Below, in pieces: positions 1 through 64,000 of a DNA stretch of 64,000 nt. The stretch is from Winogradskyella haliclonae (GTDB lineage: Bacteria > Bacteroidota > Bacteroidia > Flavobacteriales > Flavobacteriaceae). A model generated the notes under the pieces. That model was given only the letters and a program-made list of their open reading frames with translations. It did not search any database and had not been told where the DNA came from. Location of the stretch: NCBI RefSeq assembly GCF_014635865.1, contig NZ_BMDQ01000001.1, forward strand, positions 930,001 to 994,000, read 5' to 3'. Positions within the stretch are counted from its first letter, which is position 1, and the number at the start of each line of letters is the position of its first letter. Position numbers and translations under genes: made by a program.

Positions 1-653
1 TTAACAGGTAATTCTGAAATCTTATTTTTTTGAAACGCCACGCAACCAGATTGAAGCGGACAAAGAATGCAATAAGGATTTTTTGGTTTACATTGTTGTG
101 CACCAAATTCCATTATGGCCTGATTAAAAAGTGCAGGTTGTTTTTGGTCAATTAACTCGGTTGCTAATGCTTTAAATTCTTTAATACCTTTTGTAGTGTT
201 TATAGGTGTATCGATACCATAAAAGCGAGACAATACTCTGTAAACATTACCGTCTACAACAGCTGCAACTTCCCCAAAAGCAATGGATGCAATGGCACTA
301 GCTGTGTAATCGCCAATGCCTTTTAGTTTTATAATTTCTTTGTATGTGTTAGGAAATATACCGTCTAATTCCTTAACGATATATTTAGCAGTATAATGCA
401 AGTTTCTGGCTCTAGAGTAGTAACCTAAACCTTGCCATAATTTTAAAACGTTTTGTTCTTCACTTTCTGCAAGATCAAAAACTGTAGGAAATGCTTTTAC
501 AAAAGATTCATAATAGGGTAAGCCTTGTTTAACTTGTGTCTGTTGTAAAATGATTTCAGAAAGCCATATGTAATATGGCTTTATAGTGTGTCTCCAAGGT
601 AAATCTCTTTTATTATCTGAATACCAGTTGATTACGTTTTTTGAAAAATTCAT
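1..653 (-). CDS. mutY: A/G-specific adenine DNA glycosylase MutY (partial, C-terminus beyond the left edge)
   Basis: Base-excision repair enzyme that removes adenine mispaired with 8-oxoguanine. I translated the minus strand from the ATG at 653-651; 217 residues lie in the window and the frame is still open at base 1. It shows LPWR near the N-terminus, the EIILQQTQV helix, a helix-hairpin-helix with GIGDYTASAIAS, the catalytic-Asp region VVDGNVYRVL, and a [4Fe-4S] motif C-x6-C-x2-C-x5-C close to the edge. The missing part should be the MutT-like C-terminal domain. It is transcribed divergently from the HU gene; a minus-strand -7-like box (TATGTTTG, read at 683-676) sits 22 bases before the start. 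The motif set makes the family call secure. Confidence 0.95.
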   Translation of the reverse strand, partial: MNFSKNVINWYSDNKRDLPWRHTIKPYYIWLSEIILQQTQVKQGLPYYESFVKAFPTVFDLAESEEQNVLKLWQGLGYYSRARNLHYTAKYIVKELDGIFPNTYKEIIKLKGIGDYTASAIASIAFGEVAAVVDGNVYRVLSRFYGIDTPINTTKGIKEFKALATELIDQKQPALFNQAIMEFGAQQCKPKNPYCILCPLQSGCVAFQKNKISELPV

Positions 654-716
654 TTATTTAAAGTGTAGAACATTGCAAACATAAAACTATATCCGCTTAA
701 ATTTTAATGAATTACG

Positions 717-749
717 TTTGAAATATTGAATTTAAATTACATATATTTG
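717..749 (+). promoter_or_regulatory. Promoter of the HU gene (Bacteroidota type)
   Basis: A -33 element TTTG (717-720) and a -7 element TATATTTG (742-749, consensus TAnnTTTG) are separated by 21 bases. The ATG follows 41 bases later. The match to the flavobacterial sigma-A promoter consensus is seen directly; activity is inferred. Confidence 0.7.
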
Positions 750-790
750 CTACCCCTTAAAATAATAGTAACACAAATAAATTAAACAAA

Positions 791-1081
791 ATGACAAAAG
801 CAGATTTAGTAGCTAAAATTTCTGATAAATTAGGAATAGAAAAAGGTGATGTACAGGCTACAGTTGAATCTTTTATGGACGAGGTAAAAACATCTTTAGA
901 GAGTGGAGATAATGTTTATTTAAGAGGTTTTGGAAGTTTTATAATCAAAACTAGAGCAGAAAAAACAGGACGTAATATCTCTAAGAATACAACTATAAAA
1001 ATACCAGCTCACAACATACCAGCATTTAAGCCAGCTAAAATCTTTTTAGAAGGTGTAAAAGCAAAAGTAGAAGTGAACTAA
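791..1081 (+). CDS. HU/IHF-family DNA-binding protein
   Basis: Small nucleoid protein of 96 residues that bends DNA as a dimer. The N-terminal helical half (MTKADLVAKISDKLG) is followed by the family signature around GFGSFIIKTRAEKTGRN at about residues 46-62. That segment begins the beta-arm that enters the minor groove. It is close to the usual 90-100 residues. It has its own promoter and is followed 39 bases later by a 29-codon basic gene that probably shares its transcript, with a terminator behind both. HU and IHF subunits cannot be told apart safely here; an HU-beta type is most likely. Confidence 0.93.
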   Translation: MTKADLVAKISDKLGIEKGDVQATVESFMDEVKTSLESGDNVYLRGFGSFIIKTRAEKTGRNISKNTTIKIPAHNIPAFKPAKIFLEGVKAKVEVN

Positions 1082-1120
1082 ACATACTAAGTAAAATATT
1101 AATTTAAAAACGAATTATTT

Positions 1121-1210
1121 ATGCCAAGTGGTAAAAAAAGAAAAAGACACAAGGTAGCGACGCATAAGCGTAAGAAACGTAGACGCGCTAATCGTCACAA
1201 GAAAAAATAA
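1121..1210 (+). CDS. 29-residue very basic protein, probable ribosome-associated (AURKAIP1/COX24-like)
   Basis: The ATG at 1121 opens a 30-codon frame ending in TAA at 1208-1210. The product starts MPSGKKRKRHKVATHKRKK and is almost only Lys, Arg and His. It resembles the short Bacteroidota proteins carrying the AURKAIP1/COX24 C-terminal domain (the core of mitochondrial small-subunit protein mS38), so a ribosomal role is likely though not proven by sequence. It lies between the HU gene and a strong terminator, in one transcript with HU. The lack of acidic residues and clean start and stop argue for a real gene despite its length. Confidence 0.75.
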   Translation: MPSGKKRKRHKVATHKRKKRRRANRHKKK

Positions 1211-1212
1211 AT

Positions 1213-1244
1213 CGGAAAAGTAGTTAGACAACTACTTTTTTCGG
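1213..1244 (+). terminator. Rho-independent terminator after HU and the 29-residue gene
   Basis: Arms AAGTAGTT (1218-1225) and AACTACTT (1230-1237) around a 4-base loop, followed by a T-run. Flanking CGG/TCGG extends the pairing. Confidence 0.8.
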
Positions 1245-1301
1245 TTTTAAGAAAACGTTCTTTGATATAAAATCTACGGCTGTATTTAATAGATTGCACC
1301 A

Positions 1302-1309
1302 TAGATTTG
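1302..1309 (+). promoter_or_regulatory. Possible -7 box for the RNase E/G gene
   Basis: TAGATTTG fits TAnnTTTG and stands 77 bases before the RNase start. I could not find a good -33 element at the right distance, so this is weak. A hairpin (1346-1373) lies in the resulting leader. Confidence 0.35.
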
Positions 1310-1386
1310 CTGGATAATACATCCTGTGTCAAAAAATTAAGTAAAATCCATCTGTCTCAATTAAGAGATGGATATAAATTAACATT

Positions 1387-2931
1387 ATGAACAAGGAATT
1401 AATCGTAAGATCGAGTTCAGATATTGTTGATTTTGCCTTATTAAAAGATGGAAAACTTATTGAATTGCACAAAGATGAAGAGGATAACAACTTTGCAGTT
1501 GGTGATATTTTTATTGCCAAAATACGTAAAGTCGTTCCTGGACTTAATGCTGCGTTTGTAAACGTAGGTTATGAGAAAGATGCATTTTTGCATTATCATG
1601 ATTTGGGTCCGCAATTACCTTCTCTTTTAAAATTCATTAAACGTGTAAGCACAGGGAAATTAAGAGATTACACACTCAAAAACTTTCCTTTTGAAAAAGA
1701 CTTAGACAAAAATGGCAAAATTGCAGAAGCTATTAAGTCTAACCAATCACTATTAGTACAAGTAGTAAAAGAGCCAATTTCTACCAAAGGACCGCGCATT
1801 AGTTCAGAATTATCTATTGCTGGTCGTTATATTGTTTTAGTCCCTTTTTCTAATCGTATTTCTGTTTCTCAGAAAATAGAATCGCAAGAAGAAAAAGACC
1901 GACTTAAACGTTTGGTAAAAAGTATAACACCTAAAGGATTTGGCGTCATTATACGTACCGTTGCCGAAGGTAAAAAAGTGGCAGAAATAGATAGTGATTT
2001 ACAAAACTTGCTGAACCGATGGACAGCAATGTGTAAAAAATTATACAAAGCACATCACCCGACGAAAGTATTAGGAGAAATGAACAAAGCATCCTCAATT
2101 TTGAGAGATATTTTTAACGATTCGTTCTCAGGTATTCATGTTAATGATGAGATTTTGTATGGACAAGTAAAAGATTATGTGCAACAAATTGCACCAAAAA
2201 AGGAAAACATTGTAAAACACTATAAGAATGGGATGCCAATTTTCGAAAAATTTGGTATCGAGCGTCAAATAAAAACATCATTTGGACGTACCGTTAGCAT
2301 GGCAAAAGGTGCTTATTTGGTGATAGAACATACCGAAGCCCTTCATGTTGTAGATGTTAACAGTGGTAATCGCTCTAATAAAGAGAAAAACCAAGAAGAC
2401 ACTGCTTTAGAGGTTAATTTAATATCTGCGTCCGAGGTCGCCAGACAATTACGTTTACGTGATATGGGCGGCATTATTGTTGTCGATTTTATAGACATGG
2501 GCAAAGCAGAAAACCGCAAAGCACTCTACAATCATCTTCGTGACGAAATGAAAGATGATAAAGCAAAACACAAAATATTACCGCCGAGTAAGTTTGGATT
2601 AGTGCAAATCACCAGACAACGCGTTAGGCCAGAGCGTAATATAAAAACTAAAGAAGTCAATCCTAATAGCATTGGTGGCGATGAAATCGAAGCGCCAATT
2701 AAAGTTGTTGAACGCATGAGTCAAGACTTAGAAAGGATTTACAAAAAAGACTATAAAAAGGTATCATTACATGCACATCCTTTTATAGCGGCCTTTTTAA
2801 CCAAAGGGTTTCCATCAGTACGTTCAAAGTGGTTTTTTGAACACAAAAAATGGGTAAAGATTTTACCTAGAGATGCTTACACTTATCTTGAATATCATTT
2901 TTTCGATAAAAATGGTAACAAAATCAAATAA
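1387..2931 (+). CDS. rng: Ribonuclease E/G family endoribonuclease (RNase G-like)
   Basis: Single-strand endoribonuclease for rRNA maturation and mRNA decay, 514 residues, close to RNase G size and without the long C-terminal scaffold of RNase E. The N-terminal S1 RNA-binding domain covers about residues 35-110, starting FAVGDIFIAKIRKVVPGLNA. The Mg-binding catalytic centre is visible as DVNSG (D323) and VVDFIDM (D367, D370). The zinc-link CPxC that joins subunits in the E. coli enzyme is absent: after the RQRVRPE motif the sequence runs into NIKTKEVNPN without cysteines. It has its own leader with a hairpin next to the start codon and a strong terminator behind it. Confidence 0.93.
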   Translation: MNKELIVRSSSDIVDFALLKDGKLIELHKDEEDNNFAVGDIFIAKIRKVVPGLNAAFVNVGYEKDAFLHYHDLGPQLPSLLKFIKRVSTGKLRDYTLKNFPFEKDLDKNGKIAEAIKSNQSLLVQVVKEPISTKGPRISSELSIAGRYIVLVPFSNRISVSQKIESQEEKDRLKRLVKSITPKGFGVIIRTVAEGKKVAEIDSDLQNLLNRWTAMCKKLYKAHHPTKVLGEMNKASSILRDIFNDSFSGIHVNDEILYGQVKDYVQQIAPKKENIVKHYKNGMPIFEKFGIERQIKTSFGRTVSMAKGAYLVIEHTEALHVVDVNSGNRSNKEKNQEDTALEVNLISASEVARQLRLRDMGGIIVVDFIDMGKAENRKALYNHLRDEMKDDKAKHKILPPSKFGLVQITRQRVRPERNIKTKEVNPNSIGGDEIEAPIKVVERMSQDLERIYKKDYKKVSLHAHPFIAAFLTKGFPSVRSKWFFEHKKWVKILPRDAYTYLEYHFFDKNGNKIK

Positions 2932-2942
2932 TATCTATTAGT

Positions 2943-2976
2943 AAAAAGCCCTTCCAGATTTGGAAGGGCTTTTTTG
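2943..2976 (+). terminator. Terminator of the RNase E/G gene
   Basis: AAAAAGCCCTTCCA and TGGAAGGGCTTTTTT form a long stem with a 4-base loop and a T-run; it starts 12 bases after the stop codon. Confidence 0.9.
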
Positions 2977-2981
2977 TATTT

Positions 2982-3015
2982 AAAAAATCCTTTCATCTTA
3001 CGACAAAAGGATTTT
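2982..3015 (-). terminator. Terminator of the small secreted protein gene
   Basis: AAAATCCTTT (2984-2993) pairs with AAAGGATTTT (3006-3015). Read on the minus strand the hairpin ends in a run of six T. It lies 26 bases beyond the minus-strand stop codon. Confidence 0.75.
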
Positions 3016-3040
3016 ATGATTTAAAACTAAATTATTGCGT

Positions 3041-3298
3041 CTAGCACAACTTTTTTCTACGCACTTTGTCTTTAAGACTCTTGCGGTAAGCTTTAATACT
3101 TATAATATCGTTACTTTTCTTGTAATTAACTTTAAGGTGCTTGGCATTACGAGACGCTCTTGCTTTTCTAGGAGCAACCTCTTCAACCTTTTTTAAAACT
3201 ACTAATTCTGTTGCATCAGCAGATACAGGCTTTTCAGTCTGTGCAAACCCTACCAGTGGTAGTGTTAAGAATGCTAATATTAGAATTAAGTTTTTCAT
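3041..3298 (-). CDS. Small secreted basic protein of unknown function
   Basis: I place the start at the ATG at 3298-3296, because it opens a clear signal peptide (MKNLILILAFLTLPLVGFAQ). An in-frame upstream ATG would add ten residues before it. The product has 85 residues; after cleavage behind FAQ about 66 remain. The mature part is rich in Lys and Arg, with a central segment RKARASRNAKHLKVNYKK and a C-terminal RRKKLC ending in cysteine. I recognise no domain. The gene stands alone with its own terminator, tail to tail with the RNase gene. Signal peptide and isolated transcription unit support a real gene; the function is unknown. Confidence 0.7.
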   Translation of the reverse strand: MKNLILILAFLTLPLVGFAQTEKPVSADATELVVLKKVEEVAPRKARASRNAKHLKVNYKKSNDIISIKAYRKSLKDKVRRKKLC

Positions 3299-3471
3299 TT
3301 GTTTTATTGTTCTTATTTTTAACAACAAGGCAAATTAACGACACAAAAGAGTATACCTTACAATTTTTTAGACCAATCCAGTATACTTTTAGACAAACGG
3401 AATGCATTTGTTGAAAACATCGACGAAATGCACAATTTCGTTATGTAGCCCTTTAAAATCAATACGATATA

Positions 3472-4884
3472 ATGATAGAAAAGACCGGTAATCCATACTA
3501 TAATTTATTTCAAAAGCAAAAAAGCAATCAATTTAATGTAGCTAATAGCGCTTATAATCAGCGTATTACAAAATTAAATGCACTTCAACGAGCTATAGAA
3601 GTGACCTTTAGAGACGAGATTAAAGAAGCGTTGAAAAAAGATTTAGCAAAACCAGAGCTTGAGTCAGAGATGACAGAGATTTATCAAATTGTAGGAGAGA
3701 TTAAGCATGCAAAAACTTATTTGCACCAGTGGATGCGTAACAAAAAGGTAAGGACACCATTATCTATGTTGGGTTCTAAATCGTACATAAAGTACGAAGC
3801 AAAAGGTGTATGCTTAATTATATCGCCTTGGAATTTCCCTTTCAACCTTACCTTTGGACCTTTAGTGTCTGCTATAGCTGCCGGAAATACAGCTATTGTT
3901 AAACCATCGGAAATGACGCCTCATTCTTCTGCGTTGATGAAGAAAATTGTAACTACTGTTTTTCATGAAGATGAAGTGGCTTTGGTTGAAGGCGAAGTGC
4001 AAACCTCTACAGATTTATTAAAACTGCCTTTTAACCATATCTTTTTTACGGGTTCGCCAATGGTAGGTAAGATAATAATGAAAGCCGCTGCAGAGCATTT
4101 AGCATCTGTAACTCTTGAGTTAGGCGGAAAATCGCCAACACTAGTTGACAAAACAGCCAACTTAAAAACTGCTGCTAAAAAGATCATGTGGGGCAAGTTT
4201 ATGAACTGTGGTCAGATATGCGTTTCGCCAGATTATGCAATAGTAGATGAACAAATCAAAGATAAATTTATAAATGAATGTAAAGCATGGCTAAAAACGT
4301 TTTATGGCGATAATGTTGAAACTTCAGACTCGTATGGACGAATAGTAACCCCTAAGCATTATAAACGTCTTATGGCGCATTTAGAGGATGCAAAATCAAA
4401 CAGCGCTACCATCTATTCTAGTTCTGAAGCAGATGAAGCTTCAAAATATATTTCGCCAACTTTAGTTTCAGACTTAAAAGAGGATGCGACACTTTTACAA
4501 GACGAAATATTTGGGCCAATTCTACCAATTGTAACATACAAAACTCTTGAAGAGGCTATTGCTTATATTAATGATAAGGAACGTCCACTAGCATTGTATG
4601 CCTACAGTAAAAGTAAGAAAAACATAAGGGCAATTTTAAATAATACACGAGCAGGAGGCACATGTATTAATAATAACGTGATTCATTATGCTAACCATAA
4701 TTTACCGTTTGGCGGCATTAATAATAGTGGCATAGGAAAATCTCACGGGTATTATGGTTTTAAAGCTTTTAGTAATGAACGTGCTGTTGTGGAGCAACAA
4801 ACTTACGGTATTGCAGAGTTATTATTTCCACCGTATACTAATTACAAAGAAAAGTTAGCCAGATTTACAGTAAAGTGGTTTTAG
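3472..4884 (+). CDS. NAD(P)-dependent aldehyde dehydrogenase, ALDH3-like
   Basis: Oxidises aldehydes to carboxylic acids. At 470 residues it has the shorter build of class 3 enzymes. Visible motifs: the cofactor-binding SPWNFPFNLTFGPL, the FTGS glycine turn, LELGGKSP with general-base E216, and NCGQICVSPDY with catalytic C250. Late in the chain come DEIFGPILP and the LPFGGINNSGIGKSHG signature. The tail, rich in aromatic residues with PPYTNYKEKLARFTVKWF, is usual for class 3 members, which often act on fatty or aromatic aldehydes. No neighbour fixes the substrate. The last 4 bases overlap the end of the convergent glycosylasparaginase gene. Two inverted repeats lie just upstream (3403-3440). 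Confidence 0.93.
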   Translation: MIEKTGNPYYNLFQKQKSNQFNVANSAYNQRITKLNALQRAIEVTFRDEIKEALKKDLAKPELESEMTEIYQIVGEIKHAKTYLHQWMRNKKVRTPLSMLGSKSYIKYEAKGVCLIISPWNFPFNLTFGPLVSAIAAGNTAIVKPSEMTPHSSALMKKIVTTVFHEDEVALVEGEVQTSTDLLKLPFNHIFFTGSPMVGKIIMKAAAEHLASVTLELGGKSPTLVDKTANLKTAAKKIMWGKFMNCGQICVSPDYAIVDEQIKDKFINECKAWLKTFYGDNVETSDSYGRIVTPKHYKRLMAHLEDAKSNSATIYSSSEADEASKYISPTLVSDLKEDATLLQDEIFGPILPIVTYKTLEEAIAYINDKERPLALYAYSKSKKNIRAILNNTRAGGTCINNNVIHYANHNLPFGGINNSGIGKSHGYYGFKAFSNERAVVEQQTYGIAELLFPPYTNYKEKLARFTVKWF

Positions 4885-5888
4885 ACTTTATTATAAAAGT
4901 CTGACTGTATCTGTTTATTCTCACCATCTTGAAACTTAGTCATACTAAAATATTGATGGATAGAGTAACAGCCAGTTTCACCTTTTTTATTCACAGCAAT
5001 GTAACCTACCTGAAAATCTTTATAATCTTTTCCCGGTTTATTGACTATACGTCCAATGGCTTCTTCGCAGGCTTCTTGAGGAGATCTGCCTTGACGCATG
5101 AGTTCAACAATCAAAAAACTACCAATAGTTTTAACAACTTCCTCACCAAGTCCAGTAGCAGTAGCACCGCCAACCTCATTATCAATAAATAACCCAGAGC
5201 CTATAATTGGAGAATCGCCTACACGTCCATTCATTTTATAAGCCAAACCACTTGTGGTACAAGCACCAGAGACATTCCCGTTTTTATCCACGGCTAGCAT
5301 GCCGATAGTGTCATGATTTTCAATATTGATAATGGGCTTGTATTTGGCTTCCACTTTCCATTTTTTCCAAGCTTCTTTAGAAGCTTCAGTGAGTAAATCT
5401 TCAGCTTCAAAACCACTTTCAAGGGCAAATTGTTTGGCGCCTTCTCCAGCAAGCATTACATGAGGTGTGTCTTCCATTACTTTTCTGGCTACAGATACAG
5501 CATGTTTAATATCTTTTAAATAGACTACTGCACCACAATTACCATTTTGATCCATGATACAGGCATCTAGAGTGACATTGCCCTCACGGTCAGGTAAACC
5601 ACCTTTGCCAACGGATTGGCCTTTTTCGTTAGCTTCTTCTACTTTACAACCAAGCTCTACTGAATCTAACGAAGAACCACCCGATTGCAAAACATCCATA
5701 GCTTTAGCTGTTGCTTCTTCTACATGCCAAGTTGCTACCACAACTGGTAGTACAGCTTTAGACTCAGCGTTTTCTTTAACAGGAATTTTTTGGCCTTCAA
5801 CCTTATTATCACAAGATGTTATTGCAGAACCTACGGCTAACCCAACTCCAGTTAATGAAGCATTTTTTAAAAATTTTCTACGTTTCAT
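4881..5888 (-). CDS. Glycosylasparaginase (N4-(beta-N-acetylglucosaminyl)-L-asparaginase)
   Basis: Cleaves the GlcNAc-Asn bond left after an N-glycan has been trimmed, releasing aspartate and the sugar. It is an Ntn-hydrolase of 335 residues. The self-cleavage site is seen in NHDTIGM: Asp193-Thr194, with Thr194 becoming the new N-terminal nucleophile. Downstream GACTTSGLAYKMNGRVGDSP and GGATATGLGE match the substrate-binding part of the beta-subunit. The N-terminus MKRRKFLKNASLTGVGLAVG is Tat-like, followed by a lipobox-like SAITSC, so export to the periplasm is likely. It is the last gene of the leftward operon behind the GH92 and MFS genes (17-base gap), which fits the final step of N-glycan breakdown. 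Confidence 0.94.
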   Translation of the reverse strand: MKRRKFLKNASLTGVGLAVGSAITSCDNKVEGQKIPVKENAESKAVLPVVVATWHVEEATAKAMDVLQSGGSSLDSVELGCKVEEANEKGQSVGKGGLPDREGNVTLDACIMDQNGNCGAVVYLKDIKHAVSVARKVMEDTPHVMLAGEGAKQFALESGFEAEDLLTEASKEAWKKWKVEAKYKPIINIENHDTIGMLAVDKNGNVSGACTTSGLAYKMNGRVGDSPIIGSGLFIDNEVGGATATGLGEEVVKTIGSFLIVELMRQGRSPQEACEEAIGRIVNKPGKDYKDFQVGYIAVNKKGETGCYSIHQYFSMTKFQDGENKQIQSDFYNKV

Positions 5889-5905
5889 GTATTCCGTTGA
5901 ATTAA

Positions 5906-7591
5906 TTAATAGTCTACACCTTGTTTGTCCAAAACAGTTTTTGTTCTAAATGCATAGAACAACAGATATCCAAAGCAAAGTACAGCTATCCAATAAGACG
6001 ATTGTATGCTAAACACATCAGCTAATTTTCCTTGTACTGGTGGAATAATAGCACCACCTAAAATCATCATGATTAAAAAAGCTGAGCCTTGGGAGGTGTA
6101 CTTTCCTAAACCAGCAATACTCAATGTAAAAATACATGGCCACATGATTGAGCAGAATAGACCTCCAGATAAAAATGCAAATAGCGCAACATTTCCAGAG
6201 GTGAATAAACCAATAAGCATTCCTAATATGCCTAAAAGACTAAAAATCTTTAATGTAGCAACTGGTTTGTCTTTAGCTAAAAAGAATCCAAATATTTGTA
6301 CGGCAATACAAATTCCAAAGAATAAAATTTCATTAGTCGTAAAATTCAATTCAAATGAATTGGCTACGGCATTAACAAACAGGATTACACCAAATGCAAT
6401 ATATGGAACGAGAATCAGCAATACTTTTTTCAAACCTTTACTTGGATTAAAAACAGTGATAGCACCAACCCAGCGTCCAATCATCAAGCCTCCCCAATAC
6501 AAGGATATGTATTTTCCAATTTCAGAATCATTTAATATCGAAAGACCAAGTGCATTAAGACCAGATTCTCCAGAGCCTTGTTTTAAAAGTTCTCCTAAAT
6601 TACTTCCTATAGTTACCTCAACACCAACATATGTAAAGATGGCCAACATTCCCAGAACCAATTGAGGATACTTCATAGCGCCCCAGCCTTTTTCATTTTT
6701 ACTAGCACTTGTATTTGCTATAAATACAGCAGCAACAACAGCAAATAATGCTATAAAAAGAACAATCAATCGGGTTTGTTCTACATCTTCAGAAGCTATT
6801 TCAGTGCCAGAATATGTGCTAAAAATGTAACCAAAGCAGCCGACAATGATAAGTGTTAGGATGATTAGTAGATTTCTAGCTTTATTGGCAGCTTCAAATG
6901 GTGTATCAGATTTTAAAGCTGGTAATTTCTTTGAAAAATGAAATAATGCAGCAGCTAATAAAAATAATAACCCAACACCCATGTAAAGTCCTTGTACAGT
7001 TATAAGTGTAATTTCATTGGTTTCAATTTTTGTGGCAAGCTCTTCTGTAGTCCAACTAGCAGCTCCAAAAATAACTAGACTCACTACTACTGGTCCTATT
7101 GTTGTTCCGAAGGAATTTATTCCACCAGCTAAATTTAAACGATGCGAGCCTGTTTTTGGGTCGCCAAGCGCGATAGCAAAAGGGTTGGCACCAGTTTGTT
7201 GCAAAGAAAATCCTAAGCCAACAATAAATAAGGCGATTAACACAAAATAGAATACACCAGTTTGTCCTTGTTCTGCTCCAGCAGTTGCTGGGTACATAAT
7301 AAAAGCGCCAACAGCGGATAACAATAATCCAATAACTATCGCTTTTTTGTAACCCCATGTATTGACAATGTCTTTTTTAATACCACTGGAAACAATAAAC
7401 AATAATAAAGCACCAATATAATAAGCACCATAAAATGCAAAATCTACCAATTGTGATTGAAATTGGTCTATATTAAAATAGGTTTTACAAAATGGAATAA
7501 ACACACCATTTGAAGCAGCAATAAAGCCCCAGAAAAAGAATACGGTCACTAAAGTCGTTAATGCCGATTTGTTAGTTTGTTGGTTACTCAT
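5906..7591 (-). CDS. Sugar MFS transporter (FucP/NagP-like)
   Basis: Inner-membrane proton-coupled sugar importer, 561 residues, with about 12-14 hydrophobic helices. The start [19 protein letters not shown] with [16 protein letters not shown] and the later [19 protein letters not shown] and [18 protein letters not shown] segments match the fucose/glucose/GlcNAc branch of the MFS. The later [29 protein letters not shown] segment is also typical. It is longer than the usual 410-440 residues because of extra helices in the middle. It lies between the GH92 and glycosylasparaginase genes, 27 and 17 bases apart. The likely cargo is therefore mannose or GlcNAc released by this locus; that is inference from context. 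Confidence 0.88.
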
Positions 7592-7618
7592 AATTTATTT
7601 TAATTGTTAGTTAGTTCT

Positions 7619-10567
7619 TTACTTCACTGATATCTCGTCTACAAAAATCCAGCTTTTCCCATTCATAGGATGTCCGATATGCCATTCAGGTAAATTCCCT
7701 AATTTTTTAGCGATGACTTTAACATATCTAGCATTTTTACCTTTTAATTCTAATGCTATAGTTTCAATAGCTATATTATAGTTTTTTTCAGTAGTGTTAA
7801 GTTTTGTTTTCCCAACTGATTGAAATGATATACCATCTTCACTTATCAAATATTCTACTTCTGATGGATGAAAGATCCAAGCACCTTGATCACGTAAAAA
7901 GTTAGTGGTTATAGACTGAATCCATTTTACTGAACCTAAATCAACTGTGGCCACTAAATCTTGATTATGATACCCTTGCCAACTACCTGTTCTGTAATTT
8001 TTGGTACTTCTTATACCATCAATTAAGGCGTCATTTCCACCTGCTGAATACTGATTGGCAAACTTAGAGTCTAATTTGATACTTAAATTTGGGTCAATTT
8101 TATAAAAAGGTGTTTCTAAAACAGGACTTTTTAAATCGCCTTTTTCAGAATACAATTTTACCTTAGTATCAGTTGTTAATTTGAATGGTGTCGAATAAAC
8201 TTGAAATGCTTCATCATCCAAAGCATAAAAGATTTTTGCGTCTTTTTCAGAAGTATTTAAAACCACTTCGGTTTTACCTCTAAAGGTAATGTCACCTTTT
8301 TCGATATATGGCGAAGGCAGAATAATATGGTCTTTAATTTCAGTTTTAGGTTCATTGCCTTCATCAGTTCCCCAAGTCGAAGGTTTATCTGTCATTGTAA
8401 ACTCTAGAGTCCCACCTTCAACAATATCCAAATGCTTAATGAAAGTTTCCTCTAGTGTTTTTCCATTTAACGTTACACTTTGAACATATATATTTTCGTT
8501 ACTGAGATTATTTGCAGCTATATTGAATTGTTTTCCATTTTCTAGATTAATAGTTGCTTTATCAAATAACGGTGTCCCAATGACATATTCATTACTTCCA
8601 GGAGTCACCGAATAAAAGCCCATAGAACTTAGCACATACCAAGCACTCATTTGGCCGCAGTCTTCATTACCAGAAACACCATCTGGGTCATTGTTGTAAA
8701 GCTCAGTTAAAATTTCATGCACACGCTCTTGAGTTTTATGAGGTTTATTTACAAAATTGTACAGATATGCCATGTGATGACTTGGCTCATTACCATGTGC
8801 ATATTGCCCAATTAGACCAGTAATATCAGATTGATTGCGTCCAGAGGTTTCAGTTTTTGCAGTGAATAATTCGTCCAGTTGATTTTCAAGTTTATCCTTT
8901 CCACCCAGTAGACTAATAAATCCAGAAACGTCATGTGGGACATAAAAACTGTATTGCCAAGAGTTGGCTTCGGTGTAGTTAAAATTGACTTCGTATGGAT
9001 CAAAAGGCGCAAACCATGTGTTTCTAAAACGCCCACGCATAAATTTGGATTCTGGGTCAAACACATTTTTATAATACTGTGCACGCTGAATGTAAGTTTT
9101 ATAATCTTCAGTCTTACCCATGTCTTTTGCCATTTGTGCAATGGTCCAATCATCATAAGCATACTCTAAGGTTTTAGAAACAGACTCACTTTCTTCATCT
9201 ACAGGAATGAATCCGTAGCTTTTGTAGGCTTCTAAACCAAATTTATCTCGAGTAGCTGAATGCTTCATAGCTGCAAAAGCTTTTTCAGTATCGTAACCAC
9301 GAATGCCTTTTAAATAAGCATCAGCAATAACTGGTACGGCATGATAACCAATCATACAATCGGTATAATTAGCAGCTAAATCCCACATAGGCATAATCCC
9401 ACCTTCGTCATATTTAGCCAAAAACGTATTGATAAAGTGGTTGGTTCGGTCTTGTTCTATAATTGTATAAAGTGGATGTGCTGCACGATAAGTATCCCAA
9501 AGTGAGAATACCGAATAATAATCGAAATCTGCCTCATGAATTTTTAAATCCATGCCACGGTAGCGTCCATCAATATCCTGATAGCGCTGTGGTGCAAGCA
9601 TAGTGTGGTATAAGGCCGAATAAAAGTTGGTTTTATTGTCTATATCATCGGTTTCGATAACAATTTTTTCAAGTTGAGACTCCCAATACTCTTGGCCTAT
9701 TTTTTTAACGGTTTCAAAATCTTTATCACCTATTTCTCCAATCATATTTTGTTTTGCACCTTTAATATCTACTGCGGAAATTCCAACTTTAATGTAAACA
9801 GTTTCGTTGTTTGGATTATTGAATTTAATGACAGCTTTTTGACTACTAAACTTGTAATTTTTGGTCATAGGATTGCCCTCGTTATCATCATAAACAATCC
9901 GTTCCATCGGATGCGAGAACGTCATATAATAAAAAAGGCGCTGGTCTTTTGCCCATGCTTCTGAGTGACGTAAACCCTGAATGGTTTTATCGTCGATTTT
10001 CTCAATTTTATAGTCTAACAATTTATCGCGATGTGCTAAATCTAAAACCATATATTGATTTTCTGCAGATGGAAACTGATATTTATGGATACCACTTCGG
10101 TTTGAGACTGTAAGTTCAACATCGATGTTTGTAGAGTCTAAATGCACTTTATAATATCCAGGTTCAGCAGCCTCATTGTCATGAGAGAAATGTGCGCGAT
10201 AACCTGCTTTTCCATCAGCACCATTATTAAACTGGATGGAATTAGTTGGTATTAAAAGGATATCACCATAATCACTAATTCCTGTGCCACTTAAATGTGT
10301 ATGTGAAAAGCCGTAGATGTACTCATCTGTGTAATGATAACCAGAGCAACCATCCCAGCCTTCTAGGCGAGTGTCAGGACTCAATTGCATCATGCCGTAA
10401 GGAAGCGTTGCACCAGGATAAGTATGGCCATGACCACCAGTGCCGATAAAAGTGTTTACGTAACTAATTAGAGCTTTGTCTTTTTTTGCTGGCGTATCTG
10501 AATTCTCGTTTTGGCATCCAAAAAGTAAAAGAACGCCAATGACAGCTGAAATAAATTTAGGATTCAT
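7619..10567 (-). CDS. GH92 alpha-mannosidase lipoprotein with C-terminal carbohydrate-binding-like module
   Basis: Calcium-dependent exo-alpha-mannosidase that trims the outer mannoses of N-glycans. It has 982 residues; a lipoprotein signal peptide ends in LLFGC (Cys18). The GH92 N-terminal domain begins VNTFIGTGGHGHTYPGATLP; further family blocks are GFSHTHLSGTG, MWDLAANYTDCMIGYHAV, GNEPSHHMAYLYN and SGNEDCGQMSAWY, the last two around the known Glu and Asp catalytic and calcium positions. From about residue 735 comes a chitobiase-C-like beta domain, then an F5/8 type C-like module starting near DGIRSTKNYRTG and ending FVDEISVK. It is the first gene of the leftward operon and is divergent from GH20 with only 38 bases between the two starts. 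Confidence 0.94.
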   Translation of the reverse strand: MNPKFISAVIGVLLLFGCQNENSDTPAKKDKALISYVNTFIGTGGHGHTYPGATLPYGMMQLSPDTRLEGWDGCSGYHYTDEYIYGFSHTHLSGTGISDYGDILLIPTNSIQFNNGADGKAGYRAHFSHDNEAAEPGYYKVHLDSTNIDVELTVSNRSGIHKYQFPSAENQYMVLDLAHRDKLLDYKIEKIDDKTIQGLRHSEAWAKDQRLFYYMTFSHPMERIVYDDNEGNPMTKNYKFSSQKAVIKFNNPNNETVYIKVGISAVDIKGAKQNMIGEIGDKDFETVKKIGQEYWESQLEKIVIETDDIDNKTNFYSALYHTMLAPQRYQDIDGRYRGMDLKIHEADFDYYSVFSLWDTYRAAHPLYTIIEQDRTNHFINTFLAKYDEGGIMPMWDLAANYTDCMIGYHAVPVIADAYLKGIRGYDTEKAFAAMKHSATRDKFGLEAYKSYGFIPVDEESESVSKTLEYAYDDWTIAQMAKDMGKTEDYKTYIQRAQYYKNVFDPESKFMRGRFRNTWFAPFDPYEVNFNYTEANSWQYSFYVPHDVSGFISLLGGKDKLENQLDELFTAKTETSGRNQSDITGLIGQYAHGNEPSHHMAYLYNFVNKPHKTQERVHEILTELYNNDPDGVSGNEDCGQMSAWYVLSSMGFYSVTPGSNEYVIGTPLFDKATINLENGKQFNIAANNLSNENIYVQSVTLNGKTLEETFIKHLDIVEGGTLEFTMTDKPSTWGTDEGNEPKTEIKDHIILPSPYIEKGDITFRGKTEVVLNTSEKDAKIFYALDDEAFQVYSTPFKLTTDTKVKLYSEKGDLKSPVLETPFYKIDPNLSIKLDSKFANQYSAGGNDALIDGIRSTKNYRTGSWQGYHNQDLVATVDLGSVKWIQSITTNFLRDQGAWIFHPSEVEYLISEDGISFQSVGKTKLNTTEKNYNIAIETIALELKGKNARYVKVIAKKLGNLPEWHIGHPMNGKSWIFVDEISVK

Positions 10568-10605
10568 TAAAAGATTACTAATTTTAAAGCACCTAAGATA
10601 CTAAA

Positions 10606-12936
10606 ATGCATTTCAAGAAAAACGCACTTATTTTATTTTTACTTTTTACTTTTTTTAATTGCAAAAAAGAGGATTTTCAAATTATAACTCCTCAAATTAT
10701 TCCGAAGCCCCAAAGTCAAGAGATTACACAAGGGAAATTCCTTTTAAGTTCAGACACACATCTTATTTTCGATACAGAGCTAAAACCTGCAATTAGGTAT
10801 TGGAAAAGTATTTCGGAATCAGTTTTTGGATTAAATACAGGAAAATCAAATACAATAAAGTTTGTCTTTGACGCTTCGATTTCAAATTCTGAAATGTATA
10901 AGTTAAAAATAACACCCCAAGAAGTTACTGTAAGAGCAAGCTCTGCAAAAGGAGCTTTTTACGCCATTCAAAGTATAATTCAGCTTTTGCCACCGGAATT
11001 TATTTCAAAAAACTTTAAGTCAGATGGATTATACATAAGAGCTCTTGAGATTACAGATCAACCTCAGTTCCCGTACCGTGGAATGCATCTCGATGTGTCA
11101 CGCCATATGTATTCAGTAGATTTTATAAAAAAGTATATTGATGCAATGGCAATGCTTAAAATGAATACGTTTCATTGGCACTTAACCGATGATCAGGGTT
11201 GGCGAGTTGAAATAGAAAAATATCCAAAGCTCAACGAAATAGCATCCTACAGAAACGAGACCCTGATAGGTCACTATAATGATCAACCACACCAATTTGA
11301 TGGGAAACGCTATGGAGGATTTTACACTAAAGCCCAGATAAAAGATATTGTGGCCTATGCTTCAGAGCGAATGATAACAGTAATTCCTGAGATTGAAATG
11401 CCTGGTCACTCTCAAGCTGTTATTGCAGCTTATCCTGAGCTTGGTTGTACTGGTGAAGAGGTTAGAGTTGCTACAAAATGGGGTGTTTTTGAACACATTT
11501 TTTGCCCAAAAGAAGAAACATTCAAGTTTTTGGAAGATGTATTGGATGAGGTTCTAGAATTATTTCCAAGTACGTACATCCATATTGGTGGTGATGAAGC
11601 TCCAAAAACACAATGGAAGTCATCTTCGTATTGTCAAGAGCTTATAAAAGCTGAAGGTTTGAAGGATGAGCACGAGCTTCAGAATTATTTTATTACTAGA
11701 ATGGAAAAATACCTCAATTCAAAAGGTCGGCAAATCATAGGATGGGACGAAATTTTAGAAGGTGGTTTAGCGCCAAATGCTACGGTAATGTCTTGGCGAG
11801 GTACAAATGGTGCAGTTGAGGCTGCAAAGTCAGGCCATAATGTGGTCATGACGCCAACATCACATTGTTATTTTGATTATTACCAATCCGATAATGAAGA
11901 TGAGCCAACGGCAATAGGCGGTTATTTACCTTTAGAAAAGGTGTATGGTTTTAATCCAATTCCTGAAGAATTAAATGCTAAAGAGTCAAAATATGTTATG
12001 GGAGCTCAAGGCAATGTTTGGACAGAATATATGCCCACAGAGGAACAAGTAGAATATATGGCTTTTCCAAGAATGCTGGCTATGAGTGAAGTCGTTTGGT
12101 CTACTTCAAAAAATAAAAACTATAAAGATTTTGTATCACGATTAGAAAATTTTCATAAGCGCTTAGAGGTTTTAGATATTAACTATGCAAATCATTTGTA
12201 TGAGATTCAAGGTGAAATGATTTCGGATAATGGAAACTCATTTTATAAACTTGAAACCTTAACCGATGGAAAAGACATACGCTATACTATTGATGGAAGT
12301 GAACCAAGATTAAACTCAGAAATTTATACATCTCAAATTTCAATTTCAGAAAGCTTAATTATTAAGGCTGCTGTATTTAATTCTGAAAAGCAATTGGGAA
12401 AAACCTTTACGCAAAACATCAATTATCATAAAGCTGTTGGTGCAAAAATCATAATAAATAAAGAACCACACAAAGCTTATTCTGGTAGTGGCGCAGAAGG
12501 TTTAATTAATGGTGTTAGCGGAAGTGACTCGCGTTATGGTGATAAAGAATGGTTGGGCTTTTGGGGCGAGGATATTGAGATTACTATTGATTTAGGTGAA
12601 GAGAAAGAAATAAATTCTATTGAAACACGCTTTTACAATGGTAATGGACAATGGATATATGCACCAGATATGATAAAGATTTCAACTGAAGAAGAACATG
12701 AAAAAGGGGAAATTGAATTTCAACCTTTAGAACCTGAAATAATTTTGCATACTTGGAGTAAAAATCCTTCAATAAAAATATTCAAGAAAGAATTCTTAGA
12801 TGAACAAAGAACTTATATAGATTTTAAAGTTAGATATATAAAAATTGGAGTCCCAAACTATGGTACAATTCCAGAAGGTAAACAAGGCTCTGGTAATAAA
12901 GCATGGACATTTATTGACGAAATTATAGTAAACTAA
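10606..12936 (+). CDS. GH20 beta-N-acetylhexosaminidase lipoprotein
   Basis: Removes terminal beta-linked GlcNAc (or GalNAc) by substrate-assisted catalysis. It has 776 residues; the signal peptide has a lipobox-like FFNC. A GH20b domain occupies about residues 30-145, followed by the TIM barrel with GMHLDVSRHMYS, WHLTDDQGWRVEI, the catalytic pair D330-E331 in HIGGDEAPKTQW, and WTEYMPTEEQVEYMAFPRM. After the barrel comes a chitobiase-C-like domain (around YTIDGSEPRLNSEIY) and an F5/8 type C-like module ending FIDEIIVN, the same order as in the divergent GH92 protein. CutC follows after 1 base and the GH2 beta-mannosidase overlaps CutC, so the three form one unit. Confidence 0.95.
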   Translation: MHFKKNALILFLLFTFFNCKKEDFQIITPQIIPKPQSQEITQGKFLLSSDTHLIFDTELKPAIRYWKSISESVFGLNTGKSNTIKFVFDASISNSEMYKLKITPQEVTVRASSAKGAFYAIQSIIQLLPPEFISKNFKSDGLYIRALEITDQPQFPYRGMHLDVSRHMYSVDFIKKYIDAMAMLKMNTFHWHLTDDQGWRVEIEKYPKLNEIASYRNETLIGHYNDQPHQFDGKRYGGFYTKAQIKDIVAYASERMITVIPEIEMPGHSQAVIAAYPELGCTGEEVRVATKWGVFEHIFCPKEETFKFLEDVLDEVLELFPSTYIHIGGDEAPKTQWKSSSYCQELIKAEGLKDEHELQNYFITRMEKYLNSKGRQIIGWDEILEGGLAPNATVMSWRGTNGAVEAAKSGHNVVMTPTSHCYFDYYQSDNEDEPTAIGGYLPLEKVYGFNPIPEELNAKESKYVMGAQGNVWTEYMPTEEQVEYMAFPRMLAMSEVVWSTSKNKNYKDFVSRLENFHKRLEVLDINYANHLYEIQGEMISDNGNSFYKLETLTDGKDIRYTIDGSEPRLNSEIYTSQISISESLIIKAAVFNSEKQLGKTFTQNINYHKAVGAKIIINKEPHKAYSGSGAEGLINGVSGSDSRYGDKEWLGFWGEDIEITIDLGEEKEINSIETRFYNGNGQWIYAPDMIKISTEEEHEKGEIEFQPLEPEIILHTWSKNPSIKIFKKEFLDEQRTYIDFKVRYIKIGVPNYGTIPEGKQGSGNKAWTFIDEIIVN

Positions 12937-12937
12937 T

Positions 12938-13627
12938 ATGATTTTAGAAGTCTGCGCCAACTCATACCAATCCGCTAAAAATGCCCAAGATGCAGGAGCA
13001 CATCGTATTGAATTATGCCAAGAATTGTCTGTTGGTGGGATTACACCGTCATATGGTCTAATTGATTTAGTAAAGTCAAAACTTTCTATTCCTGTTTTTG
13101 TTCTTGTAAGACCACGAAGTGGAGATTTTGTGTATTCAGATGATGAGTTTAATGTGATTAAAAAAGACATCCAAATATGTAAAGATTTGGGTTGTGATGG
13201 TATTGTTTCGGGCGTTTTAAATTCTGACGGAATTATTGATATCGAAAGAACAAATGAATTAATCCTTTGTTCAAAGCCACTGCCATTTACATTCCATCGA
13301 GCGTTTGATGAGGTTGTAAATCCAGCTGAAGCTTTAGAACAATTAATCGATTTGGGAGTAGAGCGTGTACTAACATCTGGGCAGAAAAAATCAGCAGAAG
13401 AAGGTCTAGCCATACTAAAGCATTTAAATAAAGTTGCAAATGGCAGAATTACCATATTAGCTGGTGGTGGTATTTCACTAGGAAATGCCTCAAAATTTAA
13501 GGGCATAGGATTAAAAGAAATACATGCTTCTGCTTCTATAAAAATAAATCAACAAGATTCTATGTTTTCTATACAGCAAACAGTATCAGATATAACTAAA
13601 ATAAAAGCCATTTTAGATGCGATTTAA
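12938..13627 (+). CDS. cutC: CutC family protein (copper homeostasis annotation doubtful)
   Basis: TIM-barrel protein of 229 residues with the CutC signature from the first residues: MILEVCANSYQSAKNAQ, RIELCQELSVGGITPSYG, VLVRPRSGDFVYSDDE, TFHRAFDE, RVLTSGQ and ILAGGGIS. The length is about normal for the family. The family is named for a copper-tolerance phenotype in E. coli, but its biochemical role is unclear. Here it sits 1 base after the GH20 gene and overlaps the beta-mannosidase start by 11 bases, and no copper gene is near. Translational coupling on both sides suggests a job in glycan breakdown instead, which is inference. There is no signal peptide, so it should be cytoplasmic. Confidence 0.93.
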   Translation: MILEVCANSYQSAKNAQDAGAHRIELCQELSVGGITPSYGLIDLVKSKLSIPVFVLVRPRSGDFVYSDDEFNVIKKDIQICKDLGCDGIVSGVLNSDGIIDIERTNELILCSKPLPFTFHRAFDEVVNPAEALEQLIDLGVERVLTSGQKKSAEEGLAILKHLNKVANGRITILAGGGISLGNASKFKGIGLKEIHASASIKINQQDSMFSIQQTVSDITKIKAILDAI

Positions 13628-16121
13628 TATTTTTCCTGTCACCTTTAGCGCAGTCGAAAGGTCTTTGCTATTAATAGTCTTATTATGTTTTAGTTGTCAA
13701 CCCAAACATGATGTGCCGAGAACTATTGAGTTGCATAACAATTGGCAGTTTAAAAAAACAACTGATACACTTTGGCAATCAGCCACAGTTCCTGGAAATA
13801 TATTTTCGGATTTGCTAGAGCATCAGCTAATTGAAGACCCATTTGTTGGAGATAACGAAAAAAAAGTACAATGGGTTTCTGATACCGATTGGGAATACAA
13901 AACCACGTTTTCGGTTGATGAAAAAACATTAGAAAAAAAACATCTAGAACTCAGTTTTGAAGGCTTGGATACTTACGCATTTGTTTATTTAAATGATAGT
14001 TTGATTCTTAAAACAAGCAATGCTTTCCGAAGTTTTGATGTTAATGTAAAGCCAATTCTAAAAGCTAAAAACGAATTGCGAATTCTGTTTGAAAGCACTT
14101 CAAAACAAGAAGCTGTTGAAAAAGAAAAACTAGATTACGAATTGCCCGAAGGCGAACGCATTTTCACCAGAAAAGCGCAGTTTCAATACGGTTGGGATTG
14201 GGGGCCAAAATTAAATATAAGTGGTATTTGGCGCCCGATAAAGTTAGTCGCTTGGAATGATTTTAAGATTGAAAATTCTAATATAAAACATTTCGAATTA
14301 AATGATTCAATATCAAAATTAGTAGCTGAATTAGAGTACGACTCAAACTTGAACAAAGATATCGTTTATGAAGTTTTTGTAAATGATAGCCTTTACAGAG
14401 GAATTAAATTTAATCCCTCAAATTATAATCCTGGGATTCCATTCGAAATCAAAAACCCTAAGCTTTGGTGGCCACATAATCTTGGCGAACCTTATTTGTA
14501 CGACATTAAAATTGTAGTCAAAGACGGTGAAAAAATCCTAGATAGTATGTCTACAAAATATGGTATCAGAGACATAGAATTAGTTACTGAAAAAGATAGT
14601 ATTGGCGAGAGTTTTTATTTTAAAGTTAACGGTCAGCCGGTTTACGCAAAAGGGGCCAATTACATTCCTCAAAATAGTTTACAAAACAAAGTCACAGATA
14701 GGCATTACAAGAAGTTGTTAAATGATGTTGTTGATGCTAATATGAATATGCTCAGAGTGTGGGGTGGTGGTATTTATGAGAATAATATATTTTATAATCT
14801 ATGTGATGAAAAAGGTATCCTCGTGTGGCAAGATTTTATGTTTGCCTGTGCCATGTATCCTGGTGATGATGACTTCCTTGAAAATATCAAACAAGAAGCT
14901 GTTGGTAATCTAAAACGACTCCGTAATCATGCTTCCATAGCATTGTGGTGCGGTAATAATGAAAACTCAGAAGGCTGGCACCGATGGGGTTGGCAAGCAG
15001 GAAGAAGTGAAGCCGAAAAAGAAGAGATTTGGAACAATTATCTAAAGGTTTTTGACTCTATTTTACCAGAAGCAGTTTCAACATACTCGACTACAGATTA
15101 TTGGGAGTCTTCACCAAAATACGGACGTGGAAATCCAAAGTATAAATATGAAGGTGATGCCCACGATTGGTGGATTTGGCATGACGCATATCCGTTTGAG
15201 CATCTCAAGGAAAACGTACCCCGTTTTATGAGTGAGTATGGCTTTCAGTCTTTACCAACTTATGAAACGATTAGATACATTAATCAAAATGATAGTATAG
15301 AGATTTCCTCAGAAGGTTTTAAAAACCACCAGAAACACTCAAGAGGGTTTCAGTTAATTGATGCGTATATGAAGCGTGATTTTCCTGTTCCAGACAATGC
15401 TGAAGATTATGTATATACGAGTCAATTACTGCAAGCTTATGGCATCACTAAAGGTATAGAAGCACAGCGTCGTGCAAAGCCATACAATATGGGCACATTA
15501 TATTGGCAATTGAATGATTGTTGGCCTTCGGTATCATGGTCAAGCATTGATTATTATGGTAATTGGAAGGCACTTCATTACAAAGCAAAGCGAAGTTTTG
15601 AGAATGTGTTAATCTCATCAAAAATAGAAAATGACACTTTAAAAACTTGGATTATTAATGATGAGCTTAACAAAGTCAGCGGACGAATATATATGAAACT
15701 TATGGATTTTAAAGGCAATATTATTTGGGAAAACACCCAGACAAGAATAGTTGATGCTAATGTGAGTCAGCTTATCATTGCGCAAAATTTAGAAGCCATT
15801 AATTTTAAAAAAGACAGTGCAGTTTTAGTGTATACGTTTAAAGATAAAACTTCATTTTTCTTTTTTGTAAAGCCTAAAGATTTACAACTAAATCAAGCAG
15901 ATATTAATACAGAGATTCTAAAAGTAGAAGATGGTTTTACTATTGAATTATCAAGTGAGACGTTTCAAAAAGATATATGTCTTTTTACAAAAAAGAAAGG
16001 GCGTTTTTCAGATAACTTTTTCAATATGTTGCCTAATAAAACATATACAATTCATTTTAAGACCAAGGCCGATAAGCTTGAAGACCTAGATTTAAAAAGC
16101 TTTAACAGTTTCATAAGATAA
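13617..16121 (+). CDS. GH2 beta-mannosidase lipoprotein
   Basis: Hydrolyses the beta-mannose linked to the chitobiose core of N-glycans. It has 834 residues in the order jelly-roll N-terminal domain, Ig-like domain and TIM barrel. The active site is visible as WCGNNENSEGW with acid/base E449 and FMSEYGFQSLP with nucleophile E540; the barrel also shows RVWGGGIYEN and the beta-mannosidase WQLNDCWPSVSW. The N-terminus is a lipoprotein signal (LLLIVLLCFSC), but its first part is encoded by what looks like a dispersed flavobacterial repeat (13635-13664), so the native start is uncertain. The ATG at 13617 overlaps the end of cutC by 11 bases, which supports co-translation with GH20 and CutC. Confidence 0.93.
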   Translation: MRFNIFPVTFSAVERSLLLIVLLCFSCQPKHDVPRTIELHNNWQFKKTTDTLWQSATVPGNIFSDLLEHQLIEDPFVGDNEKKVQWVSDTDWEYKTTFSVDEKTLEKKHLELSFEGLDTYAFVYLNDSLILKTSNAFRSFDVNVKPILKAKNELRILFESTSKQEAVEKEKLDYELPEGERIFTRKAQFQYGWDWGPKLNISGIWRPIKLVAWNDFKIENSNIKHFELNDSISKLVAELEYDSNLNKDIVYEVFVNDSLYRGIKFNPSNYNPGIPFEIKNPKLWWPHNLGEPYLYDIKIVVKDGEKILDSMSTKYGIRDIELVTEKDSIGESFYFKVNGQPVYAKGANYIPQNSLQNKVTDRHYKKLLNDVVDANMNMLRVWGGGIYENNIFYNLCDEKGILVWQDFMFACAMYPGDDDFLENIKQEAVGNLKRLRNHASIALWCGNNENSEGWHRWGWQAGRSEAEKEEIWNNYLKVFDSILPEAVSTYSTTDYWESSPKYGRGNPKYKYEGDAHDWWIWHDAYPFEHLKENVPRFMSEYGFQSLPTYETIRYINQNDSIEISSEGFKNHQKHSRGFQLIDAYMKRDFPVPDNAEDYVYTSQLLQAYGITKGIEAQRRAKPYNMGTLYWQLNDCWPSVSWSSIDYYGNWKALHYKAKRSFENVLISSKIENDTLKTWIINDELNKVSGRIYMKLMDFKGNIIWENTQTRIVDANVSQLIIAQNLEAINFKKDSAVLVYTFKDKTSFFFFVKPKDLQLNQADINTEILKVEDGFTIELSSETFQKDICLFTKKKGRFSDNFFNMLPNKTYTIHFKTKADKLEDLDLKSFNSFIR
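13635..13664. repeat. Dispersed repeat-like element (TTCGACTGCGCTNA type) with inverted ends
   Basis: The core AGCGCAGTCGAAAGGT and its flanks resemble the short intergenic repeats with TTCGACTGCGCTCA that are common in flavobacterial genomes. ACCTTT (13641-13646) and AAAGGT (13657-13662) form a small hairpin. It lies inside the first codons of the beta-mannosidase gene. The identification is from memory of such repeats and no other copy is seen in this window. Confidence 0.45.
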
Positions 16122-16165
16122 CTCAGGTATGGTCTTCGTAAATTTGGGTTTTTAAAAATTCAGGT

Positions 16166-17407
16166 ATGATTCGTTGGTTTATTTTTTTATTAATTATTGG
16201 GGTTGCAGATTATTATGCATTTCAATCTCTGAGAACCATAACTAAAAGTAACTGGTGGTATGCATTGTATTGGGTTTTTACCATAGCTGTTTTAGGAAAT
16301 TTTGTCTATCAGTTCTATAGCTTCAATCGAAGCGATGGATTCTCCCATAGCAATTCATACGCGGTAGGGCTTTTAATAGCTATGATTGTTCCAAAAACAG
16401 TGCTTTTGCTTATCATGTTTGGTGAAGATATCTTTAGAGTGCCTCAAGCAGTTTATAGCTATTTTACACAGGATAGTGGTGATGTAACTAAGCATTTTCC
16501 AGCGCGTAGAAAGTTTATAAGCCAAGTTGCATTAGGATTAGCAGCAGTACCATTTGTTTCTATTTTATACGGAATTTATAAAGGCAAATACAACTTTAAG
16601 GTCTTAAAATATGTTTTGCATTTTGAAGACTTACCCGAAGCTTTTGACGGTTATAAGCTCACTCAAATTAGTGATATCCATTCTGGAAGTTTTGATAATA
16701 TGGATAAGGTAAAATATGCTGTAGATTTAATCAATGAACAACAAAGCGATGTTATACTATTCACTGGAGATATCGTAAATAATAAAGCCACAGAATTAGA
16801 ACCTTATGTCACTGTTTTTAATAAATTAAAAGCTAAGGATGGCATGTATTCGGTTTTAGGAAATCATGATTATGGTGATTATGTGCGTTGGAGTTCTGAA
16901 GAAGCTAAAAAGCAAAATCTTGAGGATTTAAAAACGCTTCAGAAAGATATTGGCTTTGATTTGTTACTGAACGAAAACCGATTTATAGAAAAGAATGGGC
17001 AACGTATTGCTATAGTTGGTGTTGAGAATTGGGGTAAAGGTGGGTTTAAAAAAGCTGGAGATTTGCAAAAAGCAAAATCTGCAGTTGATAAAGACGATTT
17101 TAAAATCTTACTAAGTCACGACCCAAGTCATTGGGATGCTGAGGTTGTTAATGACGATTATCATTATCATATAACACTTAGTGGCCATACACACGGTATG
17201 CAGTTTGGTATTGAGATTCCTGGTTGGTTTAAGTGGAGCCCAGTAAAGTGGCGTTATAAGCGTTGGGCAGGTATTTATGAAGAGCTTGGACAATACATAA
17301 ATGTTAACAGAGGGTTTGGCTATTTGGCATTTCCTGGGCGTGTAGGTATTTGGCCGGAAATCACAGTAATTGAGCTTAAAAAAGGCAGTAAAAAAACCAA
17401 TGCTTAG
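16166..17407 (+). CDS. Membrane-anchored metallophosphoesterase (YkuE-like)
   Basis: Calcineurin-like phosphoesterase of 413 residues. Four hydrophobic segments fill the first 150 residues, ending in the anchor FISQVALGLAAVPFVSILYG. The catalytic domain follows with the five metal-binding blocks in order: ISDIHSG, TGDIVNN, LGNHDYG, LSHDPSHW and LSGHTHGMQ. The family includes UDP-diacylglucosamine- and phospholipid-head-group-acting enzymes, but the substrate cannot be read from this sequence. It begins 44 bases after the beta-mannosidase; the short sequence TCAGGTATG is repeated in that gap (16123 and 16160), the second copy holding the start codon. A hairpin behind the gene may be its terminator. 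Confidence 0.88.
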   Translation: MIRWFIFLLIIGVADYYAFQSLRTITKSNWWYALYWVFTIAVLGNFVYQFYSFNRSDGFSHSNSYAVGLLIAMIVPKTVLLLIMFGEDIFRVPQAVYSYFTQDSGDVTKHFPARRKFISQVALGLAAVPFVSILYGIYKGKYNFKVLKYVLHFEDLPEAFDGYKLTQISDIHSGSFDNMDKVKYAVDLINEQQSDVILFTGDIVNNKATELEPYVTVFNKLKAKDGMYSVLGNHDYGDYVRWSSEEAKKQNLEDLKTLQKDIGFDLLLNENRFIEKNGQRIAIVGVENWGKGGFKKAGDLQKAKSAVDKDDFKILLSHDPSHWDAEVVNDDYHYHITLSGHTHGMQFGIEIPGWFKWSPVKWRYKRWAGIYEELGQYINVNRGFGYLAFPGRVGIWPEITVIELKKGSKKTNA

Positions 17408-17409
17408 TA

Positions 17410-17431
17410 TTTAGTTTGTTTATAAACTAAA
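17410..17431 (+). terminator. Possible terminator after the metallophosphoesterase
   Basis: TTTAGTTT (17410-17417) and AAACTAAA (17424-17431) form an 8-bp AT-rich stem, with a poor T-run behind it, so termination strength is uncertain. Confidence 0.45.
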
Positions 17432-17543
17432 TTGTATATTTATAATAGCATCAAACTGAAAGTAATACGTACGCTTATTTAAAGTATAGTATAAAAAAAA
17501 TGCTTAAGTTTGAGGTGTTTATTTGACTAAAACCTTAACTAAT

Positions 17544-17840
17544 ATGTCAAAATTTGGAGAACTTATAGATGTAGACAAACCTGTGCTACTAGATTTCTTC
17601 ACTGAATGGAATGAGCAGTCTACCGCAATGCATCCTGTACTTAGAGATGTTGCTGCAGCTCTTGGTGATAAAGCTAAGGTGATAAAAATCGATGTCGATA
17701 AAAACCAAGAACTTGCCGAAGCCTTACGTGTTAAAGGGTTACCAACTCTTATTATCTACAAAAATGGCGAGATGAAATGGCGCCATAGTGGTGAACAAGA
17801 TGCCAATACGTTGATTGGTATTATTCAGGAGTATGTTTAG
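17544..17840 (+). CDS. Thioredoxin-fold protein lacking all cysteines
   Basis: Thioredoxin-like protein of 98 residues. Overall it reads like a normal thioredoxin: KPVLLDFFTEW, KVIKIDVDKNQELAEALRVKGLPTLIIYKNGEMKWRHSG, including the cis-proline LPT. Where thioredoxin has WCGPC, this one has WNEQSTAM, and there is no cysteine anywhere in the chain, so it cannot do disulfide exchange. It may act as a binding or chaperone module. I chose the ATG at 17544; an upstream in-frame TTG (17523) would add seven residues that look unlike the family. It is convergent with the polysaccharide deacetylase, and the two stop regions overlap by 4 bases. Confidence 0.87.
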   Translation: MSKFGELIDVDKPVLLDFFTEWNEQSTAMHPVLRDVAAALGDKAKVIKIDVDKNQELAEALRVKGLPTLIIYKNGEMKWRHSGEQDANTLIGIIQEYV

Positions 17841-18475
17841 CTTAATGCCTTGAACGTAAAACCTCTATTACTATAATACTCCAAAACTTTAGGTAAAACC
17901 CCTTTTAAATTTTGCTCAGCTTTCACACTGTCGTGTAACACAACAATACTGCCTTCTTTTACAGAATTAAGAATGTTGTTTAAGCAATCTTCTTTAGATA
18001 CCGAAGCATCCCAATCAAAAGACAAGACATCCCACATCACTATATTGTAGCCTAGCTTTTGCAATTGTTTGGCCTGCTTAGTTTTAAATTTTCCATATGG
18101 TGGACGAAACAATTTACTGCCTGAAGAAGGTGTTTTATCAATAGTCTTTTGAGCTAATTCAACATCAGTCAAATAATCTTTTGTTTTATGTTTCCAACCT
18201 TTTAAATGATTGAAAGTATGGTTACCAATAGAATGGTTATCCTCTAATATGGCTTTAAGGATTTCGGGATATTTGTCAACATTACTTCCTATGCAAAAGA
18301 ATGTGGCTTTTGCACTGAAGGCTTTAAGTTGTTCTAAAACCCAAAGTGTAATTTCTGGTGTAGGACCATCATCAAAGGTGAGGTATAATTCCTTCTTATT
18401 AGTGTCAATGTTCCAAATAAAATTGGGGAATAAAGACTTAACAAAACCTGGCGTTTTTGCAGGAATAAGTTTCAT
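17837..18475 (-). CDS. Polysaccharide deacetylase (NodB/CE4 family)
   Basis: Metal-dependent deacetylase of N-acetyl sugars, 212 residues. Motif 1 is TFDDGPTPEI (the two Asp are the base and a metal ligand), motif 2 is SIGNHTFNHL (metal-binding His pair), motif 3 is LFRPPYGKF, and VMWDVLSFDWD plus VVLHDS complete the set. It has no clear signal peptide; the first 30 residues (MKLIPAKTPGFVKSLFPNFIW) could be a short membrane-associated segment. Peptidoglycan or another cell-envelope glycan is the usual target of such enzymes, but this cannot be decided here. The gene is alone on the minus strand, with its end overlapping the thioredoxin-like gene by 4 bases. Confidence 0.92.
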   Translation of the reverse strand: MKLIPAKTPGFVKSLFPNFIWNIDTNKKELYLTFDDGPTPEITLWVLEQLKAFSAKATFFCIGSNVDKYPEILKAILEDNHSIGNHTFNHLKGWKHKTKDYLTDVELAQKTIDKTPSSGSKLFRPPYGKFKTKQAKQLQKLGYNIVMWDVLSFDWDASVSKEDCLNNILNSVKEGSIVVLHDSVKAEQNLKGVLPKVLEYYSNRGFTFKALS

Positions 18476-18562
18476 GTGATGCTATTTGCTGTTTTTAAAA
18501 TGTCACATGGAACAACGTTATTATTTTATACTATGCGATAAAATTAACTAAGGTTGTTTCAT

Positions 18563-21500
18563 CTAGTTAGTACTATCTATTTCAGCGGGGATTGTTTTAG
18601 TTGAAGTGTCATTATTACCATCTCTAAAAAGGTCTTCTAAATCTGCTTCTGGTTCTTTAGAAGGAGCTTCATCTCCCATTAAAGGATTAAACAATTCTAA
18701 ATATTCATTAAACTTTCTGGTCTGCTCTATGGCAAAATCTCTATCACCATAAGCAACAAGTGCATCAACTAAAGAGCGATATTTTTGAATATCTGTAAAA
18801 ATTTCATCTATAATATCTGCTTGCACCTTCAGGTCTTGCCCACTGTAATACACTAAATTTTCTTGATACTTAGCGGCAACATCAAGATACAATTTCTTAG
18901 CCTTTTCATCGGCACCTACTTCAAAATAAGTCGAAATATAAGGCTCTAATAAGGTATAGAAACCAAAGGTGTCAACAGGCATTTTTTCCATGGCCAAATC
19001 GGCCATTTCTTCTGCTTTATCTAACTTTTTCTCATCTAATAAAGCTTCAATAAGACGTGCCATATTACCTCGGTAAGTAATCCCATTTTTACGAGTTTCG
19101 ACATCATGATAAATGTCTTCGCCGCTTCCGCCCCAATCCCAAGACTTCACAAGGTCGTACATTAAATCTGGATCAACACGTCCCATATCAAAAGGATTAG
19201 CTTTATCTACAGGTGTCTTAATAGGTACAAGTTTATAACATAAGCCATCTAGTTGTAAGTAGTCTTTCATCCAGATGTAATCTTCGTCTGCAAATGCACC
19301 ACCGCTAAAATAAATAGGACGTTCCCAATTATTGTTAGCAATAATATCTAACATTAATAATCTGTTCTTGTAGATGGCGCTTCCAGAAATTTTCACATCG
19401 AGATAAGGCAAAATTTTATCTGCATCTTTTGGTTTTACAATGCCATTTTTAAGTACGGTTTCTTTATTTACAGGAACTCTAATATTTCGAGTAGGATAGT
19501 AATTAGAATTTATAAAATAACTAGGATATCCATTAGGATCTTCACCTTCTGCAGCTACACGATGTTTTAACTTTGTAGTCTTCTTATCACTAGAGATAAA
19601 ATCCATAAAGTCTTTAATATCTAAAGTGTCTTTTGCAATTTTATCATTGATTTCTCTGTAAAATGTATAGTCTCTTGTGCCATCTCTATATTGCTTATGT
19701 GTTAATTGCGAGGGAATTGGCTCACTAGAATAGGCTTTGCGCTTCATTTGATCGATGTACCAAGCGGTTTGGAACAAACTTGTATTTACAACGCGCACAT
19801 CTGTACGTACACCTTCTATTTCTTGAAGATACCACAGCGGGAAAGAATCATTATCACCTATCGTAAATAGTATTGCGTTTGGTGCGCAAGATTCTAAATA
19901 TTTTCGCGCCATAGAGTTTGCCGTGTATTTACCCGAACGGTCGTGGTCGTCCCAATTGTTAGCCGCTAAAACTCCAGGAACAGCTATTAAGCAAGCTAAT
20001 GTAATTGCAGCTACTGGGATAAAGCTCTTTTTGGCTTTTTTAGCTAGTAAATCGTAAAGTGCGTAAACGCCAAATCCAATCCAAATGGCAAAAACATAAA
20101 ATGAACCTACAACAGAATAATCTCTTTCACGAGGCTCAAAAGGTCTAATGTTTGTGTAAAATTGAATGGCTAAACCTGTGAGTAAAAAGAAAACTAAAAG
20201 CACCCAAAAGCGTTTTTTGTCAACATTCAATAAAAAGAAGAACCCAATTAATCCTAATATTAACGGAAGGAAATAATAGGTATTTCGTCCTTTATTATTT
20301 TCAACATCACTTGGTAAGTTTTCTTGAGACATACCAATGTGTAATTTGTCTATAAAGTCAATACCTGAAATCCAATTACCATTAAAGTCATCATACTTTC
20401 CTTGAATATCATTTTGACGTCCAGTAAAATTCCACATAAAATAGCGCCAATACATATACCCAAATTGGTATTGAAACATGTACATTGTATTATCTAAAAA
20501 CGAAGGTTTTTCAACTTCAAAATACGATTGTGCATTTTCTTTTAAGAAGTTATGGTAGTCCTCATAATCAACTTTGCCTTCAGCCACAGCACGTCTAAAA
20601 TCGCTTACCATTTTATTAATTGCTTGCATTTGGTAACTCGCACGCGCACTTGCTTCTTCTTCTGGGAAGCCGCCATTTAGATAGCTTTCGTAAATATCTG
20701 CACCTAATGTTGGCTTAACTTTAAAATCAATTAAGCCTGTAAACATCATGTAATTTTCGGCATGCTCGGTACTCCACATACGTGGTAATAGCATTGCATG
20801 CTCAGAGTTGTAATTTTGTTTAGCATTCTCCCAATCGTTTATGATAACATATTTACCAGTCTCATAATCTTTTTCGTAATTCTTTTTGTCGTCTACAAAA
20901 GGCTCATCTGCATCTTGACCAGAATATAACTCCGTAAATTGAGGGCCATAAAACAAATGGGTTTCTGGGTATTGTTCTAAGTTATAGTAAGCTAATAATT
21001 CCCTAGCATCAGAAGGGTCATTTTCATTAATGATAACATGTGCATTAGCACGGATAGGTAACATCATCCATGACGAAAATCCTACGAATATAAATAGCAA
21101 ACAAAGTACTAAAGTATTCGCATGTATAAATCCTTTTTGACGTGTATACTTAAGCCCAAAATAAAACGCTGCAATAACTATTAAGCCTGCGATTATTGTT
21201 CCGGAGTGGAATGGTAAACCAAAAGTGTTGACCGTAAAGACTTCCATCCAACCAAAAAAGCGAAGTGCATTTGGTAATAATAATTTAAAGATGAAAAGTA
21301 ATATTGCGGCAGATATAACATTTGCTAGAATAAAATTCTGAACAGTTATTGTTTTATAATTTTTAAAATAATAAATAAGTCCGATTGCAGGAATCGTCAA
21401 TAATCCCATAAAGTGAACTCCAAAAGACAAACCAATCACAAAAGCAATAAGAATGAGCCATCGGTTTCCTCTAGGCTTGTGCATGTCTTCTTCCCAACGT

Positions 21501-21991
21501 AATGCTAAGTAGAACATTACTGCCATTATTAATGTTGCCATGGCGTAAACCTCAGTTTCAACAGCATTAAACCAAAAAGAATCCGTAAACGTAAACGCCA
21601 AACTGCCAACCAAGGCACTGCCTAGTATTGCCATTCCTTTACTAGTCGCATCGTTTTCAACATCGTATTTAACCAATTTACGAAGCAGAATGGTGACTGT
21701 CCAATACATAAAAAGTATCGTAAAAGCACTAGATACAGCACTCATCATGTTTAATAAAGCACCAATTTGAGATGGTTCTAAAGCAAACATGGAGAAAAAA
21801 GCACCAAGCATTTGAAACAAAGGTGCTCCAGGTGGATGACCAACTTGTAATTTAGAAGAGGTTAAGATGTATTCGCCTGCATCCCAAAAACTAACTGTTG
21901 GTTCAATGGTTAAGGCATAAGTGATTGCTGCTACAGCAAACACAAACCATCCTAAAATTGTGTTCCACTTTTTAAAGTTGAAATTGGTCAT
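18563..21991 (-). CDS. DUF2723 membrane protein, putative protein O-mannosyltransferase (GT117/TMEM260-like)
   Basis: Large polytopic protein of 1142 residues. The N-terminal half has about ten or more hydrophobic segments. The family hallmark right after the first helix is EPTVSFWDAGEYILTSSKL followed by QVGHPPGAPLFQM; the acidic DAGE is the expected catalytic spot in GT-C enzymes. A large soluble part follows, with the block NAILFTIGDNDSFPLWYLQE, and the C-terminus has TPR-like helices (DEKKLDKAEEMADLAMEKMP). Human TMEM260, also DUF2723, has been described as a protein O-mannosyltransferase; a similar role for this bacterial member is inference. It is a monocistronic minus-strand gene divergent from the tRNA-Gln. 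Confidence 0.85.
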   Translation of the reverse strand: MTNFNFKKWNTILGWFVFAVAAITYALTIEPTVSFWDAGEYILTSSKLQVGHPPGAPLFQMLGAFFSMFALEPSQIGALLNMMSAVSSAFTILFMYWTVTILLRKLVKYDVENDATSKGMAILGSALVGSLAFTFTDSFWFNAVETEVYAMATLIMAVMFYLALRWEEDMHKPRGNRWLILIAFVIGLSFGVHFMGLLTIPAIGLIYYFKNYKTITVQNFILANVISAAILLFIFKLLLPNALRFFGWMEVFTVNTFGLPFHSGTIIAGLIVIAAFYFGLKYTRQKGFIHANTLVLCLLFIFVGFSSWMMLPIRANAHVIINENDPSDARELLAYYNLEQYPETHLFYGPQFTELYSGQDADEPFVDDKKNYEKDYETGKYVIINDWENAKQNYNSEHAMLLPRMWSTEHAENYMMFTGLIDFKVKPTLGADIYESYLNGGFPEEEASARASYQMQAINKMVSDFRRAVAEGKVDYEDYHNFLKENAQSYFEVEKPSFLDNTMYMFQYQFGYMYWRYFMWNFTGRQNDIQGKYDDFNGNWISGIDFIDKLHIGMSQENLPSDVENNKGRNTYYFLPLILGLIGFFFLLNVDKKRFWVLLVFFLLTGLAIQFYTNIRPFEPRERDYSVVGSFYVFAIWIGFGVYALYDLLAKKAKKSFIPVAAITLACLIAVPGVLAANNWDDHDRSGKYTANSMARKYLESCAPNAILFTIGDNDSFPLWYLQEIEGVRTDVRVVNTSLFQTAWYIDQMKRKAYSSEPIPSQLTHKQYRDGTRDYTFYREINDKIAKDTLDIKDFMDFISSDKKTTKLKHRVAAEGEDPNGYPSYFINSNYYPTRNIRVPVNKETVLKNGIVKPKDADKILPYLDVKISGSAIYKNRLLMLDIIANNNWERPIYFSGGAFADEDYIWMKDYLQLDGLCYKLVPIKTPVDKANPFDMGRVDPDLMYDLVKSWDWGGSGEDIYHDVETRKNGITYRGNMARLIEALLDEKKLDKAEEMADLAMEKMPVDTFGFYTLLEPYISTYFEVGADEKAKKLYLDVAAKYQENLVYYSGQDLKVQADIIDEIFTDIQKYRSLVDALVAYGDRDFAIEQTRKFNEYLELFNPLMGDEAPSKEPEADLEDLFRDGNNDTSTKTIPAEIDSTN

Positions 21992-22094
21992 AAAAATTAA
22001 TGCTTTTGATGCTGGCGAATTTACTAATAATTACAACACAGCCGAATGTTTTTAAGCAAACGTTAAGTATTTTGAATTATTTTTTCATCTTTTT

Positions 22095-22125
22095 TTTGTC
22101 CAACTCAAACTTTGTTATAAATTTG
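22095..22125 (+). promoter_or_regulatory. Promoter of tRNA-Gln
   Basis: TTTG (22095-22098) and TAAATTTG (22118-22125) are separated by 19 bases, a good Bacteroidota sigma-A match, and lie 20 bases before the mature tRNA end. Confidence 0.75.
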
Positions 22126-22144
22126 CATCCTCATTTTGAGATGA

Positions 22145-22217
22145 TGGCCTATGGTGTAACTGGCAACACGTCTGGTTTTGGTCCAGAAGAGTCTAGGTTC
22201 GAGCCCTAGTAGGCCAA
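22145..22217 (+). tRNA. tRNA-Gln (anticodon TTG)
   Basis: 73 bases that fold as a cloverleaf: acceptor arms TGGCCTA and TAGGCCA pair perfectly, with discriminator A at 22217. The anticodon stem TCTGG/CCAGA encloses the loop TTTTGGT with anticodon TTG, which reads CAA (and CAG by wobble). The T-arm holds GGTTCGAGCCC. The CCA tail is not encoded, as is frequent in this phylum. A good promoter lies just upstream and a hairpin terminator starts 10 bases downstream, so it is a single-gene transcription unit. Confidence 0.96.
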
Positions 22218-22227
22218 CATAAATTTA

Positions 22228-22258
22228 AATCCTAATTCAAATTGAGTTAGGATTTTTT
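22228..22258 (+). terminator. Terminator of tRNA-Gln
   Basis: AATCCTAA (22228-22235) pairs with TTAGGATT (22247-22254), extended inward by TTCAA/TTGAG, followed by a T-run. Confidence 0.85.
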
Positions 22259-22330
22259 GTTTTTCATCTATAACTGAATAAAACCAGTCGTATAACTTAA
22301 GTAAATTCAGAATATTAGAGCTTAAACACC

Positions 22331-22360
22331 TTGCAAAACTCGATATATATCGTATATTTG
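22331..22360 (+). promoter_or_regulatory. Promoter of the rimP-nusA-infB operon
   Basis: TTGC (22331-22334) and TATATTTG (22353-22360) are 18 bases apart. The predicted transcript would begin near 22366, giving a leader of roughly 55 bases before the chosen rimP start. Confidence 0.7.
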
Positions 22361-22388
22361 CACCACTGTTTAAGGAAATGAAGATAAT

Positions 22389-22414
22389 GAGGGGACGAAA
22401 AGTCCCCTCTTTTT
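22389..22414 (+). promoter_or_regulatory. Leader hairpin with U-run before rimP, candidate attenuator
   Basis: GAGGGGAC (22389-22396) and GTCCCCTC (22402-22409) form a perfect 8-bp stem with loop GAAAA, followed by five T. It has the form of an intrinsic terminator between the promoter and rimP. In-frame ATGs at 22378 and 22387 mean it could also be translated through. Confidence 0.6.
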
Positions 22415-22422
22415 ATAGCTGT

Positions 22423-22887
22423 ATGTTAAAAAATAAAGTAGAAGAATTATTACAAAATGGCCTTGACGAACGTCAAGATTTGTTTTTAATAAGCATGACG
22501 ATTGGAGCAGATAACGCTATTAAAGTGGTTATTGATGGCGATAATGGCGTGTTGGTAGAGGATTGCATATTTATCAGTCGCGCTATTGAACATAACTTAG
22601 ATCGAGAAGAAGAAGATTTTTCTTTGGAGGTACTTTCAGCTGGCGCAGCATCACCATTAACGATACCGAGACAATACAAAAAAAATGTTGGTCGTAACCT
22701 AGAAGTTAAGACCAATGATAACAAAAATATAGAAGGTCAATTGGTAGAAGCCGATGAAAATTCCATCCAGCTAACATGGAAAGCCAGAGAGCCCAAGCCA
22801 ATAGGAAAAGGAAAAGTAACCGTAACCAAAGAGGCTACGATTGCTATAGAAGATATAAAAGAAGCAAAAGTTAAAATTAAATTTTAA
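22423..22887 (+). CDS. rimP: Ribosome maturation factor RimP
   Basis: Assembly factor for the 30S subunit, 154 residues. It has the N-terminal alpha/beta domain (MLKNKVEELLQNGLDERQD, then KVVIDGDNGVLVEDCIFISR) and the block FSLEVLSAGAASPLTIPRQY, the counterpart of the LEVSSPGLDRPL motif. A C-terminal SH3-like barrel follows (GQLVEADENSIQL ... IEDIKEAKVKIKF). The frame is open back to an ATG at 22378, but those 15 residues would be encoded by the leader hairpin and are not seen in the family, so I use the ATG at 22423. nusA follows after 11 bases, then infB, the classical operon order. Confidence 0.93.
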   Translation: MLKNKVEELLQNGLDERQDLFLISMTIGADNAIKVVIDGDNGVLVEDCIFISRAIEHNLDREEEDFSLEVLSAGAASPLTIPRQYKKNVGRNLEVKTNDNKNIEGQLVEADENSIQLTWKAREPKPIGKGKVTVTKEATIAIEDIKEAKVKIKF

Positions 22888-22898
22888 GTCCTGTTAAT

Positions 22899-24131
22899 AT
22901 GGAAAATTTAGCATTAATTGAATCATTTTCAGATTTTAAAGATGATAAATTAATAGATAGAGTTACGCTAATGGCGATTCTAGAAGATGTATTACGTAAT
23001 GCATTGAAAAAGAAATATGGAGATGATGATAACTTTGATATCATTATAAATCCCGACAAAGGAGATTTGGAGATTTGGAGAAATAGAATTGTTGTTGCAG
23101 ATGGAGAAGTTGAAGATGAAAATCAAGAAATCGAATTGTCTGAAGCTCAAAAAATTGAACCAGACTTTGAAGTTGGTGAAGATGTAGCAGAAGAAGTAAA
23201 GCTTTTTGAATTAGGAAGACGTTCGATTTTAGCATTAAAGCAAAATTTAATTTCTAAAATTCACGAGCACGATAATACAAATATCTATAAGCAGTTTAAA
23301 GAGCTTGAAGGGGAAATTTATGCCGCTGAGGTTCACCATATTCGTCATAGAGCTATCATCTTATTAGATGATGATGGTAACGAAATTATTTTACCAAAAG
23401 ACAAGCAAATACCTTCAGACTTTTTCCGTAAGGGTGAAAACGTAAGAGGTGTTATCGAGAGTGTAGAACTTAAAGGGAGTAAGCCAGCGATAATTATGTC
23501 AAGAACATCACCATTGTTCCTTGAAAAATTGTTTGAACAAGAAATTCCAGAGGTTTTTGACGGTTTAATTACAGTTAAAAACGTTGTGCGTATTCCTGGT
23601 GAAAAGGCAAAAGTAGCTGTTGATTCATATGATGATAGAATCGATCCAGTAGGTGCTTGTGTTGGTATGAAAGGTTCTAGAATTCATGGTATCGTCCGTG
23701 AGTTAGGTAACGAAAACATTGATGTTATTAATTATACAAATAACATTCAATTATTTATAACACGTGCCTTGAGTCCAGCAAGAGTAACATCTCTTAAACT
23801 AGATGAGGAAAACATGCGAGCTGAAGTATTGTTAAAACCAGAGGAAGTATCTAAAGCCATAGGTCGTGGAGGTCATAACATTAGACTAGCGGGTAAATTA
23901 ACGGGTTATGAGATTGATGTATTTAGAGAAGGTGCTGAAGAAGATGTAGAATTAACGGAATTCTCTGATGAAATCGAAGAATGGATTATTCAAGAGTTTA
24001 GTAAGGCTGGTTTAGACACTGCAAAGAGTATTTTAGAGCAGGATGTAAATGACCTTGTTAAGCGTATTGATTTAGAAGAAGAAACAATTACAGATGTTAT
24101 TAGAATTCTAAAAGAAGAATTCGAAGATTAA
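22899..24131 (+). CDS. nusA: Transcription termination/antitermination factor NusA
   Basis: RNA polymerase- and RNA-binding elongation factor, 410 residues. The N-terminal domain that contacts polymerase covers about residues 1-125, the S1 domain about 135-205 (starting GEIYAAEVHHI), and the two KH domains about 210-345. These contain DPVGACVGMKGSRIHGIVREL and AIGRGGHNIRLAGKLTGYEI. The chain ends in an acidic tail and lacks the long acidic-repeat domains of E. coli NusA, as is usual outside the Proteobacteria. It lies between rimP and infB, with gaps of 11 and 60 bases, and shares their transcript. Confidence 0.96.
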   Translation: MENLALIESFSDFKDDKLIDRVTLMAILEDVLRNALKKKYGDDDNFDIIINPDKGDLEIWRNRIVVADGEVEDENQEIELSEAQKIEPDFEVGEDVAEEVKLFELGRRSILALKQNLISKIHEHDNTNIYKQFKELEGEIYAAEVHHIRHRAIILLDDDGNEIILPKDKQIPSDFFRKGENVRGVIESVELKGSKPAIIMSRTSPLFLEKLFEQEIPEVFDGLITVKNVVRIPGEKAKVAVDSYDDRIDPVGACVGMKGSRIHGIVRELGNENIDVINYTNNIQLFITRALSPARVTSLKLDEENMRAEVLLKPEEVSKAIGRGGHNIRLAGKLTGYEIDVFREGAEEDVELTEFSDEIEEWIIQEFSKAGLDTAKSILEQDVNDLVKRIDLEEETITDVIRILKEEFED

Positions 24132-24191
24132 AAAACCAATTTTTGCAAATCAATTGGTAAACTATATATTTAGGATTATATAAAAGCATAT

Positions 24192-26930
24192 ATGGCTCAA
24201 ATTAGAATAAATAAAGTACTTAGGGAATTAAATATCTCTCTGGATCGTGCTGTAGATTTCTTAGAATCTAAAGGCATAGAGATAGAGAAAAGCCCTAATA
24301 CAAAAATTTCTCAAGATGTTTACGATACATTGGCTGATGAATTTCAGACAGATGCGACTAAACGTGAAAAAGCTCAGGAAGTAAGTGAAGCAAAGCTTAA
24401 AGAAAAAGAAGCGCTTAGAGAAAAACGCGAGCGTGAGCTCGAAGAAAAGGCAAAAGGCGAAGCAGAAAAAGAAACTGTTCTCAAAGCAAAAGCTGAACTT
24501 TCTGGACCTAAGCAAGTTGGTAAAATAGATTTGGATGGCGACAAACCAAAAGCTGAAGAAGCTCCAAAGAAAGAAGCACCTAAAGCTAAAGCACCAAAAA
24601 AGGAAGCGCCTAAAGCTGAAGCAACTAAAAAAGAAACGCCAGCAAAAAAGGAGAAACCTGCAGTAGCTAAAAAAGCTGAAGAAGTTCCTAAAAAAGAAGC
24701 GCCAAAAACAGTTGAGGCCAAAACAGAAGATACTAAGGAAGAATCTTCATCTACTTCTGAGCCAGTAGATGAAAAGATTAAGACACAGTATAAGAAGCTT
24801 AGTGGTCCTAATATTACAGGTGAAAAAATTGATTTAGCCCAATTTAATAAGCCTAAAAAGAAAAAAGAAGACAACAAGTCTAAGACTAATGATGCTAACA
24901 AACGTAAAAGACGTAGAATAAGCAAGCCAGGCGATCCAGGGAAATCAAATAACAATAATGATAACCGAAGAGGCAACTTTAAAGGTAGAGGTAATAATCG
25001 ACCAAAAGTAGTTAAAGAAGAGCCTAGTGAAGAGGATGTAAAAAAACAAATTCGTGAAACTCTTGAAAAGCTTCAAGGGAAAAGTAGCAAAGGTAAAGGT
25101 GCAAAAAATCGTAGAGACAAAAGAGATCAACATAGAGAACAGAGAGAAATTGATCAAGAATTAGCAGCTGCAGAAAGTAAAATTCTTAAAGTAACAGAGT
25201 TTGTTACCGTAAGTGAGGTTGCTACAATGATGGATGTTGGTGTAACTCAAGTCATTTCTGCATGTATGTCTCTAGGAATGATGGTAACTATGAATCAGCG
25301 TTTAGATGCAGAGACCTTATCTATCGTTGCCGAAGAATTTGGTTATTCTGTAGAATTTATTACCGCAGATATCGAAGAATCTTTCGAAGTGGTTGAAGAC
25401 AAGCCTGAAGATTTAGTAGATCGTGCACCTATTGTAACAGTAATGGGTCATGTAGATCATGGTAAAACGTCTTTATTAGATTATATACGTAAAGAAAATG
25501 TAATTGCTGGTGAGTCTGGAGGAATCACACAACATATTGGTGCCTACGGTGTCCAACTAGAGAACGGTCAAAAAATAGCATTTCTAGATACGCCAGGTCA
25601 CGAGGCCTTCACAGCTATGCGTGCTCGTGGTGCTCAAGTTACTGATATTGCTATTATTGTTGCGGCAGCGGATGATGATATTATGCCGCAAACAAAAGAA
25701 GCAATTTCTCATGCTCAAGCAGCTGGAGTGCCAATTGTTTTTGCGATTAACAAAATAGATAAGCCAGATGCAAATCCTGAAAAAGTAAAAGAGGGATTAG
25801 CAAATATGAATCTTTTAGTTGAAGACTGGGGTGGAAAAATCCAATCTCATGACATCTCTGCTAAAATGGGAACAGGCGTTAAAGAATTATTAGAAAAAGT
25901 ATTACTTGAAGCTGAGTTACTAGAACTTAAAGCAAATCCTAATAAAGCAGCGCAAGGTACAGTAGTTGAAGCGTTTTTAGATAAAGGACGTGGATATGTA
26001 TCTACAATATTAGTACAAGCGGGGACTTTAAAAATTGGAGATTACGTTTTAGCTGGAAAGAATTCAGGTAAAGTAAAAGCCATGCAAGATGAACGAGGAA
26101 ATGATGTTGCTGAAGCAGGCCCATCGACACCAGTTTCTATCTTAGGTTTAGATGGTGCACCTCAAGCAGGTGATAAGTTTAATGTATTCGAAGACGAGCG
26201 TGAAGCTAAACAAATAGCAACAAAGCGTACACAATTACAACGTGAGCAATCTGTAAGAACACAGCGTCATATTACTCTTGACGAAATCGGTAGACGTATT
26301 GCGCTTGGAGATTTCCAAGAACTTAATATTATCCTTAAAGGTGATGTGGATGGGTCTGTTGAAGCATTAACAGATTCTTTCCAGAAGTTGTCTACTGAAG
26401 AAATTCAAGTAAATATTATTCATAAAGGTGTTGGAGCCATTACTGAAAGTGATGTCTTATTAGCAACTGCTTCCGATGCAATTATCATTGGATTTAATGT
26501 GCGACCAATGGGTAATGCACGTCAAATTGCAGATAAAGAAGAAATTGATATCCGTACATATTCTATTATTTACGATGCTATCAATGATCTTAAAGATGCC
26601 ATGGAAGGGATGTTATCTCCAGAGCTTAAAGAAGAGATTACTGGTACCGCAGAAATCCGTGAGACGTTCAAGATTTCTAAAATCGGTACTATTGCGGGAT
26701 GTATGGTTACCAATGGTAAAATTTTCAGAAACTCTGGTATTCGTTTAATACGCGATGGCGTAGTAATTTTTACTGGAGAACTAGAATCCTTAAAACGATT
26801 TAAGGATGATGTGAAAGAAGTATCTAAAGGTTACGATTGTGGTATGCAAGTCAAAAATTACAATGACATTAAAGAAGGTGACGTTATAGAAGCCTTCCAA
26901 GAAGTAGAAGTTAAAAAGACATTGAAATAA
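24192..26930 (+). CDS. infB: Translation initiation factor IF-2
   Basis: GTPase that brings initiator tRNA to the 30S subunit, 912 residues. An IF2-N helix bundle starts at [22 protein letters not shown] long charged linker (about residues 60-310) is rich in KKEAPKA-type repeats and then Arg/Lys/Asn. A second IF2-N domain near residue 335 leads to the G domain with G1 GHVDHGKTS (residues 419-427), DTPGHEAF and [10 protein letters not shown]. Domains II, III and IV follow to the C-terminus. Full length; it is the last gene of the operon, closed by a strong hairpin terminator. Confidence 0.97.
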
Positions 26931-26958
26931 TTGAGTTTTTAACCAAACTAGATAATAC

Positions 26959-26992
26959 AAAAAGCACTCCCTGCAAAAGGAGTGCTTTTTTT
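26959..26992. terminator. Bidirectional terminator between infB and the SPOR-domain gene
   Basis: AAAAAGCACTCC (26959-26970) pairs with GGAGTGCTTTTT (26979-26990). T-runs occur on both strands, so it can end infB from the left and the convergent SPOR gene from the right. Confidence 0.88.
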
Positions 26993-27029
26993 GTTATGTG
27001 AATTTTTATTAGGCTTTAGAATAAAATTA

Positions 27030-27410
27030 TCAGTCTTTCTTAGGTTGAAAAATAAACGCATTCATATAATTTTTCTTTATACGAAGCAGAGCACGGTCAG
27101 CTTCTAAGCGGTCTCTAAAATTACCAACCCATATTTTGTAGTTAGGTGTATTAAAGACCATTTCTGTTGGCCACTCACTGTATTTTTCTCTAAATTCCGA
27201 CTTCACTTTTTCAGCTCTAAAAGAACTATCGCCACTATAAACTTGAATTTTAAAAGTTTCCACGGTTTTGACATCTTTTTTAAATTCTAAGAGCTTATTA
27301 ATAGCATCTGGCTGATTAACAGTAACTGTTCCTTCTTCTTGTGCAGATAGCGATACAGATACTGTAGTAAGTATTAAAAAGTAAAGGTTTTTTAGATTCA
27401 AATTATTCAT
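27030..27410 (-). CDS. SPOR-domain secreted protein
   Basis: Periplasmic protein of 126 residues. A signal peptide (LKNLYFLILTTVSVSLSAQ) is followed by a short linker and a SPOR domain. The domain starts FKIQVYSGDSSFRAEKVK and runs through YKIWVGNFRDRLEADRALLRIK and AFIFQPKK. SPOR domains bind denuded glycan strands of peptidoglycan, typically at division sites. I use the ATG at 27410; an ATG at 27431 is also in frame, but a minus-strand -7 box (TAACTTTG, 27436-27429) covers that region, which favours the inner start. It is monocistronic, convergent with infB and divergent from the ACIII operon. Confidence 0.88.
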   Translation of the reverse strand: MNNLNLKNLYFLILTTVSVSLSAQEEGTVTVNQPDAINKLLEFKKDVKTVETFKIQVYSGDSSFRAEKVKSEFREKYSEWPTEMVFNTPNYKIWVGNFRDRLEADRALLRIKKNYMNAFIFQPKKD

Positions 27411-27428
27411 ATTCTTTTGTTTGTATTG

Positions 27429-27456
27429 CAAAGTTATATTTTCTTAACGTATTCAA
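27429..27456 (-). promoter_or_regulatory. Promoter of the SPOR-domain gene
   Basis: Read on the minus strand, TTG (27456-27454) and TAACTTTG (27436-27429) lie 17 bases apart, 18 bases before the chosen start codon. Confidence 0.55.
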
Positions 27457-27534
27457 CGATTATATTGTTATTTAGAATGTTTATAAATTAAATATTATGA
27501 CTTCTCTAACATTTCTAAAATCGACTTTATGCCT

Positions 27535-27542
27535 TATTTTTG
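27535..27542 (+). promoter_or_regulatory. -7 box of the ACIII-cytochrome oxidase operon
   Basis: TATTTTTG fits TAnnTTTG and lies about 80 bases before the actA start. No clear -33 element is seen. It overlaps the first codon of the longer open frame, which argues against that longer start. Confidence 0.5.
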
Positions 27543-27623
27543 CATGAGTTTTTAGAACCATGGTTTTATCATATTTTATCGAAAAAATCATACCAAACTT
27601 TAGAAGATAATTCAACTATACAT

Positions 27624-28919
27624 ATGAAACACGTTATCTACCGTAATTTAACCTCAAATATTCTTCGTTTAGGTTTTATATTATTACTTACGTTTTCAAC
27701 TACCGTTTTGGCCCAAGATGGTGATCCAGTAAAAGGAAAAACCTTATTTAATACTAACTGTGCTGCTTGTCATAAATTAGATAAGAAGATGACTGGTCCT
27801 GCCTTACGTAATGTAGAGGCTAGATTAGCAGAAGATGAAGGTTTAGATAGAGAATGGTTAAATGCATGGATTCGTAATAGTGCTGCATTGATTAAATCTG
27901 GTGATGCCTATGCCAATAAAATTTGGAATGAGTATAACCAAACGGCGATGAACGCGTTTCCGCAGTTAAGTGATCAAGATATTTCGGATATTTTAGCATA
28001 CACCGCAGCTCCTAAACCAGAACCAATTATTGTTGATGAAGACCCGACTGGAGGTCAAGGTGGTGGAAGTAATTCAACTTCAAATTCAATAATCCTTGGA
28101 GCACTAGCCTTGTTATTTGGCTTATTAGCAATGGCATTGGTTTTAGTTAATAGAACATTAAAGCGCTTTGCAGAGGCTAAAGGTATTGAGGTTGCTGAGA
28201 GTGAAAAAGGAATGCCGATTTGGAAAGCCTTTGTTCAAAATCAGTTCTTAGTATTGGTAACATCCATAGCTTTATTATTAGCTAGTGGGTATTTTGTATA
28301 CGGATACTTAATGCAAGTTGGTGTGGATCAAGGTTACGAACCTGTACAGCCAATACATTATTCGCACAGAATTCACGCTGGAGATAACAAGATAGATTGT
28401 AAGTATTGTCACTCATCAGCAAGAGTGAGTAAGCATTCAGGCATTCCTTCTTTGAATGTGTGTATGAATTGCCATAAGAGCATCGGAGAAGTTGCAGCAG
28501 AAACTTTAGCAGAAGGACAAGAGTATGGTGTGGATTATAATGCTGAAATTCAAAAATTATACAAAGCTGTTGGTTGGGATGAAGCTAATCAAAAATATAC
28601 AGGAGAAACAAGTCCGGTAAAATGGATACGTATTCACAACTTACCTGACTTTGCTTACTTTAACCACTCGCAGCACGTTTCTGTTGCTGGTATTGAGTGT
28701 CAGACATGTCATGGTCCAGTTGAAGAAATGGAAATTATGTACCAGCACTCACCATTAACAATGGGTTGGTGTATCAATTGCCATAGAGAAACAAATGTAA
28801 AAGTTAAAGACAACGCTTATTATACAAAAATCCACGAGCAATTATCTAAGAAATATGGAGTTGAGCAGTTAACTGCAGCGCAGATGGGTGGATTAGAATG
28901 CGGTAAGTGTCATTATTAA
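27624..28919 (+). CDS. actA: Alternative complex III subunit ActA, multiheme cytochrome c
   Basis: Electron-transfer subunit of ACIII, which oxidises menaquinol and reduces cytochrome c or the oxidase. The start at ATG 27624 gives 431 residues with a signal peptide ending VLAQ; the frame is open further up but enters the promoter. A mono-heme domain comes first (CAACH, Cys46-His50), then a transmembrane helix (SIILGALALLFGLLAMALVLV), a second helix (FLVLVTSIALLLASGYFVYG), and a C-terminal part with five CxxCH motifs: CKYCH, CMNCH, CQTCH, CINCH and CGKCH. That makes six c-type heme sites in total. actB follows after 25 bases. Confidence 0.93.
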   Translation: MKHVIYRNLTSNILRLGFILLLTFSTTVLAQDGDPVKGKTLFNTNCAACHKLDKKMTGPALRNVEARLAEDEGLDREWLNAWIRNSAALIKSGDAYANKIWNEYNQTAMNAFPQLSDQDISDILAYTAAPKPEPIIVDEDPTGGQGGGSNSTSNSIILGALALLFGLLAMALVLVNRTLKRFAEAKGIEVAESEKGMPIWKAFVQNQFLVLVTSIALLLASGYFVYGYLMQVGVDQGYEPVQPIHYSHRIHAGDNKIDCKYCHSSARVSKHSGIPSLNVCMNCHKSIGEVAAETLAEGQEYGVDYNAEIQKLYKAVGWDEANQKYTGETSPVKWIRIHNLPDFAYFNHSQHVSVAGIECQTCHGPVEEMEIMYQHSPLTMGWCINCHRETNVKVKDNAYYTKIHEQLSKKYGVEQLTAAQMGGLECGKCHY

Positions 28920-28944
28920 TAATTAAGAAGTAACTCACAATTAT

Positions 28945-31900
28945 ATGTCATCAAACAAGAAATACTGGAAAAGTGTTGAGGAGCTAAACGAAAATAGCCC
29001 TATTGTTGAGACGCTACAACAAAACGAATTTGTTGAACAAATACCAACAGATGAGTTTTTAGGAGATAAAGAAACATTAGAATCTTCATCTACAACGCGT
29101 CGTGATTTCTTAAAATATGTTGGTTTTAGTACAGCAGCCGCGTCTTTAGCAGCCTGTGAAGGACCAGTTGTAAAGTCTATACCATACGTAGTACAGCCAA
29201 AGGAGATTATTCCTGGTGTTGCAAACTATTATGCAACTACAATTGCAGATGGTTATGACTTTGCTAGTGTTTTAGTGAAAACAAGAGAAGGTCGACCAAT
29301 AAAAATAGAGAATAACGATTTGGCAAAAACCAATGGTCATGCCAATGCAAGAGTCAATGCTTCAATTTTAGGTTTATACGATAGTTTACGTGTTAAAGGA
29401 CCAATGAAAGGCGACGCTGCTATTTCATGGGGAGTGTTTAATGCAGACACTAAAAAGATTTTAAGCGAAGTTGGCGATAAAGAAATTGTATTCTTAACGC
29501 AAACTTTTGCAAGTCCATCAACATCAAAATTAGTTGGAGAGTTTAAAGAAAAGTATGGTAATGTGCGTCACGTATCTTACGATGCGGTTTCAGAATCTGC
29601 AGCATTAGATGCGTTTCAAGCAAAATATGGTAAACGTGCTTTAGCAAATTATGATTTTTCTAAAGCCATGACTATTGTTTCTGTAGGTGCAGATTTCTTA
29701 GGCGATTGGCAAGGTGGTGGATTTGATTCTGCTTATGCAAATAAACGTATTCCAGACCACGGGAAAATGTCTCGTCATATCCAGTTTGAATCTAATATGT
29801 CTTTAACTGGTGCTAACGCAGATAAGCGTGTGCCAATGAAGCCAAGTGAACAACGTTTGGCATTAGCTAAACTATATAGCTATGTTACCGGAAATGGGGT
29901 TAGTGGTAATCTTCCAGAAAATTTAGATAAAGCCGTTAGAGCTGCTGCTTCAGAATTAAAGAAAGCTGGCAGTAATGGTGTTGTAGTTACTGGAATACAA
30001 GATGTAAATGCACAAACTGTTGTGTTAGAGCTTAACGAGGCCTTATCAAGTAAAGCTTTTGATTTAACAACTACAATACGTACAAAGCAAGGTAACGATA
30101 AAGCAGTAATGCAATTGGTTACCGATATGAAAGCTGGTAAAGTTGGTGCTTTAGTAATGGTTGGGGTTAACCCAATGTATACATTACCAAATGCAGCCGA
30201 TTTTGCTGAAGGTTTAAAGAAAACCAAGTCTATTGCTTTCTCTATGAAGCAAGACGAAACAGCTGTAAACTGTGATTATATTGCAGCAGCACCTCATTAC
30301 TTAGAATCTTGGGGAGATGTTGAAATAAAAACAGGCCACTATGCATTAATGCAACCTACAATTCGTCCTTTATTTGATACAAAACAATTTCAGGATGTAT
30401 TATTAACGTGGACAGACAATGCAACAGCTTATAACGATTATATAAAAGCAACTTGGAAAGAGAGTATCCTCAATGGTGCGTCTTATAACCAGGCATTACA
30501 TGATGGTGTGTTTGTTTCTACTTCAAATTCTGAAGTTGAAGAAGTAATCACAGATAATGATGATGCTGAAGTACCAAATGGAAATGCAGCAAGAGCTTTA
30601 GCAGCTTCTGCCAAGTCAAGCGGCATGGAATTGTCAATCTATACCAAAACTGGTTTAGGAGATGGGCAACAAGCAAATAACCCTTGGTTACAAGAATTCC
30701 CAGACCCAATAACGAGAACATCTTGGGATAATTATTTAACGATTTCTAAGGCAGATGCAGACGCTGCAGGTTTAGTAAATGAAAACGTTGCAAACGGTGG
30801 ACTTAATGGTAGCAAAGTAGACGTTACTGTAAATGGTGTAACTGTTAAAGATGTGCCGGTATTAATTCAACCAGGTCAAGCAAAAGGCTCAGTAGGTTTA
30901 GCATTAGGTTACGGTAGAACGTCTGGTCTTAAAGCAGAAATGCAAACAGGTGTAAACGCCTACCCATTATATCAAAACTTTAATGCAGTTCAAGAGGTTT
31001 CTATTTCTAAAGCTGCTGGAGAACATGAATTTGCTTGTGTACAGTTACACAATACACTAATGGGACGTGGAGATATCATTAAAGAAACGACTTTAGAGGT
31101 ATTCAACACAAAAGATAAAAAATATTGGAACTCAATTCCTGAAGTATCATTAAATCATATCGAAACACCTGTAACATCTCCTGATGTAGATTTATGGGAT
31201 GAGTTTGATCGTTCTGTAGGACATCACTTTAACTTATCGATAGATTTAAATGCTTGTACAGGTTGTGGTGCATGTGTCATTGCATGTCACGCAGAAAACA
31301 ATGTGCCAGTAGTTGGTAAGTCTGAAATGAGACGTAGTAGAGATATGCATTGGTTGCGTATTGATAGATACTACTCATCAGAAGATACCTTCAGTCATGA
31401 TTTAGAAAAGAAGGAAAACATTTCTGGTTTAGGAAGCTCATTAAGTGAGTTTGGAGAAATGGAAAATCCTAATGATAATCCTCAGGTAGTATTCCAACCA
31501 GTAATGTGTCAGCATTGTAATCATGCGCCTTGCGAGACAGTTTGTCCTGTTGCAGCAACAGCACACGGACGTCAAGGTCAAAACCATATGGCATATAACC
31601 GATGTGTAGGTACACGTTACTGTGCAAATAACTGTCCATACAAAGTACGTCGTTTTAACTGGTTCTTATATAGCCAAAATGACGAGTTCGATTACTTTAT
31701 GAATGACGATTTAGGACGTATGGTATTAAACCCAGATGTTACAGTTCGTTCTCGTGGTGTAATGGAAAAATGTTCATTCTGTATTCAAAAGACACAGAAA
31801 ACTATTTTGGATGCTAAACGTGATGGACGTGAAGTTAAAGATGGTGAATTCCAAACAGCTTGTTCAGCAGCTTGTGGAAGTGGCGCCATGATATTTGGAG

Positions 31901-32031
31901 ACGTTAATGACAAAGAAAGTCAAGTTGCCAAATTAAAAGAAGATGACCGTATGTATCATTTATTAGAGTACGTTGGTACAAAACCAAATGTATTCTATCA
32001 TACGAAAGTTAGAAATACGAAAGAATCTTAA
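28945..32031 (+). CDS. actB: Alternative complex III subunit ActB, molybdopterin-oxidoreductase-like iron-sulfur protein
   Basis: Fusion of a molybdopterin-oxidoreductase-like part with an iron-sulfur part, 1028 residues, periplasmic. The Tat signal is internal: TTRRDFLKYVGFSTAAASLAAC with RR at 52-53, behind an N-terminal extension, the arrangement known as TAT-variant-translocated. The first two thirds are the MoCo-like domain, which in ACIII carries no cofactor. The last third has four iron-sulfur cysteine groups: CTGCGACVIAC, CQHCNHAPCETVC, CVGTRYCANNCPYK and CSFC...CSAAC. In known ACIII these hold three [4Fe-4S] and one [3Fe-4S] cluster. Gaps of 25 and 26 bases to actA and actC place it in the operon. 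Confidence 0.95.
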   Translation: MSSNKKYWKSVEELNENSPIVETLQQNEFVEQIPTDEFLGDKETLESSSTTRRDFLKYVGFSTAAASLAACEGPVVKSIPYVVQPKEIIPGVANYYATTIADGYDFASVLVKTREGRPIKIENNDLAKTNGHANARVNASILGLYDSLRVKGPMKGDAAISWGVFNADTKKILSEVGDKEIVFLTQTFASPSTSKLVGEFKEKYGNVRHVSYDAVSESAALDAFQAKYGKRALANYDFSKAMTIVSVGADFLGDWQGGGFDSAYANKRIPDHGKMSRHIQFESNMSLTGANADKRVPMKPSEQRLALAKLYSYVTGNGVSGNLPENLDKAVRAAASELKKAGSNGVVVTGIQDVNAQTVVLELNEALSSKAFDLTTTIRTKQGNDKAVMQLVTDMKAGKVGALVMVGVNPMYTLPNAADFAEGLKKTKSIAFSMKQDETAVNCDYIAAAPHYLESWGDVEIKTGHYALMQPTIRPLFDTKQFQDVLLTWTDNATAYNDYIKATWKESILNGASYNQALHDGVFVSTSNSEVEEVITDNDDAEVPNGNAARALAASAKSSGMELSIYTKTGLGDGQQANNPWLQEFPDPITRTSWDNYLTISKADADAAGLVNENVANGGLNGSKVDVTVNGVTVKDVPVLIQPGQAKGSVGLALGYGRTSGLKAEMQTGVNAYPLYQNFNAVQEVSISKAAGEHEFACVQLHNTLMGRGDIIKETTLEVFNTKDKKYWNSIPEVSLNHIETPVTSPDVDLWDEFDRSVGHHFNLSIDLNACTGCGACVIACHAENNVPVVGKSEMRRSRDMHWLRIDRYYSSEDTFSHDLEKKENISGLGSSLSEFGEMENPNDNPQVVFQPVMCQHCNHAPCETVCPVAATAHGRQGQNHMAYNRCVGTRYCANNCPYKVRRFNWFLYSQNDEFDYFMNDDLGRMVLNPDVTVRSRGVMEKCSFCIQKTQKTILDAKRDGREVKDGEFQTACSAACGSGAMIFGDVNDKESQVAKLKEDDRMYHLLEYVGTKPNVFYHTKVRNTKES

Positions 32032-32057
32032 ATTAATAAAGAAATCAATATATAATT

Positions 32058-33794
32058 ATGGCGTCTCATTACGAAGCACCTATTAGAAGACCTTTAGTAA
32101 CTGGAGAAAAATCCTATCACGACGTCACTGTCGAAGTTGCTAGACCTGTCGAAGGAAAAGCAAATCGCGCTTGGTGGATTGTTTTTAGTATTGCTCTTGT
32201 AGCATTCCTTTGGGGAATAGGTTGTATTATTTATACCATATCTACAGGAATCGGCGTTTGGGGTCTTAATAAGACTGTAAACTGGGCTTGGGATATTACA
32301 AACTTTGTTTGGTGGGTAGGTATTGGTCACGCAGGAACCTTAATTTCTGCTGTACTTTTATTATTCCGTCAAAAATGGCGTATGGCTATTAACCGTTCAG
32401 CGGAAGCGATGACCATTTTCTCAGTTGTACAAGCAGGGTTATTTCCAATTATTCACATGGGTCGTCCATGGTTAGCCTATTGGGTATTACCAATTCCTAA
32501 CCAATTTGGTTCGTTATGGGTAAACTTTAACTCGCCATTACTTTGGGATGTATTTGCAATTTCTACATACCTATCTGTATCATTAGTATTCTGGTGGACA
32601 GGTTTATTACCTGACTTCGCCATGATTAGAGATCGCGCTGTGAAGCCTTTCCAAAAGAAAATTTATTCTCTTATAAGTTTTGGTTGGTCTGGACGTGCTA
32701 AAGATTGGCAACGTTTTGAAGAAGTATCATTGGTACTTGCTGGTTTAGCAACACCTTTAGTATTGTCTGTACACACGATTGTATCGTTTGATTTCGCAAC
32801 GTCAGTCATACCAGGGTGGCATACCACGATTTTTCCACCATACTTTGTTGCTGGTGCGATTTTCTCAGGATTTGCTATGGTAAATACCTTATTAATCATC
32901 ATGCGTAAAGTATGTAATCTTGAAGATTATATTACCGTACAGCACATCGAGTTAATGAACATTGTCATTATGATTACGGGTTCTATAGTAGGTGTGGCTT
33001 ATATTACAGAGTTGTTTATAGCATGGTATTCAGGTGTAGAGTATGAGCAATATGCATTCTTAAATAGAGCTACTGGACCTTACTGGTGGGCATATTGGGC
33101 AATGATGACATGTAATGTGTTCTCACCACAGTTTATGTGGTTTAAAAAATTACGTACAAGTATTATGTTCTCTTTCTTTATTTCTATTGTAGTAAACATA
33201 GGAATGTGGTTTGAACGTTTTGTAATTATTGTAACGTCATTACATAGAGATTACTTACCATCATCATGGTCTATGTTCTCTCCAACATTTGTTGATATTG
33301 GAATCTTTATCGGAACAATAGGTTTCTTCTTTGTCTTATTCTTATTGTACTCACGTACATTCCCAGTAATAGCCCAAGCAGAAGTTAAAACAATCCTGAA
33401 GTCTTCAGGTGAGCGTTACAAAAAAATTAGAGAGCGTGGTGATAGCTTAGTAGGGACAGGAGCTGATGATAGAACATCTTCATCAACTGCTCAAATAGCT
33501 AGTACATCAAGCTCTGATTCATCTTCATCTAATGACGATGCTAAAGTTAGTGACCTTTTAGGAAGCATAGGATCCTTTGATGCTGCTACTGAAACTGCAG
33601 ATGATTTAAAGAAAGTAAATGGTATCGGACCTAAAATGGAAGACGTGTTAAATAGTATTGGTATTTACACATTCCTTCAAGTAAGTAAGATGACCAAAAA
33701 AGAATATGACTTGTTAGATTCAATTACAGGTTCTTTCCCTGGAAGAGCAGAACGTGATGATTGGGCAGGACAAGCTAAAAACTTATTAAACTAA
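32058..33794 (+). CDS. actC: Alternative complex III subunit ActC, NrfD/PsrC family, with C-terminal helix-hairpin-helix domain
   Basis: Quinol-binding membrane subunit of ACIII, 578 residues. About ten transmembrane helices span residues 35-440, including FVWWVGIGHAGTLISAVLLL and FPIIHMGRPW. After the last helix (FFFVLFLLYSRTFPVIAQ) comes a Ser-rich linker (about residues 470-500). A C-terminal segment of about 60 residues follows, starting DDLKKVNGIGPKMEDVLNSI and ending PGRAERDDWAGQAKNLL. This segment looks like the helix-hairpin-helix module known from ribosomal protein L21 and other fusions; it is not part of the usual NrfD fold and its role is unknown. actD begins 8 bases after the stop. 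Confidence 0.93.
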   Translation: MASHYEAPIRRPLVTGEKSYHDVTVEVARPVEGKANRAWWIVFSIALVAFLWGIGCIIYTISTGIGVWGLNKTVNWAWDITNFVWWVGIGHAGTLISAVLLLFRQKWRMAINRSAEAMTIFSVVQAGLFPIIHMGRPWLAYWVLPIPNQFGSLWVNFNSPLLWDVFAISTYLSVSLVFWWTGLLPDFAMIRDRAVKPFQKKIYSLISFGWSGRAKDWQRFEEVSLVLAGLATPLVLSVHTIVSFDFATSVIPGWHTTIFPPYFVAGAIFSGFAMVNTLLIIMRKVCNLEDYITVQHIELMNIVIMITGSIVGVAYITELFIAWYSGVEYEQYAFLNRATGPYWWAYWAMMTCNVFSPQFMWFKKLRTSIMFSFFISIVVNIGMWFERFVIIVTSLHRDYLPSSWSMFSPTFVDIGIFIGTIGFFFVLFLLYSRTFPVIAQAEVKTILKSSGERYKKIRERGDSLVGTGADDRTSSSTAQIASTSSSDSSSSNDDAKVSDLLGSIGSFDAATETADDLKKVNGIGPKMEDVLNSIGIYTFLQVSKMTKKEYDLLDSITGSFPGRAERDDWAGQAKNLLN

Positions 33795-33802
33795 TAATAG
33801 AT

Positions 33803-34345
33803 ATGGAAGCAGCTTCAAAAGTAATTCATGCTATTTATAACGATGATGATATCTTAATGTCTGCCGTTAAAAAGGTAAAGGCAGAAAAGCATCATATCGA
33901 AGAAATATACACACCTTTTCCTGTGCATGGACTAGACAAGGCTATGGGATTAGCACCTACACGTATTGCAATTACAGCATTCATGTATGGTTGTGTTGGT
34001 TTAACTGTTGCAATTGTGATGATGAATTTTATCATGATTAAAGATTGGCCTCAAGATATTGGTGGTAAGCCAAGTTTTAGCTACCTAGAAAACATGCCAG
34101 CATTCGTACCGATTATGTTTGAGCTTACTGTGTTTTTTGCAGCTCACTTAATGGTAATAACATTTTACTTACGTAGTAGAATGTGGCCTTTTAAGAAAGC
34201 TGAAAATCCAGACCCAAGAACAACAGATGACCATTTCCTTATGGAAATAGCTATCCATAATAACGAAGCGGACTTAACAAGCTTGTTAAAAGAAACAGGT
34301 GCTGTTGAGATTAATATTATTGATAAAGACGAAGACGCACATTAA
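33803..34345 (+). CDS. actD: Alternative complex III subunit ActD (DUF3341)
   Basis: Membrane subunit of ACIII, 180 residues. A soluble alpha/beta N-terminal part starts with SKVIHAIYNDDDILMSAVKK and contains EEIYTPFPVHGLDKAMGL, the hallmark of DUF3341. Two transmembrane helices follow (ITAFMYGCVGLTVAIVMMNF and FVPIMFELTVFFAAHLMVIT), then a short tail with DDHFLMEIAIHNNE. The subunit carries no cofactor in known structures and braces ActC and ActE. It is 8 bases behind actC, and actE starts 2 bases after its stop, so the three are likely co-translated. Confidence 0.94.
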   Translation: MEAASKVIHAIYNDDDILMSAVKKVKAEKHHIEEIYTPFPVHGLDKAMGLAPTRIAITAFMYGCVGLTVAIVMMNFIMIKDWPQDIGGKPSFSYLENMPAFVPIMFELTVFFAAHLMVITFYLRSRMWPFKKAENPDPRTTDDHFLMEIAIHNNEADLTSLLKETGAVEINIIDKDEDAH

Positions 34346-34346
34346 T

Positions 34347-34898
34347 ATGAAGACTACACTAAAAATAACAGTAGTATTAGTAATGCTATTAAGTATAGTG
34401 TCTTGTAATAAAAAATCAAGACGTAACTATCAATATATGCCAAACATGTATCAATCTGTAGGTTATGAAGCTTACCAAGAATCTGATGCATTTGCAAATG
34501 GTGTTGAAGCGCAATTACCTGTTGATGGAACTATTCCAAGAGGTTATTCTTTATATGATTTTGAAGACTCAACTGAAGGATACGACAAGGCAAAAGCCGA
34601 ATTAAAGAGTCCTTTAGATTCTTCCGCTGTTGATTATGATAGAGGAAAAGAGCTTTACGATATTTATTGTGGGATTTGTCATGGTAATAAAGGTGATGGA
34701 CAAGGGACTTTAATGAAAAGAGAAAAAATTCTTGGTGTACCTAGCTATGATACAAGAGAGTTAACAGAAGGAAGTATTTATCATGTTATGTATTACGGGT
34801 TAAACTCAATGGGTTCTTATGCTAACTTTATGAGTGATGAAGAACGTTGGCAAGTAGTAGCTTATGTTGAAAAACTGAAAGCTGATTTAGAAAAATAA
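34347..34898 (+). CDS. actE: Alternative complex III subunit ActE, mono-heme cytochrome c lipoprotein
   Basis: Cytochrome c subunit of ACIII, 183 residues when started at ATG 34347. A longer frame begins upstream inside actD, but the lipoprotein signal LVMLLSIVSC only follows this ATG. One heme site is present: CGICHGNKGDGQG (Cys108, His112), with a later Met in NSMGSYANFM as the probable sixth ligand. The C-terminal helix ERWQVVAYVEKLK is typical of class I cytochrome c. The first 90 residues before the heme domain (YQYMPNMYQSVGYEAYQES) are typical of ActE and wrap around the complex in known structures. actF follows after 22 bases. Confidence 0.94.
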   Translation: MKTTLKITVVLVMLLSIVSCNKKSRRNYQYMPNMYQSVGYEAYQESDAFANGVEAQLPVDGTIPRGYSLYDFEDSTEGYDKAKAELKSPLDSSAVDYDRGKELYDIYCGICHGNKGDGQGTLMKREKILGVPSYDTRELTEGSIYHVMYYGLNSMGSYANFMSDEERWQVVAYVEKLKADLEK

Positions 34899-34920
34899 GA
34901 TTTAGATAAAGATTATATAA

Positions 34921-36267
34921 ATGGAATATAAAATTTCAAATCGATTAAAGATAGCGTCAATCATATTAGTACTTGTTGGCGGTTTGCTTTGGGGTTGGGG
35001 CTACATGAGTTCTCATGCCGTTACCAAAGACAATGTATCTGAATATATGAATGATGGTCATCATGACGAAGGGCATGGAGATGCTTCACATGGTGATGAG
35101 CATGGTGGTGCTTCTGCTTATGTTGTTGAGGCTTCAGAAGGTGACGAGCATGCTGAAGAAGGTCATGAAATGACACATGAAGAGCACGTGCTACATCAAA
35201 TACACAATAGACCATATGCGGCACTATATGTTGCGGCATTTTTCTTCTTTATGATTGCCTTAGGCGTGTTAGCTTTTTACGCTATTCAATATGCTTCTCA
35301 AGCAGGTTGGTCGCCAGTACTTTTTAGAGTCATGGAGGGTATCACTGCTTATGTATTACCAGGTGGTATTTTGGTGTTATTAGTTGCTGCTTTTGGAGGC
35401 TCTCATCTATTTATCTGGATGGATCCTGAGGTAGTTGCACACGATGAAATTATTCAAGCTAAAGAAGGTTGGTTAAACAAAGGTTGGTTCTTTGCCAGAG
35501 GAATTATATTCCTTGCAGGTTGGTCTGCTTACCGTTATTTTTCGCGTAAGTTTTCTATCGCTCAAGATACAGTAGAAGGTAATAGTAACTTCAAAAAGAA
35601 TTTTAGAATATCCGCGGCATTCCTTGTGTTTTATATTTACACAGAGTCTATGATGTCTTGGGATTGGATTATGAGTGTTGATCCTCACTGGTTCTCTACC
35701 TTATTTGGTTGGTATGTGTTTGCAAGTATGTTTGTAAGTGGTATTACAGTAATTGCATTAATAACCATCTACTTAAAATCTAAAGGCTTATTAGAGTTTG
35801 TTAACGACAGTCATTTACATGATTTAGCTAAATTCATGTTTGGTATCAGTATTTTCTGGACCTACTTATGGTTCTCTCAGTTTATGTTAATATGGTACTC
35901 AAACATACCTGAAGAAGTAGTATACTTCGTAGCAAGAATTGAGGACTATAAATTACCATTTTTTGGTATGGTAGCTATGAACTTTGTATTCCCATTATTA
36001 CTATTAATGAATAGCGATTACAAGCGTATTCCATGGTTTGTTGTTATGGCTGGTATCGTAATATTATGTGGCCACTATTTAGACATATTCAACATGATTA
36101 TGCCTGCAACAGTTAGTGATAGATGGTTTATTGGAGCACCTGAGTTAGGAGCTATATGCTTCTTCGCTGGAATATTCTTATTTGTTGTATTTACGGCATT
36201 AAGTAAAGCGCCATTATTGGCAAAAGGAAATCCTTTCCTTAAGGAGAGTGAAAACTTTCATTATTAA
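34921..36267 (+). CDS. actF: Alternative complex III subunit ActF, quinol:cytochrome c oxidoreductase membrane subunit
   Basis: Membrane subunit of ACIII, 448 residues, about ten transmembrane helices, distantly related to ActC/NrfD. Between helices 1 and 2 (about residues 40-95) lies a loop with many His, Asp and Glu (NDGHHDEGHGDASHGDEHG), which looks able to bind metal ions but has no assigned role. Later blocks MSWDWIMSVDPHWFSTLFGW and YLWFSQFMLIWYSNIPEE are typical of ActF. In the complex it forms a membrane half facing ActC. It lies between actE and the subunit II gene with gaps of 22 and 25 bases, linking the quinol side to the terminal oxidase in one operon. Confidence 0.94.
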   Translation: MEYKISNRLKIASIILVLVGGLLWGWGYMSSHAVTKDNVSEYMNDGHHDEGHGDASHGDEHGGASAYVVEASEGDEHAEEGHEMTHEEHVLHQIHNRPYAALYVAAFFFFMIALGVLAFYAIQYASQAGWSPVLFRVMEGITAYVLPGGILVLLVAAFGGSHLFIWMDPEVVAHDEIIQAKEGWLNKGWFFARGIIFLAGWSAYRYFSRKFSIAQDTVEGNSNFKKNFRISAAFLVFYIYTESMMSWDWIMSVDPHWFSTLFGWYVFASMFVSGITVIALITIYLKSKGLLEFVNDSHLHDLAKFMFGISIFWTYLWFSQFMLIWYSNIPEEVVYFVARIEDYKLPFFGMVAMNFVFPLLLLMNSDYKRIPWFVVMAGIVILCGHYLDIFNMIMPATVSDRWFIGAPELGAICFFAGIFLFVVFTALSKAPLLAKGNPFLKESENFHY

Positions 36268-36292
36268 TTAAAAATTTAGAACTGAAACGATA

Positions 36293-37351
36293 ATGACAAC
36301 TTTGTTAATATTTATAATAGTACTATTTGTAGCCGTTGCCATGTGGCAGATGGTTAAGATTTTTGATTTGGCACAAGTAGGTGCATCAAACAATCAAGTA
36401 GCAACAGACAAGGATAATACATTTAATGGTTACATGATGATAGGTTTTTTAATCTTCATTTATGCCATTACTATTGCGAGTTTTGTCTACTTAGGAGATT
36501 TGCCATTAATGTCTAACTCGGCATCTGAACATGGGCCTGGTTTAGATAGTTTAATGGTTATTTCTATGGTTGTAATTTTTATAGTACAAACCATTACGCA
36601 ATTCTTATTACACTATTTTGCCTATAAATATAAAGGCGAAAAAGGGCGTAAAGCATTATTTTATGCAGACAATAATACACTTGAAGCCATTTGGACTATA
36701 ATACCTGTAATTGTTTTAGCTGGTCTTATTATCTATGGATTATTTACTTGGAATGATATTATGAATATTGACGAAAGTGAAGACCCAATGGTTGTAGAAT
36801 TATATGCGCAACAATTTAACTGGAAAGCTAGATATGGAGGAGACGATAATGTACTAGGTAAAGCTAATGTTAGATTAATCGATTTAGATCGCGCTAATAT
36901 TTTAGGTGTTGATGAAGATGACCCAAATGCTCAAGATGATGTCATTGTTACAGAATTACATTTACCAGTAGGTAGACCTGTATTATTTAAGATGCGTTCT
37001 CAAGATGTTTTACACTCTGCGTATATGCCACACTTTAGAGCACAGATGAACTGTGTACCAGGTATGGTAACGCAATTTGGATTTACACCTACTGTGACTA
37101 CAGCAGAAATGCGTCAAAATCCAGACATACAGGATAAAGTGGCTAATATTAATGCACTTCGTTTGGAGCGTAAAGCTGAAATTGAAGAAGCAGGTCAAGA
37201 TTTAAATTACCAATTTGACTATTTACTTTTGTGTAATAAAATATGTGGTAAATCTCACTACAACATGCAAATGAAAATTGTAGTTGAAACACAAGAAGAG
37301 TTTGATACATGGATGGCAGAACAAAAGACGTTCCCAAATTCATTAAATTAA
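36293..37351 (+). CDS. coxB: Cytochrome c oxidase subunit II
   Basis: CuA-bearing subunit of the aa3-type oxidase, 352 residues. Two transmembrane helices at the N-terminal end of the fold lead to EAIWTIIPVIVLAGLIIYG. The CuA cupredoxin domain follows with QQFNWKARYGG, VLHSAYMPHFRAQMNCVPG (His ligand) and LLCNKICGKSHYNMQM (two Cys, His and Met ligands). It has no fused cytochrome c domain, so it is not a caa3 subunit II. This fits electron delivery from ActE or another cytochrome c. An insertion with many acidic residues (NILGVDEDDPNAQDD) sits inside the cupredoxin fold. coxA follows after 28 bases. Confidence 0.95.
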   Translation: MTTLLIFIIVLFVAVAMWQMVKIFDLAQVGASNNQVATDKDNTFNGYMMIGFLIFIYAITIASFVYLGDLPLMSNSASEHGPGLDSLMVISMVVIFIVQTITQFLLHYFAYKYKGEKGRKALFYADNNTLEAIWTIIPVIVLAGLIIYGLFTWNDIMNIDESEDPMVVELYAQQFNWKARYGGDDNVLGKANVRLIDLDRANILGVDEDDPNAQDDVIVTELHLPVGRPVLFKMRSQDVLHSAYMPHFRAQMNCVPGMVTQFGFTPTVTTAEMRQNPDIQDKVANINALRLERKAEIEEAGQDLNYQFDYLLLCNKICGKSHYNMQMKIVVETQEEFDTWMAEQKTFPNSLN

Positions 37352-37379
37352 TAAAATTGATTAAGAAAAGATAAAGATT

Positions 37380-39176
37380 ATGTCAGCAACAGCAGATACA
37401 CACGCTCACGACGACCACGACGTACATCATCATAAAGAAACTTTTGTTACTAAATACATCTTTAGTCAAGATCATAAAATGATTGCTAAACAGTACTTAA
37501 TAACTGGAGTAATTATTATGGGTATTATCGGGATTATGATGTCCTTAATGATACGTATGCAAATTGCCTGGCCTGAGCAACCAAATGCAATTTTTGAAGC
37601 TTTATTAGGCAAATGGGCACCAGAAGGTGTTATGGATGCAGATATTTATCTAGCCTTGGTAACCATTCATGGAACCATTATGGTATTCTTTGTATTAACA
37701 GCAGGTTTAAGTGGTACGTTTAGTAATCTCCTTATTCCGTTGCAAATTGGTGCAAGAGATATGGCTTCTGGTTTCCTAAACATGATATCATATTGGCTAT
37801 TCTTTGTGTCTTGTGTAATAATGATTTTATCATTTTTTGTTGAAGCTGGACCAGCAGCGGCAGGTTGGACAATTTATCCACCTTTATCTGCGTTGCCAAT
37901 GGCTCAAGGTGGTTCTGGAATGGGAATGACATTATGGTTAGTGTCTATGGCAATATTTATTGCATCTTCATTACTAGGTTCACTTAACTATGTTGTTACC
38001 GTAATAAACTTAAGAACAAAAGGAATGTCTATGACAAGAATGCCATTAACAATTTGGGCATTCTTTGTAACTGCAGTTATTGGTATTATATCTTTCCCGG
38101 TATTATTATCTGCAGCTCTATTATTAATTATGGATAGAAGTTTTGGTACTTCATTCTTCTTATCAGATATATTTATTCAAGGTGAAGTATTGCATTACCA
38201 AGGAGGTTCTCCAGTTTTATTTGAGCATTTATTTTGGTTCTTAGGTCATCCAGAAGTATATATTGTATTATTACCAGCATTGGGTATTACTTCTGAGATT
38301 ATTGCAACCAATTCACGTAAGCCAATCTTTGGATATCGTGCCATGGTAGCTTCAATTTTAGCAATTGCATTTTTATCTACAATTGTTTGGGGTCACCATA
38401 TGTTTATCTCTGGAATGAATCCATTCTTAGGTTCAGTATTTACATTTACAACATTATTAATAGCAATTCCTTCAGCGGTAAAGGCATTTAATTATATCAC
38501 CACACTTTGGAAAGGTAACCTCCAGATGAATCCAGCAATGCTGTTTTCTATAGGATTAGTATCTACATTCATTACTGGAGGGTTAACAGGTATTATTCTT
38601 GGAGATTCTGCTTTAGATATCAATGTTCATGATACGTATTTTGTGGTAGCTCACTTCCATTTAGTAATGGGTATCTCTGCATTGTACGGTGTATTTGCAG
38701 GAATTTATCATTGGTTCCCAAGAATGTTTGGTCGTATGATGAACAAAAATCTAGGTTATTTACATTTCTGGATAACGGCAATTTGTGCCTACGGCGTGTT
38801 CTTCCCAATGCACTTCATAGGAATGGCAGGTCTACCGAGACGATATTATACAAATTCTAATTTCCCACTATTTGATGATACTACAAATGCACAAACAGTA
38901 ATTACTGTATTTGCATTAATAGCTGGTGTGGCTCAATTGGTGTTTTTATACAACTTTGTAAGAAGTATTTTTTACGGTAAAAAAGCCGAACAAAATCCTT
39001 GGAAGTCTAATACTTTAGAGTGGACAGCACCTGTAGAGCATATGCATGGTAACTGGCCAGGCGCTATCCCTCATGTATACCGTTGGCCTTATGATTATAG
39101 TAAGCCAGGACATGATGATGATTTTGTGCCTCAAAATGTACCTATGAAAGATGGTGAGGAAGAATTACATCATTAG
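37380..39176 (+). CDS. coxA: Cytochrome c oxidase subunit I
   Basis: Catalytic subunit that reduces oxygen to water at the heme-CuB centre and pumps protons. It has 598 residues and twelve core helices. Visible: low-spin heme His in ALVTIHGTIMVFF, the His-Tyr crosslink motif WFLGHPEVYIVLLPALG, the CuB His pair in VWGHHMFISGMNP, the K-channel and helix VIII region, and the heme ligands in VHDTYFVVAHFHLVMG. The GHPEVY Tyr marks a type A oxidase. A His-rich N-terminal tail (ADTHAHDDHDVHHHKE) precedes the first helix. It is the last gene of the actABCDEF-coxBA operon; a perfect 24-bp inverted repeat terminates it. Confidence 0.97.
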   Translation: MSATADTHAHDDHDVHHHKETFVTKYIFSQDHKMIAKQYLITGVIIMGIIGIMMSLMIRMQIAWPEQPNAIFEALLGKWAPEGVMDADIYLALVTIHGTIMVFFVLTAGLSGTFSNLLIPLQIGARDMASGFLNMISYWLFFVSCVIMILSFFVEAGPAAAGWTIYPPLSALPMAQGGSGMGMTLWLVSMAIFIASSLLGSLNYVVTVINLRTKGMSMTRMPLTIWAFFVTAVIGIISFPVLLSAALLLIMDRSFGTSFFLSDIFIQGEVLHYQGGSPVLFEHLFWFLGHPEVYIVLLPALGITSEIIATNSRKPIFGYRAMVASILAIAFLSTIVWGHHMFISGMNPFLGSVFTFTTLLIAIPSAVKAFNYITTLWKGNLQMNPAMLFSIGLVSTFITGGLTGIILGDSALDINVHDTYFVVAHFHLVMGISALYGVFAGIYHWFPRMFGRMMNKNLGYLHFWITAICAYGVFFPMHFIGMAGLPRRYYTNSNFPLFDDTTNAQTVITVFALIAGVAQLVFLYNFVRSIFYGKKAEQNPWKSNTLEWTAPVEHMHGNWPGAIPHVYRWPYDYSKPGHDDDFVPQNVPMKDGEEELHH

Positions 39177-39190
39177 ATAGATTCACATTT

Positions 39191-39241
39191 AAATATAAAG
39201 AAAAAGCCTTTCTAGTTTAGAAAGGCTTTTTCTTTATATTT
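39191..39241. terminator. Perfect 24-bp inverted repeat: terminator of the ACIII-oxidase operon, overlapping the ruvB promoter
   Basis: The left arm 39191-39214 and right arm 39218-39241 are exact reverse complements with a 3-base loop. The GC core is AGCCTTTCTA/TAGAAAGGCT, followed by TTTTTCTTT on the distal side. The outer end of the right arm is TATATTT, which with the next G forms the -7 box of ruvB. Confidence 0.88.
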
Positions 39242-39242
39242 G
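39235..39242 (+). promoter_or_regulatory. -7 box of ruvB inside the terminator arm
   Basis: TATATTTG, a full match to TAnnTTTG, ends 7 bases before the ruvB ATG, so the transcript would be leaderless or nearly so. Confidence 0.5.
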
Positions 39243-39249
39243 TTTTAGC

Positions 39250-40272
39250 ATGAACGAAAACTTAAATCCAACAAACGAAAACTATTCTCCTGAAGAACTA
39301 GATGTCGAAAAAAAATTGCGACCACTATCGTTTGATGACTTTACTGGTCAAGATCAAGTACTTGAGAATCTTAAGATTTTTGTTCAAGCTGCTAATCTTA
39401 GAGATGAGGCTTTAGATCATACACTGTTTCATGGGCCTCCTGGCTTAGGTAAAACGACATTAGCACACATATTAGCTAATGAACTTAGTGTTAGTATAAA
39501 GGTCACTTCTGGACCCGTATTAGATAAACCAGGTGACTTAGCAGGTCTGTTAACTAATCTAGATGAACGAGATGTGTTGTTTATTGATGAGATTCATCGT
39601 TTAAGCCCAATAGTAGAGGAATACCTCTATTCGGCAATGGAAGATTATAAGATTGATATTATGATAGAGTCTGGTCCCAATGCCAGAACAGTACAAATCA
39701 ATTTAGCACCATTTACTTTAGTAGGTGCGACAACACGATCAGGATTATTAACGGCACCAATGCGTGCACGTTTTGGTATTAGTAGCCGACTTCAATATTA
39801 TAATACAGAATTACTGACGACAATCGTTCAACGTAGTGCTGCGATATTAAATATGCCAATTACTATGGAAGCAGCGATAGAGATTGCAGGTCGTAGTCGT
39901 GGTACGCCACGTATTGCAAATGCATTATTGCGTCGTGTCCGTGATTTTGCCCAGATAAAAGGGGATGGAAATATTGATATCAAAATATCAAAATTTGCTC
40001 TAGAAGCATTAAATGTTGATGCGCATGGCTTGGATGAAATGGATAATAAAATCCTAACGACTATCATTGAAAAATTTAAAGGTGGCCCAGTTGGTATAAC
40101 AACATTAGCAACTGCAGTAAGTGAAAGCTCTGAAACTATTGAAGAAGTTTATGAACCATTTCTTATCCAACAAGGGTTTATAATGAGAACACCACGAGGT
40201 CGAGAAGTTACTGAGCAGGCCTATAAACATTTAGGAAAAATTAAAGGACCAACTCAAGGTGGGTTATTTTGA
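39250..40272 (+). CDS. ruvB: Holliday junction branch migration helicase RuvB
   Basis: Hexameric AAA+ motor that drives branch migration with RuvA, 340 residues, the usual length. Motifs: [15 protein letters not shown] at the start, Walker [10 protein letters not shown], Walker [12 protein letters not shown], sensor 1 LVGATTRSG, arginine-finger region APMRARFG, and the C-terminal winged helix ending [18 protein letters not shown]. It is the first gene of a ruvB-queG pair; the stop codon overlaps the TTG start of queG. ruvA is nearby at 43608 but separated by queG and maeB. Its promoter appears to lie in the terminator of the preceding operon. Confidence 0.97.
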
Positions 40273-41195
40273 TTAATAACAAAACGAAATACACAGAACT
40301 TATTAAAACCGAAGCCAAACGCCTCGGTTTTTTGTCTTGTGGTATAAGCAAAGCGGAATTTCTTGAAGAAGAGGCGCCACGATTAGAAGCGTGGTTAAAT
40401 AAAAATATGCATGGCGAAATGCGTTATATGGAAAACCATTTCGATAAGCGTTTAGATCCAACGTTACTGGTCGAAGGCTCAAAAAGCGTGGTGTCTTTAT
40501 TATTAAATTATTATCCAGGTGAGGAGCAAACAGCAGAAAGTTATAAGCTGTCTAAGTATGCCTATGGCACCGATTATCATTTTGTTATAAAGGACAAGTT
40601 GAAAGCGCTTCTAAATATTATTAATGAAGAGATTGGAGAAGTTAATGGTCGTGCCTTTGTTGATTCTGCTCCAGTTTTAGACAAGGCTTGGGCTGCAAAA
40701 TCTGGTTTAGGTTGGATAGGTAAGCACAGTAATTTATTAAGTCAAAAAACAGGGTCTTTTTATTTTATTGCTGAGCTCATTATTGATTTAGAACTCGATT
40801 ACGATACACCTACAACAGATCATTGTGGTACTTGTACGGCTTGTATTGATGCTTGCCCAACAGAAGCGATTACTGAACCATATGTGGTTGATGGAAGTAA
40901 ATGTATCTCATACTTTACGATAGAGTTAAAAGACAATATTCCATCAGAATTCAAAGGAAAGTTTGATGAATGGATGTTTGGCTGTGATGTTTGCCAAGAC
41001 GTATGTCCTTGGAATCGCTTTTCTAAACCTCATAAAGAACCTCTTTTTAAGCCGCATCCAGAATTGTTGTCAATGACCAAAAAAGATTGGGAAGAAATAA
41101 CGGAAGATACCTTTAGAAAGGTCTTTAAAAAGTCGGCAGTTAAACGCACAAAATTCTCAGGATTACAGCGAAATATTAAGTTTTTAAAAGATTAA
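40269..41195 (+). CDS. queG: Epoxyqueuosine reductase QueG
   Basis: Last step of queuosine synthesis in tRNA: reduces epoxyqueuosine using cobalamin and two [4Fe-4S] clusters. It has 308 residues. The N-terminal part has [21 protein letters not shown] and [19 protein letters not shown]. Cluster motifs are [16 protein letters not shown] and [11 protein letters not shown]. The start is TTG at 40269, whose last two bases are shared with the ruvB TGA; no ATG occurs before residue 47, which would cut off conserved sequence, so the TTG is well supported. It is coupled to ruvB. The C-terminal HEAT-like extension seen in longer QueG versions is absent. Confidence 0.95.
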
Positions 41196-41215
41196 GTATT
41201 AACTCTAGCAATCCG

Positions 41216-41223
41216 TATCTTTG
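41216..41223 (+). promoter_or_regulatory. -7 box of maeB
   Basis: TATCTTTG matches TAnnTTTG and lies 23 bases before the maeB ATG. No clear -33 element is seen, because the region before it is the end of queG. Confidence 0.5.
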
Positions 41224-41246
41224 TCGCTTAATTTAGTTTATAAATT

Positions 41247-43532
41247 ATGAGCAAACAGAGCAAAAGAAGAGAAGCCCTTGTATATCATGCAAAACCTACA
41301 CCAGGAAAAATAAAAGTTGTTCCAACTAAAAAGTATGCCTCACAACGTGATTTATCTCTAGCATATTCACCTGGAGTTGCAGAACCTTGTCTAGAAATTG
41401 ATAAGGATAAAGAGAATGTATATAAGTACACTACAAAAGGGAATTTAGTTGCTGTTATCTCTAACGGTACAGCAGTTTTAGGTCTCGGAAATATTGGTCC
41501 TGAAGCCTCTAAACCTGTTATGGAAGGCAAAGGGCTACTTTTTAAAATCTTTGCGGACATAGACGTTTTTGATATCGAAGTCGATACAGAAAATGTTGAT
41601 GAGTTTATAGAAACCGTAAAGAATATTGCACCTACTTTTGGAGGGATTAATCTTGAAGATATAAAAGCACCTGAGGCTTTTGAAATTGAACGTCGTTTAA
41701 AAGAGGAGTTAGATATTCCTGTTATGCATGACGACCAACATGGTACTGCAATTATCTCTGCAGCTGCACTATTGAATGCTTTAGAACTTGCTGAAAAAAA
41801 TATAGAAGACGTTAAAATTGTTGTTAGCGGCGCTGGAGCAGCTGCAATTTCATGTACTCGATTATATCAATCATGTGGCGCCAAACGTGAGAACATAGTT
41901 ATGTTAGATAGTAAAGGTGTTATCCGAAGCAATAGAGATAATTTGACGAGCCAAAAAGCTGAGTTTTCTACAAATAGAAAAATTGATACATTAGATCAAG
42001 CAATGGTTGATGCCGATGTATTTGTAGGGTTATCTATGGCAGATATTGTGACGCCAGATATGCTAAAGACAATGGCGATAAATCCTATAGTTTTTGCCAT
42101 GGCAAATCCAAATCCTGAAATAGCCTATCAATTAGCACTAGACACAAGAGATGATATTATAATGGCTACGGGAAGAAGTGATCATCCTAACCAGGTAAAT
42201 AATGTACTTGGATTTCCATTTATATTTAGAGGAGCTCTAGATGTAAGAGCTACAAAAATTAATGAAGCCATGAAAATGGCTGCGGTTAAAGCCTTATCTA
42301 AATTAGCAAAAGAACCAGTTCCTGAACAAGTAAATATTGCTTACAATGAAACGCGTCTAACATTTGGAAGAGACTATATAATTCCTAAACCTTTTGACCC
42401 TAGATTAATTGCAGAAGTGCCGCCAGCTGTAGCAAAAGCTGCAATGGAAAGTGGTGTAGCTAAAGAACCAATTGAAGATTGGGAAAAATACAAAAACAGT
42501 TTATTAGAGCGATTAGGTTCGGATAATAAATTAGTACGTCTGCTACTAAACCGCGCCAGAACTAATCCTAAAAAAGTAGTTTTTGCAGAAGCGGACCAAT
42601 TAGATGTGCTTAAAGCTGCGCAGATTGTTTATGAAGAAGGTGTAGCAATTCCTATTTTATTAGGAAGAAGAGATACTATTTTAGAATTGATGACAGAGAT
42701 TGAGTTCGATGCCGATGTGCTTATTATTGATCCAAAATCTGATGAAGAATTAGAACGAAAAAATAAATATGCCGATTCGTATTGGAAACGTCGTGAACGT
42801 AATGGTGTTACAAAATATTCTGCAAGAAAAATTATGCGTGAGCGTAATTACTTTGCAGCTATGATGGTTAATGAAGGTGATGCAGATGCATTAATTTCTG
42901 GTTATTCGCGCAGTTATCCTAGTGTGGTTAAACCAATGTTAGAGCTTATAGGTATGTCTAAAGGTGTATCCCGTATTGCTACAACTAATGTTATGATGAC
43001 ACAAAGAGGGCCAATGTTTTTGAGTGATACTGCTATTAATATCAATCCATCTGCTAAGGATTTAACCAAGATTGCTCAAATGACTTCTAATGCGGCAAAA
43101 ATGTTTGGTATAGAACCAGTAATGGCTATGGTATCTTATTCAAACTTTGGATCTTCAGAAAATGAAACCGCAGAAAAAGTAAGAGATTCTGTTGAATACC
43201 TTCATAGAACATATCCTGATATGATTGTAGATGGAGAGTTGCAAGCAGATTTTGCTTTAAATTCAGAAATGCTTCAAGCTACTTTTCCATTTTCAAAATT
43301 AGCAGGACGTAAAGTTAACACACTTATTTTTCCAAATTTAGAATCTGCAAATATTACATATAAGTTATTAAAAGAGTTAAATAAAGCAGAGTCTATTGGT
43401 CCAATAATGATGGGACTAAGGAGACCTGCACACATCCTCCAACTAGATGCAAGTGTTGATGAGATTGTAAATATGACCGCAATAGCAGTTATAGATGCAC
43501 AAGAACGCGAAAAGCGCAAGCTTAAAAAGTAA
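41247..43532 (+). CDS. maeB: NADP-dependent malic enzyme with phosphotransacetylase-like C-terminal domain
   Basis: Converts malate to pyruvate with CO2 and NAD(P)H; 761 residues, the size of the multidomain MaeB type. The N-terminal malic domain has LAYSPGVAEPCLEIDKD, VISNGTAVLGLGNIGPEASKP and MHDDQHGTAIISAAALLNAL. The cofactor-binding region is IVVSGAGAAAISCTRL, and FAMANPNPEI follows. From about residue 430 begins the phosphotransacetylase-like domain (NPKKVVFAEADQLDVLKAA ... RPAHILQL). In studied MaeB enzymes this domain regulates through acetyl-CoA and has no transacetylase activity. It stands alone between queG and ruvA with its own -7 box; ruvA begins 75 bases downstream. Confidence 0.95.
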   Translation: MSKQSKRREALVYHAKPTPGKIKVVPTKKYASQRDLSLAYSPGVAEPCLEIDKDKENVYKYTTKGNLVAVISNGTAVLGLGNIGPEASKPVMEGKGLLFKIFADIDVFDIEVDTENVDEFIETVKNIAPTFGGINLEDIKAPEAFEIERRLKEELDIPVMHDDQHGTAIISAAALLNALELAEKNIEDVKIVVSGAGAAAISCTRLYQSCGAKRENIVMLDSKGVIRSNRDNLTSQKAEFSTNRKIDTLDQAMVDADVFVGLSMADIVTPDMLKTMAINPIVFAMANPNPEIAYQLALDTRDDIIMATGRSDHPNQVNNVLGFPFIFRGALDVRATKINEAMKMAAVKALSKLAKEPVPEQVNIAYNETRLTFGRDYIIPKPFDPRLIAEVPPAVAKAAMESGVAKEPIEDWEKYKNSLLERLGSDNKLVRLLLNRARTNPKKVVFAEADQLDVLKAAQIVYEEGVAIPILLGRRDTILELMTEIEFDADVLIIDPKSDEELERKNKYADSYWKRRERNGVTKYSARKIMRERNYFAAMMVNEGDADALISGYSRSYPSVVKPMLELIGMSKGVSRIATTNVMMTQRGPMFLSDTAININPSAKDLTKIAQMTSNAAKMFGIEPVMAMVSYSNFGSSENETAEKVRDSVEYLHRTYPDMIVDGELQADFALNSEMLQATFPFSKLAGRKVNTLIFPNLESANITYKLLKELNKAESIGPIMMGLRRPAHILQLDASVDEIVNMTAIAVIDAQEREKRKLKK

Positions 43533-43576
43533 GGATATTCCTGTTTTTTGAGGCTTTTTAGTCTCAATAATTTTAT

Positions 43577-43584
43577 TACATTTG
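43577..43584 (+). promoter_or_regulatory. -7 box of the ruvA-sprA unit
   Basis: TACATTTG fits TAnnTTTG, 23 bases before the ruvA ATG. A T-rich stretch lies at the -33 position but without a clear TTG. Confidence 0.5.
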
Positions 43585-43607
43585 AGCATTAACTTTTTTT
43601 TAACTAC

Positions 43608-44189
43608 ATGATTACACACATAGAGGGAAAGCTTGTTGAGAAGAATCCAACAGATGTAGTTATTGACTGTAATGGTGTTGGCTATTTGTTAAACATTTCA
43701 TTACATACTTTTGGTCAAATTCCTGACAAAGAACATCTAAAACTATATACATATTTTCAGGTTAAAGAAGATGCGCACACGCTATATGGTTTTTCTACAA
43801 AAACAGAACGTGAAATCTTTAAATTATTAATTTCTGTAAGTGGTGTTGGTGCAAGCACTGCACGGACCATGCTCTCATCTCTTAACCCGGAGCAAGTCAA
43901 AGACGCAATTGCTTCTGGTGATGTAGGTTTAATTCAATCCGTAAAAGGGATTGGAGCAAAAACAGCTCAACGTGTAATCTTAGATTTAAAAGATAAAGTG
44001 TTAAAGGTTTATGGAATTGATGAAGTTTCCGTAACACTAAACAATACTAACAAAAGTGAAGCGTTATCTGCTTTAGAGGTTTTAGGATTCAATAAAAAAC
44101 AATCCGAAAAAGTTATTGATAAACTTATATCTCAGCAACCAGACGCCAATGTAGAAACATTAATTAAAGACGCTTTAAAAAACTTATAA
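43608..44189 (+). CDS. ruvA: Holliday junction branch migration protein RuvA
   Basis: Tetrameric junction-binding partner of RuvB, 193 residues, the usual length. It shows the N-terminal OB fold (MITHIEGKLVEKNPTDVVID, GVGYLLNISLHT) and the first helix-hairpin-helix at FKLLISVSGVGASTARTMLS. The second is at IQSVKGIGAKTAQRVILDLKDK, and the C-terminal domain that contacts RuvB covers about residues 145-193 (SEALSALEVLGFNKKQSEK). sprA starts 5 bases after its stop on the same strand without a terminator, so the two very likely share a transcript. Confidence 0.96.
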   Translation: MITHIEGKLVEKNPTDVVIDCNGVGYLLNISLHTFGQIPDKEHLKLYTYFQVKEDAHTLYGFSTKTEREIFKLLISVSGVGASTARTMLSSLNPEQVKDAIASGDVGLIQSVKGIGAKTAQRVILDLKDKVLKVYGIDEVSVTLNNTNKSEALSALEVLGFNKKQSEKVIDKLISQQPDANVETLIKDALKNL

Positions 44190-44194
44190 TTCTT

Positions 44195-47100
44195 TTGAAT
44201 ACAACCAATACTAATAATTCCTTCTTTTTAGTCAAATTAAAATGGTGCCTATCTATAATAGGCATATTGTGTTTTAGTACTGTTTTAGCTCAGACAACTC
44301 CAACAACTCAAGACTCAACTAAGACAACATTTGCATACGGAGATATTAAGTTACCTAAAGTAGGAAGTATACAAACATTATATACATACGACCCAATATT
44401 AGATAGATACATCTATAACGAAAAAATTGGAAAATTTAACATCAATTACCCATTAATTTTAACACCTGCGCAATTTCAAAAATTAGTGCAGAGAGAAAAG
44501 TTAAATGCCTATTATAAAGAAAAGATAGATGCAACCTCAGGACAGAAAGAAGGAACTGATGACGCTCAGAAAAACTTACTACCAGACTTTTATGTCAATT
44601 CAGATTTTTTCGAAAGTATTTTTGGAGGTAACACCATATCTGTAATACCTCAAGGTTCTGTTGATGTAGATTTAGGGATTTTATTCTCACAACAAGACAA
44701 CCCAACATTTACACCTCGTAATAGAAGTAATTTTACCTTTGATTTTGATCAACGTATTAGTATGAGTTTAACGGGTACTGTTGGTACACGTCTTCAAGTA
44801 AATGCTCAGTATGATACAGAACGTACATTTGATTTTCAGAATTTAGTCAAATTAGAATACACACCCACAGAAGATGATATCATCCAAAAAATTGAAATAG
44901 GTAATGTAAACATGCCGCTTAATAGCTCTTTAATTACTGGAGCGCAAAGTTTATTTGGTGTGAAAACACAATTACAATTTGGTAAGACAACTGTAACAGC
45001 TGTGTTCTCTGAACAACAATCAGAATCTCGTTCAGTAACATCTCAAGGTGGTGGTACGCTTGAAGAATTCGAATTTTTTGCTCGTGATTATGATGAAAAT
45101 CGTCACTTTTTCTTGGCGCAATATTTTGAGCAAGATTATGATAGGGCTATGAATACCTATCCGTACATTAATAATAATATACAGATTACAAGAATAGAGG
45201 TTTGGGTCACAAACAGAAATAATCAAACACAAAATGTGCGTAATGTCGTTGCGTTTCAGGATTTAGGAGAAGCAGAACGTATAGGTCTTGATGTAATACC
45301 TCCAGGTTTTGTGAATGTACCAACAACTAGTTTTCCAGATAATGGCAATAACGACTTTGACCCTACTAATATTGGTGGTCCAGGTTCTCAACTTAACGAT
45401 AATGTAAGAGATATTACTAATGTTCAAAGTGGTATAGGTGTACAAGTAAATGAAGGTTTTGACTATGGTATTTTAGAGAGCGCGCGTAAACTTAACCAAG
45501 GACAAGATTACACTTTAAATACTCAGTTAGGTTATATTTCACTAAATCAGAGATTATTAAATGATGAAGTCTTAGCAGTAGCTTTTCAGTATACAGTTGG
45601 AGGTCAAGTATTTCAAGTAGGAGAATTTGCTAATGATGGTGTAGATGCTACAGATGTTGCGGTTAATCCAGGCAATAATAACCAGATTGTAAACAATCAG
45701 AGTTTAGTGCTTAAAATGTTAAAGAGTGCTGTGACTGCTGTTGAAGAACCAATTTGGGACTTAATGATGAAAAACATCTATGACACTGGTGCTTTTCAAT
45801 TAACTCAAGAAGACTTTAGATTGAATATTTTTTATACCGAAGCATCGCCGTTAAATTATATCACTCCAGCTGAAGTTAATGGTGTTCAAGTGCCATTCCC
45901 ACAACTTTATGATAATAACACTTCTACAACTTCTGATGATACAGAGATTGAAGAGACACCGTTAATACGGTTATTTCATGTAGATCGCTTAAATTTTAAT
46001 AACGATCCGCAAGAAGGTGGTGACGGTTTCTTTGATTTTGTGCCTGGACAAACGGTGTTAGTTCAAAATGGTAAAATTATATTTACCAAAGTGCAACCTT
46101 TTGGTAATTACCTTTTTAATGTATTAGACGACCCATTAAATCCTGGAGATTATGATGATGACATATATCCAAATGCCAATCAAGAAAAATACGTCTACGA
46201 TTTACTATACAAAACTACTAAAACACAGGCTTTAGAAGAGTCCGAAAAGAACAAGTTTCAGATAAAAGGGCGTTTTAAAAGTAGCGGTAGTGGTGGGATA
46301 CCAATTCCGTTTAATGCAGCTAGAGGTTCTGTTAGGGTTACTGCTAATGGGCAATTATTAGTTGAAGGAGTAGATTATGTTGTAAACTATGCTGCAGGAC
46401 GTGTTGAGATTTTAGATGAAGCTTTAAAAGCATCAAATACACCAATAAATGTTGATGTTGAGAACAATGCACTTTTTGGTCAGCAAACAAGACGTTTTAC
46501 AGGTATTAATATCGAACATCAGTTTAATGAAAACTTTTTATTAGGAGCTACGCTTCTAAATTTAAATGAGCGTCCAATCACTCAGAAAGCTAATTTTGAT
46601 TCTGAGCCAATAAACAATACTATCTTTGGTGTTAATGGTAATTTCGCGACTGAGGTGCCTTTCTTTACTAGATTGGTAAATAAATTGCCTAATATAGATA
46701 CAGATGTCCCTTCTAATTTTTCTGTTAGAGGAGAATTTGCTTATCTCGCTCCTGGTGCACCTAAAGGAACAGATTTTGGAGGAGAAGCTACAGCGTATAT
46801 TGATGACTTCGAAGGGACGCAGGGTAATATAGATTTATTATCGCCTTTGTCTTGGACGCTATCTAGTAGACCTAGACAATTGGGAAGAATTTATGCCCAA
46901 GGTGGTGAGGATGACCCAGGCATACAAAATGGTTTTGACCGGGCCTTTTTAAATTGGTATACAATTGACCCAATATTTTATGGGCCTCAAAGACCAAGTG
47001 AAATTACAGATGATGATGTTTCCGATTTATACACAAGACGTGTGTTTATCAGAGAGATCTTTCCAGAAATTGATTTAGTACAAGGACAACTGGCTATTAT

Positions 47101-50100
47101 AAATACACTAGACTTAGCGTACTATCCAACAGAACGAGGCCCTTATAATTTTGACCCTTCAGCTGCTAATGGACAAGCATTAAACCCAAATGATAGTTGG
47201 GCAGGTATTACACGACAGATAACTTCTACCGACTTTGAGCAAGCTAATGTCGAATATATTGAGTTCTGGGTACAAGATCCATTTTTGGATAACCCAACAA
47301 ATCCTGGTGGTAAATTAACCATCAACCTTGGTAATATTTCTGAAGATGTTTTAAAAGATGGTAAAAAGCAATTCGAAAATGGCTTGCCAGAAGATGGAAA
47401 TATAGATTTTTTGCAAAATATTAACTTGCAAACACCTTATGCTGTGCCTCAAAATCAATCATTGATTTACACCTTTGGGACAACAGGGCAACAACGTATT
47501 AACCAAGATGTTGGTTACGATGGTTATGACGATATTGAAGAGCAAGATATTGTAGACTTCTTAGAGCAACAAACCGGATTATCTCTTGATTTTGGACCAG
47601 ATCCATCTCTAGATAACTACACTTACTTCTTAAATACAGATGGTGATATCTTTGAGCGTTATAGACAATACAATGGTTTTGAAGGTAATACGCCTGATAC
47701 GTTTTCACAGACTAATAGAGGAAATACAACACAGCCAGATGTTGAAGATGTCAACAGAGATAACACAATGAATACTATTGATAGTTATTTTGAATACGAG
47801 GTAGATATTACTCCTGCGACTCTAAATGCAAATAATCCTCAAATAAATGATATTAAAGTTGCACCAGTAACATTACCAAACGGAAATACTAGAGATGTTA
47901 CTTGGTATCAATTTAGAATGCCAATTTCTGAGCCTACCAGAGCCATAGGTGGCATTACAGATATTAGGTCTGTTCGTTTCGCACGTTTATACATGACTGA
48001 TTTTACCGAAAATACAGTGATGCGTTTTGCAACTCTAGACTTAGTGCGTAGTGATTGGAGACGATTTACTCAAGATTTAGATAATAATCCTAATAATAAT
48101 AGTGCCGATGCAGAATTTAATGTGGCTATTATTGGTATTCAAGAAAATGATGGAAACTATGTGATTCCGCCAGGTGTAAGACGTGAAGAGTTAAATAACA
48201 ACAATAATGTTATCCGACAAAATGAGCAATCTTTGGTTCTTGAAGCTTGTGATTTAGAGCTAAATGATTCAAGAGGTGTATTTAAAAACATCAGTTTAGA
48301 TATGCGTCAGTATAAAAAAATGAGAATGTTTTTGCATGCGCAATCTCAAGAAGCTCAGCCATTAGATGATGGAGAATTGGTGGCGTTTATAAGAATGGGT
48401 AATGATTTTACGGATAATTTTTATCAAGTCGAAATCCCATTAATTAATAGTGATTTAATACAAAGCGGAAGCACATCTTTAGAGCGTCGTATTTGGCCAG
48501 AAGATAATGAGATTAATATTCCTTTAGAGTTTTTACAAGAAATAAAATCTAGAGGGATTTCAAATCAAACTCTAGCCAATGAAGACCCAACATTTTATGA
48601 TGTTATTGATGGTGTTTTAGGTGAAAATCCAGTGCCAGAATTTCCGGGTACAGGTCTTGATGATGGTATTAAAAACCAACGTGTAGCTATAAAAGGAAAT
48701 CCAAATTTTGGTAACATCAGAGTGCTTATGGTAGGTTTGAAACATTCTGGTAAAAATAGAACGCCAGTTTGTGGAGAAGTTTGGTTTAATGAGTTAAGAA
48801 TGTCCGACCTAGAAAACGAAGGAGGTTGGGCAGCAGTAATGTCTATGGATACCAACTTTGCAGATTTTGCTAATATTAGTGCTTCAGGGCAACGAAGTAC
48901 AATTGGATTTGGAGGTTTAGAGCAAAATCCTAACGAGAGAAGTAGAGAAGATGTTATAGGTTATGATGTTGTAACTAATGTACAGTTGGGGCAGTTGTTA
49001 CCAAAAAAATGGGGAATTAATTTGCCTTTAAATTATTCTCAAGGTGAAGAATTAATTAGACCACAGTTTGATGCATTTTATAATGATTTAACTTTAGAAT
49101 CTCGTGTTAATGCTGCACAATCTGCTGAAGAAGCTCGACAAATAGAACGTCAATCAGAAAATTACACTAAGCGTACAAGTATAAATTTTATTGGTGTTAA
49201 AAAGCAAAGAACGACTGATAAGCCTCAACGATTCTATGATATAGAAAACTTTACGTTCAATTATTCTAACAACAAAGTTCAACACAGAGATTTTGAGATA
49301 GAGCAATCGCTTCAACAAAATATAAGAGCGGGAGTTAATTATGCATACAGTTTTCAGCCGAAGAAAATAGAGCCTTTCAAAAAGAATGATTCATTATTCA
49401 CAGGTAGGTATTGGAAAATTCTAAAAGATTTTAATGTTAACCTATTACCAACAAGCTTTTCGATTAATACAGATATCAATAGAGATTTTAATAGTCAGAA
49501 ATTTAGAGAAGTTGCACTTGTAGGTAATAATATAGGGATTGAAGAAGTCTTTAGACGCAATTATACTTTTGATATGCAATACGCAATCAATTATAACTTA
49601 ACAGATGCATTGAGCTTAAATTTCACAGCCAGTAATAATAATATTGTGCGTAACTATTTTATTGATAATCGTCTAAACGGACGTCAAGATCCTGAGTTAG
49701 ATGTTTGGGATGGCTTCTTTGATGTAGGTGACCCTAATATTCAAAATCAACAGCTTTTAGTGAATTATGAACTCCCTTTAAATAAGATACCTATTTTAAG
49801 TTTCTTACAATCTACCTATACATACAACAGTGATTTTAGATGGCAAAAAGGCTCAGATTTAAATCTTAATTTCGAGCAAACTGACGCTAATAATAATGTT
49901 ATAGGTACGTTTAATCTGGGTAATACTATTCAGAATAATAGTGCTCACACCTTAAATACAACACTTAATATGGAGTCGTTGTATAAAGAGTTAGGAATTA
50001 AAAAAGCGTCAAATTCTAGACGTAATACCTCAGGAAGAACCTCTGGAGGTAATAGAAATAATTCTACAAATAATGCACCAGCAAAAAAGAAAAGTGTAGG

Positions 50101-51475
50101 TAAACAAATAGGCAATACACTATTAGATATAGTCACTATGGTTAAGCGTGTTAATATTAACTATGTTGAGAATAGTGGAACATTTTTACCTGGATACTTA
50201 GATACGCCTGGGTTTATAGGGACATTACAACCTACTGTTGGTTTTACATTTGGTAGCCAAAGAGATATAAGAGAAACTGTTGCAAGAAATGGTTTGTTAA
50301 CCATCTTCCCAGAGTTTAATCAACAGTACACAGAAAATGTAGATAGACGTTTAGATTTCACGGCTAATTTAGAGCCAATGCGTGATTTAAAAATAGATTT
50401 GATCGGTAGTAGAAACTTTCAAGAAAACACAGCACAAAATTTTAGAGGTTTAGACAGTGATAATGATGGGTTTAGTGACGCTTATGAAGAATTAATAAAC
50501 AACTCTTTTGGTAACTTTAATATTTCGACATCTTTAATAGGTACAGCATTTTCTAAAAGTGATGAAAATGCTTCTGCTGCTTTCGATGATTTTAGAGCTA
50601 ATAGATTAATTATTGCAGATAGACTAGCTACTAATTTTTATGGTAATACAACATTTCCTAGGGATGCAGAAGGCTTTCCTGTAGGTTTTGGTAAAAACAA
50701 CCAAAAGGTATTATTGCCAGCATTCTTATCTGCGTATCATGGTTCTAATCCAAATAAAATAAGCTTAGGTGCGTTTAGAGATGTGCCTATTCCTAATTGG
50801 CAGCTTAAGTATACTGGATTAATGAAATTGCCTTGGTTTAGAAAAAACTTTAAACGTTTTTCTTTGCAACACGGATACCGTTCTACATATAGTATCAATC
50901 AATTTAGAACTAACCTAGATTTTGATCCATTAAATCCAACAGAATTAGATCAAGGAAACAATTTTAAAAACGAAACTCTATTTAGTAGTATTAATTTGGA
51001 AGAATCTTTTAGTCCATTAATACGTGTAGAAGCTACAATGAAAAACTCACTGCAGGTTACAGCAGAAGTTAGAACAAGTCGTTTATTATTATTGAGTTTT
51101 GACAACAACTTAATGACTGAAGAGCAAAGTAAAGAATATACATTAGGACTAGGTTACAGAATCAAAAATGTAAGGCTGTTTAAAAAATTAGGTGGCAATA
51201 GAGGCGGTAATGTTAATAGTGATCTTAATTTAACCTTAGATGCTAATGTCAGGGATAATCTTACAATAATTAGGTATCTAGATTTGGAAAATAATCAAAT
51301 TACTGCAGGGCAAACCATTTGGGGTATTAAGTTTAATGCACAATACGATTTAAACAGAAATCTTACAGGAATCTTTTTCTTTGATTACTCGTTCTCTGAT
51401 TTTGCAATTTCAACATCATTCCCACAAACCTCAATCAGGTCTGGATTTACGTTGCGATATAATTTCGGAAATTAA
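44195..51475 (+). CDS. sprA: Type 9 secretion system outer-membrane translocon SprA
   Basis: Giant outer-membrane beta-barrel that forms the protein-conducting channel of the type 9 secretion system; it also serves gliding motility by exporting adhesins. It has 2426 residues, matching known SprA/Sov proteins (about 2400-2500). A signal peptide lies at about residues 18-33 (CLSIIGILCFSTVLAQ). The chain is rich in Asn, Asp and aromatic residues, with alternating beta-strand patterns to the C-terminus. Family blocks include GEFAYLAPGAPKGTDFGGEA with YIDDFEGTQ, and VCGEVWFNELRMSDLENEGG. The start is a TTG at 44195 because no ATG occurs before the signal peptide. It is 5 bases behind ruvA. Confidence 0.95.
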   Translation: MNTTNTNNSFFLVKLKWCLSIIGILCFSTVLAQTTPTTQDSTKTTFAYGDIKLPKVGSIQTLYTYDPILDRYIYNEKIGKFNINYPLILTPAQFQKLVQREKLNAYYKEKIDATSGQKEGTDDAQKNLLPDFYVNSDFFESIFGGNTISVIPQGSVDVDLGILFSQQDNPTFTPRNRSNFTFDFDQRISMSLTGTVGTRLQVNAQYDTERTFDFQNLVKLEYTPTEDDIIQKIEIGNVNMPLNSSLITGAQSLFGVKTQLQFGKTTVTAVFSEQQSESRSVTSQGGGTLEEFEFFARDYDENRHFFLAQYFEQDYDRAMNTYPYINNNIQITRIEVWVTNRNNQTQNVRNVVAFQDLGEAERIGLDVIPPGFVNVPTTSFPDNGNNDFDPTNIGGPGSQLNDNVRDITNVQSGIGVQVNEGFDYGILESARKLNQGQDYTLNTQLGYISLNQRLLNDEVLAVAFQYTVGGQVFQVGEFANDGVDATDVAVNPGNNNQIVNNQSLVLKMLKSAVTAVEEPIWDLMMKNIYDTGAFQLTQEDFRLNIFYTEASPLNYITPAEVNGVQVPFPQLYDNNTSTTSDDTEIEETPLIRLFHVDRLNFNNDPQEGGDGFFDFVPGQTVLVQNGKIIFTKVQPFGNYLFNVLDDPLNPGDYDDDIYPNANQEKYVYDLLYKTTKTQALEESEKNKFQIKGRFKSSGSGGIPIPFNAARGSVRVTANGQLLVEGVDYVVNYAAGRVEILDEALKASNTPINVDVENNALFGQQTRRFTGINIEHQFNENFLLGATLLNLNERPITQKANFDSEPINNTIFGVNGNFATEVPFFTRLVNKLPNIDTDVPSNFSVRGEFAYLAPGAPKGTDFGGEATAYIDDFEGTQGNIDLLSPLSWTLSSRPRQLGRIYAQGGEDDPGIQNGFDRAFLNWYTIDPIFYGPQRPSEITDDDVSDLYTRRVFIREIFPEIDLVQGQLAIINTLDLAYYPTERGPYNFDPSAANGQALNPNDSWAGITRQITSTDFEQANVEYIEFWVQDPFLDNPTNPGGKLTINLGNISEDVLKDGKKQFENGLPEDGNIDFLQNINLQTPYAVPQNQSLIYTFGTTGQQRINQDVGYDGYDDIEEQDIVDFLEQQTGLSLDFGPDPSLDNYTYFLNTDGDIFERYRQYNGFEGNTPDTFSQTNRGNTTQPDVEDVNRDNTMNTIDSYFEYEVDITPATLNANNPQINDIKVAPVTLPNGNTRDVTWYQFRMPISEPTRAIGGITDIRSVRFARLYMTDFTENTVMRFATLDLVRSDWRRFTQDLDNNPNNNSADAEFNVAIIGIQENDGNYVIPPGVRREELNNNNNVIRQNEQSLVLEACDLELNDSRGVFKNISLDMRQYKKMRMFLHAQSQEAQPLDDGELVAFIRMGNDFTDNFYQVEIPLINSDLIQSGSTSLERRIWPEDNEINIPLEFLQEIKSRGISNQTLANEDPTFYDVIDGVLGENPVPEFPGTGLDDGIKNQRVAIKGNPNFGNIRVLMVGLKHSGKNRTPVCGEVWFNELRMSDLENEGGWAAVMSMDTNFADFANISASGQRSTIGFGGLEQNPNERSREDVIGYDVVTNVQLGQLLPKKWGINLPLNYSQGEELIRPQFDAFYNDLTLESRVNAAQSAEEARQIERQSENYTKRTSINFIGVKKQRTTDKPQRFYDIENFTFNYSNNKVQHRDFEIEQSLQQNIRAGVNYAYSFQPKKIEPFKKNDSLFTGRYWKILKDFNVNLLPTSFSINTDINRDFNSQKFREVALVGNNIGIEEVFRRNYTFDMQYAINYNLTDALSLNFTASNNNIVRNYFIDNRLNGRQDPELDVWDGFFDVGDPNIQNQQLLVNYELPLNKIPILSFLQSTYTYNSDFRWQKGSDLNLNFEQTDANNNVIGTFNLGNTIQNNSAHTLNTTLNMESLYKELGIKKASNSRRNTSGRTSGGNRNNSTNNAPAKKKSVGKQIGNTLLDIVTMVKRVNINYVENSGTFLPGYLDTPGFIGTLQPTVGFTFGSQRDIRETVARNGLLTIFPEFNQQYTENVDRRLDFTANLEPMRDLKIDLIGSRNFQENTAQNFRGLDSDNDGFSDAYEELINNSFGNFNISTSLIGTAFSKSDENASAAFDDFRANRLIIADRLATNFYGNTTFPRDAEGFPVGFGKNNQKVLLPAFLSAYHGSNPNKISLGAFRDVPIPNWQLKYTGLMKLPWFRKNFKRFSLQHGYRSTYSINQFRTNLDFDPLNPTELDQGNNFKNETLFSSINLEESFSPLIRVEATMKNSLQVTAEVRTSRLLLLSFDNNLMTEEQSKEYTLGLGYRIKNVRLFKKLGGNRGGNVNSDLNLTLDANVRDNLTIIRYLDLENNQITAGQTIWGIKFNAQYDLNRNLTGIFFFDYSFSDFAISTSFPQTSIRSGFTLRYNFGN

Positions 51476-51476
51476 T

Positions 51477-51508
51477 TTTGAAAATCGTCTTTTAAAAAAT
51501 TACATTTG
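51477..51508 (+). promoter_or_regulatory. Promoter of gcvH
   Basis: TTTG (51477-51480) and TACATTTG (51501-51508) with a 20-base spacer, 23 bases before the ATG. The -33 box directly follows the sprA stop codon. Confidence 0.7.
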
Positions 51509-51531
51509 TTGAGCTAATAAAATAAATTATC

Positions 51532-51912
51532 ATGAATATTCCAGCGGATTTAAAATATACAAAAGACCACGAGTGGGTAAAGATAGAAGGTGATACAGCT
51601 ACAGTTGGTATTACAGATTTTGCTCAAGGAGAGTTAGGAGATATCGTTTATGTAGAGGTAGAAACTTTAGATGAAACCCTAGACATCGAAGAGGTTTTTG
51701 GAACAGTTGAAGCTGTTAAAACGGTCTCGGATTTATTTTTGCCTTTAAGTGGAGAAATTGTTGAATTTAACGAAACACTTGAAGATGAGCCGGAATTAGT
51801 AAATACCGATCCTTATGGTGCAGGTTGGATGATTAAGCTCAAATTTTCTGACGATAGTCAATTAGAAGGCTTAATGTCTGCTGATGATTACAAAGTGCTT
51901 ATTGGTGCTTAA
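51532..51912 (+). CDS. gcvH: Glycine cleavage system H protein
   Basis: Lipoyl carrier of the glycine cleavage system, 126 residues, the typical length. It begins [20 protein letters not shown]. The beta-barrel holds [18 protein letters not shown], and the lipoylated lysine is K63 in [14 protein letters not shown]. The C-terminal [15 protein letters not shown] is a family signature. It has its own promoter; the next gene starts before its stop codon, so the two are coupled. The other gcv genes (P, T) are not in this window. Confidence 0.96.
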
Positions 51913-52276
51913 AAACTCCAAATTCTACCTTGTACTTGCGGTAGTTTATACCCTTATTCTGTTGTATTTTACATTAGGGAATCCTAATGAAGTTTTACCA
52001 GAAACCAGCATAAAATTTCAAGATAAAATCTTTCACTTTATTGCTTATGTTATTTTAGCAATACTTTGGGGCTTGTATTCTTTTACAGGTGATAACAAAA
52101 AAGGATTACGAATTAGTTTTATAGCGACATTAATTTTTGGAGTAGTCTTAGAACTAGTGCAAGAAGTTGTTAATCCACTTCGTAATTACGATAATCTAGA
52201 CCTATTAGCCAATTGTGTTGGAGTGGTAGTTGGTACGATTGTTGTGCTTTATTATAAAAATCTTAAGTTAAAATAG
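51884..52276 (+). CDS. VanZ-like small membrane protein
   Basis: Membrane protein of up to 130 residues with four hydrophobic segments. VanZ-like features are the motif [17 protein letters not shown] and the [20 protein letters not shown] segment before the last helix ([14 protein letters not shown]). The founding VanZ lowers teicoplanin susceptibility, but most family members have no known role. The start is uncertain: ATG 51884 overlaps gcvH by 29 bases, while a TTG at 51902 or GTG at 51905 would begin right at [10 protein letters not shown] with less overlap. Linkage to gcvH appears to be by position only. Confidence 0.8.
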
Positions 52277-52337
52277 CAATATCCTTTGCTTTTTTAATGA
52301 TTTATTAATTAAATTAGCATCTTATAATAAGAAAATT

Positions 52338-53063
52338 ATGGAACCTAAAAAGAATCCAAAATCAGACGTAAGTCGTAACAGCTCACTTTTCTTTGCTGTT
52401 GGTTTAGTATTAATGTTGCTTGTAACTAATCTAGCGATTAATTATAAGACATACGACAAGAGTGATATTGCACTAGATGGTTTAAATCTAGATGACGAAT
52501 TAGAAGAAGAAGTGCCAATCACAGAACAGATTGTTACGCCACCACCACCACCACCACCGCCACCTGTTGCACCGGTAGAGATTGAGGTAGTGGAAGATGA
52601 GGAAGAAGTTGAGGAAACTGTAATTGAATCTACTGAGACTGAGCAAGATGCTGAGATTGTAGAGGTAGAAGAAGTAGAAGTAGAAGAAGTAGAAGAAGAC
52701 ATAGAAGTGCCATTTGCGGTAATTGAAAATGTGCCAATTTTCCCAGGTTGCGAGAGGAAAAAAGGAAATGCAGCTAAGAAAAAATGTATGTCAGAAAAAG
52801 TAGCAAAGTTTGTAAATAAGAAATTTAATACTGACTTAGCTGGAGATTTAGGATTATCAGGAAGGCAGCGTATTAGTGTGTTCTTTAAAATTGACAAGAC
52901 TGGACGAATTGTAAATGTAGGTGCAAGAGCACCACATCCAGGATTAGAAAAAGAAGCTAAACGTGTTATCGGTTTATTACCAAAAATGCAGCCAGGTAAG
53001 CAAAGAGGTAAAGCTGTAACAGTGCCTTACTCATTACCGATACTTTTCCAAGTTCAGGACTAA
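52338..53063 (+). CDS. TonB-family energy transducer (acidic linker)
   Basis: Inner-membrane-anchored protein of 241 residues that would pass proton-motive force from ExbBD to outer-membrane receptors. One transmembrane helix (SLFFAVGLVLMLLVTNLAI) is followed by nine prolines (residues 68-76). Next comes a linker of almost only Glu, Val and Asp (about 80-124), coded by near-repeats of GTAGAAGAA. The C-terminal TonB domain runs from about residue 130 to the end, with NVPIFPGCE (135-139), a second Cys at 150, VFFKIDKTGRIVNVGARAPHP and KMQPGKQRGKAVTVPYSLPI. The 53180 gene shares this domain. A terminator follows, so it is its own unit. Confidence 0.9.
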   Translation: MEPKKNPKSDVSRNSSLFFAVGLVLMLLVTNLAINYKTYDKSDIALDGLNLDDELEEEVPITEQIVTPPPPPPPPPVAPVEIEVVEDEEEVEETVIESTETEQDAEIVEVEEVEVEEVEEDIEVPFAVIENVPIFPGCERKKGNAAKKKCMSEKVAKFVNKKFNTDLAGDLGLSGRQRISVFFKIDKTGRIVNVGARAPHPGLEKEAKRVIGLLPKMQPGKQRGKAVTVPYSLPILFQVQD

Positions 53064-53086
53064 GCAAAACAATATTCCATATATTA

Positions 53087-53121
53087 AAAATCCCGTTCAA
53101 AATTAATTGGACGGGATTTTT
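53087..53121 (+). terminator. Terminator after the first TonB gene
   Basis: AAAATCCCGTTCAA (53087-53100) pairs with TTGGACGGGATTTT (53107-53120), one G-T wobble, then a T-run. Confidence 0.88.
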
Positions 53122-53179
53122 GTTTTGGTATGCTTATTGTGACTTTGACATAATATTAACATTTTAATAATCATATATT

Positions 53180-53968
53180 ATGAAAAAACAAAGTCAAAAC
53201 AACAATAACGCTGGTCAGAGCGGTATTGAAGTGAGAAAATCTCAAAAGCACGAGGTTAATTTACAAAAAAACTCCACACTGTATTTTCAAATAGGGTTAA
53301 TCCTATGCTTATTAGGTACATTTGCCCTTTTTGAAATGGAGTTTGAGAGTAAGGCTTACAAGCCTGTAGTAGCAGATGTTGGACCTAAAGAAATTGATTA
53401 CGCTATAGACAAATTTAAAGTCTATGAGCCTAAAGCTAAGCCAGAACCTAAAAAAAAGCTGCCAAGTAAAAAAATTATCGATGAAATAAAGGTGGTTGAT
53501 AATACTATTAAAACAATTGAGACAAAGTTGTTTACACCCGAGGATAAACCAACAACTGATAAGCCATTTAATCCTGATAAATACACTCCAGTTGAAGTTC
53601 CTGAAGACGATTTTAATATTAAAACGGTAGAGTTTGTTCCAATTTTTCCAGGATGTGAAAAGTATGATTTAAACTCTGAACGTGAAAAGTGTTTAAATCA
53701 AAAAATGAATAAATTGGTTCAGAGAAAATTTAATACTGATATCGCAGAAGAATACGGGCTCTCTGGAACACAAAGAATTTATGTAAACTTTAAAGTAGAT
53801 AAAACAGGAAATATTACAGAGATTCAAACTAGAGCGCCTCACCCAAAGCTAGAGAAAGAAGCTTTAAGAATAGCGAATAAGATTCCTAAAATGACCCCCG
53901 GTAAAATGGGAGTTACTCCGGTGAATGTAATGTATAGCTTACCAATAAAATTCACAGTAGAAAATTAA
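53180..53968 (+). CDS. TonB-family energy transducer (basic linker)
   Basis: Second TonB-like protein, 262 residues. The N-terminal cytoplasmic tail is Asn/Gln-rich, then one transmembrane helix (STLYFQIGLILCLLGTFALF). The linker is rich in Lys and Pro (KAKPEPKKKLPSKK) without the proline run of the upstream gene. The C-terminal TonB domain has FVPIFPGCE (156-160), a second Cys at 171, the shared NTDIAEEYGLSGTQRIYVNF, VDKTGNITEIQTRAPHP and KMTPGKMGVTPVNVMYSLPI. It is clearly a paralogue of the preceding gene in that domain, while the linkers differ in charge. It is flanked by terminators on both sides, so it is transcribed alone. Confidence 0.9.
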   Translation: MKKQSQNNNNAGQSGIEVRKSQKHEVNLQKNSTLYFQIGLILCLLGTFALFEMEFESKAYKPVVADVGPKEIDYAIDKFKVYEPKAKPEPKKKLPSKKIIDEIKVVDNTIKTIETKLFTPEDKPTTDKPFNPDKYTPVEVPEDDFNIKTVEFVPIFPGCEKYDLNSEREKCLNQKMNKLVQRKFNTDIAEEYGLSGTQRIYVNFKVDKTGNITEIQTRAPHPKLEKEALRIANKIPKMTPGKMGVTPVNVMYSLPIKFTVEN

Positions 53969-53993
53969 TTTCATCCATCATAAATCGAGCAGT

Positions 53994-54021
53994 AAACCGT
54001 TATTGAAAAATAGCGGTTTTT
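53994..54021 (+). terminator. Terminator after the second TonB gene
   Basis: AAACCGTTATT (53994-54004) pairs with AATAGCGGTTT (54009-54019), one wobble, followed by T residues. Confidence 0.8.
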
Positions 54022-54048
54022 GTTTTTTATAGCCCATCAAAAAAATAG

Positions 54049-54056
54049 TATCTTTC
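54049..54056 (+). promoter_or_regulatory. Possible -7 box of the RemB-like gene
   Basis: TATCTTTC differs from TAnnTTTG only in the last base and lies 25 bases before the chosen start at 54082. Its overlap with the region of the earlier ATG at 54058 favours the later start. Confidence 0.4.
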
Positions 54057-54081
54057 GATGGTTAATTATGGTCATACATCT

Positions 54082-56199
54082 ATGAAACATATCTTTTCCT
54101 TAATCTTTCTTCTATTAAGTTTTATTGGTTTTTCTCAAACCGAAATTAATTATCAAAAGCCTCCAGTTTTTAAAGAATGTGCTGACCGACCTTTTGATGG
54201 TTTAAAAGAATGCTTTAGATATCAATTGCACAGCTTTATTTTTGAGAATTTCAAAATTCCGGATAATGTAACAAGTGAAAATTATAAAGGAGAGGTTAAA
54301 CTGCTTTTTGAAGTAGACAAAGACGGAGAATTTAAAATCATATTTGTTGATGCTGCTTATGAGGAATTAAAGTCTGAAACCCAACGTGTATTTGATGCAT
54401 TGCCAAAAATTACACCGGCTATGTATGACGGTAAACCAACTTATGTTCAGTATTCTACAAAGATTAATGTTCCGCTGTTAAGTCCTAAAGAGATGGACTT
54501 AAAAGATAAAGAATCAGAAAAGAGAACAAAAGCCAAGGATGAAGATTTAAATGCTGTAGTTTCTAATGAGATTGACAGCATTAATAACTCATTAAAGCCT
54601 TATGATAAGTTAGAATATAGTAGCCAATTAAACATCCCTTTTACACATACATACTATGCACGTTTTGATGCCAATATGAATGCTATAGGAACCAATGCGC
54701 ATACAGCCGCAAAGCCATTTCTATACAATGATGTCGCGCCATATTATGACTTCAAAGCCGAAAAAGAAGGTTTAGCTAAAAATGCAGAAACTTGGATTGG
54801 ACGTAAGCTTTGGGATGAGCATTTGGTACAAGTACAAAGCAAAAATTATTGGTTTACTATAGATCCTATTTTGGACTTGCAAGTCGGTAAAGATTCGGAA
54901 GCAGAGTTTAGTTCTACATTTAATAATACTCGAGGTGTTTTTATCCAAGCTGGAATTGGCAAGAAATTCAATTTTACAACGTCTTTTTATGAAAGTCAAG
55001 GGCGTTTTGCACAATATTTTAATGCGTACGCAGAAAGCTTAAAAGCCTTTGGCCCAGATCCAGCAATAATTCCAGGTAGAGGTATTGGAAAACGCTTTAA
55101 AGATGATGCATACGACTATCCAGTTGCAGAAGCGTATTTGTCCTATACACCAGCTGAGTTTTTAAATGTACAGTTTGGACATGGTAAAAATTTTATTGGA
55201 GACGGTTATCGTTCCTTGTTTCAAAGTGATGTGGCAAGTCCGTCAACATTTTTAAAGACAAATCTAAAATTTTGGAAAATAAAATATACGAGTACTTGGA
55301 TGTGGAACAAAGATGTACGTGACCAAGTCGTGCTTCCAGATGGGTCTTTTTTAACGAAATATGTTGCTAATCACTATTTGAGTTGGAATGTCTCTAAGCG
55401 ATTAAATTTGGGCTTTTTTGAATCTGTAGTTTGGTCTAATCAAAACGACCGTGGCTTTGATGCCAGTTATCTCAATCCAATTATTTTCTTAAGAGCTGCA
55501 GAGTTTAATTCGGGTCAGGATGCAGGTAATGCTATTTTAGGCTTGTCTGCAAAATACAAATGGAATAATAAGGTGAATATTTATGGTCAATTTTTGATAG
55601 ATGAATTTTCAATTTCTGATGTTACTGGAGGTGATAAAAGCTGGAAAAATAAGTTTGGCTTTCAATTAGGTGTTAAATATTTTAATGCTTTCGGGGTTGA
55701 TGGTTTGTTGCTTCAGGCAGAATATAACCAAGTGCGTCCATATACCTATTCGCACAATACCGTAGTTTTAAATTATGCACATAATAATCAGCCACTTGCC
55801 CATTTATGGGGTGCAAACTTTAGAGAATTAGTATTGATTGGGCGCTATAATTACAAACGATGGTTTGCCGATGCTAAGCTTATTTTTGGAGAGCGAGGTT
55901 TTGATTTTAGAGACGGAACGGATAATTTCTACTATGGCGGTTCAATATTCGGTGATGAAAATGACAGACCTTCTGATACAGGTATAGAAATTGGCCAAGG
56001 GAATAATACCTCAGTCTTTCATGGCGAACTCATGGCGGGTTATGTGATTAATCCGGTAAGTAACCTAAAAGTATTTGCCAATATCAACTACCGAAATTTT
56101 GACCCAACAGTTGAAACTACTATTACCAACCGCACCAATACCACCTGGATAAGTTTTGGCGTCCGTACCGATTTATTCAATTGGTATAATGATTTTTAA
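54082..56199 (+). CDS. remB: RemB-like gliding motility outer-membrane protein with N-terminal TonB-C-like domain
   Basis: Outer-membrane protein of 705 residues when started at ATG 54082, which opens the signal peptide MKHIFSLIFLLLSFIGFSQ. Residues about 22-135 resemble the TonB C-terminal domain of the two upstream genes: KPPVFKECADRPFDGLKEC (Cys33, Cys44), LLFEVDKDGEFKIIFV, LPKITPAMYDGKPTYVQYS. From about residue 180 comes a beta-barrel with FGHGKNFIGDGYRSLF, similar to Wzi/RemB-type barrels, ending in aromatic residues (WISFGVRTDLFNWYNDF). RemB was described in Flavobacterium johnsoniae as a gliding protein; I assign it from overall layout, and a capsule-assembly (Wzi) protein is the alternative. 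Confidence 0.6.
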   Translation: MKHIFSLIFLLLSFIGFSQTEINYQKPPVFKECADRPFDGLKECFRYQLHSFIFENFKIPDNVTSENYKGEVKLLFEVDKDGEFKIIFVDAAYEELKSETQRVFDALPKITPAMYDGKPTYVQYSTKINVPLLSPKEMDLKDKESEKRTKAKDEDLNAVVSNEIDSINNSLKPYDKLEYSSQLNIPFTHTYYARFDANMNAIGTNAHTAAKPFLYNDVAPYYDFKAEKEGLAKNAETWIGRKLWDEHLVQVQSKNYWFTIDPILDLQVGKDSEAEFSSTFNNTRGVFIQAGIGKKFNFTTSFYESQGRFAQYFNAYAESLKAFGPDPAIIPGRGIGKRFKDDAYDYPVAEAYLSYTPAEFLNVQFGHGKNFIGDGYRSLFQSDVASPSTFLKTNLKFWKIKYTSTWMWNKDVRDQVVLPDGSFLTKYVANHYLSWNVSKRLNLGFFESVVWSNQNDRGFDASYLNPIIFLRAAEFNSGQDAGNAILGLSAKYKWNNKVNIYGQFLIDEFSISDVTGGDKSWKNKFGFQLGVKYFNAFGVDGLLLQAEYNQVRPYTYSHNTVVLNYAHNNQPLAHLWGANFRELVLIGRYNYKRWFADAKLIFGERGFDFRDGTDNFYYGGSIFGDENDRPSDTGIEIGQGNNTSVFHGELMAGYVINPVSNLKVFANINYRNFDPTVETTITNRTNTTWISFGVRTDLFNWYNDF

Positions 56200-56202
56200 G
56201 AG

Positions 56203-56421
56203 ATGATTAAAAAAATCGTTGGATATACTCTAGTAATATTGGGATTGTTATGCTTTTTAATAGTAGGAGGAGGTTCTATGAGATTCAGGAATAGAACAAT
56301 TAATTTACACAATTCCCTAACCGAGAATATTGTGGCTATTGTTCTTATTTTATCAATTCCAGTAGTAGGTTATTTTTTAATGAAATTTGGTTTCAAAATT
56401 TTAGAAAAAAATAAAGAATAA
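56203..56421 (+). CDS. Small two-helix membrane protein of unknown function
   Basis: 72 residues starting 3 bases after the RemB-like stop, so it probably shares that transcript. Two hydrophobic segments (IVGYTLVILGLLCFLIVGGG and NIVAIVLILSIPVVGYFLM) flank a short basic loop with RFRNRT, and the tail is GFKILEKNKE. I recognise no family. The gene ends 12 bases before the convergent hydrolase gene. The hydrophobic pattern and tight spacing support expression, but a chance frame cannot be ruled out. Confidence 0.55.
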   Translation: MIKKIVGYTLVILGLLCFLIVGGGSMRFRNRTINLHNSLTENIVAIVLILSIPVVGYFLMKFGFKILEKNKE

Positions 56422-56433
56422 TAAGCTTTTATT

Positions 56434-57312
56434 CTATTCCCCTTTCAAACTTTTATAAAACGTTAAACGAATACGCTCACTATTAATAAAGCCACTACCG
56501 TATCCTAAATCGTCATATTGTTTTGTGATTGATGCATCTGCTTTAACCTCATCTTCGGTTTTACCATCAGCAATTGCTTTACTCACATTAGCTTCAATAG
56601 TTTCTAACATTTTTAAGAATGTTTGGTATTCCTCTTTATTAGAAACGCTACCATGACCAGGAATAATCTTAGTATTTTCGTCAATAACCATTAAGCCACG
56701 CTTAGCAGCTTCGATATAACCTTTGGCACTTCCGCCAGATTTTAAATCTATATAAGGGTATCGTCCTTTAAAGTAAGTGTCACCTGTATGTAACACATTA
56801 CTTTCTGTAAAATATAGCAAAGCGTCACCATCAGTGTGTGCATTAGCAACATGAAAAACCGAAACAGGTTCATTATTTATAGTGATATTTAATTTGTCAT
56901 TAAACGTAATAACAGGTAAGGCTTCTTTAGGGTTATAGCTACCATCACGTCTTGGATTGAGTAATCTTGCTTTTACATTATCATGAGCAATAATTGTCGC
57001 TCCAGCTTTTGCCATATTAGCATTACCACCACTATGATCACCGTGCCAATGCGTGTTAACTAAAAACTTTAATGGTTTATCGCTTAATGTTTTTATTTCA
57101 GCTAAAATCTTTTCAGACAAGGGTGCAAATTGATCATCAATAACAAAAACACCATCATCACCAACAGATACACCAATATTTCCACCAGCGCCGAAAAGCA
57201 CATAGACATTATCCGATAGTTTTTCAGATTTTATTTCAACCTTATCAAATCTGGACTGTGCAAAGCCAATTGTTATTGTAAATATTAAGCAGAGCGTGAG
57301 TATTTTTTTCAT
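56434..57312 (-). CDS. Secreted metallo-beta-lactamase-fold hydrolase
   Basis: MBL-fold hydrolase of 292 residues with a signal peptide (MKKILTLCLIFTITIGFAQ), so periplasmic or surface. The zinc site is clear: VNTHWHGDHSGGN (HxHxDH), a later His in VANAHTDGDALLYF, Asp in HTGDTYF, and the last His in IIPGHGSVSNKEEY. The pattern is closest to the quinoprotein-relay/SoxH-like or subclass B-like secreted hydrolases. The substrate is open and the sequence does not prove beta-lactamase activity. It is a single minus-strand gene, convergent with the tiny membrane protein and divergent from the heme O synthase gene. Confidence 0.9.
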   Translation of the reverse strand: MKKILTLCLIFTITIGFAQSRFDKVEIKSEKLSDNVYVLFGAGGNIGVSVGDDGVFVIDDQFAPLSEKILAEIKTLSDKPLKFLVNTHWHGDHSGGNANMAKAGATIIAHDNVKARLLNPRRDGSYNPKEALPVITFNDKLNITINNEPVSVFHVANAHTDGDALLYFTESNVLHTGDTYFKGRYPYIDLKSGGSAKGYIEAAKRGLMVIDENTKIIPGHGSVSNKEEYQTFLKMLETIEANVSKAIADGKTEDEVKADASITKQYDDLGYGSGFINSERIRLTFYKSLKGE

Positions 57313-57404
57313 TACAAAAAGGAGTTTTTAAAGCCTATGTGTCGTATAAAATTACACATTCTTACATAAAACGATTTCAAATAAAGAATAACTGTGGTTT
57401 TACG

Positions 57405-57435
57405 TTGTTCAAAACCAATTTTCAAGCTATCTTTG
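57405..57435 (+). promoter_or_regulatory. Promoter of the second cytochrome oxidase cluster
   Basis: TTG (57405-57407) and TATCTTTG (57428-57435) with a 20-base spacer. It lies 20 bases before the TTG chosen as cyoE start and argues against the longer open frame that begins at 57339. Confidence 0.65.
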
Positions 57436-57455
57436 CAGTCGCAAATAATCTAGCA

Positions 57456-58349
57456 TTGAGCACTATAAAATCTACAGTTTCTGTTGCGTCTATTTGGACG
57501 GATTTTAAGGAAATTACCAAAATGGGATTATCCATTAGCGTTGTGTTTTCTTCAATTGCAGGTTATTTTTTAGGCGCCGATACAGTTGAGATTACGACCT
57601 TATTATTATTATGCTTTGGCGGCTATTTTATGGTTGGTGCTTCTAATGCCTACAACCAAATCATTGAGAAAGATTTAGACGCCCTAATGGACCGCACCAA
57701 AAACAGACCAATCCCTGCGGGACGAATGTCTGTAAATGCGGCGTTTACAATTGCTGTGTTATTTACTTTGGCTGGTGTGGCGACACTTTATATTATTAAT
57801 CCCAAAACAGCCATGTATGGTGCCATTTCTATATTTATCTATACATGTATGTACACGCCGTTAAAAACCAAAACACCAATTGCGGTGTTTGTTGGAGCTA
57901 TTCCGGGAGCAATTCCGTTTATGCTAGGTTGGGTTGCCGCGCGTAATGATTTTGGTATTGAGCCAGGGACCTTATTTGCCATTCAGTTTTTTTGGCAATT
58001 CCCACATTTTTGGGCAATAGGTTGGTTTTTGCATGACGATTATAAAAAAGGAGGGTTTTTTATGCTGCCGACAGGTAAACCAGATAAAGGTACCGCTGTA
58101 CAAATAATTATGTATACAGTTTGGACGATTATAGCTTCAATAATTCCTGTCTTTGGTTTTACGGGAGATTTAAAATTATCTATTGTAGGCGCAATTGTCG
58201 TTTTTGGTTTAGGAATGATCATGGTGTATTATGCCTTGCAATTATTTAAACTAAGAACACCAAAAGCGGCAAAACAATTGATGCTGTCTAGTGTTACATA
58301 TATTACGTTATTACAAATTGTATATGTGGCTGATAAATTTTTAAGCTAA
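57456..58349 (+). CDS. ctaB: Protoheme IX farnesyltransferase (heme O synthase)
   Basis: Attaches a farnesyl group to heme b, giving heme O, the precursor of heme A for the oxidase. It has 297 residues from TTG 57456 and about eight or nine transmembrane helices. The prenyl-diphosphate binding motif is NQIIEKDLDALMDRTKNRPIP (Asp-rich), and the second loop has the YTPLKTKTP and HFWAIGWFLHDDYKKGGFF motifs. The frame is open to 57339, but those 39 residues precede and overlap the promoter and do not look like the family N-terminus. The subunit III gene starts 2 bases after its stop. It is also called cyoE or ctaB. Confidence 0.94.
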   Translation: MSTIKSTVSVASIWTDFKEITKMGLSISVVFSSIAGYFLGADTVEITTLLLLCFGGYFMVGASNAYNQIIEKDLDALMDRTKNRPIPAGRMSVNAAFTIAVLFTLAGVATLYIINPKTAMYGAISIFIYTCMYTPLKTKTPIAVFVGAIPGAIPFMLGWVAARNDFGIEPGTLFAIQFFWQFPHFWAIGWFLHDDYKKGGFFMLPTGKPDKGTAVQIIMYTVWTIIASIIPVFGFTGDLKLSIVGAIVVFGLGMIMVYYALQLFKLRTPKAAKQLMLSSVTYITLLQIVYVADKFLS

Positions 58350-58350
58350 T

Positions 58351-58941
58351 ATGGATTTAACACAAGGAACACAACAAGAAAAAGAGGCACGCTCCAAAAA
58401 AATGATGCTTTGGTTTGGTATTGGCTCACTAATAATGACGTTTGCCGGACTCACTAGTGCATTTATTGTGAGTAGAAAGCGCGAAGATTGGCTTAACGAT
58501 TTTGAATTGCCTCAAGCATTTATGATTTCTGTATTGGTTATTATAGTAAGTAGTTTTACTATGATTATGGCTAAACGTGCCATGAAACAAAACAATGTAA
58601 GTCAGACTACAATTTGGTTATTGATAACCTTTGTATTAGGTGTGTTTTTTATTTCCAATCAGTTTCAAGGTTTTTCAGAATTTGTAGCAGAAGGGTATTA
58701 CTTTACTGGAGCAACAAGTAACGTTACAATTTCATTTATTTATGTGATAGCTGTGGTGCATATTTTGCATGTTATTGCAGGGCTTATCAGTTTGATTGTG
58801 GTAATTATAAATAATCTAAATAAAAAATATACATCAAATAATATGCTTGGACTAGAGTTAGCAGCACACTTCTGGCATTTTATAGACATCTTATGGGTGT
58901 GTCTCTTTTTGTTTTTATATTTTTTTAGATACATAATTTGA
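58351..58941 (+). CDS. Cytochrome c oxidase subunit III (short)
   Basis: Subunit III family protein of 196 residues with five transmembrane helices. It starts with a charged tail (QGTQQEKEARSKKMMLWFGIG), and the second half has FIYVIAVVHILHVIAGLISL and the final HFWHFIDILWVCLFLFLYFF. These are hallmarks of the heme-copper oxidase subunit III fold. It is followed by a second, longer subunit III gene 36 bases downstream. Having two tandem subunit III genes is common in this phylum; the short one may act in assembly or as an alternative subunit. It is coupled to the heme O synthase gene by a 1-base gap. Confidence 0.92.
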   Translation: MDLTQGTQQEKEARSKKMMLWFGIGSLIMTFAGLTSAFIVSRKREDWLNDFELPQAFMISVLVIIVSSFTMIMAKRAMKQNNVSQTTIWLLITFVLGVFFISNQFQGFSEFVAEGYYFTGATSNVTISFIYVIAVVHILHVIAGLISLIVVIINNLNKKYTSNNMLGLELAAHFWHFIDILWVCLFLFLYFFRYII

Positions 58942-58977
58942 TTATTTTTGTCAAATCTTAAAAATTAAATAATTTAT

Positions 58978-59979
58978 ATGGATACTACAGTAGCAAATAC
59001 TGGTACAGAAGGCAAAACTTGGGGTGGCGGAAACAAACCGTTAGGCGCGAGTTATGGAAAATTAATGATGTGGTTTTTCATCGTTTCAGATGCCTTAACA
59101 TTCTCAGGATTTTTAGCAGCATACGGTTTTTCAAGATTTAAGTTTATTAAAGAGTGGCCAATTGCAGATGAGGTGTTTACTCACGTTCCGTTTTTACACG
59201 GACAAGAGTTACCAATGATATATGTAGCATTCATGACCTTTATCCTTATCATGTCTTCTGTGACAATGGTATTAGCGGTAGATGCAGGTCACCATATGAA
59301 TAAAGCAAAAGTGACGCTTTATATGTTCTTAACCATTATCGGAGGTGCAATATTTGTTGGCTCTCAAGCATGGGAATGGGCAACATTTATCCAAGGTGAT
59401 TATGGAGCAGTACAAACAAAAGGTGGTAACATACTTCAGTTTGGTGAAAAGGTGATGGTAGATGGAGAAGAAAAGTTTAAACGTATTTCTATAGATGAAT
59501 TTGCGGTTACTATTGCATCAGAAAGGGCTGAGCATGAGCGTAAAAATGGACTATGGTTTGTAACTGAAGAAACATTGCCTCCATACTCTGTTGAAGAAAT
59601 TTATAAAGGTTTAGAAGCAAATTCTAATATCTTAGTAAGAAACCAGATTATTAATGATGAAGGTGAAAAGACGGTTTTATCTAGAGAAGAATCTTTAAGG
59701 CAGATAAAAGAAAATGGGAAATTGGTTGTTAAAGGTGCAAATTTAGTTGTCAATGAGTATGGGACATCTTTATTTGCAGATTTCTTTTTCTTTATTACAG
59801 GTTTTCACGGTTTCCACGTATTTTCAGGAGTTGTAATTAATATCATTATTTTCTTTAATGTTATATTAGGAACATACGAGCGCAGAGGAAGTTATGAAAT
59901 GGTAGAAAAAGTTGGATTGTACTGGCACTTCGTAGATTTAGTTTGGGTATTTGTATTTACATTCTTCTACCTAGTTTAA
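58978..59979 (+). CDS. Cytochrome c oxidase subunit III (long, with soluble insertion)
   Basis: Subunit III of 333 residues. It starts with a polar tail and FFIVSDALTFSGFLAAYGFS, has helices at PMIYVAFMTFILIMSSVTMV and LYMFLTIIGGAIFVGSQAWE, and ends in FHGFHVFSGVVINIIIFF and LYWHFVDLVWVFVFTFFY. Between the third and fourth helices (about residues 142-258) lies a polar insertion of roughly 115 residues with no hydrophobic segment, absent from ordinary subunit III. The insertion has no motif I recognise. It stands between the short subunit III and the subunit IV gene, with gaps of 36 and 19 bases. Confidence 0.92.
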   Translation: MDTTVANTGTEGKTWGGGNKPLGASYGKLMMWFFIVSDALTFSGFLAAYGFSRFKFIKEWPIADEVFTHVPFLHGQELPMIYVAFMTFILIMSSVTMVLAVDAGHHMNKAKVTLYMFLTIIGGAIFVGSQAWEWATFIQGDYGAVQTKGGNILQFGEKVMVDGEEKFKRISIDEFAVTIASERAEHERKNGLWFVTEETLPPYSVEEIYKGLEANSNILVRNQIINDEGEKTVLSREESLRQIKENGKLVVKGANLVVNEYGTSLFADFFFFITGFHGFHVFSGVVINIIIFFNVILGTYERRGSYEMVEKVGLYWHFVDLVWVFVFTFFYLV

Positions 59980-59998
59980 TTTAAGACAAAAGCAAAAA

Positions 59999-60445
59999 AT
60001 GGCACACGCACATAAATTAGAAATATTTCAGGGTTTACTAAAGTTTAAATCTAACACTCAAAAAATTTGGGGTGTACTAATATTCTTAACTATTGTAACT
60101 GCAATAGAAGTTGTTTTAGGTATATTCAAGCCAGACGTTCTAATGCATACATGGATAGATCCAATGGAAGGCGGTTTTTTCGCAACATTATATAATATTA
60201 TATTATCACCTTTCATTTACATGAAGCCGCTTAACTTAATCTTCATTGTATTGACTATAGTAAAAGCCTATTATATTACTTGGGATTTCATGCACATGCG
60301 TGATGAAAAGTCAAGTCTTCGTCGTATGGTGGTTTGGACGGCAGTTTTCTTAATCTGTTATTTAATATTTATCCTTTTGCAAGAAGGTGGTTATGTGTTT
60401 GAAGTATACAATACCGAAGACGCATTAATAAAACGAGATTTTTAA
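59999..60445 (+). CDS. Cytochrome c oxidase subunit IV family protein
   Basis: Membrane protein of 148 residues with three hydrophobic segments: IWGVLIFLTIVTAIEVVLGI, MKPLNLIFIVLTIVKAYYIT and WTAVFLICYLIFILLQEGG. The WDFMHMRDEKSSLRRMV stretch between helices 2 and 3 is typical of the bacterial oxidase subunit IV (CtaF/CoxD-like) family. Such subunits stabilise the complex and carry no cofactor. It follows the long subunit III by 19 bases and is followed by a hairpin terminator, so it probably ends the first transcription unit of the cluster. Confidence 0.9.
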   Translation: MAHAHKLEIFQGLLKFKSNTQKIWGVLIFLTIVTAIEVVLGIFKPDVLMHTWIDPMEGGFFATLYNIILSPFIYMKPLNLIFIVLTIVKAYYITWDFMHMRDEKSSLRRMVVWTAVFLICYLIFILLQEGGYVFEVYNTEDALIKRDF

Positions 60446-60470
60446 TCGCTTATGGCGTTAATATGATACT

Positions 60471-60507
60471 AAAAGGTGGTTTATATAAGCCACCTTTTTT
60501 ATTTTTG
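60471..60507 (+). terminator. Terminator after subunit IV, overlapping the next promoter
   Basis: AAAAGGTGG (60471-60479) pairs with CCACCTTTT (60490-60498), extended by wobble and A-T pairs, then T residues. The T-run continues into TATTTTTG (60500-60507), a -7 box match located 4 bases before the next ATG. Confidence 0.8.
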
Positions 60508-60511
60508 TACT

Positions 60512-61219
60512 ATGCAAAAAAACAATCTTAAGCGTAACATTGTTCTAGGTATTTTATTCTTTTTACCAGTAGCTTTTTTGTTGATGCTCTATCCGGCAAA
60601 ACACAATTATATTCCTTTAGATATCGTCAATGAGAACACTGAAGAAATTAGCCAATTTTCTTCTGCCTCAGACAAAAAAATTGAACTAACGAACCATATT
60701 ACTGTTTTAGGTTTTTTAGGAAAAACACCTTTAGATAATTCTATAACTGCATCTAATTTAAAAGAGCTGGTTTATGACAAATTTAAAGGCTTCAAAAAGT
60801 TTCAAATAGTTATTGTAGTTCCTGAAGGCGTTGAGAAAGATATTGAAGAATTACATAAAGAGATTGCTAAATACGAAGATTTAAGGTTTTGGCATTATGT
60901 TTATGCTTCAGAACATGAGATTAAGAATTTATACAGTAGTTTAAAAATCGAAAGCCCACTTAAAAATGATTTATCAACTGATGATGTTTTTATCATTGAT
61001 AAGGATTTAAATCAACGTGGACGTATAGATGCCAGAGATAAAAAACAAATTGAAGCTAACAAAGCAATAACTACTTTGAGCGCATACAACTGCATAGAGG
61101 TATCAGTAATTAAAAATAAAATGAGTGAGGATATGCGTATCCTCTTTACAGAATATCGTCAGAAACGAAAAGGTAATTTCAATTCTACCACAAGAAGAGT
61201 AGATGATATAAAAAAATAA
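60512..61219 (+). CDS. Membrane-anchored SCO/thioredoxin-like protein without a cysteine pair
   Basis: 235 residues from ATG 60512; an earlier in-frame start lies inside the terminator hairpin. An N-terminal anchor (NIVLGILFFLPVAFLLMLYP) precedes a soluble domain. HITVLGFLGKTPLDN, then FKKFQIVIVVPEG, RFWHYVYASEHEIKNLYSSL and the DDVFIIDKDLNQRGRIDARD block follow the course of an SCO or thioredoxin fold; the last corresponds to FALIDKEGYIRSRL in the downstream SCO protein. The copper-binding CxxxC is absent; the only cysteine in the mature domain is in AYNCIEV. It precedes the SCO gene by 3 bases. A degenerate SCO paralogue for oxidase assembly is my inference. Confidence 0.7.
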   Translation: MQKNNLKRNIVLGILFFLPVAFLLMLYPAKHNYIPLDIVNENTEEISQFSSASDKKIELTNHITVLGFLGKTPLDNSITASNLKELVYDKFKGFKKFQIVIVVPEGVEKDIEELHKEIAKYEDLRFWHYVYASEHEIKNLYSSLKIESPLKNDLSTDDVFIIDKDLNQRGRIDARDKKQIEANKAITTLSAYNCIEVSVIKNKMSEDMRILFTEYRQKRKGNFNSTTRRVDDIKK

Positions 61220-61222
61220 GCC

Positions 61223-61987
61223 ATGGCAAAAAAGACAAATTATTCATATATCGGTATTGCGTTTATTATTTTGGTTTTCGGAATTATTTTCATTCCAAAA
61301 ATTATAGACAGGCTAACAAATACTGATGTGACTAGAAATGAAAGCCGAAGCAAATCTATCTCTACTCAGCAGATAGATACACCAAAGAAAAATCAATCTG
61401 ATTTGGTATACATTCCTGATGGAACTGGTGGAAACCGAAAAGTACCTGCATTCAGTTTTACAGACCAAAACGGAAAGACGATTACAAACAAGGATTATCT
61501 AGGTAAAGTATACTTAGTAGAATTTTTCTTTACGACTTGCCCTACAATTTGCCCAAGGATGAGTAATAATTTGGTACAAATTCAAAATCACTTTGAAGAC
61601 TACTCAAATAATTTTGGAGTTGCATCTTTTACAATTATGCCAGAAGTAGATACGCCAGAAGTATTAAAAGCTTATGCAGGAAAGTATGGTATTACTAATC
61701 CTAATTGGCACTTAATGACTGGTGATGAAGAAACAATATACAAATTAGCAAACGAAGGGTTTTATCTATATACAGCAAAAGGTGAAGATGCTGCTGGTTT
61801 TGAGCACTCAGGTAATTTTGCTCTAATAGATAAAGAAGGTTATATACGTTCTCGTCTAAAGTCACCCGACAATCCGCTAATATACTACAATGGTATTGTA
61901 TCCGAAGAAGAAGGCACGGACGATGAAGGTATCCCACAAGAGATAAGTATTTTAAAAGAAGACATAGCTAAACTTCTAAAAGAATAA
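61223..61987 (+). CDS. SCO family copper chaperone
   Basis: Delivers copper to the CuA site of subunit II, 254 residues. It has an N-terminal anchor (YIGIAFIILVFGIIFIPKI), then a thioredoxin-fold domain beginning VPAFSFTDQNGKTITNKDYLG. The copper motif is TTCPTICPRM with C106 and C110, and the distal ligand is His195 in FEHSGNFALIDKEG. All three metal ligands of SCO1 are present. It lies between the cysteine-poor SCO look-alike and the DUF420 gene, with gaps of 3 and 2 bases, within the oxidase assembly cluster. Confidence 0.94.
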   Translation: MAKKTNYSYIGIAFIILVFGIIFIPKIIDRLTNTDVTRNESRSKSISTQQIDTPKKNQSDLVYIPDGTGGNRKVPAFSFTDQNGKTITNKDYLGKVYLVEFFFTTCPTICPRMSNNLVQIQNHFEDYSNNFGVASFTIMPEVDTPEVLKAYAGKYGITNPNWHLMTGDEETIYKLANEGFYLYTAKGEDAAGFEHSGNFALIDKEGYIRSRLKSPDNPLIYYNGIVSEEEGTDDEGIPQEISILKEDIAKLLKE

Positions 61988-61989
61988 AG

Positions 61990-62535
61990 ATGAGCAAAGA
62001 AATCATTAAAGATGAAAAAAAATACAACAAATGGATTATAGTATTGGCAATAATAATTCCACTTGTAGTTGCTGTACTTTCAAGAGTGAAACTACAAGAT
62101 TTTGGCATTGAGGTAGAACCATTGTCATTTTTACCGCCAATCTATGCTACTATTAATGGTATTACTGCATTGGTTCTTATACTTGCTGTGATTTCAATAA
62201 AAAAAGGTAATCGTAGACGTCATGAAAGTTTAATGAAATTTGCCATATCATTATCTGCAGCTTTTTTAATAATGTATGTTGCATATCATATGACGAGCGA
62301 TAGTACCAAATTTGGCGGAGAAGGTATTGTAAAGTATGTCTACTACTTTATTTTATTGACTCATATATTGTTATCAATAGTTATCATTCCATTTGTGTTA
62401 ATTACTTATGTTAGAGCGATTACAAATAATATAGAACGCCATAAAAAAATTGCAAAAATTACATTTCCGTTATGGTTATATGTCGCTATTACTGGCGTTG
62501 TTGTATACCTAATGATATCTCCTTATTACGTGTAA
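61990..62535 (+). CDS. DUF420 membrane protein (CtaM-like)
   Basis: Polytopic protein of 181 residues with five hydrophobic segments, starting WIIVLAIIIPLVVAVLSRVK. DUF420 features are the LPPIYATINGITALVLILAV helix, the KKGNRRRHESLMKFAISLSA loop, the VAYHMTSD motif and the final WLYVAITGVVVYLM. Conserved His residues (RHESLMK, AYHMT, THILLS, ERHKKIAK) could bind heme or metal. In Firmicutes a DUF420 protein, CtaM, is needed for function of the aa3 oxidase. The present gene, 2 bases behind SCO, fits the same job here, by inference. Confidence 0.88.
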   Translation: MSKEIIKDEKKYNKWIIVLAIIIPLVVAVLSRVKLQDFGIEVEPLSFLPPIYATINGITALVLILAVISIKKGNRRRHESLMKFAISLSAAFLIMYVAYHMTSDSTKFGGEGIVKYVYYFILLTHILLSIVIIPFVLITYVRAITNNIERHKKIAKITFPLWLYVAITGVVVYLMISPYYV

Positions 62536-62537
62536 TA

Positions 62538-62768
62538 TTGAAAACTAAAGTCGCCATATTATCTCTTTTTTTAATTTTGTTTTTGAGCATAAGTGCAGAA
62601 GCACAATGTGCTATGTGTCGTGCTGTTTTAGAAAGTGAGGAAGACCAATCTACGGCTCAAGGTATCAATGATGGGATAGTTTATCTTATGGCTATTCCTT
62701 ATGTTTTAGTAGCAGGTATTGGCTACATTGTTTATTGGAAATTTTTCAAAACAAAAACCGAAGCATAA
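62538..62768 (+). CDS. Small secreted or membrane protein with CAMC motif
   Basis: 76 residues from a TTG at 62538, 2 bases after the DUF420 stop; the same frame is open upstream, but only the TTG start gives the signal peptide (KTKVAILSLFLILFLSISAEAQ). Directly after cleavage comes CAMCRAVLESEED, a CxxC pair, and later a C-terminal membrane helix (IPYVLVAGIGYIVYWKFF). I recognise it as a conserved neighbour of oxidase clusters in this phylum but know no studied function. The exposed CxxC next to the SCO genes suggests metal handling or thiol chemistry during oxidase assembly, which is inference. Confidence 0.75.
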   Translation: MKTKVAILSLFLILFLSISAEAQCAMCRAVLESEEDQSTAQGINDGIVYLMAIPYVLVAGIGYIVYWKFFKTKTEA

Positions 62769-62905
62769 ATTTTAATGATTTACTGTAACAGTATTGATAT
62801 TTAGACGTCTTATAAATATTAATCAAAATGTTAATTCTTAACAAATAGTTAGCACAAAGCATTTGAGCTTTTGTTTAATATTGTACAGAATTTACCAGCC
62901 TTACT

Positions 62906-63607
62906 ATGATTCAAATCAAAGACTTGCACAAATCCTACCATATGGGTAGTAATTCACTTCATGTTTTGAAGGGTATAAATTTCGACGTAAAAGAAGGTGA
63001 GTTGGTTTCAATTATGGGGTCTTCAGGTTCTGGAAAATCTACATTGCTTAATATTTTAGGAATGCTGGATGAGGCTGACGAAGGGAGTTATGTTCTTGAC
63101 AACGTTCCTATAAAAAACTTAAACGAAAAGGTTGCAGCAAAGTATAGAAATGAATTTTTAGGATTCATTTTTCAATCTTTTAACCTTATAAATTATAAAA
63201 CAGCTGTTGATAATGTAGCTCTCCCTATGTATTATAAAGGTATGTCGCGGAAAGAGCGTGTAGAAAAAGCACACCATTACCTAGAAAAAGTTGGGCTTGC
63301 AGATTGGTCACACCATTTGCCAAGCGAATTGTCTGGTGGGCAAAAGCAACGCGTAGCTATTGCAAGAGCATTAGCAAGTGAGCCAAAAGTGCTGTTAGCC
63401 GATGAACCAACAGGTGCATTAGACAGTAAAACATCTTATGAGGTTATGGACTTAATTCAAGGGATTAATGACGAAGGAAAAACCATTCTTGTTGTAACTC
63501 ACGAAGATGATATTGCACAAATGACCAAGCGTATTGTTAATCTTAAAGATGGGATTATTATAGACGATAGTTTAGTAGAACAAGTTAGAGCACAACAATA
63601 TGTTTAA
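62906..63607 (+). CDS. ABC transporter ATP-binding protein, MacB/LolD type
   Basis: ATPase subunit of 233 residues. Walker A GSSGSGKSTLLNILG, Q-loop FIFQSFNLI, signature LSGGQKQRVAIARAL, Walker B VLLADEPTGALD and switch His in VVTHEDD are all present. LNILGMLDEADEGSYVLDN is typical of the MacB/LolD/FtsE group. These partner FtsX-like permeases in lipoprotein release, peptide or drug export, or cell-envelope stress. The permease gene overlaps its end by 8 bases. The gene follows a 137-base gap after the oxidase cluster, so it is a separate unit. Confidence 0.95.
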   Translation: MIQIKDLHKSYHMGSNSLHVLKGINFDVKEGELVSIMGSSGSGKSTLLNILGMLDEADEGSYVLDNVPIKNLNEKVAAKYRNEFLGFIFQSFNLINYKTAVDNVALPMYYKGMSRKERVEKAHHYLEKVGLADWSHHLPSELSGGQKQRVAIARALASEPKVLLADEPTGALDSKTSYEVMDLIQGINDEGKTILVVTHEDDIAQMTKRIVNLKDGIIIDDSLVEQVRAQQYV

Positions 63608-64000
63608 TGTAGAGCGCTGGCAAGAAATATTCGAAACATTAAAGAAGAATAAGCTCCGTACTTTTTTAACGGGTCTGTCGGTGGCTTCGGGTATTTTTAT
63701 TCTAGTAATTCTATTAGGCTTTAGTTCAGGTATCGAAAATGGTGTAACAACAGAGTTTCAGCAAGATGCAACAAACGAGATTTTTGTTAGAACACGACGT
63801 ACAACTAAAGGTTATAAAGGGCTTAATCCTGGACGATTTATCCAATTAAAAGATGAGGATTTTGCATTGATTACTGACACTTATGACGATTATTTAGAAT
63901 ATCGTACTGCAAATTATAGTATTTGGGGTGGGCAAATAGCTTATAAAAATGAAACTGGAAACTATCGTGTACAAGGTGTTTTACCAGATAATCAATTTAT
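63600..64000 (+). CDS. ABC transporter permease, MacB/FtsX type (partial, cut by the right edge)
   Basis: The ATG at 63600 overlaps the ATPase gene stop; 133 codons lie in the window and the frame stays open to the edge. It begins MFNVERWQEIFETLKKNKLRT, the cytoplasmic start typical of MacB permeases. The first transmembrane helix follows (FLTGLSVASGIFILVILLGF), and then the start of the large periplasmic MacB-PCD domain (GVTTEFQQDATNEIFVRTR). The remaining three helices should lie beyond the edge. Confidence 0.92.
   Translation, partial: MFNVERWQEIFETLKKNKLRTFLTGLSVASGIFILVILLGFSSGIENGVTTEFQQDATNEIFVRTRRTTKGYKGLNPGRFIQLKDEDFALITDTYDDYLEYRTANYSIWGGQIAYKNETGNYRVQGVLPDNQF

Follow-up and report, generated by a model that had tools for sequence, protein, structure and literature searches.

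A TonB-type domain on RemB, a putative Wzi-like outer-membrane barrel encoded downstream of sprA in Winogradskyella haliclonae

The remB-type gene that lies shortly downstream of sprA in the marine flavobacterium Winogradskyella haliclonae encodes a protein that begins with a domain of the TonB C-terminal type and continues as a predicted outer-membrane barrel resembling Wzi, the group 1 capsule lectin of Escherichia coli. Our preferred reading, which we hold with confidence somewhat above even, is that RemB joins a Wzi-like polysaccharide barrel to a TonB-type docking domain, and such a fusion suggests a possible link between surface slime and the periplasm.

RESULTS

A domain common to three neighboring proteins

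The features of the locus, all within the window (the whole 64,000-nucleotide stretch of contig NZ_BMDQ01000001.1 that was analyzed), are listed in Table 1. The likely start of remB is 54082 rather than the listed open reading frame start at 54058 because the former yields a signal peptide (by eye). The positions of sprA and remB match those tabulated for Gramella and Flavobacterium johnsoniae. Among the open reading frames listed for 48 to 62 kb of the window, no polysaccharide gene adjoins remB, and a plasmid search gave no match.

Table 1. Features of the sprA-remB locus (window coordinates)
Feature	Coordinates	Strand	Evidence
sprA, T9SS outer-membrane translocon, 2426 aa as listed	44195..51475	+	TIGR04189, 2693.1 bits
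gcvH (named by eye)	51532..51912	+	ORF; order kept in relatives
VanZ-like membrane protein	51884..52276	+	NF037970, 30.2 bits vs cut-off 20
tonB1, 241 aa; inner-membrane anchor and proline-rich linker by eye	52338..53063	+	TonB_C, 30.2 bits
TonB1 C-terminal domain, C138 and C150	52722..53057	+	Profile A5, E 6.9e-50 (own genome)
Hairpin and T run, tonB1/tonB2 gap, terminator-like	53085..53122	+	16 pairs
tonB2, 262 aa; inner-membrane anchor by eye	53180..53968	+	TonB_C, 35.6 bits
TonB2 C-terminal domain, C159 and C171	53627..53965	+	Profile A5, E 3.9e-50 (own genome)
Hairpin and T run, tonB2/remB gap, terminator-like	53994..54019	+	11 pairs
remB-type gene, 705 aa, signal peptide by eye	54082..56199	+	ORF; TonB_C, 26.0 bits; sprA-remB spacing
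RemB TonB-CTD-like domain, predicted periplasmic, residues 20-134, C33 and C44	54139..54483	+	Model, pLDDT 94.1
RemB linker and helical region, residues 135-255	54484..54846	+	Model; Wzi alignment begins inside, at residue 181
RemB Wzi-like barrel (predicted), residues 256-705, 18-19 long strands	54847..56196	+	Model; Wzi 2YNK match

A preliminary description of this DNA had held that the two TonB proteins and RemB share one periplasmic domain with a cysteine pair, and this holds: Pfam TonB_C (PF03544) scores above its curated cut-off of 24.6 bits in all three, and the cysteines lie where they had been placed (RemB being numbered from the ATG at 54082), with TonB2 having a further one, C43. 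Single-sequence BLASTP of either TonB against RemB gives an E value of 4e-7 across ~105 residues, and the profile-profile comparison proposed at the time, which set 65 RemB domains against 29 domains each of TonB1 and TonB2, gives probabilities of 98.9 and 98.7 (E 1.1e-17 and 3e-16, respectively), with both cysteines in register in either alignment; on these values, the likeness of the three domains far exceeds chance expectation. Neither cysteine varies among the 65 RemB domains (window and named loci) or among the 16 rows of a more divergent set that includes the window. Since every domain holds its own pair, 11 to 12 residues apart, an intramolecular disulfide would be likelier than a cross-link between proteins.

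TonB1 and TonB2 have the layout of TonB proteins (anchor and linker, by eye, with TonB_C at the C terminus) and are predicted TonB energy-transfer proteins. The domain recurs in the source genome, which codes for eight of the TonB_C type in total, so that it is not special to these three genes; three of the others, likewise with the cysteine pair, sit on signal-peptide-bearing (anchor-less) or lipoprotein-like proteins.

The fold of the RemB domain likewise agrees with its proposed kinship: no different fold emerged, and the predicted structure is that of a TonB C-terminal domain, and the solved structures that match it best are C-terminal domains of TonB and TolA. Against the best of these, Pseudomonas aeruginosa TonB (6I97_D), the model gives a Foldseek E value of 2.4e-4 and, in structure alignment, a Z score of 8.9 (rmsd 2.2 over 87 residues). 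A C-terminal strand, QYS..I.IPL, which we take to correspond to the TonB-box-binding edge, is conserved. Sequence searches of the PDB with RemB and with the domain profiles returned nothing useful (the weak matches of the profiles look like chance).

RemB itself is not a TonB protein: its domain is N-terminal, followed by ~570 residues, and preceded by a signal peptide (by eye), not an inner-membrane anchor. Nor is it a TonB-dependent receptor (no Pfam plug or receptor match at E up to 1) or a T9SS cargo (no C-terminal sorting domain match in NCBIfam or Pfam at E up to 1), and NCBIfam assigned no family to it.

A predicted barrel resembling Wzi

The model of whole RemB (mean pLDDT 72.5) has long strands with helices ahead of them. 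Its best match in a second-look structure alignment is Wzi (2YNK), with a Z score of 20.8 against 16.9 for the next row; the alignment covers 364 residues (RemB range 181-698) at an rmsd of 3.5 and 13% identity. The Wzi layout of an 18-stranded barrel with an N-terminal helical plug is thus seen in RemB as a model only. AlgE topped the ranking by Foldseek alone, in which Wzi came ninth; the barrel model matches porins as well.

At the sequence level, window RemB, whether whole or as the barrel alone, has no match to Pfam Wzi (PF14052), which was reached by 4 of 30 family barrels in the alignment at E up to 1 (best, 4.9e-9). A PF14052 search of the source genome found nothing, but the control genomes gave no match either, so this negative carries no weight; NCBIfam produced weak, scattered matches to the 30 barrels, and barrel profile A6 found no PDB sequence. 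From the middling-confidence model and these distant relatives, the RemB barrel appears to resemble Wzi, not a TonB-dependent receptor, a likeness that is new and that the preliminary description had missed.

Relatives without the TonB-type domain

RemB-barrel relatives lacking the TonB-like domain are found across the class; outside Flavobacteriaceae, a domain-less barrel is present in 57 of 58 genomes. Of six domain-less loci whose neighbors were scanned (L199 apart), five have polysaccharide-type neighbors, and rem genes have reportedly been identified alongside polysaccharide genes. Gmd, Fcl, and WecA-like genes adjoin barrels in sprA clusters (Fcl and the WecA-like gene scoring below their cut-offs), and at four deep loci a sugar-acetyltransferase-like hexapeptide gene lies directly upstream of remB.

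Among the 56 genomes outside the family that have both genes, 12 carry the barrel on the same strand within 20 kb downstream of sprA (7 of the 12 belonging to one over-sampled family), and in one of these porP-gldKLMN-wcaJ lie between the two; in the remaining 44, the barrel is outside the defined sprA neighborhood, with contig ends possibly cutting some. Proximity to gldM was seen in only 2 of 9 genomes tested, and where gldKLMN adjoins the barrel in genome G195, this is one of two gldM places there.

Distribution and origin of the fusion

The neighborhood is not peculiar to the window, the order sprA-gcvH-vanZ-tonB-remB being kept in nearly all sampled Flavobacteriaceae remB loci. Across the family, remB is present in 96 of 149 genomes and gldM in 145; the 53 genomes without remB keep gldM in 52 cases and gldB in 48. 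Because it is absent from these 53 genomes, remB is accessory, and its assignment as a core component of the T9SS or the gliding motor is rejected.

In a tree of the domains (118 columns, with many open forks and some long branches), a branch with support of 99/94 separates 22 RemB domains from the remainder. A single fusion event, within Flavobacteriaceae, is probable: in an ancestor of most, if not all, remB-bearing members, a domain of the TonB C-terminal type would have been inserted between the signal peptide and the helical region. An exception within Flavobacteriaceae is genome G128, whose RemB barrel lacks the domain. The cysteine pair is no sign that the domain was copied recently from the neighboring tonB genes, since TonBs from other families of the class carry it as well and the tree sets RemB domains apart from TonB1 and TonB2.

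DISCUSSION

Possible roles of the RemB domain

TonB C-terminal domains bind by beta-strand addition. In the reading that we prefer, RemB would be a Wzi-type outer-membrane barrel, handling or binding surface polysaccharide, with its TonB-type domain hanging in the periplasm, most likely as a docking module; the domain would grip a partner in the periplasm or inner membrane, probably through the same strand addition, and would thereby anchor the polysaccharide barrel, or set its timing, with respect to the sprA/TonB machinery. The prediction of a Wzi-like barrel with a TonB-type domain makes RemB testable, and links slime, T9SS, and periplasm within one gene cluster.

The preliminary description had suggested another arrangement, in which the TonB proteins and RemB pair through their like domains and perhaps move energy to gliding or surface assembly with no TonB-dependent receptor. 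TonB1 or TonB2 would then supply the barrel with proton-motive energy, and the polarity of the usual Ton system would be reversed. TonB C-terminal domains dimerise in vitro, all three proteins carry such domains, and tonB and remB are adjacent in most loci, including one (L113) in which gcvH-vanZ-tonB1-tonB2-remB stay together with sprA elsewhere. A second tonB also accompanies remB (32 of 40 loci with remB versus 5 of 15 without; p = 0.003, kinship uncorrected), and this association and the L113 cluster are weak leads in favor of pairing. However, tonB stays in the sprA cluster in 14 of 15 remB-less genomes examined, another locus (L050) retains the RemB domain though its cluster is without tonB, and terminator-like hairpins separate the three genes (although the two sites in the region, against a shuffle mean of 2.7, are not above chance in number). 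A partial mirror-tree analysis (79 loci, one copy per gene, distances conditioned on SprA) also gave no specific pairing: the RemB domain correlates with TonB1 at r = 0.126 (p = 0.077) and with TonB2 at 0.101 (p = 0.103), compared with 0.077 (p = 0.147) for the RemB barrel and 0.056 (p = 0.172) and -0.111 (p = 0.94) for the controls VanZ and GcvH. The RemB barrel correlates with TonB2 (0.252, p = 0.009), but this is not specific, because the control VanZ correlates with both the barrel (0.188, p = 0.01) and TonB2 (0.402, p = 0.001). With this null result, tonB kept without remB, and remB accessory, the proposal of TonB-RemB pairs moving energy is not supported, and we regard it as unlikely. 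We are also rather doubtful of a broader form, in which the gripping domain of RemB would couple a surface-polysaccharide lectin barrel to a proton-driven partner, either TonB1/TonB2 or some other, slime handling and gliding/T9SS surface assembly being driven or gated from the inner membrane with no TonB-dependent receptor.

Two further roles seem quite improbable to us, one about as much as the other. The RemB domain could, without engaging any protein partner, be a passive periplasmic foot, either bound to peptidoglycan or serving simply to seal or steady the barrel. Peptidoglycan binding by TonB C-terminal domains has been reported, and cysteine-pair domains of this type on anchor-less or lipoprotein-like proteins of the genome indicate that the module is used outside TonB proteins; against a passive foot stands the conserved QYS..I.IPL strand. 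That same strand edge, kept along with the fold, would suit a domain that accepts TonB-box-like peptides from other outer-membrane or periplasmic proteins, in which case RemB would cluster with transporters or T9SS parts, not TonB.

Comparison with known systems

The TonB C-terminal domain (PF03544; 6I97) is of the same sequence family and fold as RemB residues 20-134. RemB differs from TonB in having a signal peptide and a barrel in place of the inner-membrane anchor and linker, and in carrying the domain at its N terminus; the RemB domain further has the cysteine pair, which is likewise present in TonBs from this family and others in the class. Wzi (2YNK, PF14052), like RemB as modeled, has its barrel after an N-terminal helical region, and the placement of some domain-less RemB relatives near polysaccharide genes adds to the likeness; by contrast, window RemB fails the Pfam model and has the extra, presumably periplasmic, TonB-type domain. 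According to PMC3791409, the TonB recognition signal is absent from Wzi.

In F. johnsoniae, RemB is Fjoh_1657, four locus tags after sprA (Fjoh_1653), according to the table of PMC4891872, and window remB likewise lies shortly downstream of sprA, with orthology based on gene position and family. RemB is named in gliding-gene lists (that table and PMC5714932), and the table has F. johnsoniae RemB as adhesin-like and secreted by the T9SS, whereas window RemB is predicted to be an integral barrel and has no T9SS C-terminal domain match. In the parts of the openly licensed PMC literature that our search covered, we saw no mechanism for RemB, nor any account of TonB_C as part of RemB or of a barrel resembling Wzi.

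The RemB prediction points to a wider use of TonB-type domains in flavobacteria, as periplasmic modules of proteins other than TonB. An M56/BlaR1-type protein of the same genome resembles RemB in carrying TonB_C outside a TonB protein, but differs in having Peptidase_M56 and no barrel.

Domain architecture of RemB and its gene cluster

RemB is most likely a Wzi-like polysaccharide barrel carrying a TonB-type docking domain, a new domain architecture assembled from known parts. Its open reading frame as listed starts at position 54058, but the ATG at 54082 is followed by what looks by eye like a typical signal peptide, and this start agrees with the cysteine numbering of the preliminary description.

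Genes of the sprA–remB cluster (window positions)
Gene	Position	Strand	Remarks
sprA	44195-51475	+	T9SS outer-membrane translocon
gcvH	51532-51912	+	Named by eye
vanZ-like	51884-52276	+	
tonB1	52338-53063	+	Pfam TonB_C 30.2 bits
tonB2	53180-53968	+	Pfam TonB_C 35.6 bits
remB	54082-56199	+	Pfam TonB_C 26.0 bits; start ATG at 54082

The preliminary description reported one cysteine-pair domain in three consecutive genes, an observation that is confirmed: all three products exceed the Pfam TonB_C cut-off (24.6 bits), each TonB matches RemB by BLASTP (E 4e-7), and in profile comparison the RemB domain (residues 20 to 134) aligns with TonB1 (E 1.1e-17) and TonB2 (E 3e-16) with both cysteines in register. 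Modelled in isolation (pLDDT 94.1), this domain folds not differently, but as a TonB C-terminal domain: its top solved match is that of Pseudomonas aeruginosa TonB (6I97_D; Z 8.9 across 87 residues; Foldseek E 2.4e-4, the sole row below E 0.001), and Foldseek rows 1 to 17 consist entirely of TonB, TolA, and the TonB-like proteins FusB and HasB.

Both cysteines are invariant in 65/65 RemB domains from the window and named loci (a 66-row set minus locus L150, whose frame lacks a start) and in 16/16 rows of a more divergent set. A pattern search of 120 RemB frames found the pair at a spacing of 11 in 117 and of 9 in one, missing the truncated L150 and also L139, where the pair is visible by eye. 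The same pattern occurs in 122/130 TonB1-type and 91/96 TonB2-type frames, with spacing nearly always 10 to 12, and the pair is also present in TonBs from other families in the class, alongside a GG type without it. As the two cysteines lie close together within each single domain, their likeliest role is an internal disulfide.

RemB residues 256 to 705 are modelled as a barrel of 18 to 19 long strands, preceded by a helical region (mean pLDDT of the whole model, 72.5). In the Foldseek ranking alone, the top place goes to the alginate exporter AlgE and Wzi is ninth, many porins following closely; second-look structure alignment places Wzi (2YNK, an Escherichia coli capsule lectin) first, at Z 20.8 versus 16.9 for the next row, over RemB residues 181 to 698, a range starting within the helical region. 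In its model RemB, like Wzi, has a barrel after a helical region. By sequence, the window barrel does not reach the Pfam Wzi model and falls outside the family on that measure, but four of 30 barrel-alignment members match the Pfam model at E up to 1 (best, 4.9e-9), and the sole match seen in full, from locus L199, scores 18.6 bits versus a cut-off of 30.1. Wzi is described as a barrel of 18 strands with a helical bundle closing it; it binds capsule polymer and reportedly lacks the TonB recognition signal (PMC3791409). By its modelled structure, RemB may function like Wzi.

Conservation of the neighborhood and proposed TonB–RemB pairing

The neighborhood is kept in relatives. Among 40 Flavobacteriaceae loci picked for full-length RemB, sprA, gcvH, and vanZ lie upstream of remB on the same strand in all 40, with at least one tonB in between in 39; in the exception, L050 (genome G127), the sprA cluster has no tonB, yet RemB retains its TonB-type domain. 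Of 80 named loci (the top-ranking ones among at least 583, hence close relatives; the nearest RemB, from an uncultured Winogradskyella, is 96% identical), 79 have tonB upstream of remB and 72 have sprA. Seven of the eight without sprA have <1.8 kb of upstream sequence, and the eighth is L113, described below.

Deeper loci contain additional genes between tonB and remB, including, in several, a deoC-type gene (one scanned, above cut-off). In six loci (L052, L053, L055, L056, L057, and L060), a hexapeptide sugar-acetyltransferase-like gene adjoins remB (by eye); in the four scanned, the best NCBIfam match is NeuD/PglB/VioB, under its cut-off. This protein may be WbpD-like. In Porphyromonas gingivalis, WbpD is required for the sugar anchoring T9SS cargo (PMC7468200).

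The preliminary description also proposed that the TonBs and RemB form pairs, perhaps moving energy. This interpretation is partly supported: the homologous domains, TonB fold, and kept neighborhood stand, but dedicated pairing and energy transfer are not supported. In favor of a pair, two or more tonB frames are commoner at loci with remB (32/40, counting L040, whose tonB2 is in two pieces) than without (5/15; P = 0.003, uncorrected for kinship), and locus L113 (7894-12627) keeps gcvH–vanZ–tonB1–tonB2–remB intact though other, opposite-strand genes take the place of sprA. Against a dedicated pair, tonB-type frames (238 to 303 aa, matching only the TonB-type part of the RemB profile) persist after sprA–gcvH–vanZ in 14 of 15 remB-less genomes examined (of 53; all 15 at least 99% complete), gldM and gldB are retained in 52/53 and 48/53 remB-less genomes, and a mirror-tree test of the TonB–RemB link was null.

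Terminator-like hairpins lie in both gaps, tonB1/tonB2 (53085-53122) and tonB2/remB (53994-54019), so the three genes may be separate transcripts, although the hairpin count is not above chance.

Distribution and origin of the fusion

At a threshold of E 1e-15, at least 351 of 395 genomes sampled across the class Bacteroidia have a RemB-profile match. RemB occurs in 96/149 Flavobacteriaceae genomes (hand-read counts, some matches being split by contig ends), 95 of them with the domain and one, G128, without it. Outside the family (58 genomes, one per family but nine from family f6), the barrel is present in 57, with labelled frames of 501 to 595 aa (in L201, an opposite-strand frame displaced it from the frame list), and among the matches listed none spans the TonB-type part (profile positions 22 to 131). 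In a tree of 118 columns, a branch with support 99/94 has the RemB domains on one side, and they are not nested within TonB1 or TonB2; within the limits of so short an alignment, a single fusion event would therefore fit.

G128 (L224, G128:C12) is the sole Flavobacteriaceae genome having the RemB barrel without the domain; it also has no tonB after sprA–gcvH–vanZ within the fetched stretch (L248).

Selected neighbors were scanned at six of 20 loci with domain-less relatives, plus two frames in L199. Five (L186, L187, L189, L197, and L204) have a polysaccharide-type neighbor, namely a sugar transferase, glycosyltransferase, O-antigen-ligase-like protein (below cut-off), or polysaccharide deacetylase; L205, with one neighbor scanned, does not. 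Of 56 genomes outside the family having both genes, 12 carry the barrel ≤20 kb downstream of sprA and on its strand (six families, with seven of the 12 from the more heavily sampled f6). In eight of the 12, two barrels flank a WecA-like gene (by eye; three such proteins scanned fell below cut-off), beside which L214 also has Gmd (above cut-off) and Fcl (498.4 bits; cut-off, 500). gldM lies ≤5 kb from the barrel in two of nine genomes tested (G195 and G161). A link between this barrel and the T9SS loci of some lineages thus seems to predate the fusion.

Locus L207, in G195 and one of the 12 with the barrel downstream of sprA, is ordered sprA–gcvH–vanZ, two other genes, then porP–gldK–gldL–gldM–gldN–wcaJ–barrel–barrel, a compact T9SS and polysaccharide cluster in which both barrels are Wzi-like; a second gldM lies elsewhere in that genome.

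Other TonB_C-type domains in the genome

A TonB2-domain profile search found eight such domains in the window's genome, all with the cysteine pair (by eye): TonB1, TonB2, RemB, an M56/BlaR1-type protein, a 354-aa long-linker TonB-type protein, and three further proteins of 218, 157, and 292 aa. The module is therefore used several times here outside TonB proteins. Inspected by eye, each of the last three shows either a signal peptide or a lipobox, with no inner-membrane anchor visible; Pfam TonB_C detects only the 292-aa one.

The 157- and 292-aa proteins are small and exported-looking, and their genes are neighbors (G000:C1:1078165-1079336; L229 and L232), with a thyA-like gene on one side and a folA-like gene on the other (by eye); the 292-aa protein seems to hold a second, degenerate domain copy. 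The 218-aa lipoprotein-like protein (L231; G000:C3:101519-101842) has no Pfam match, and F-N-N-K follows its second cysteine, as in several RemB domains.
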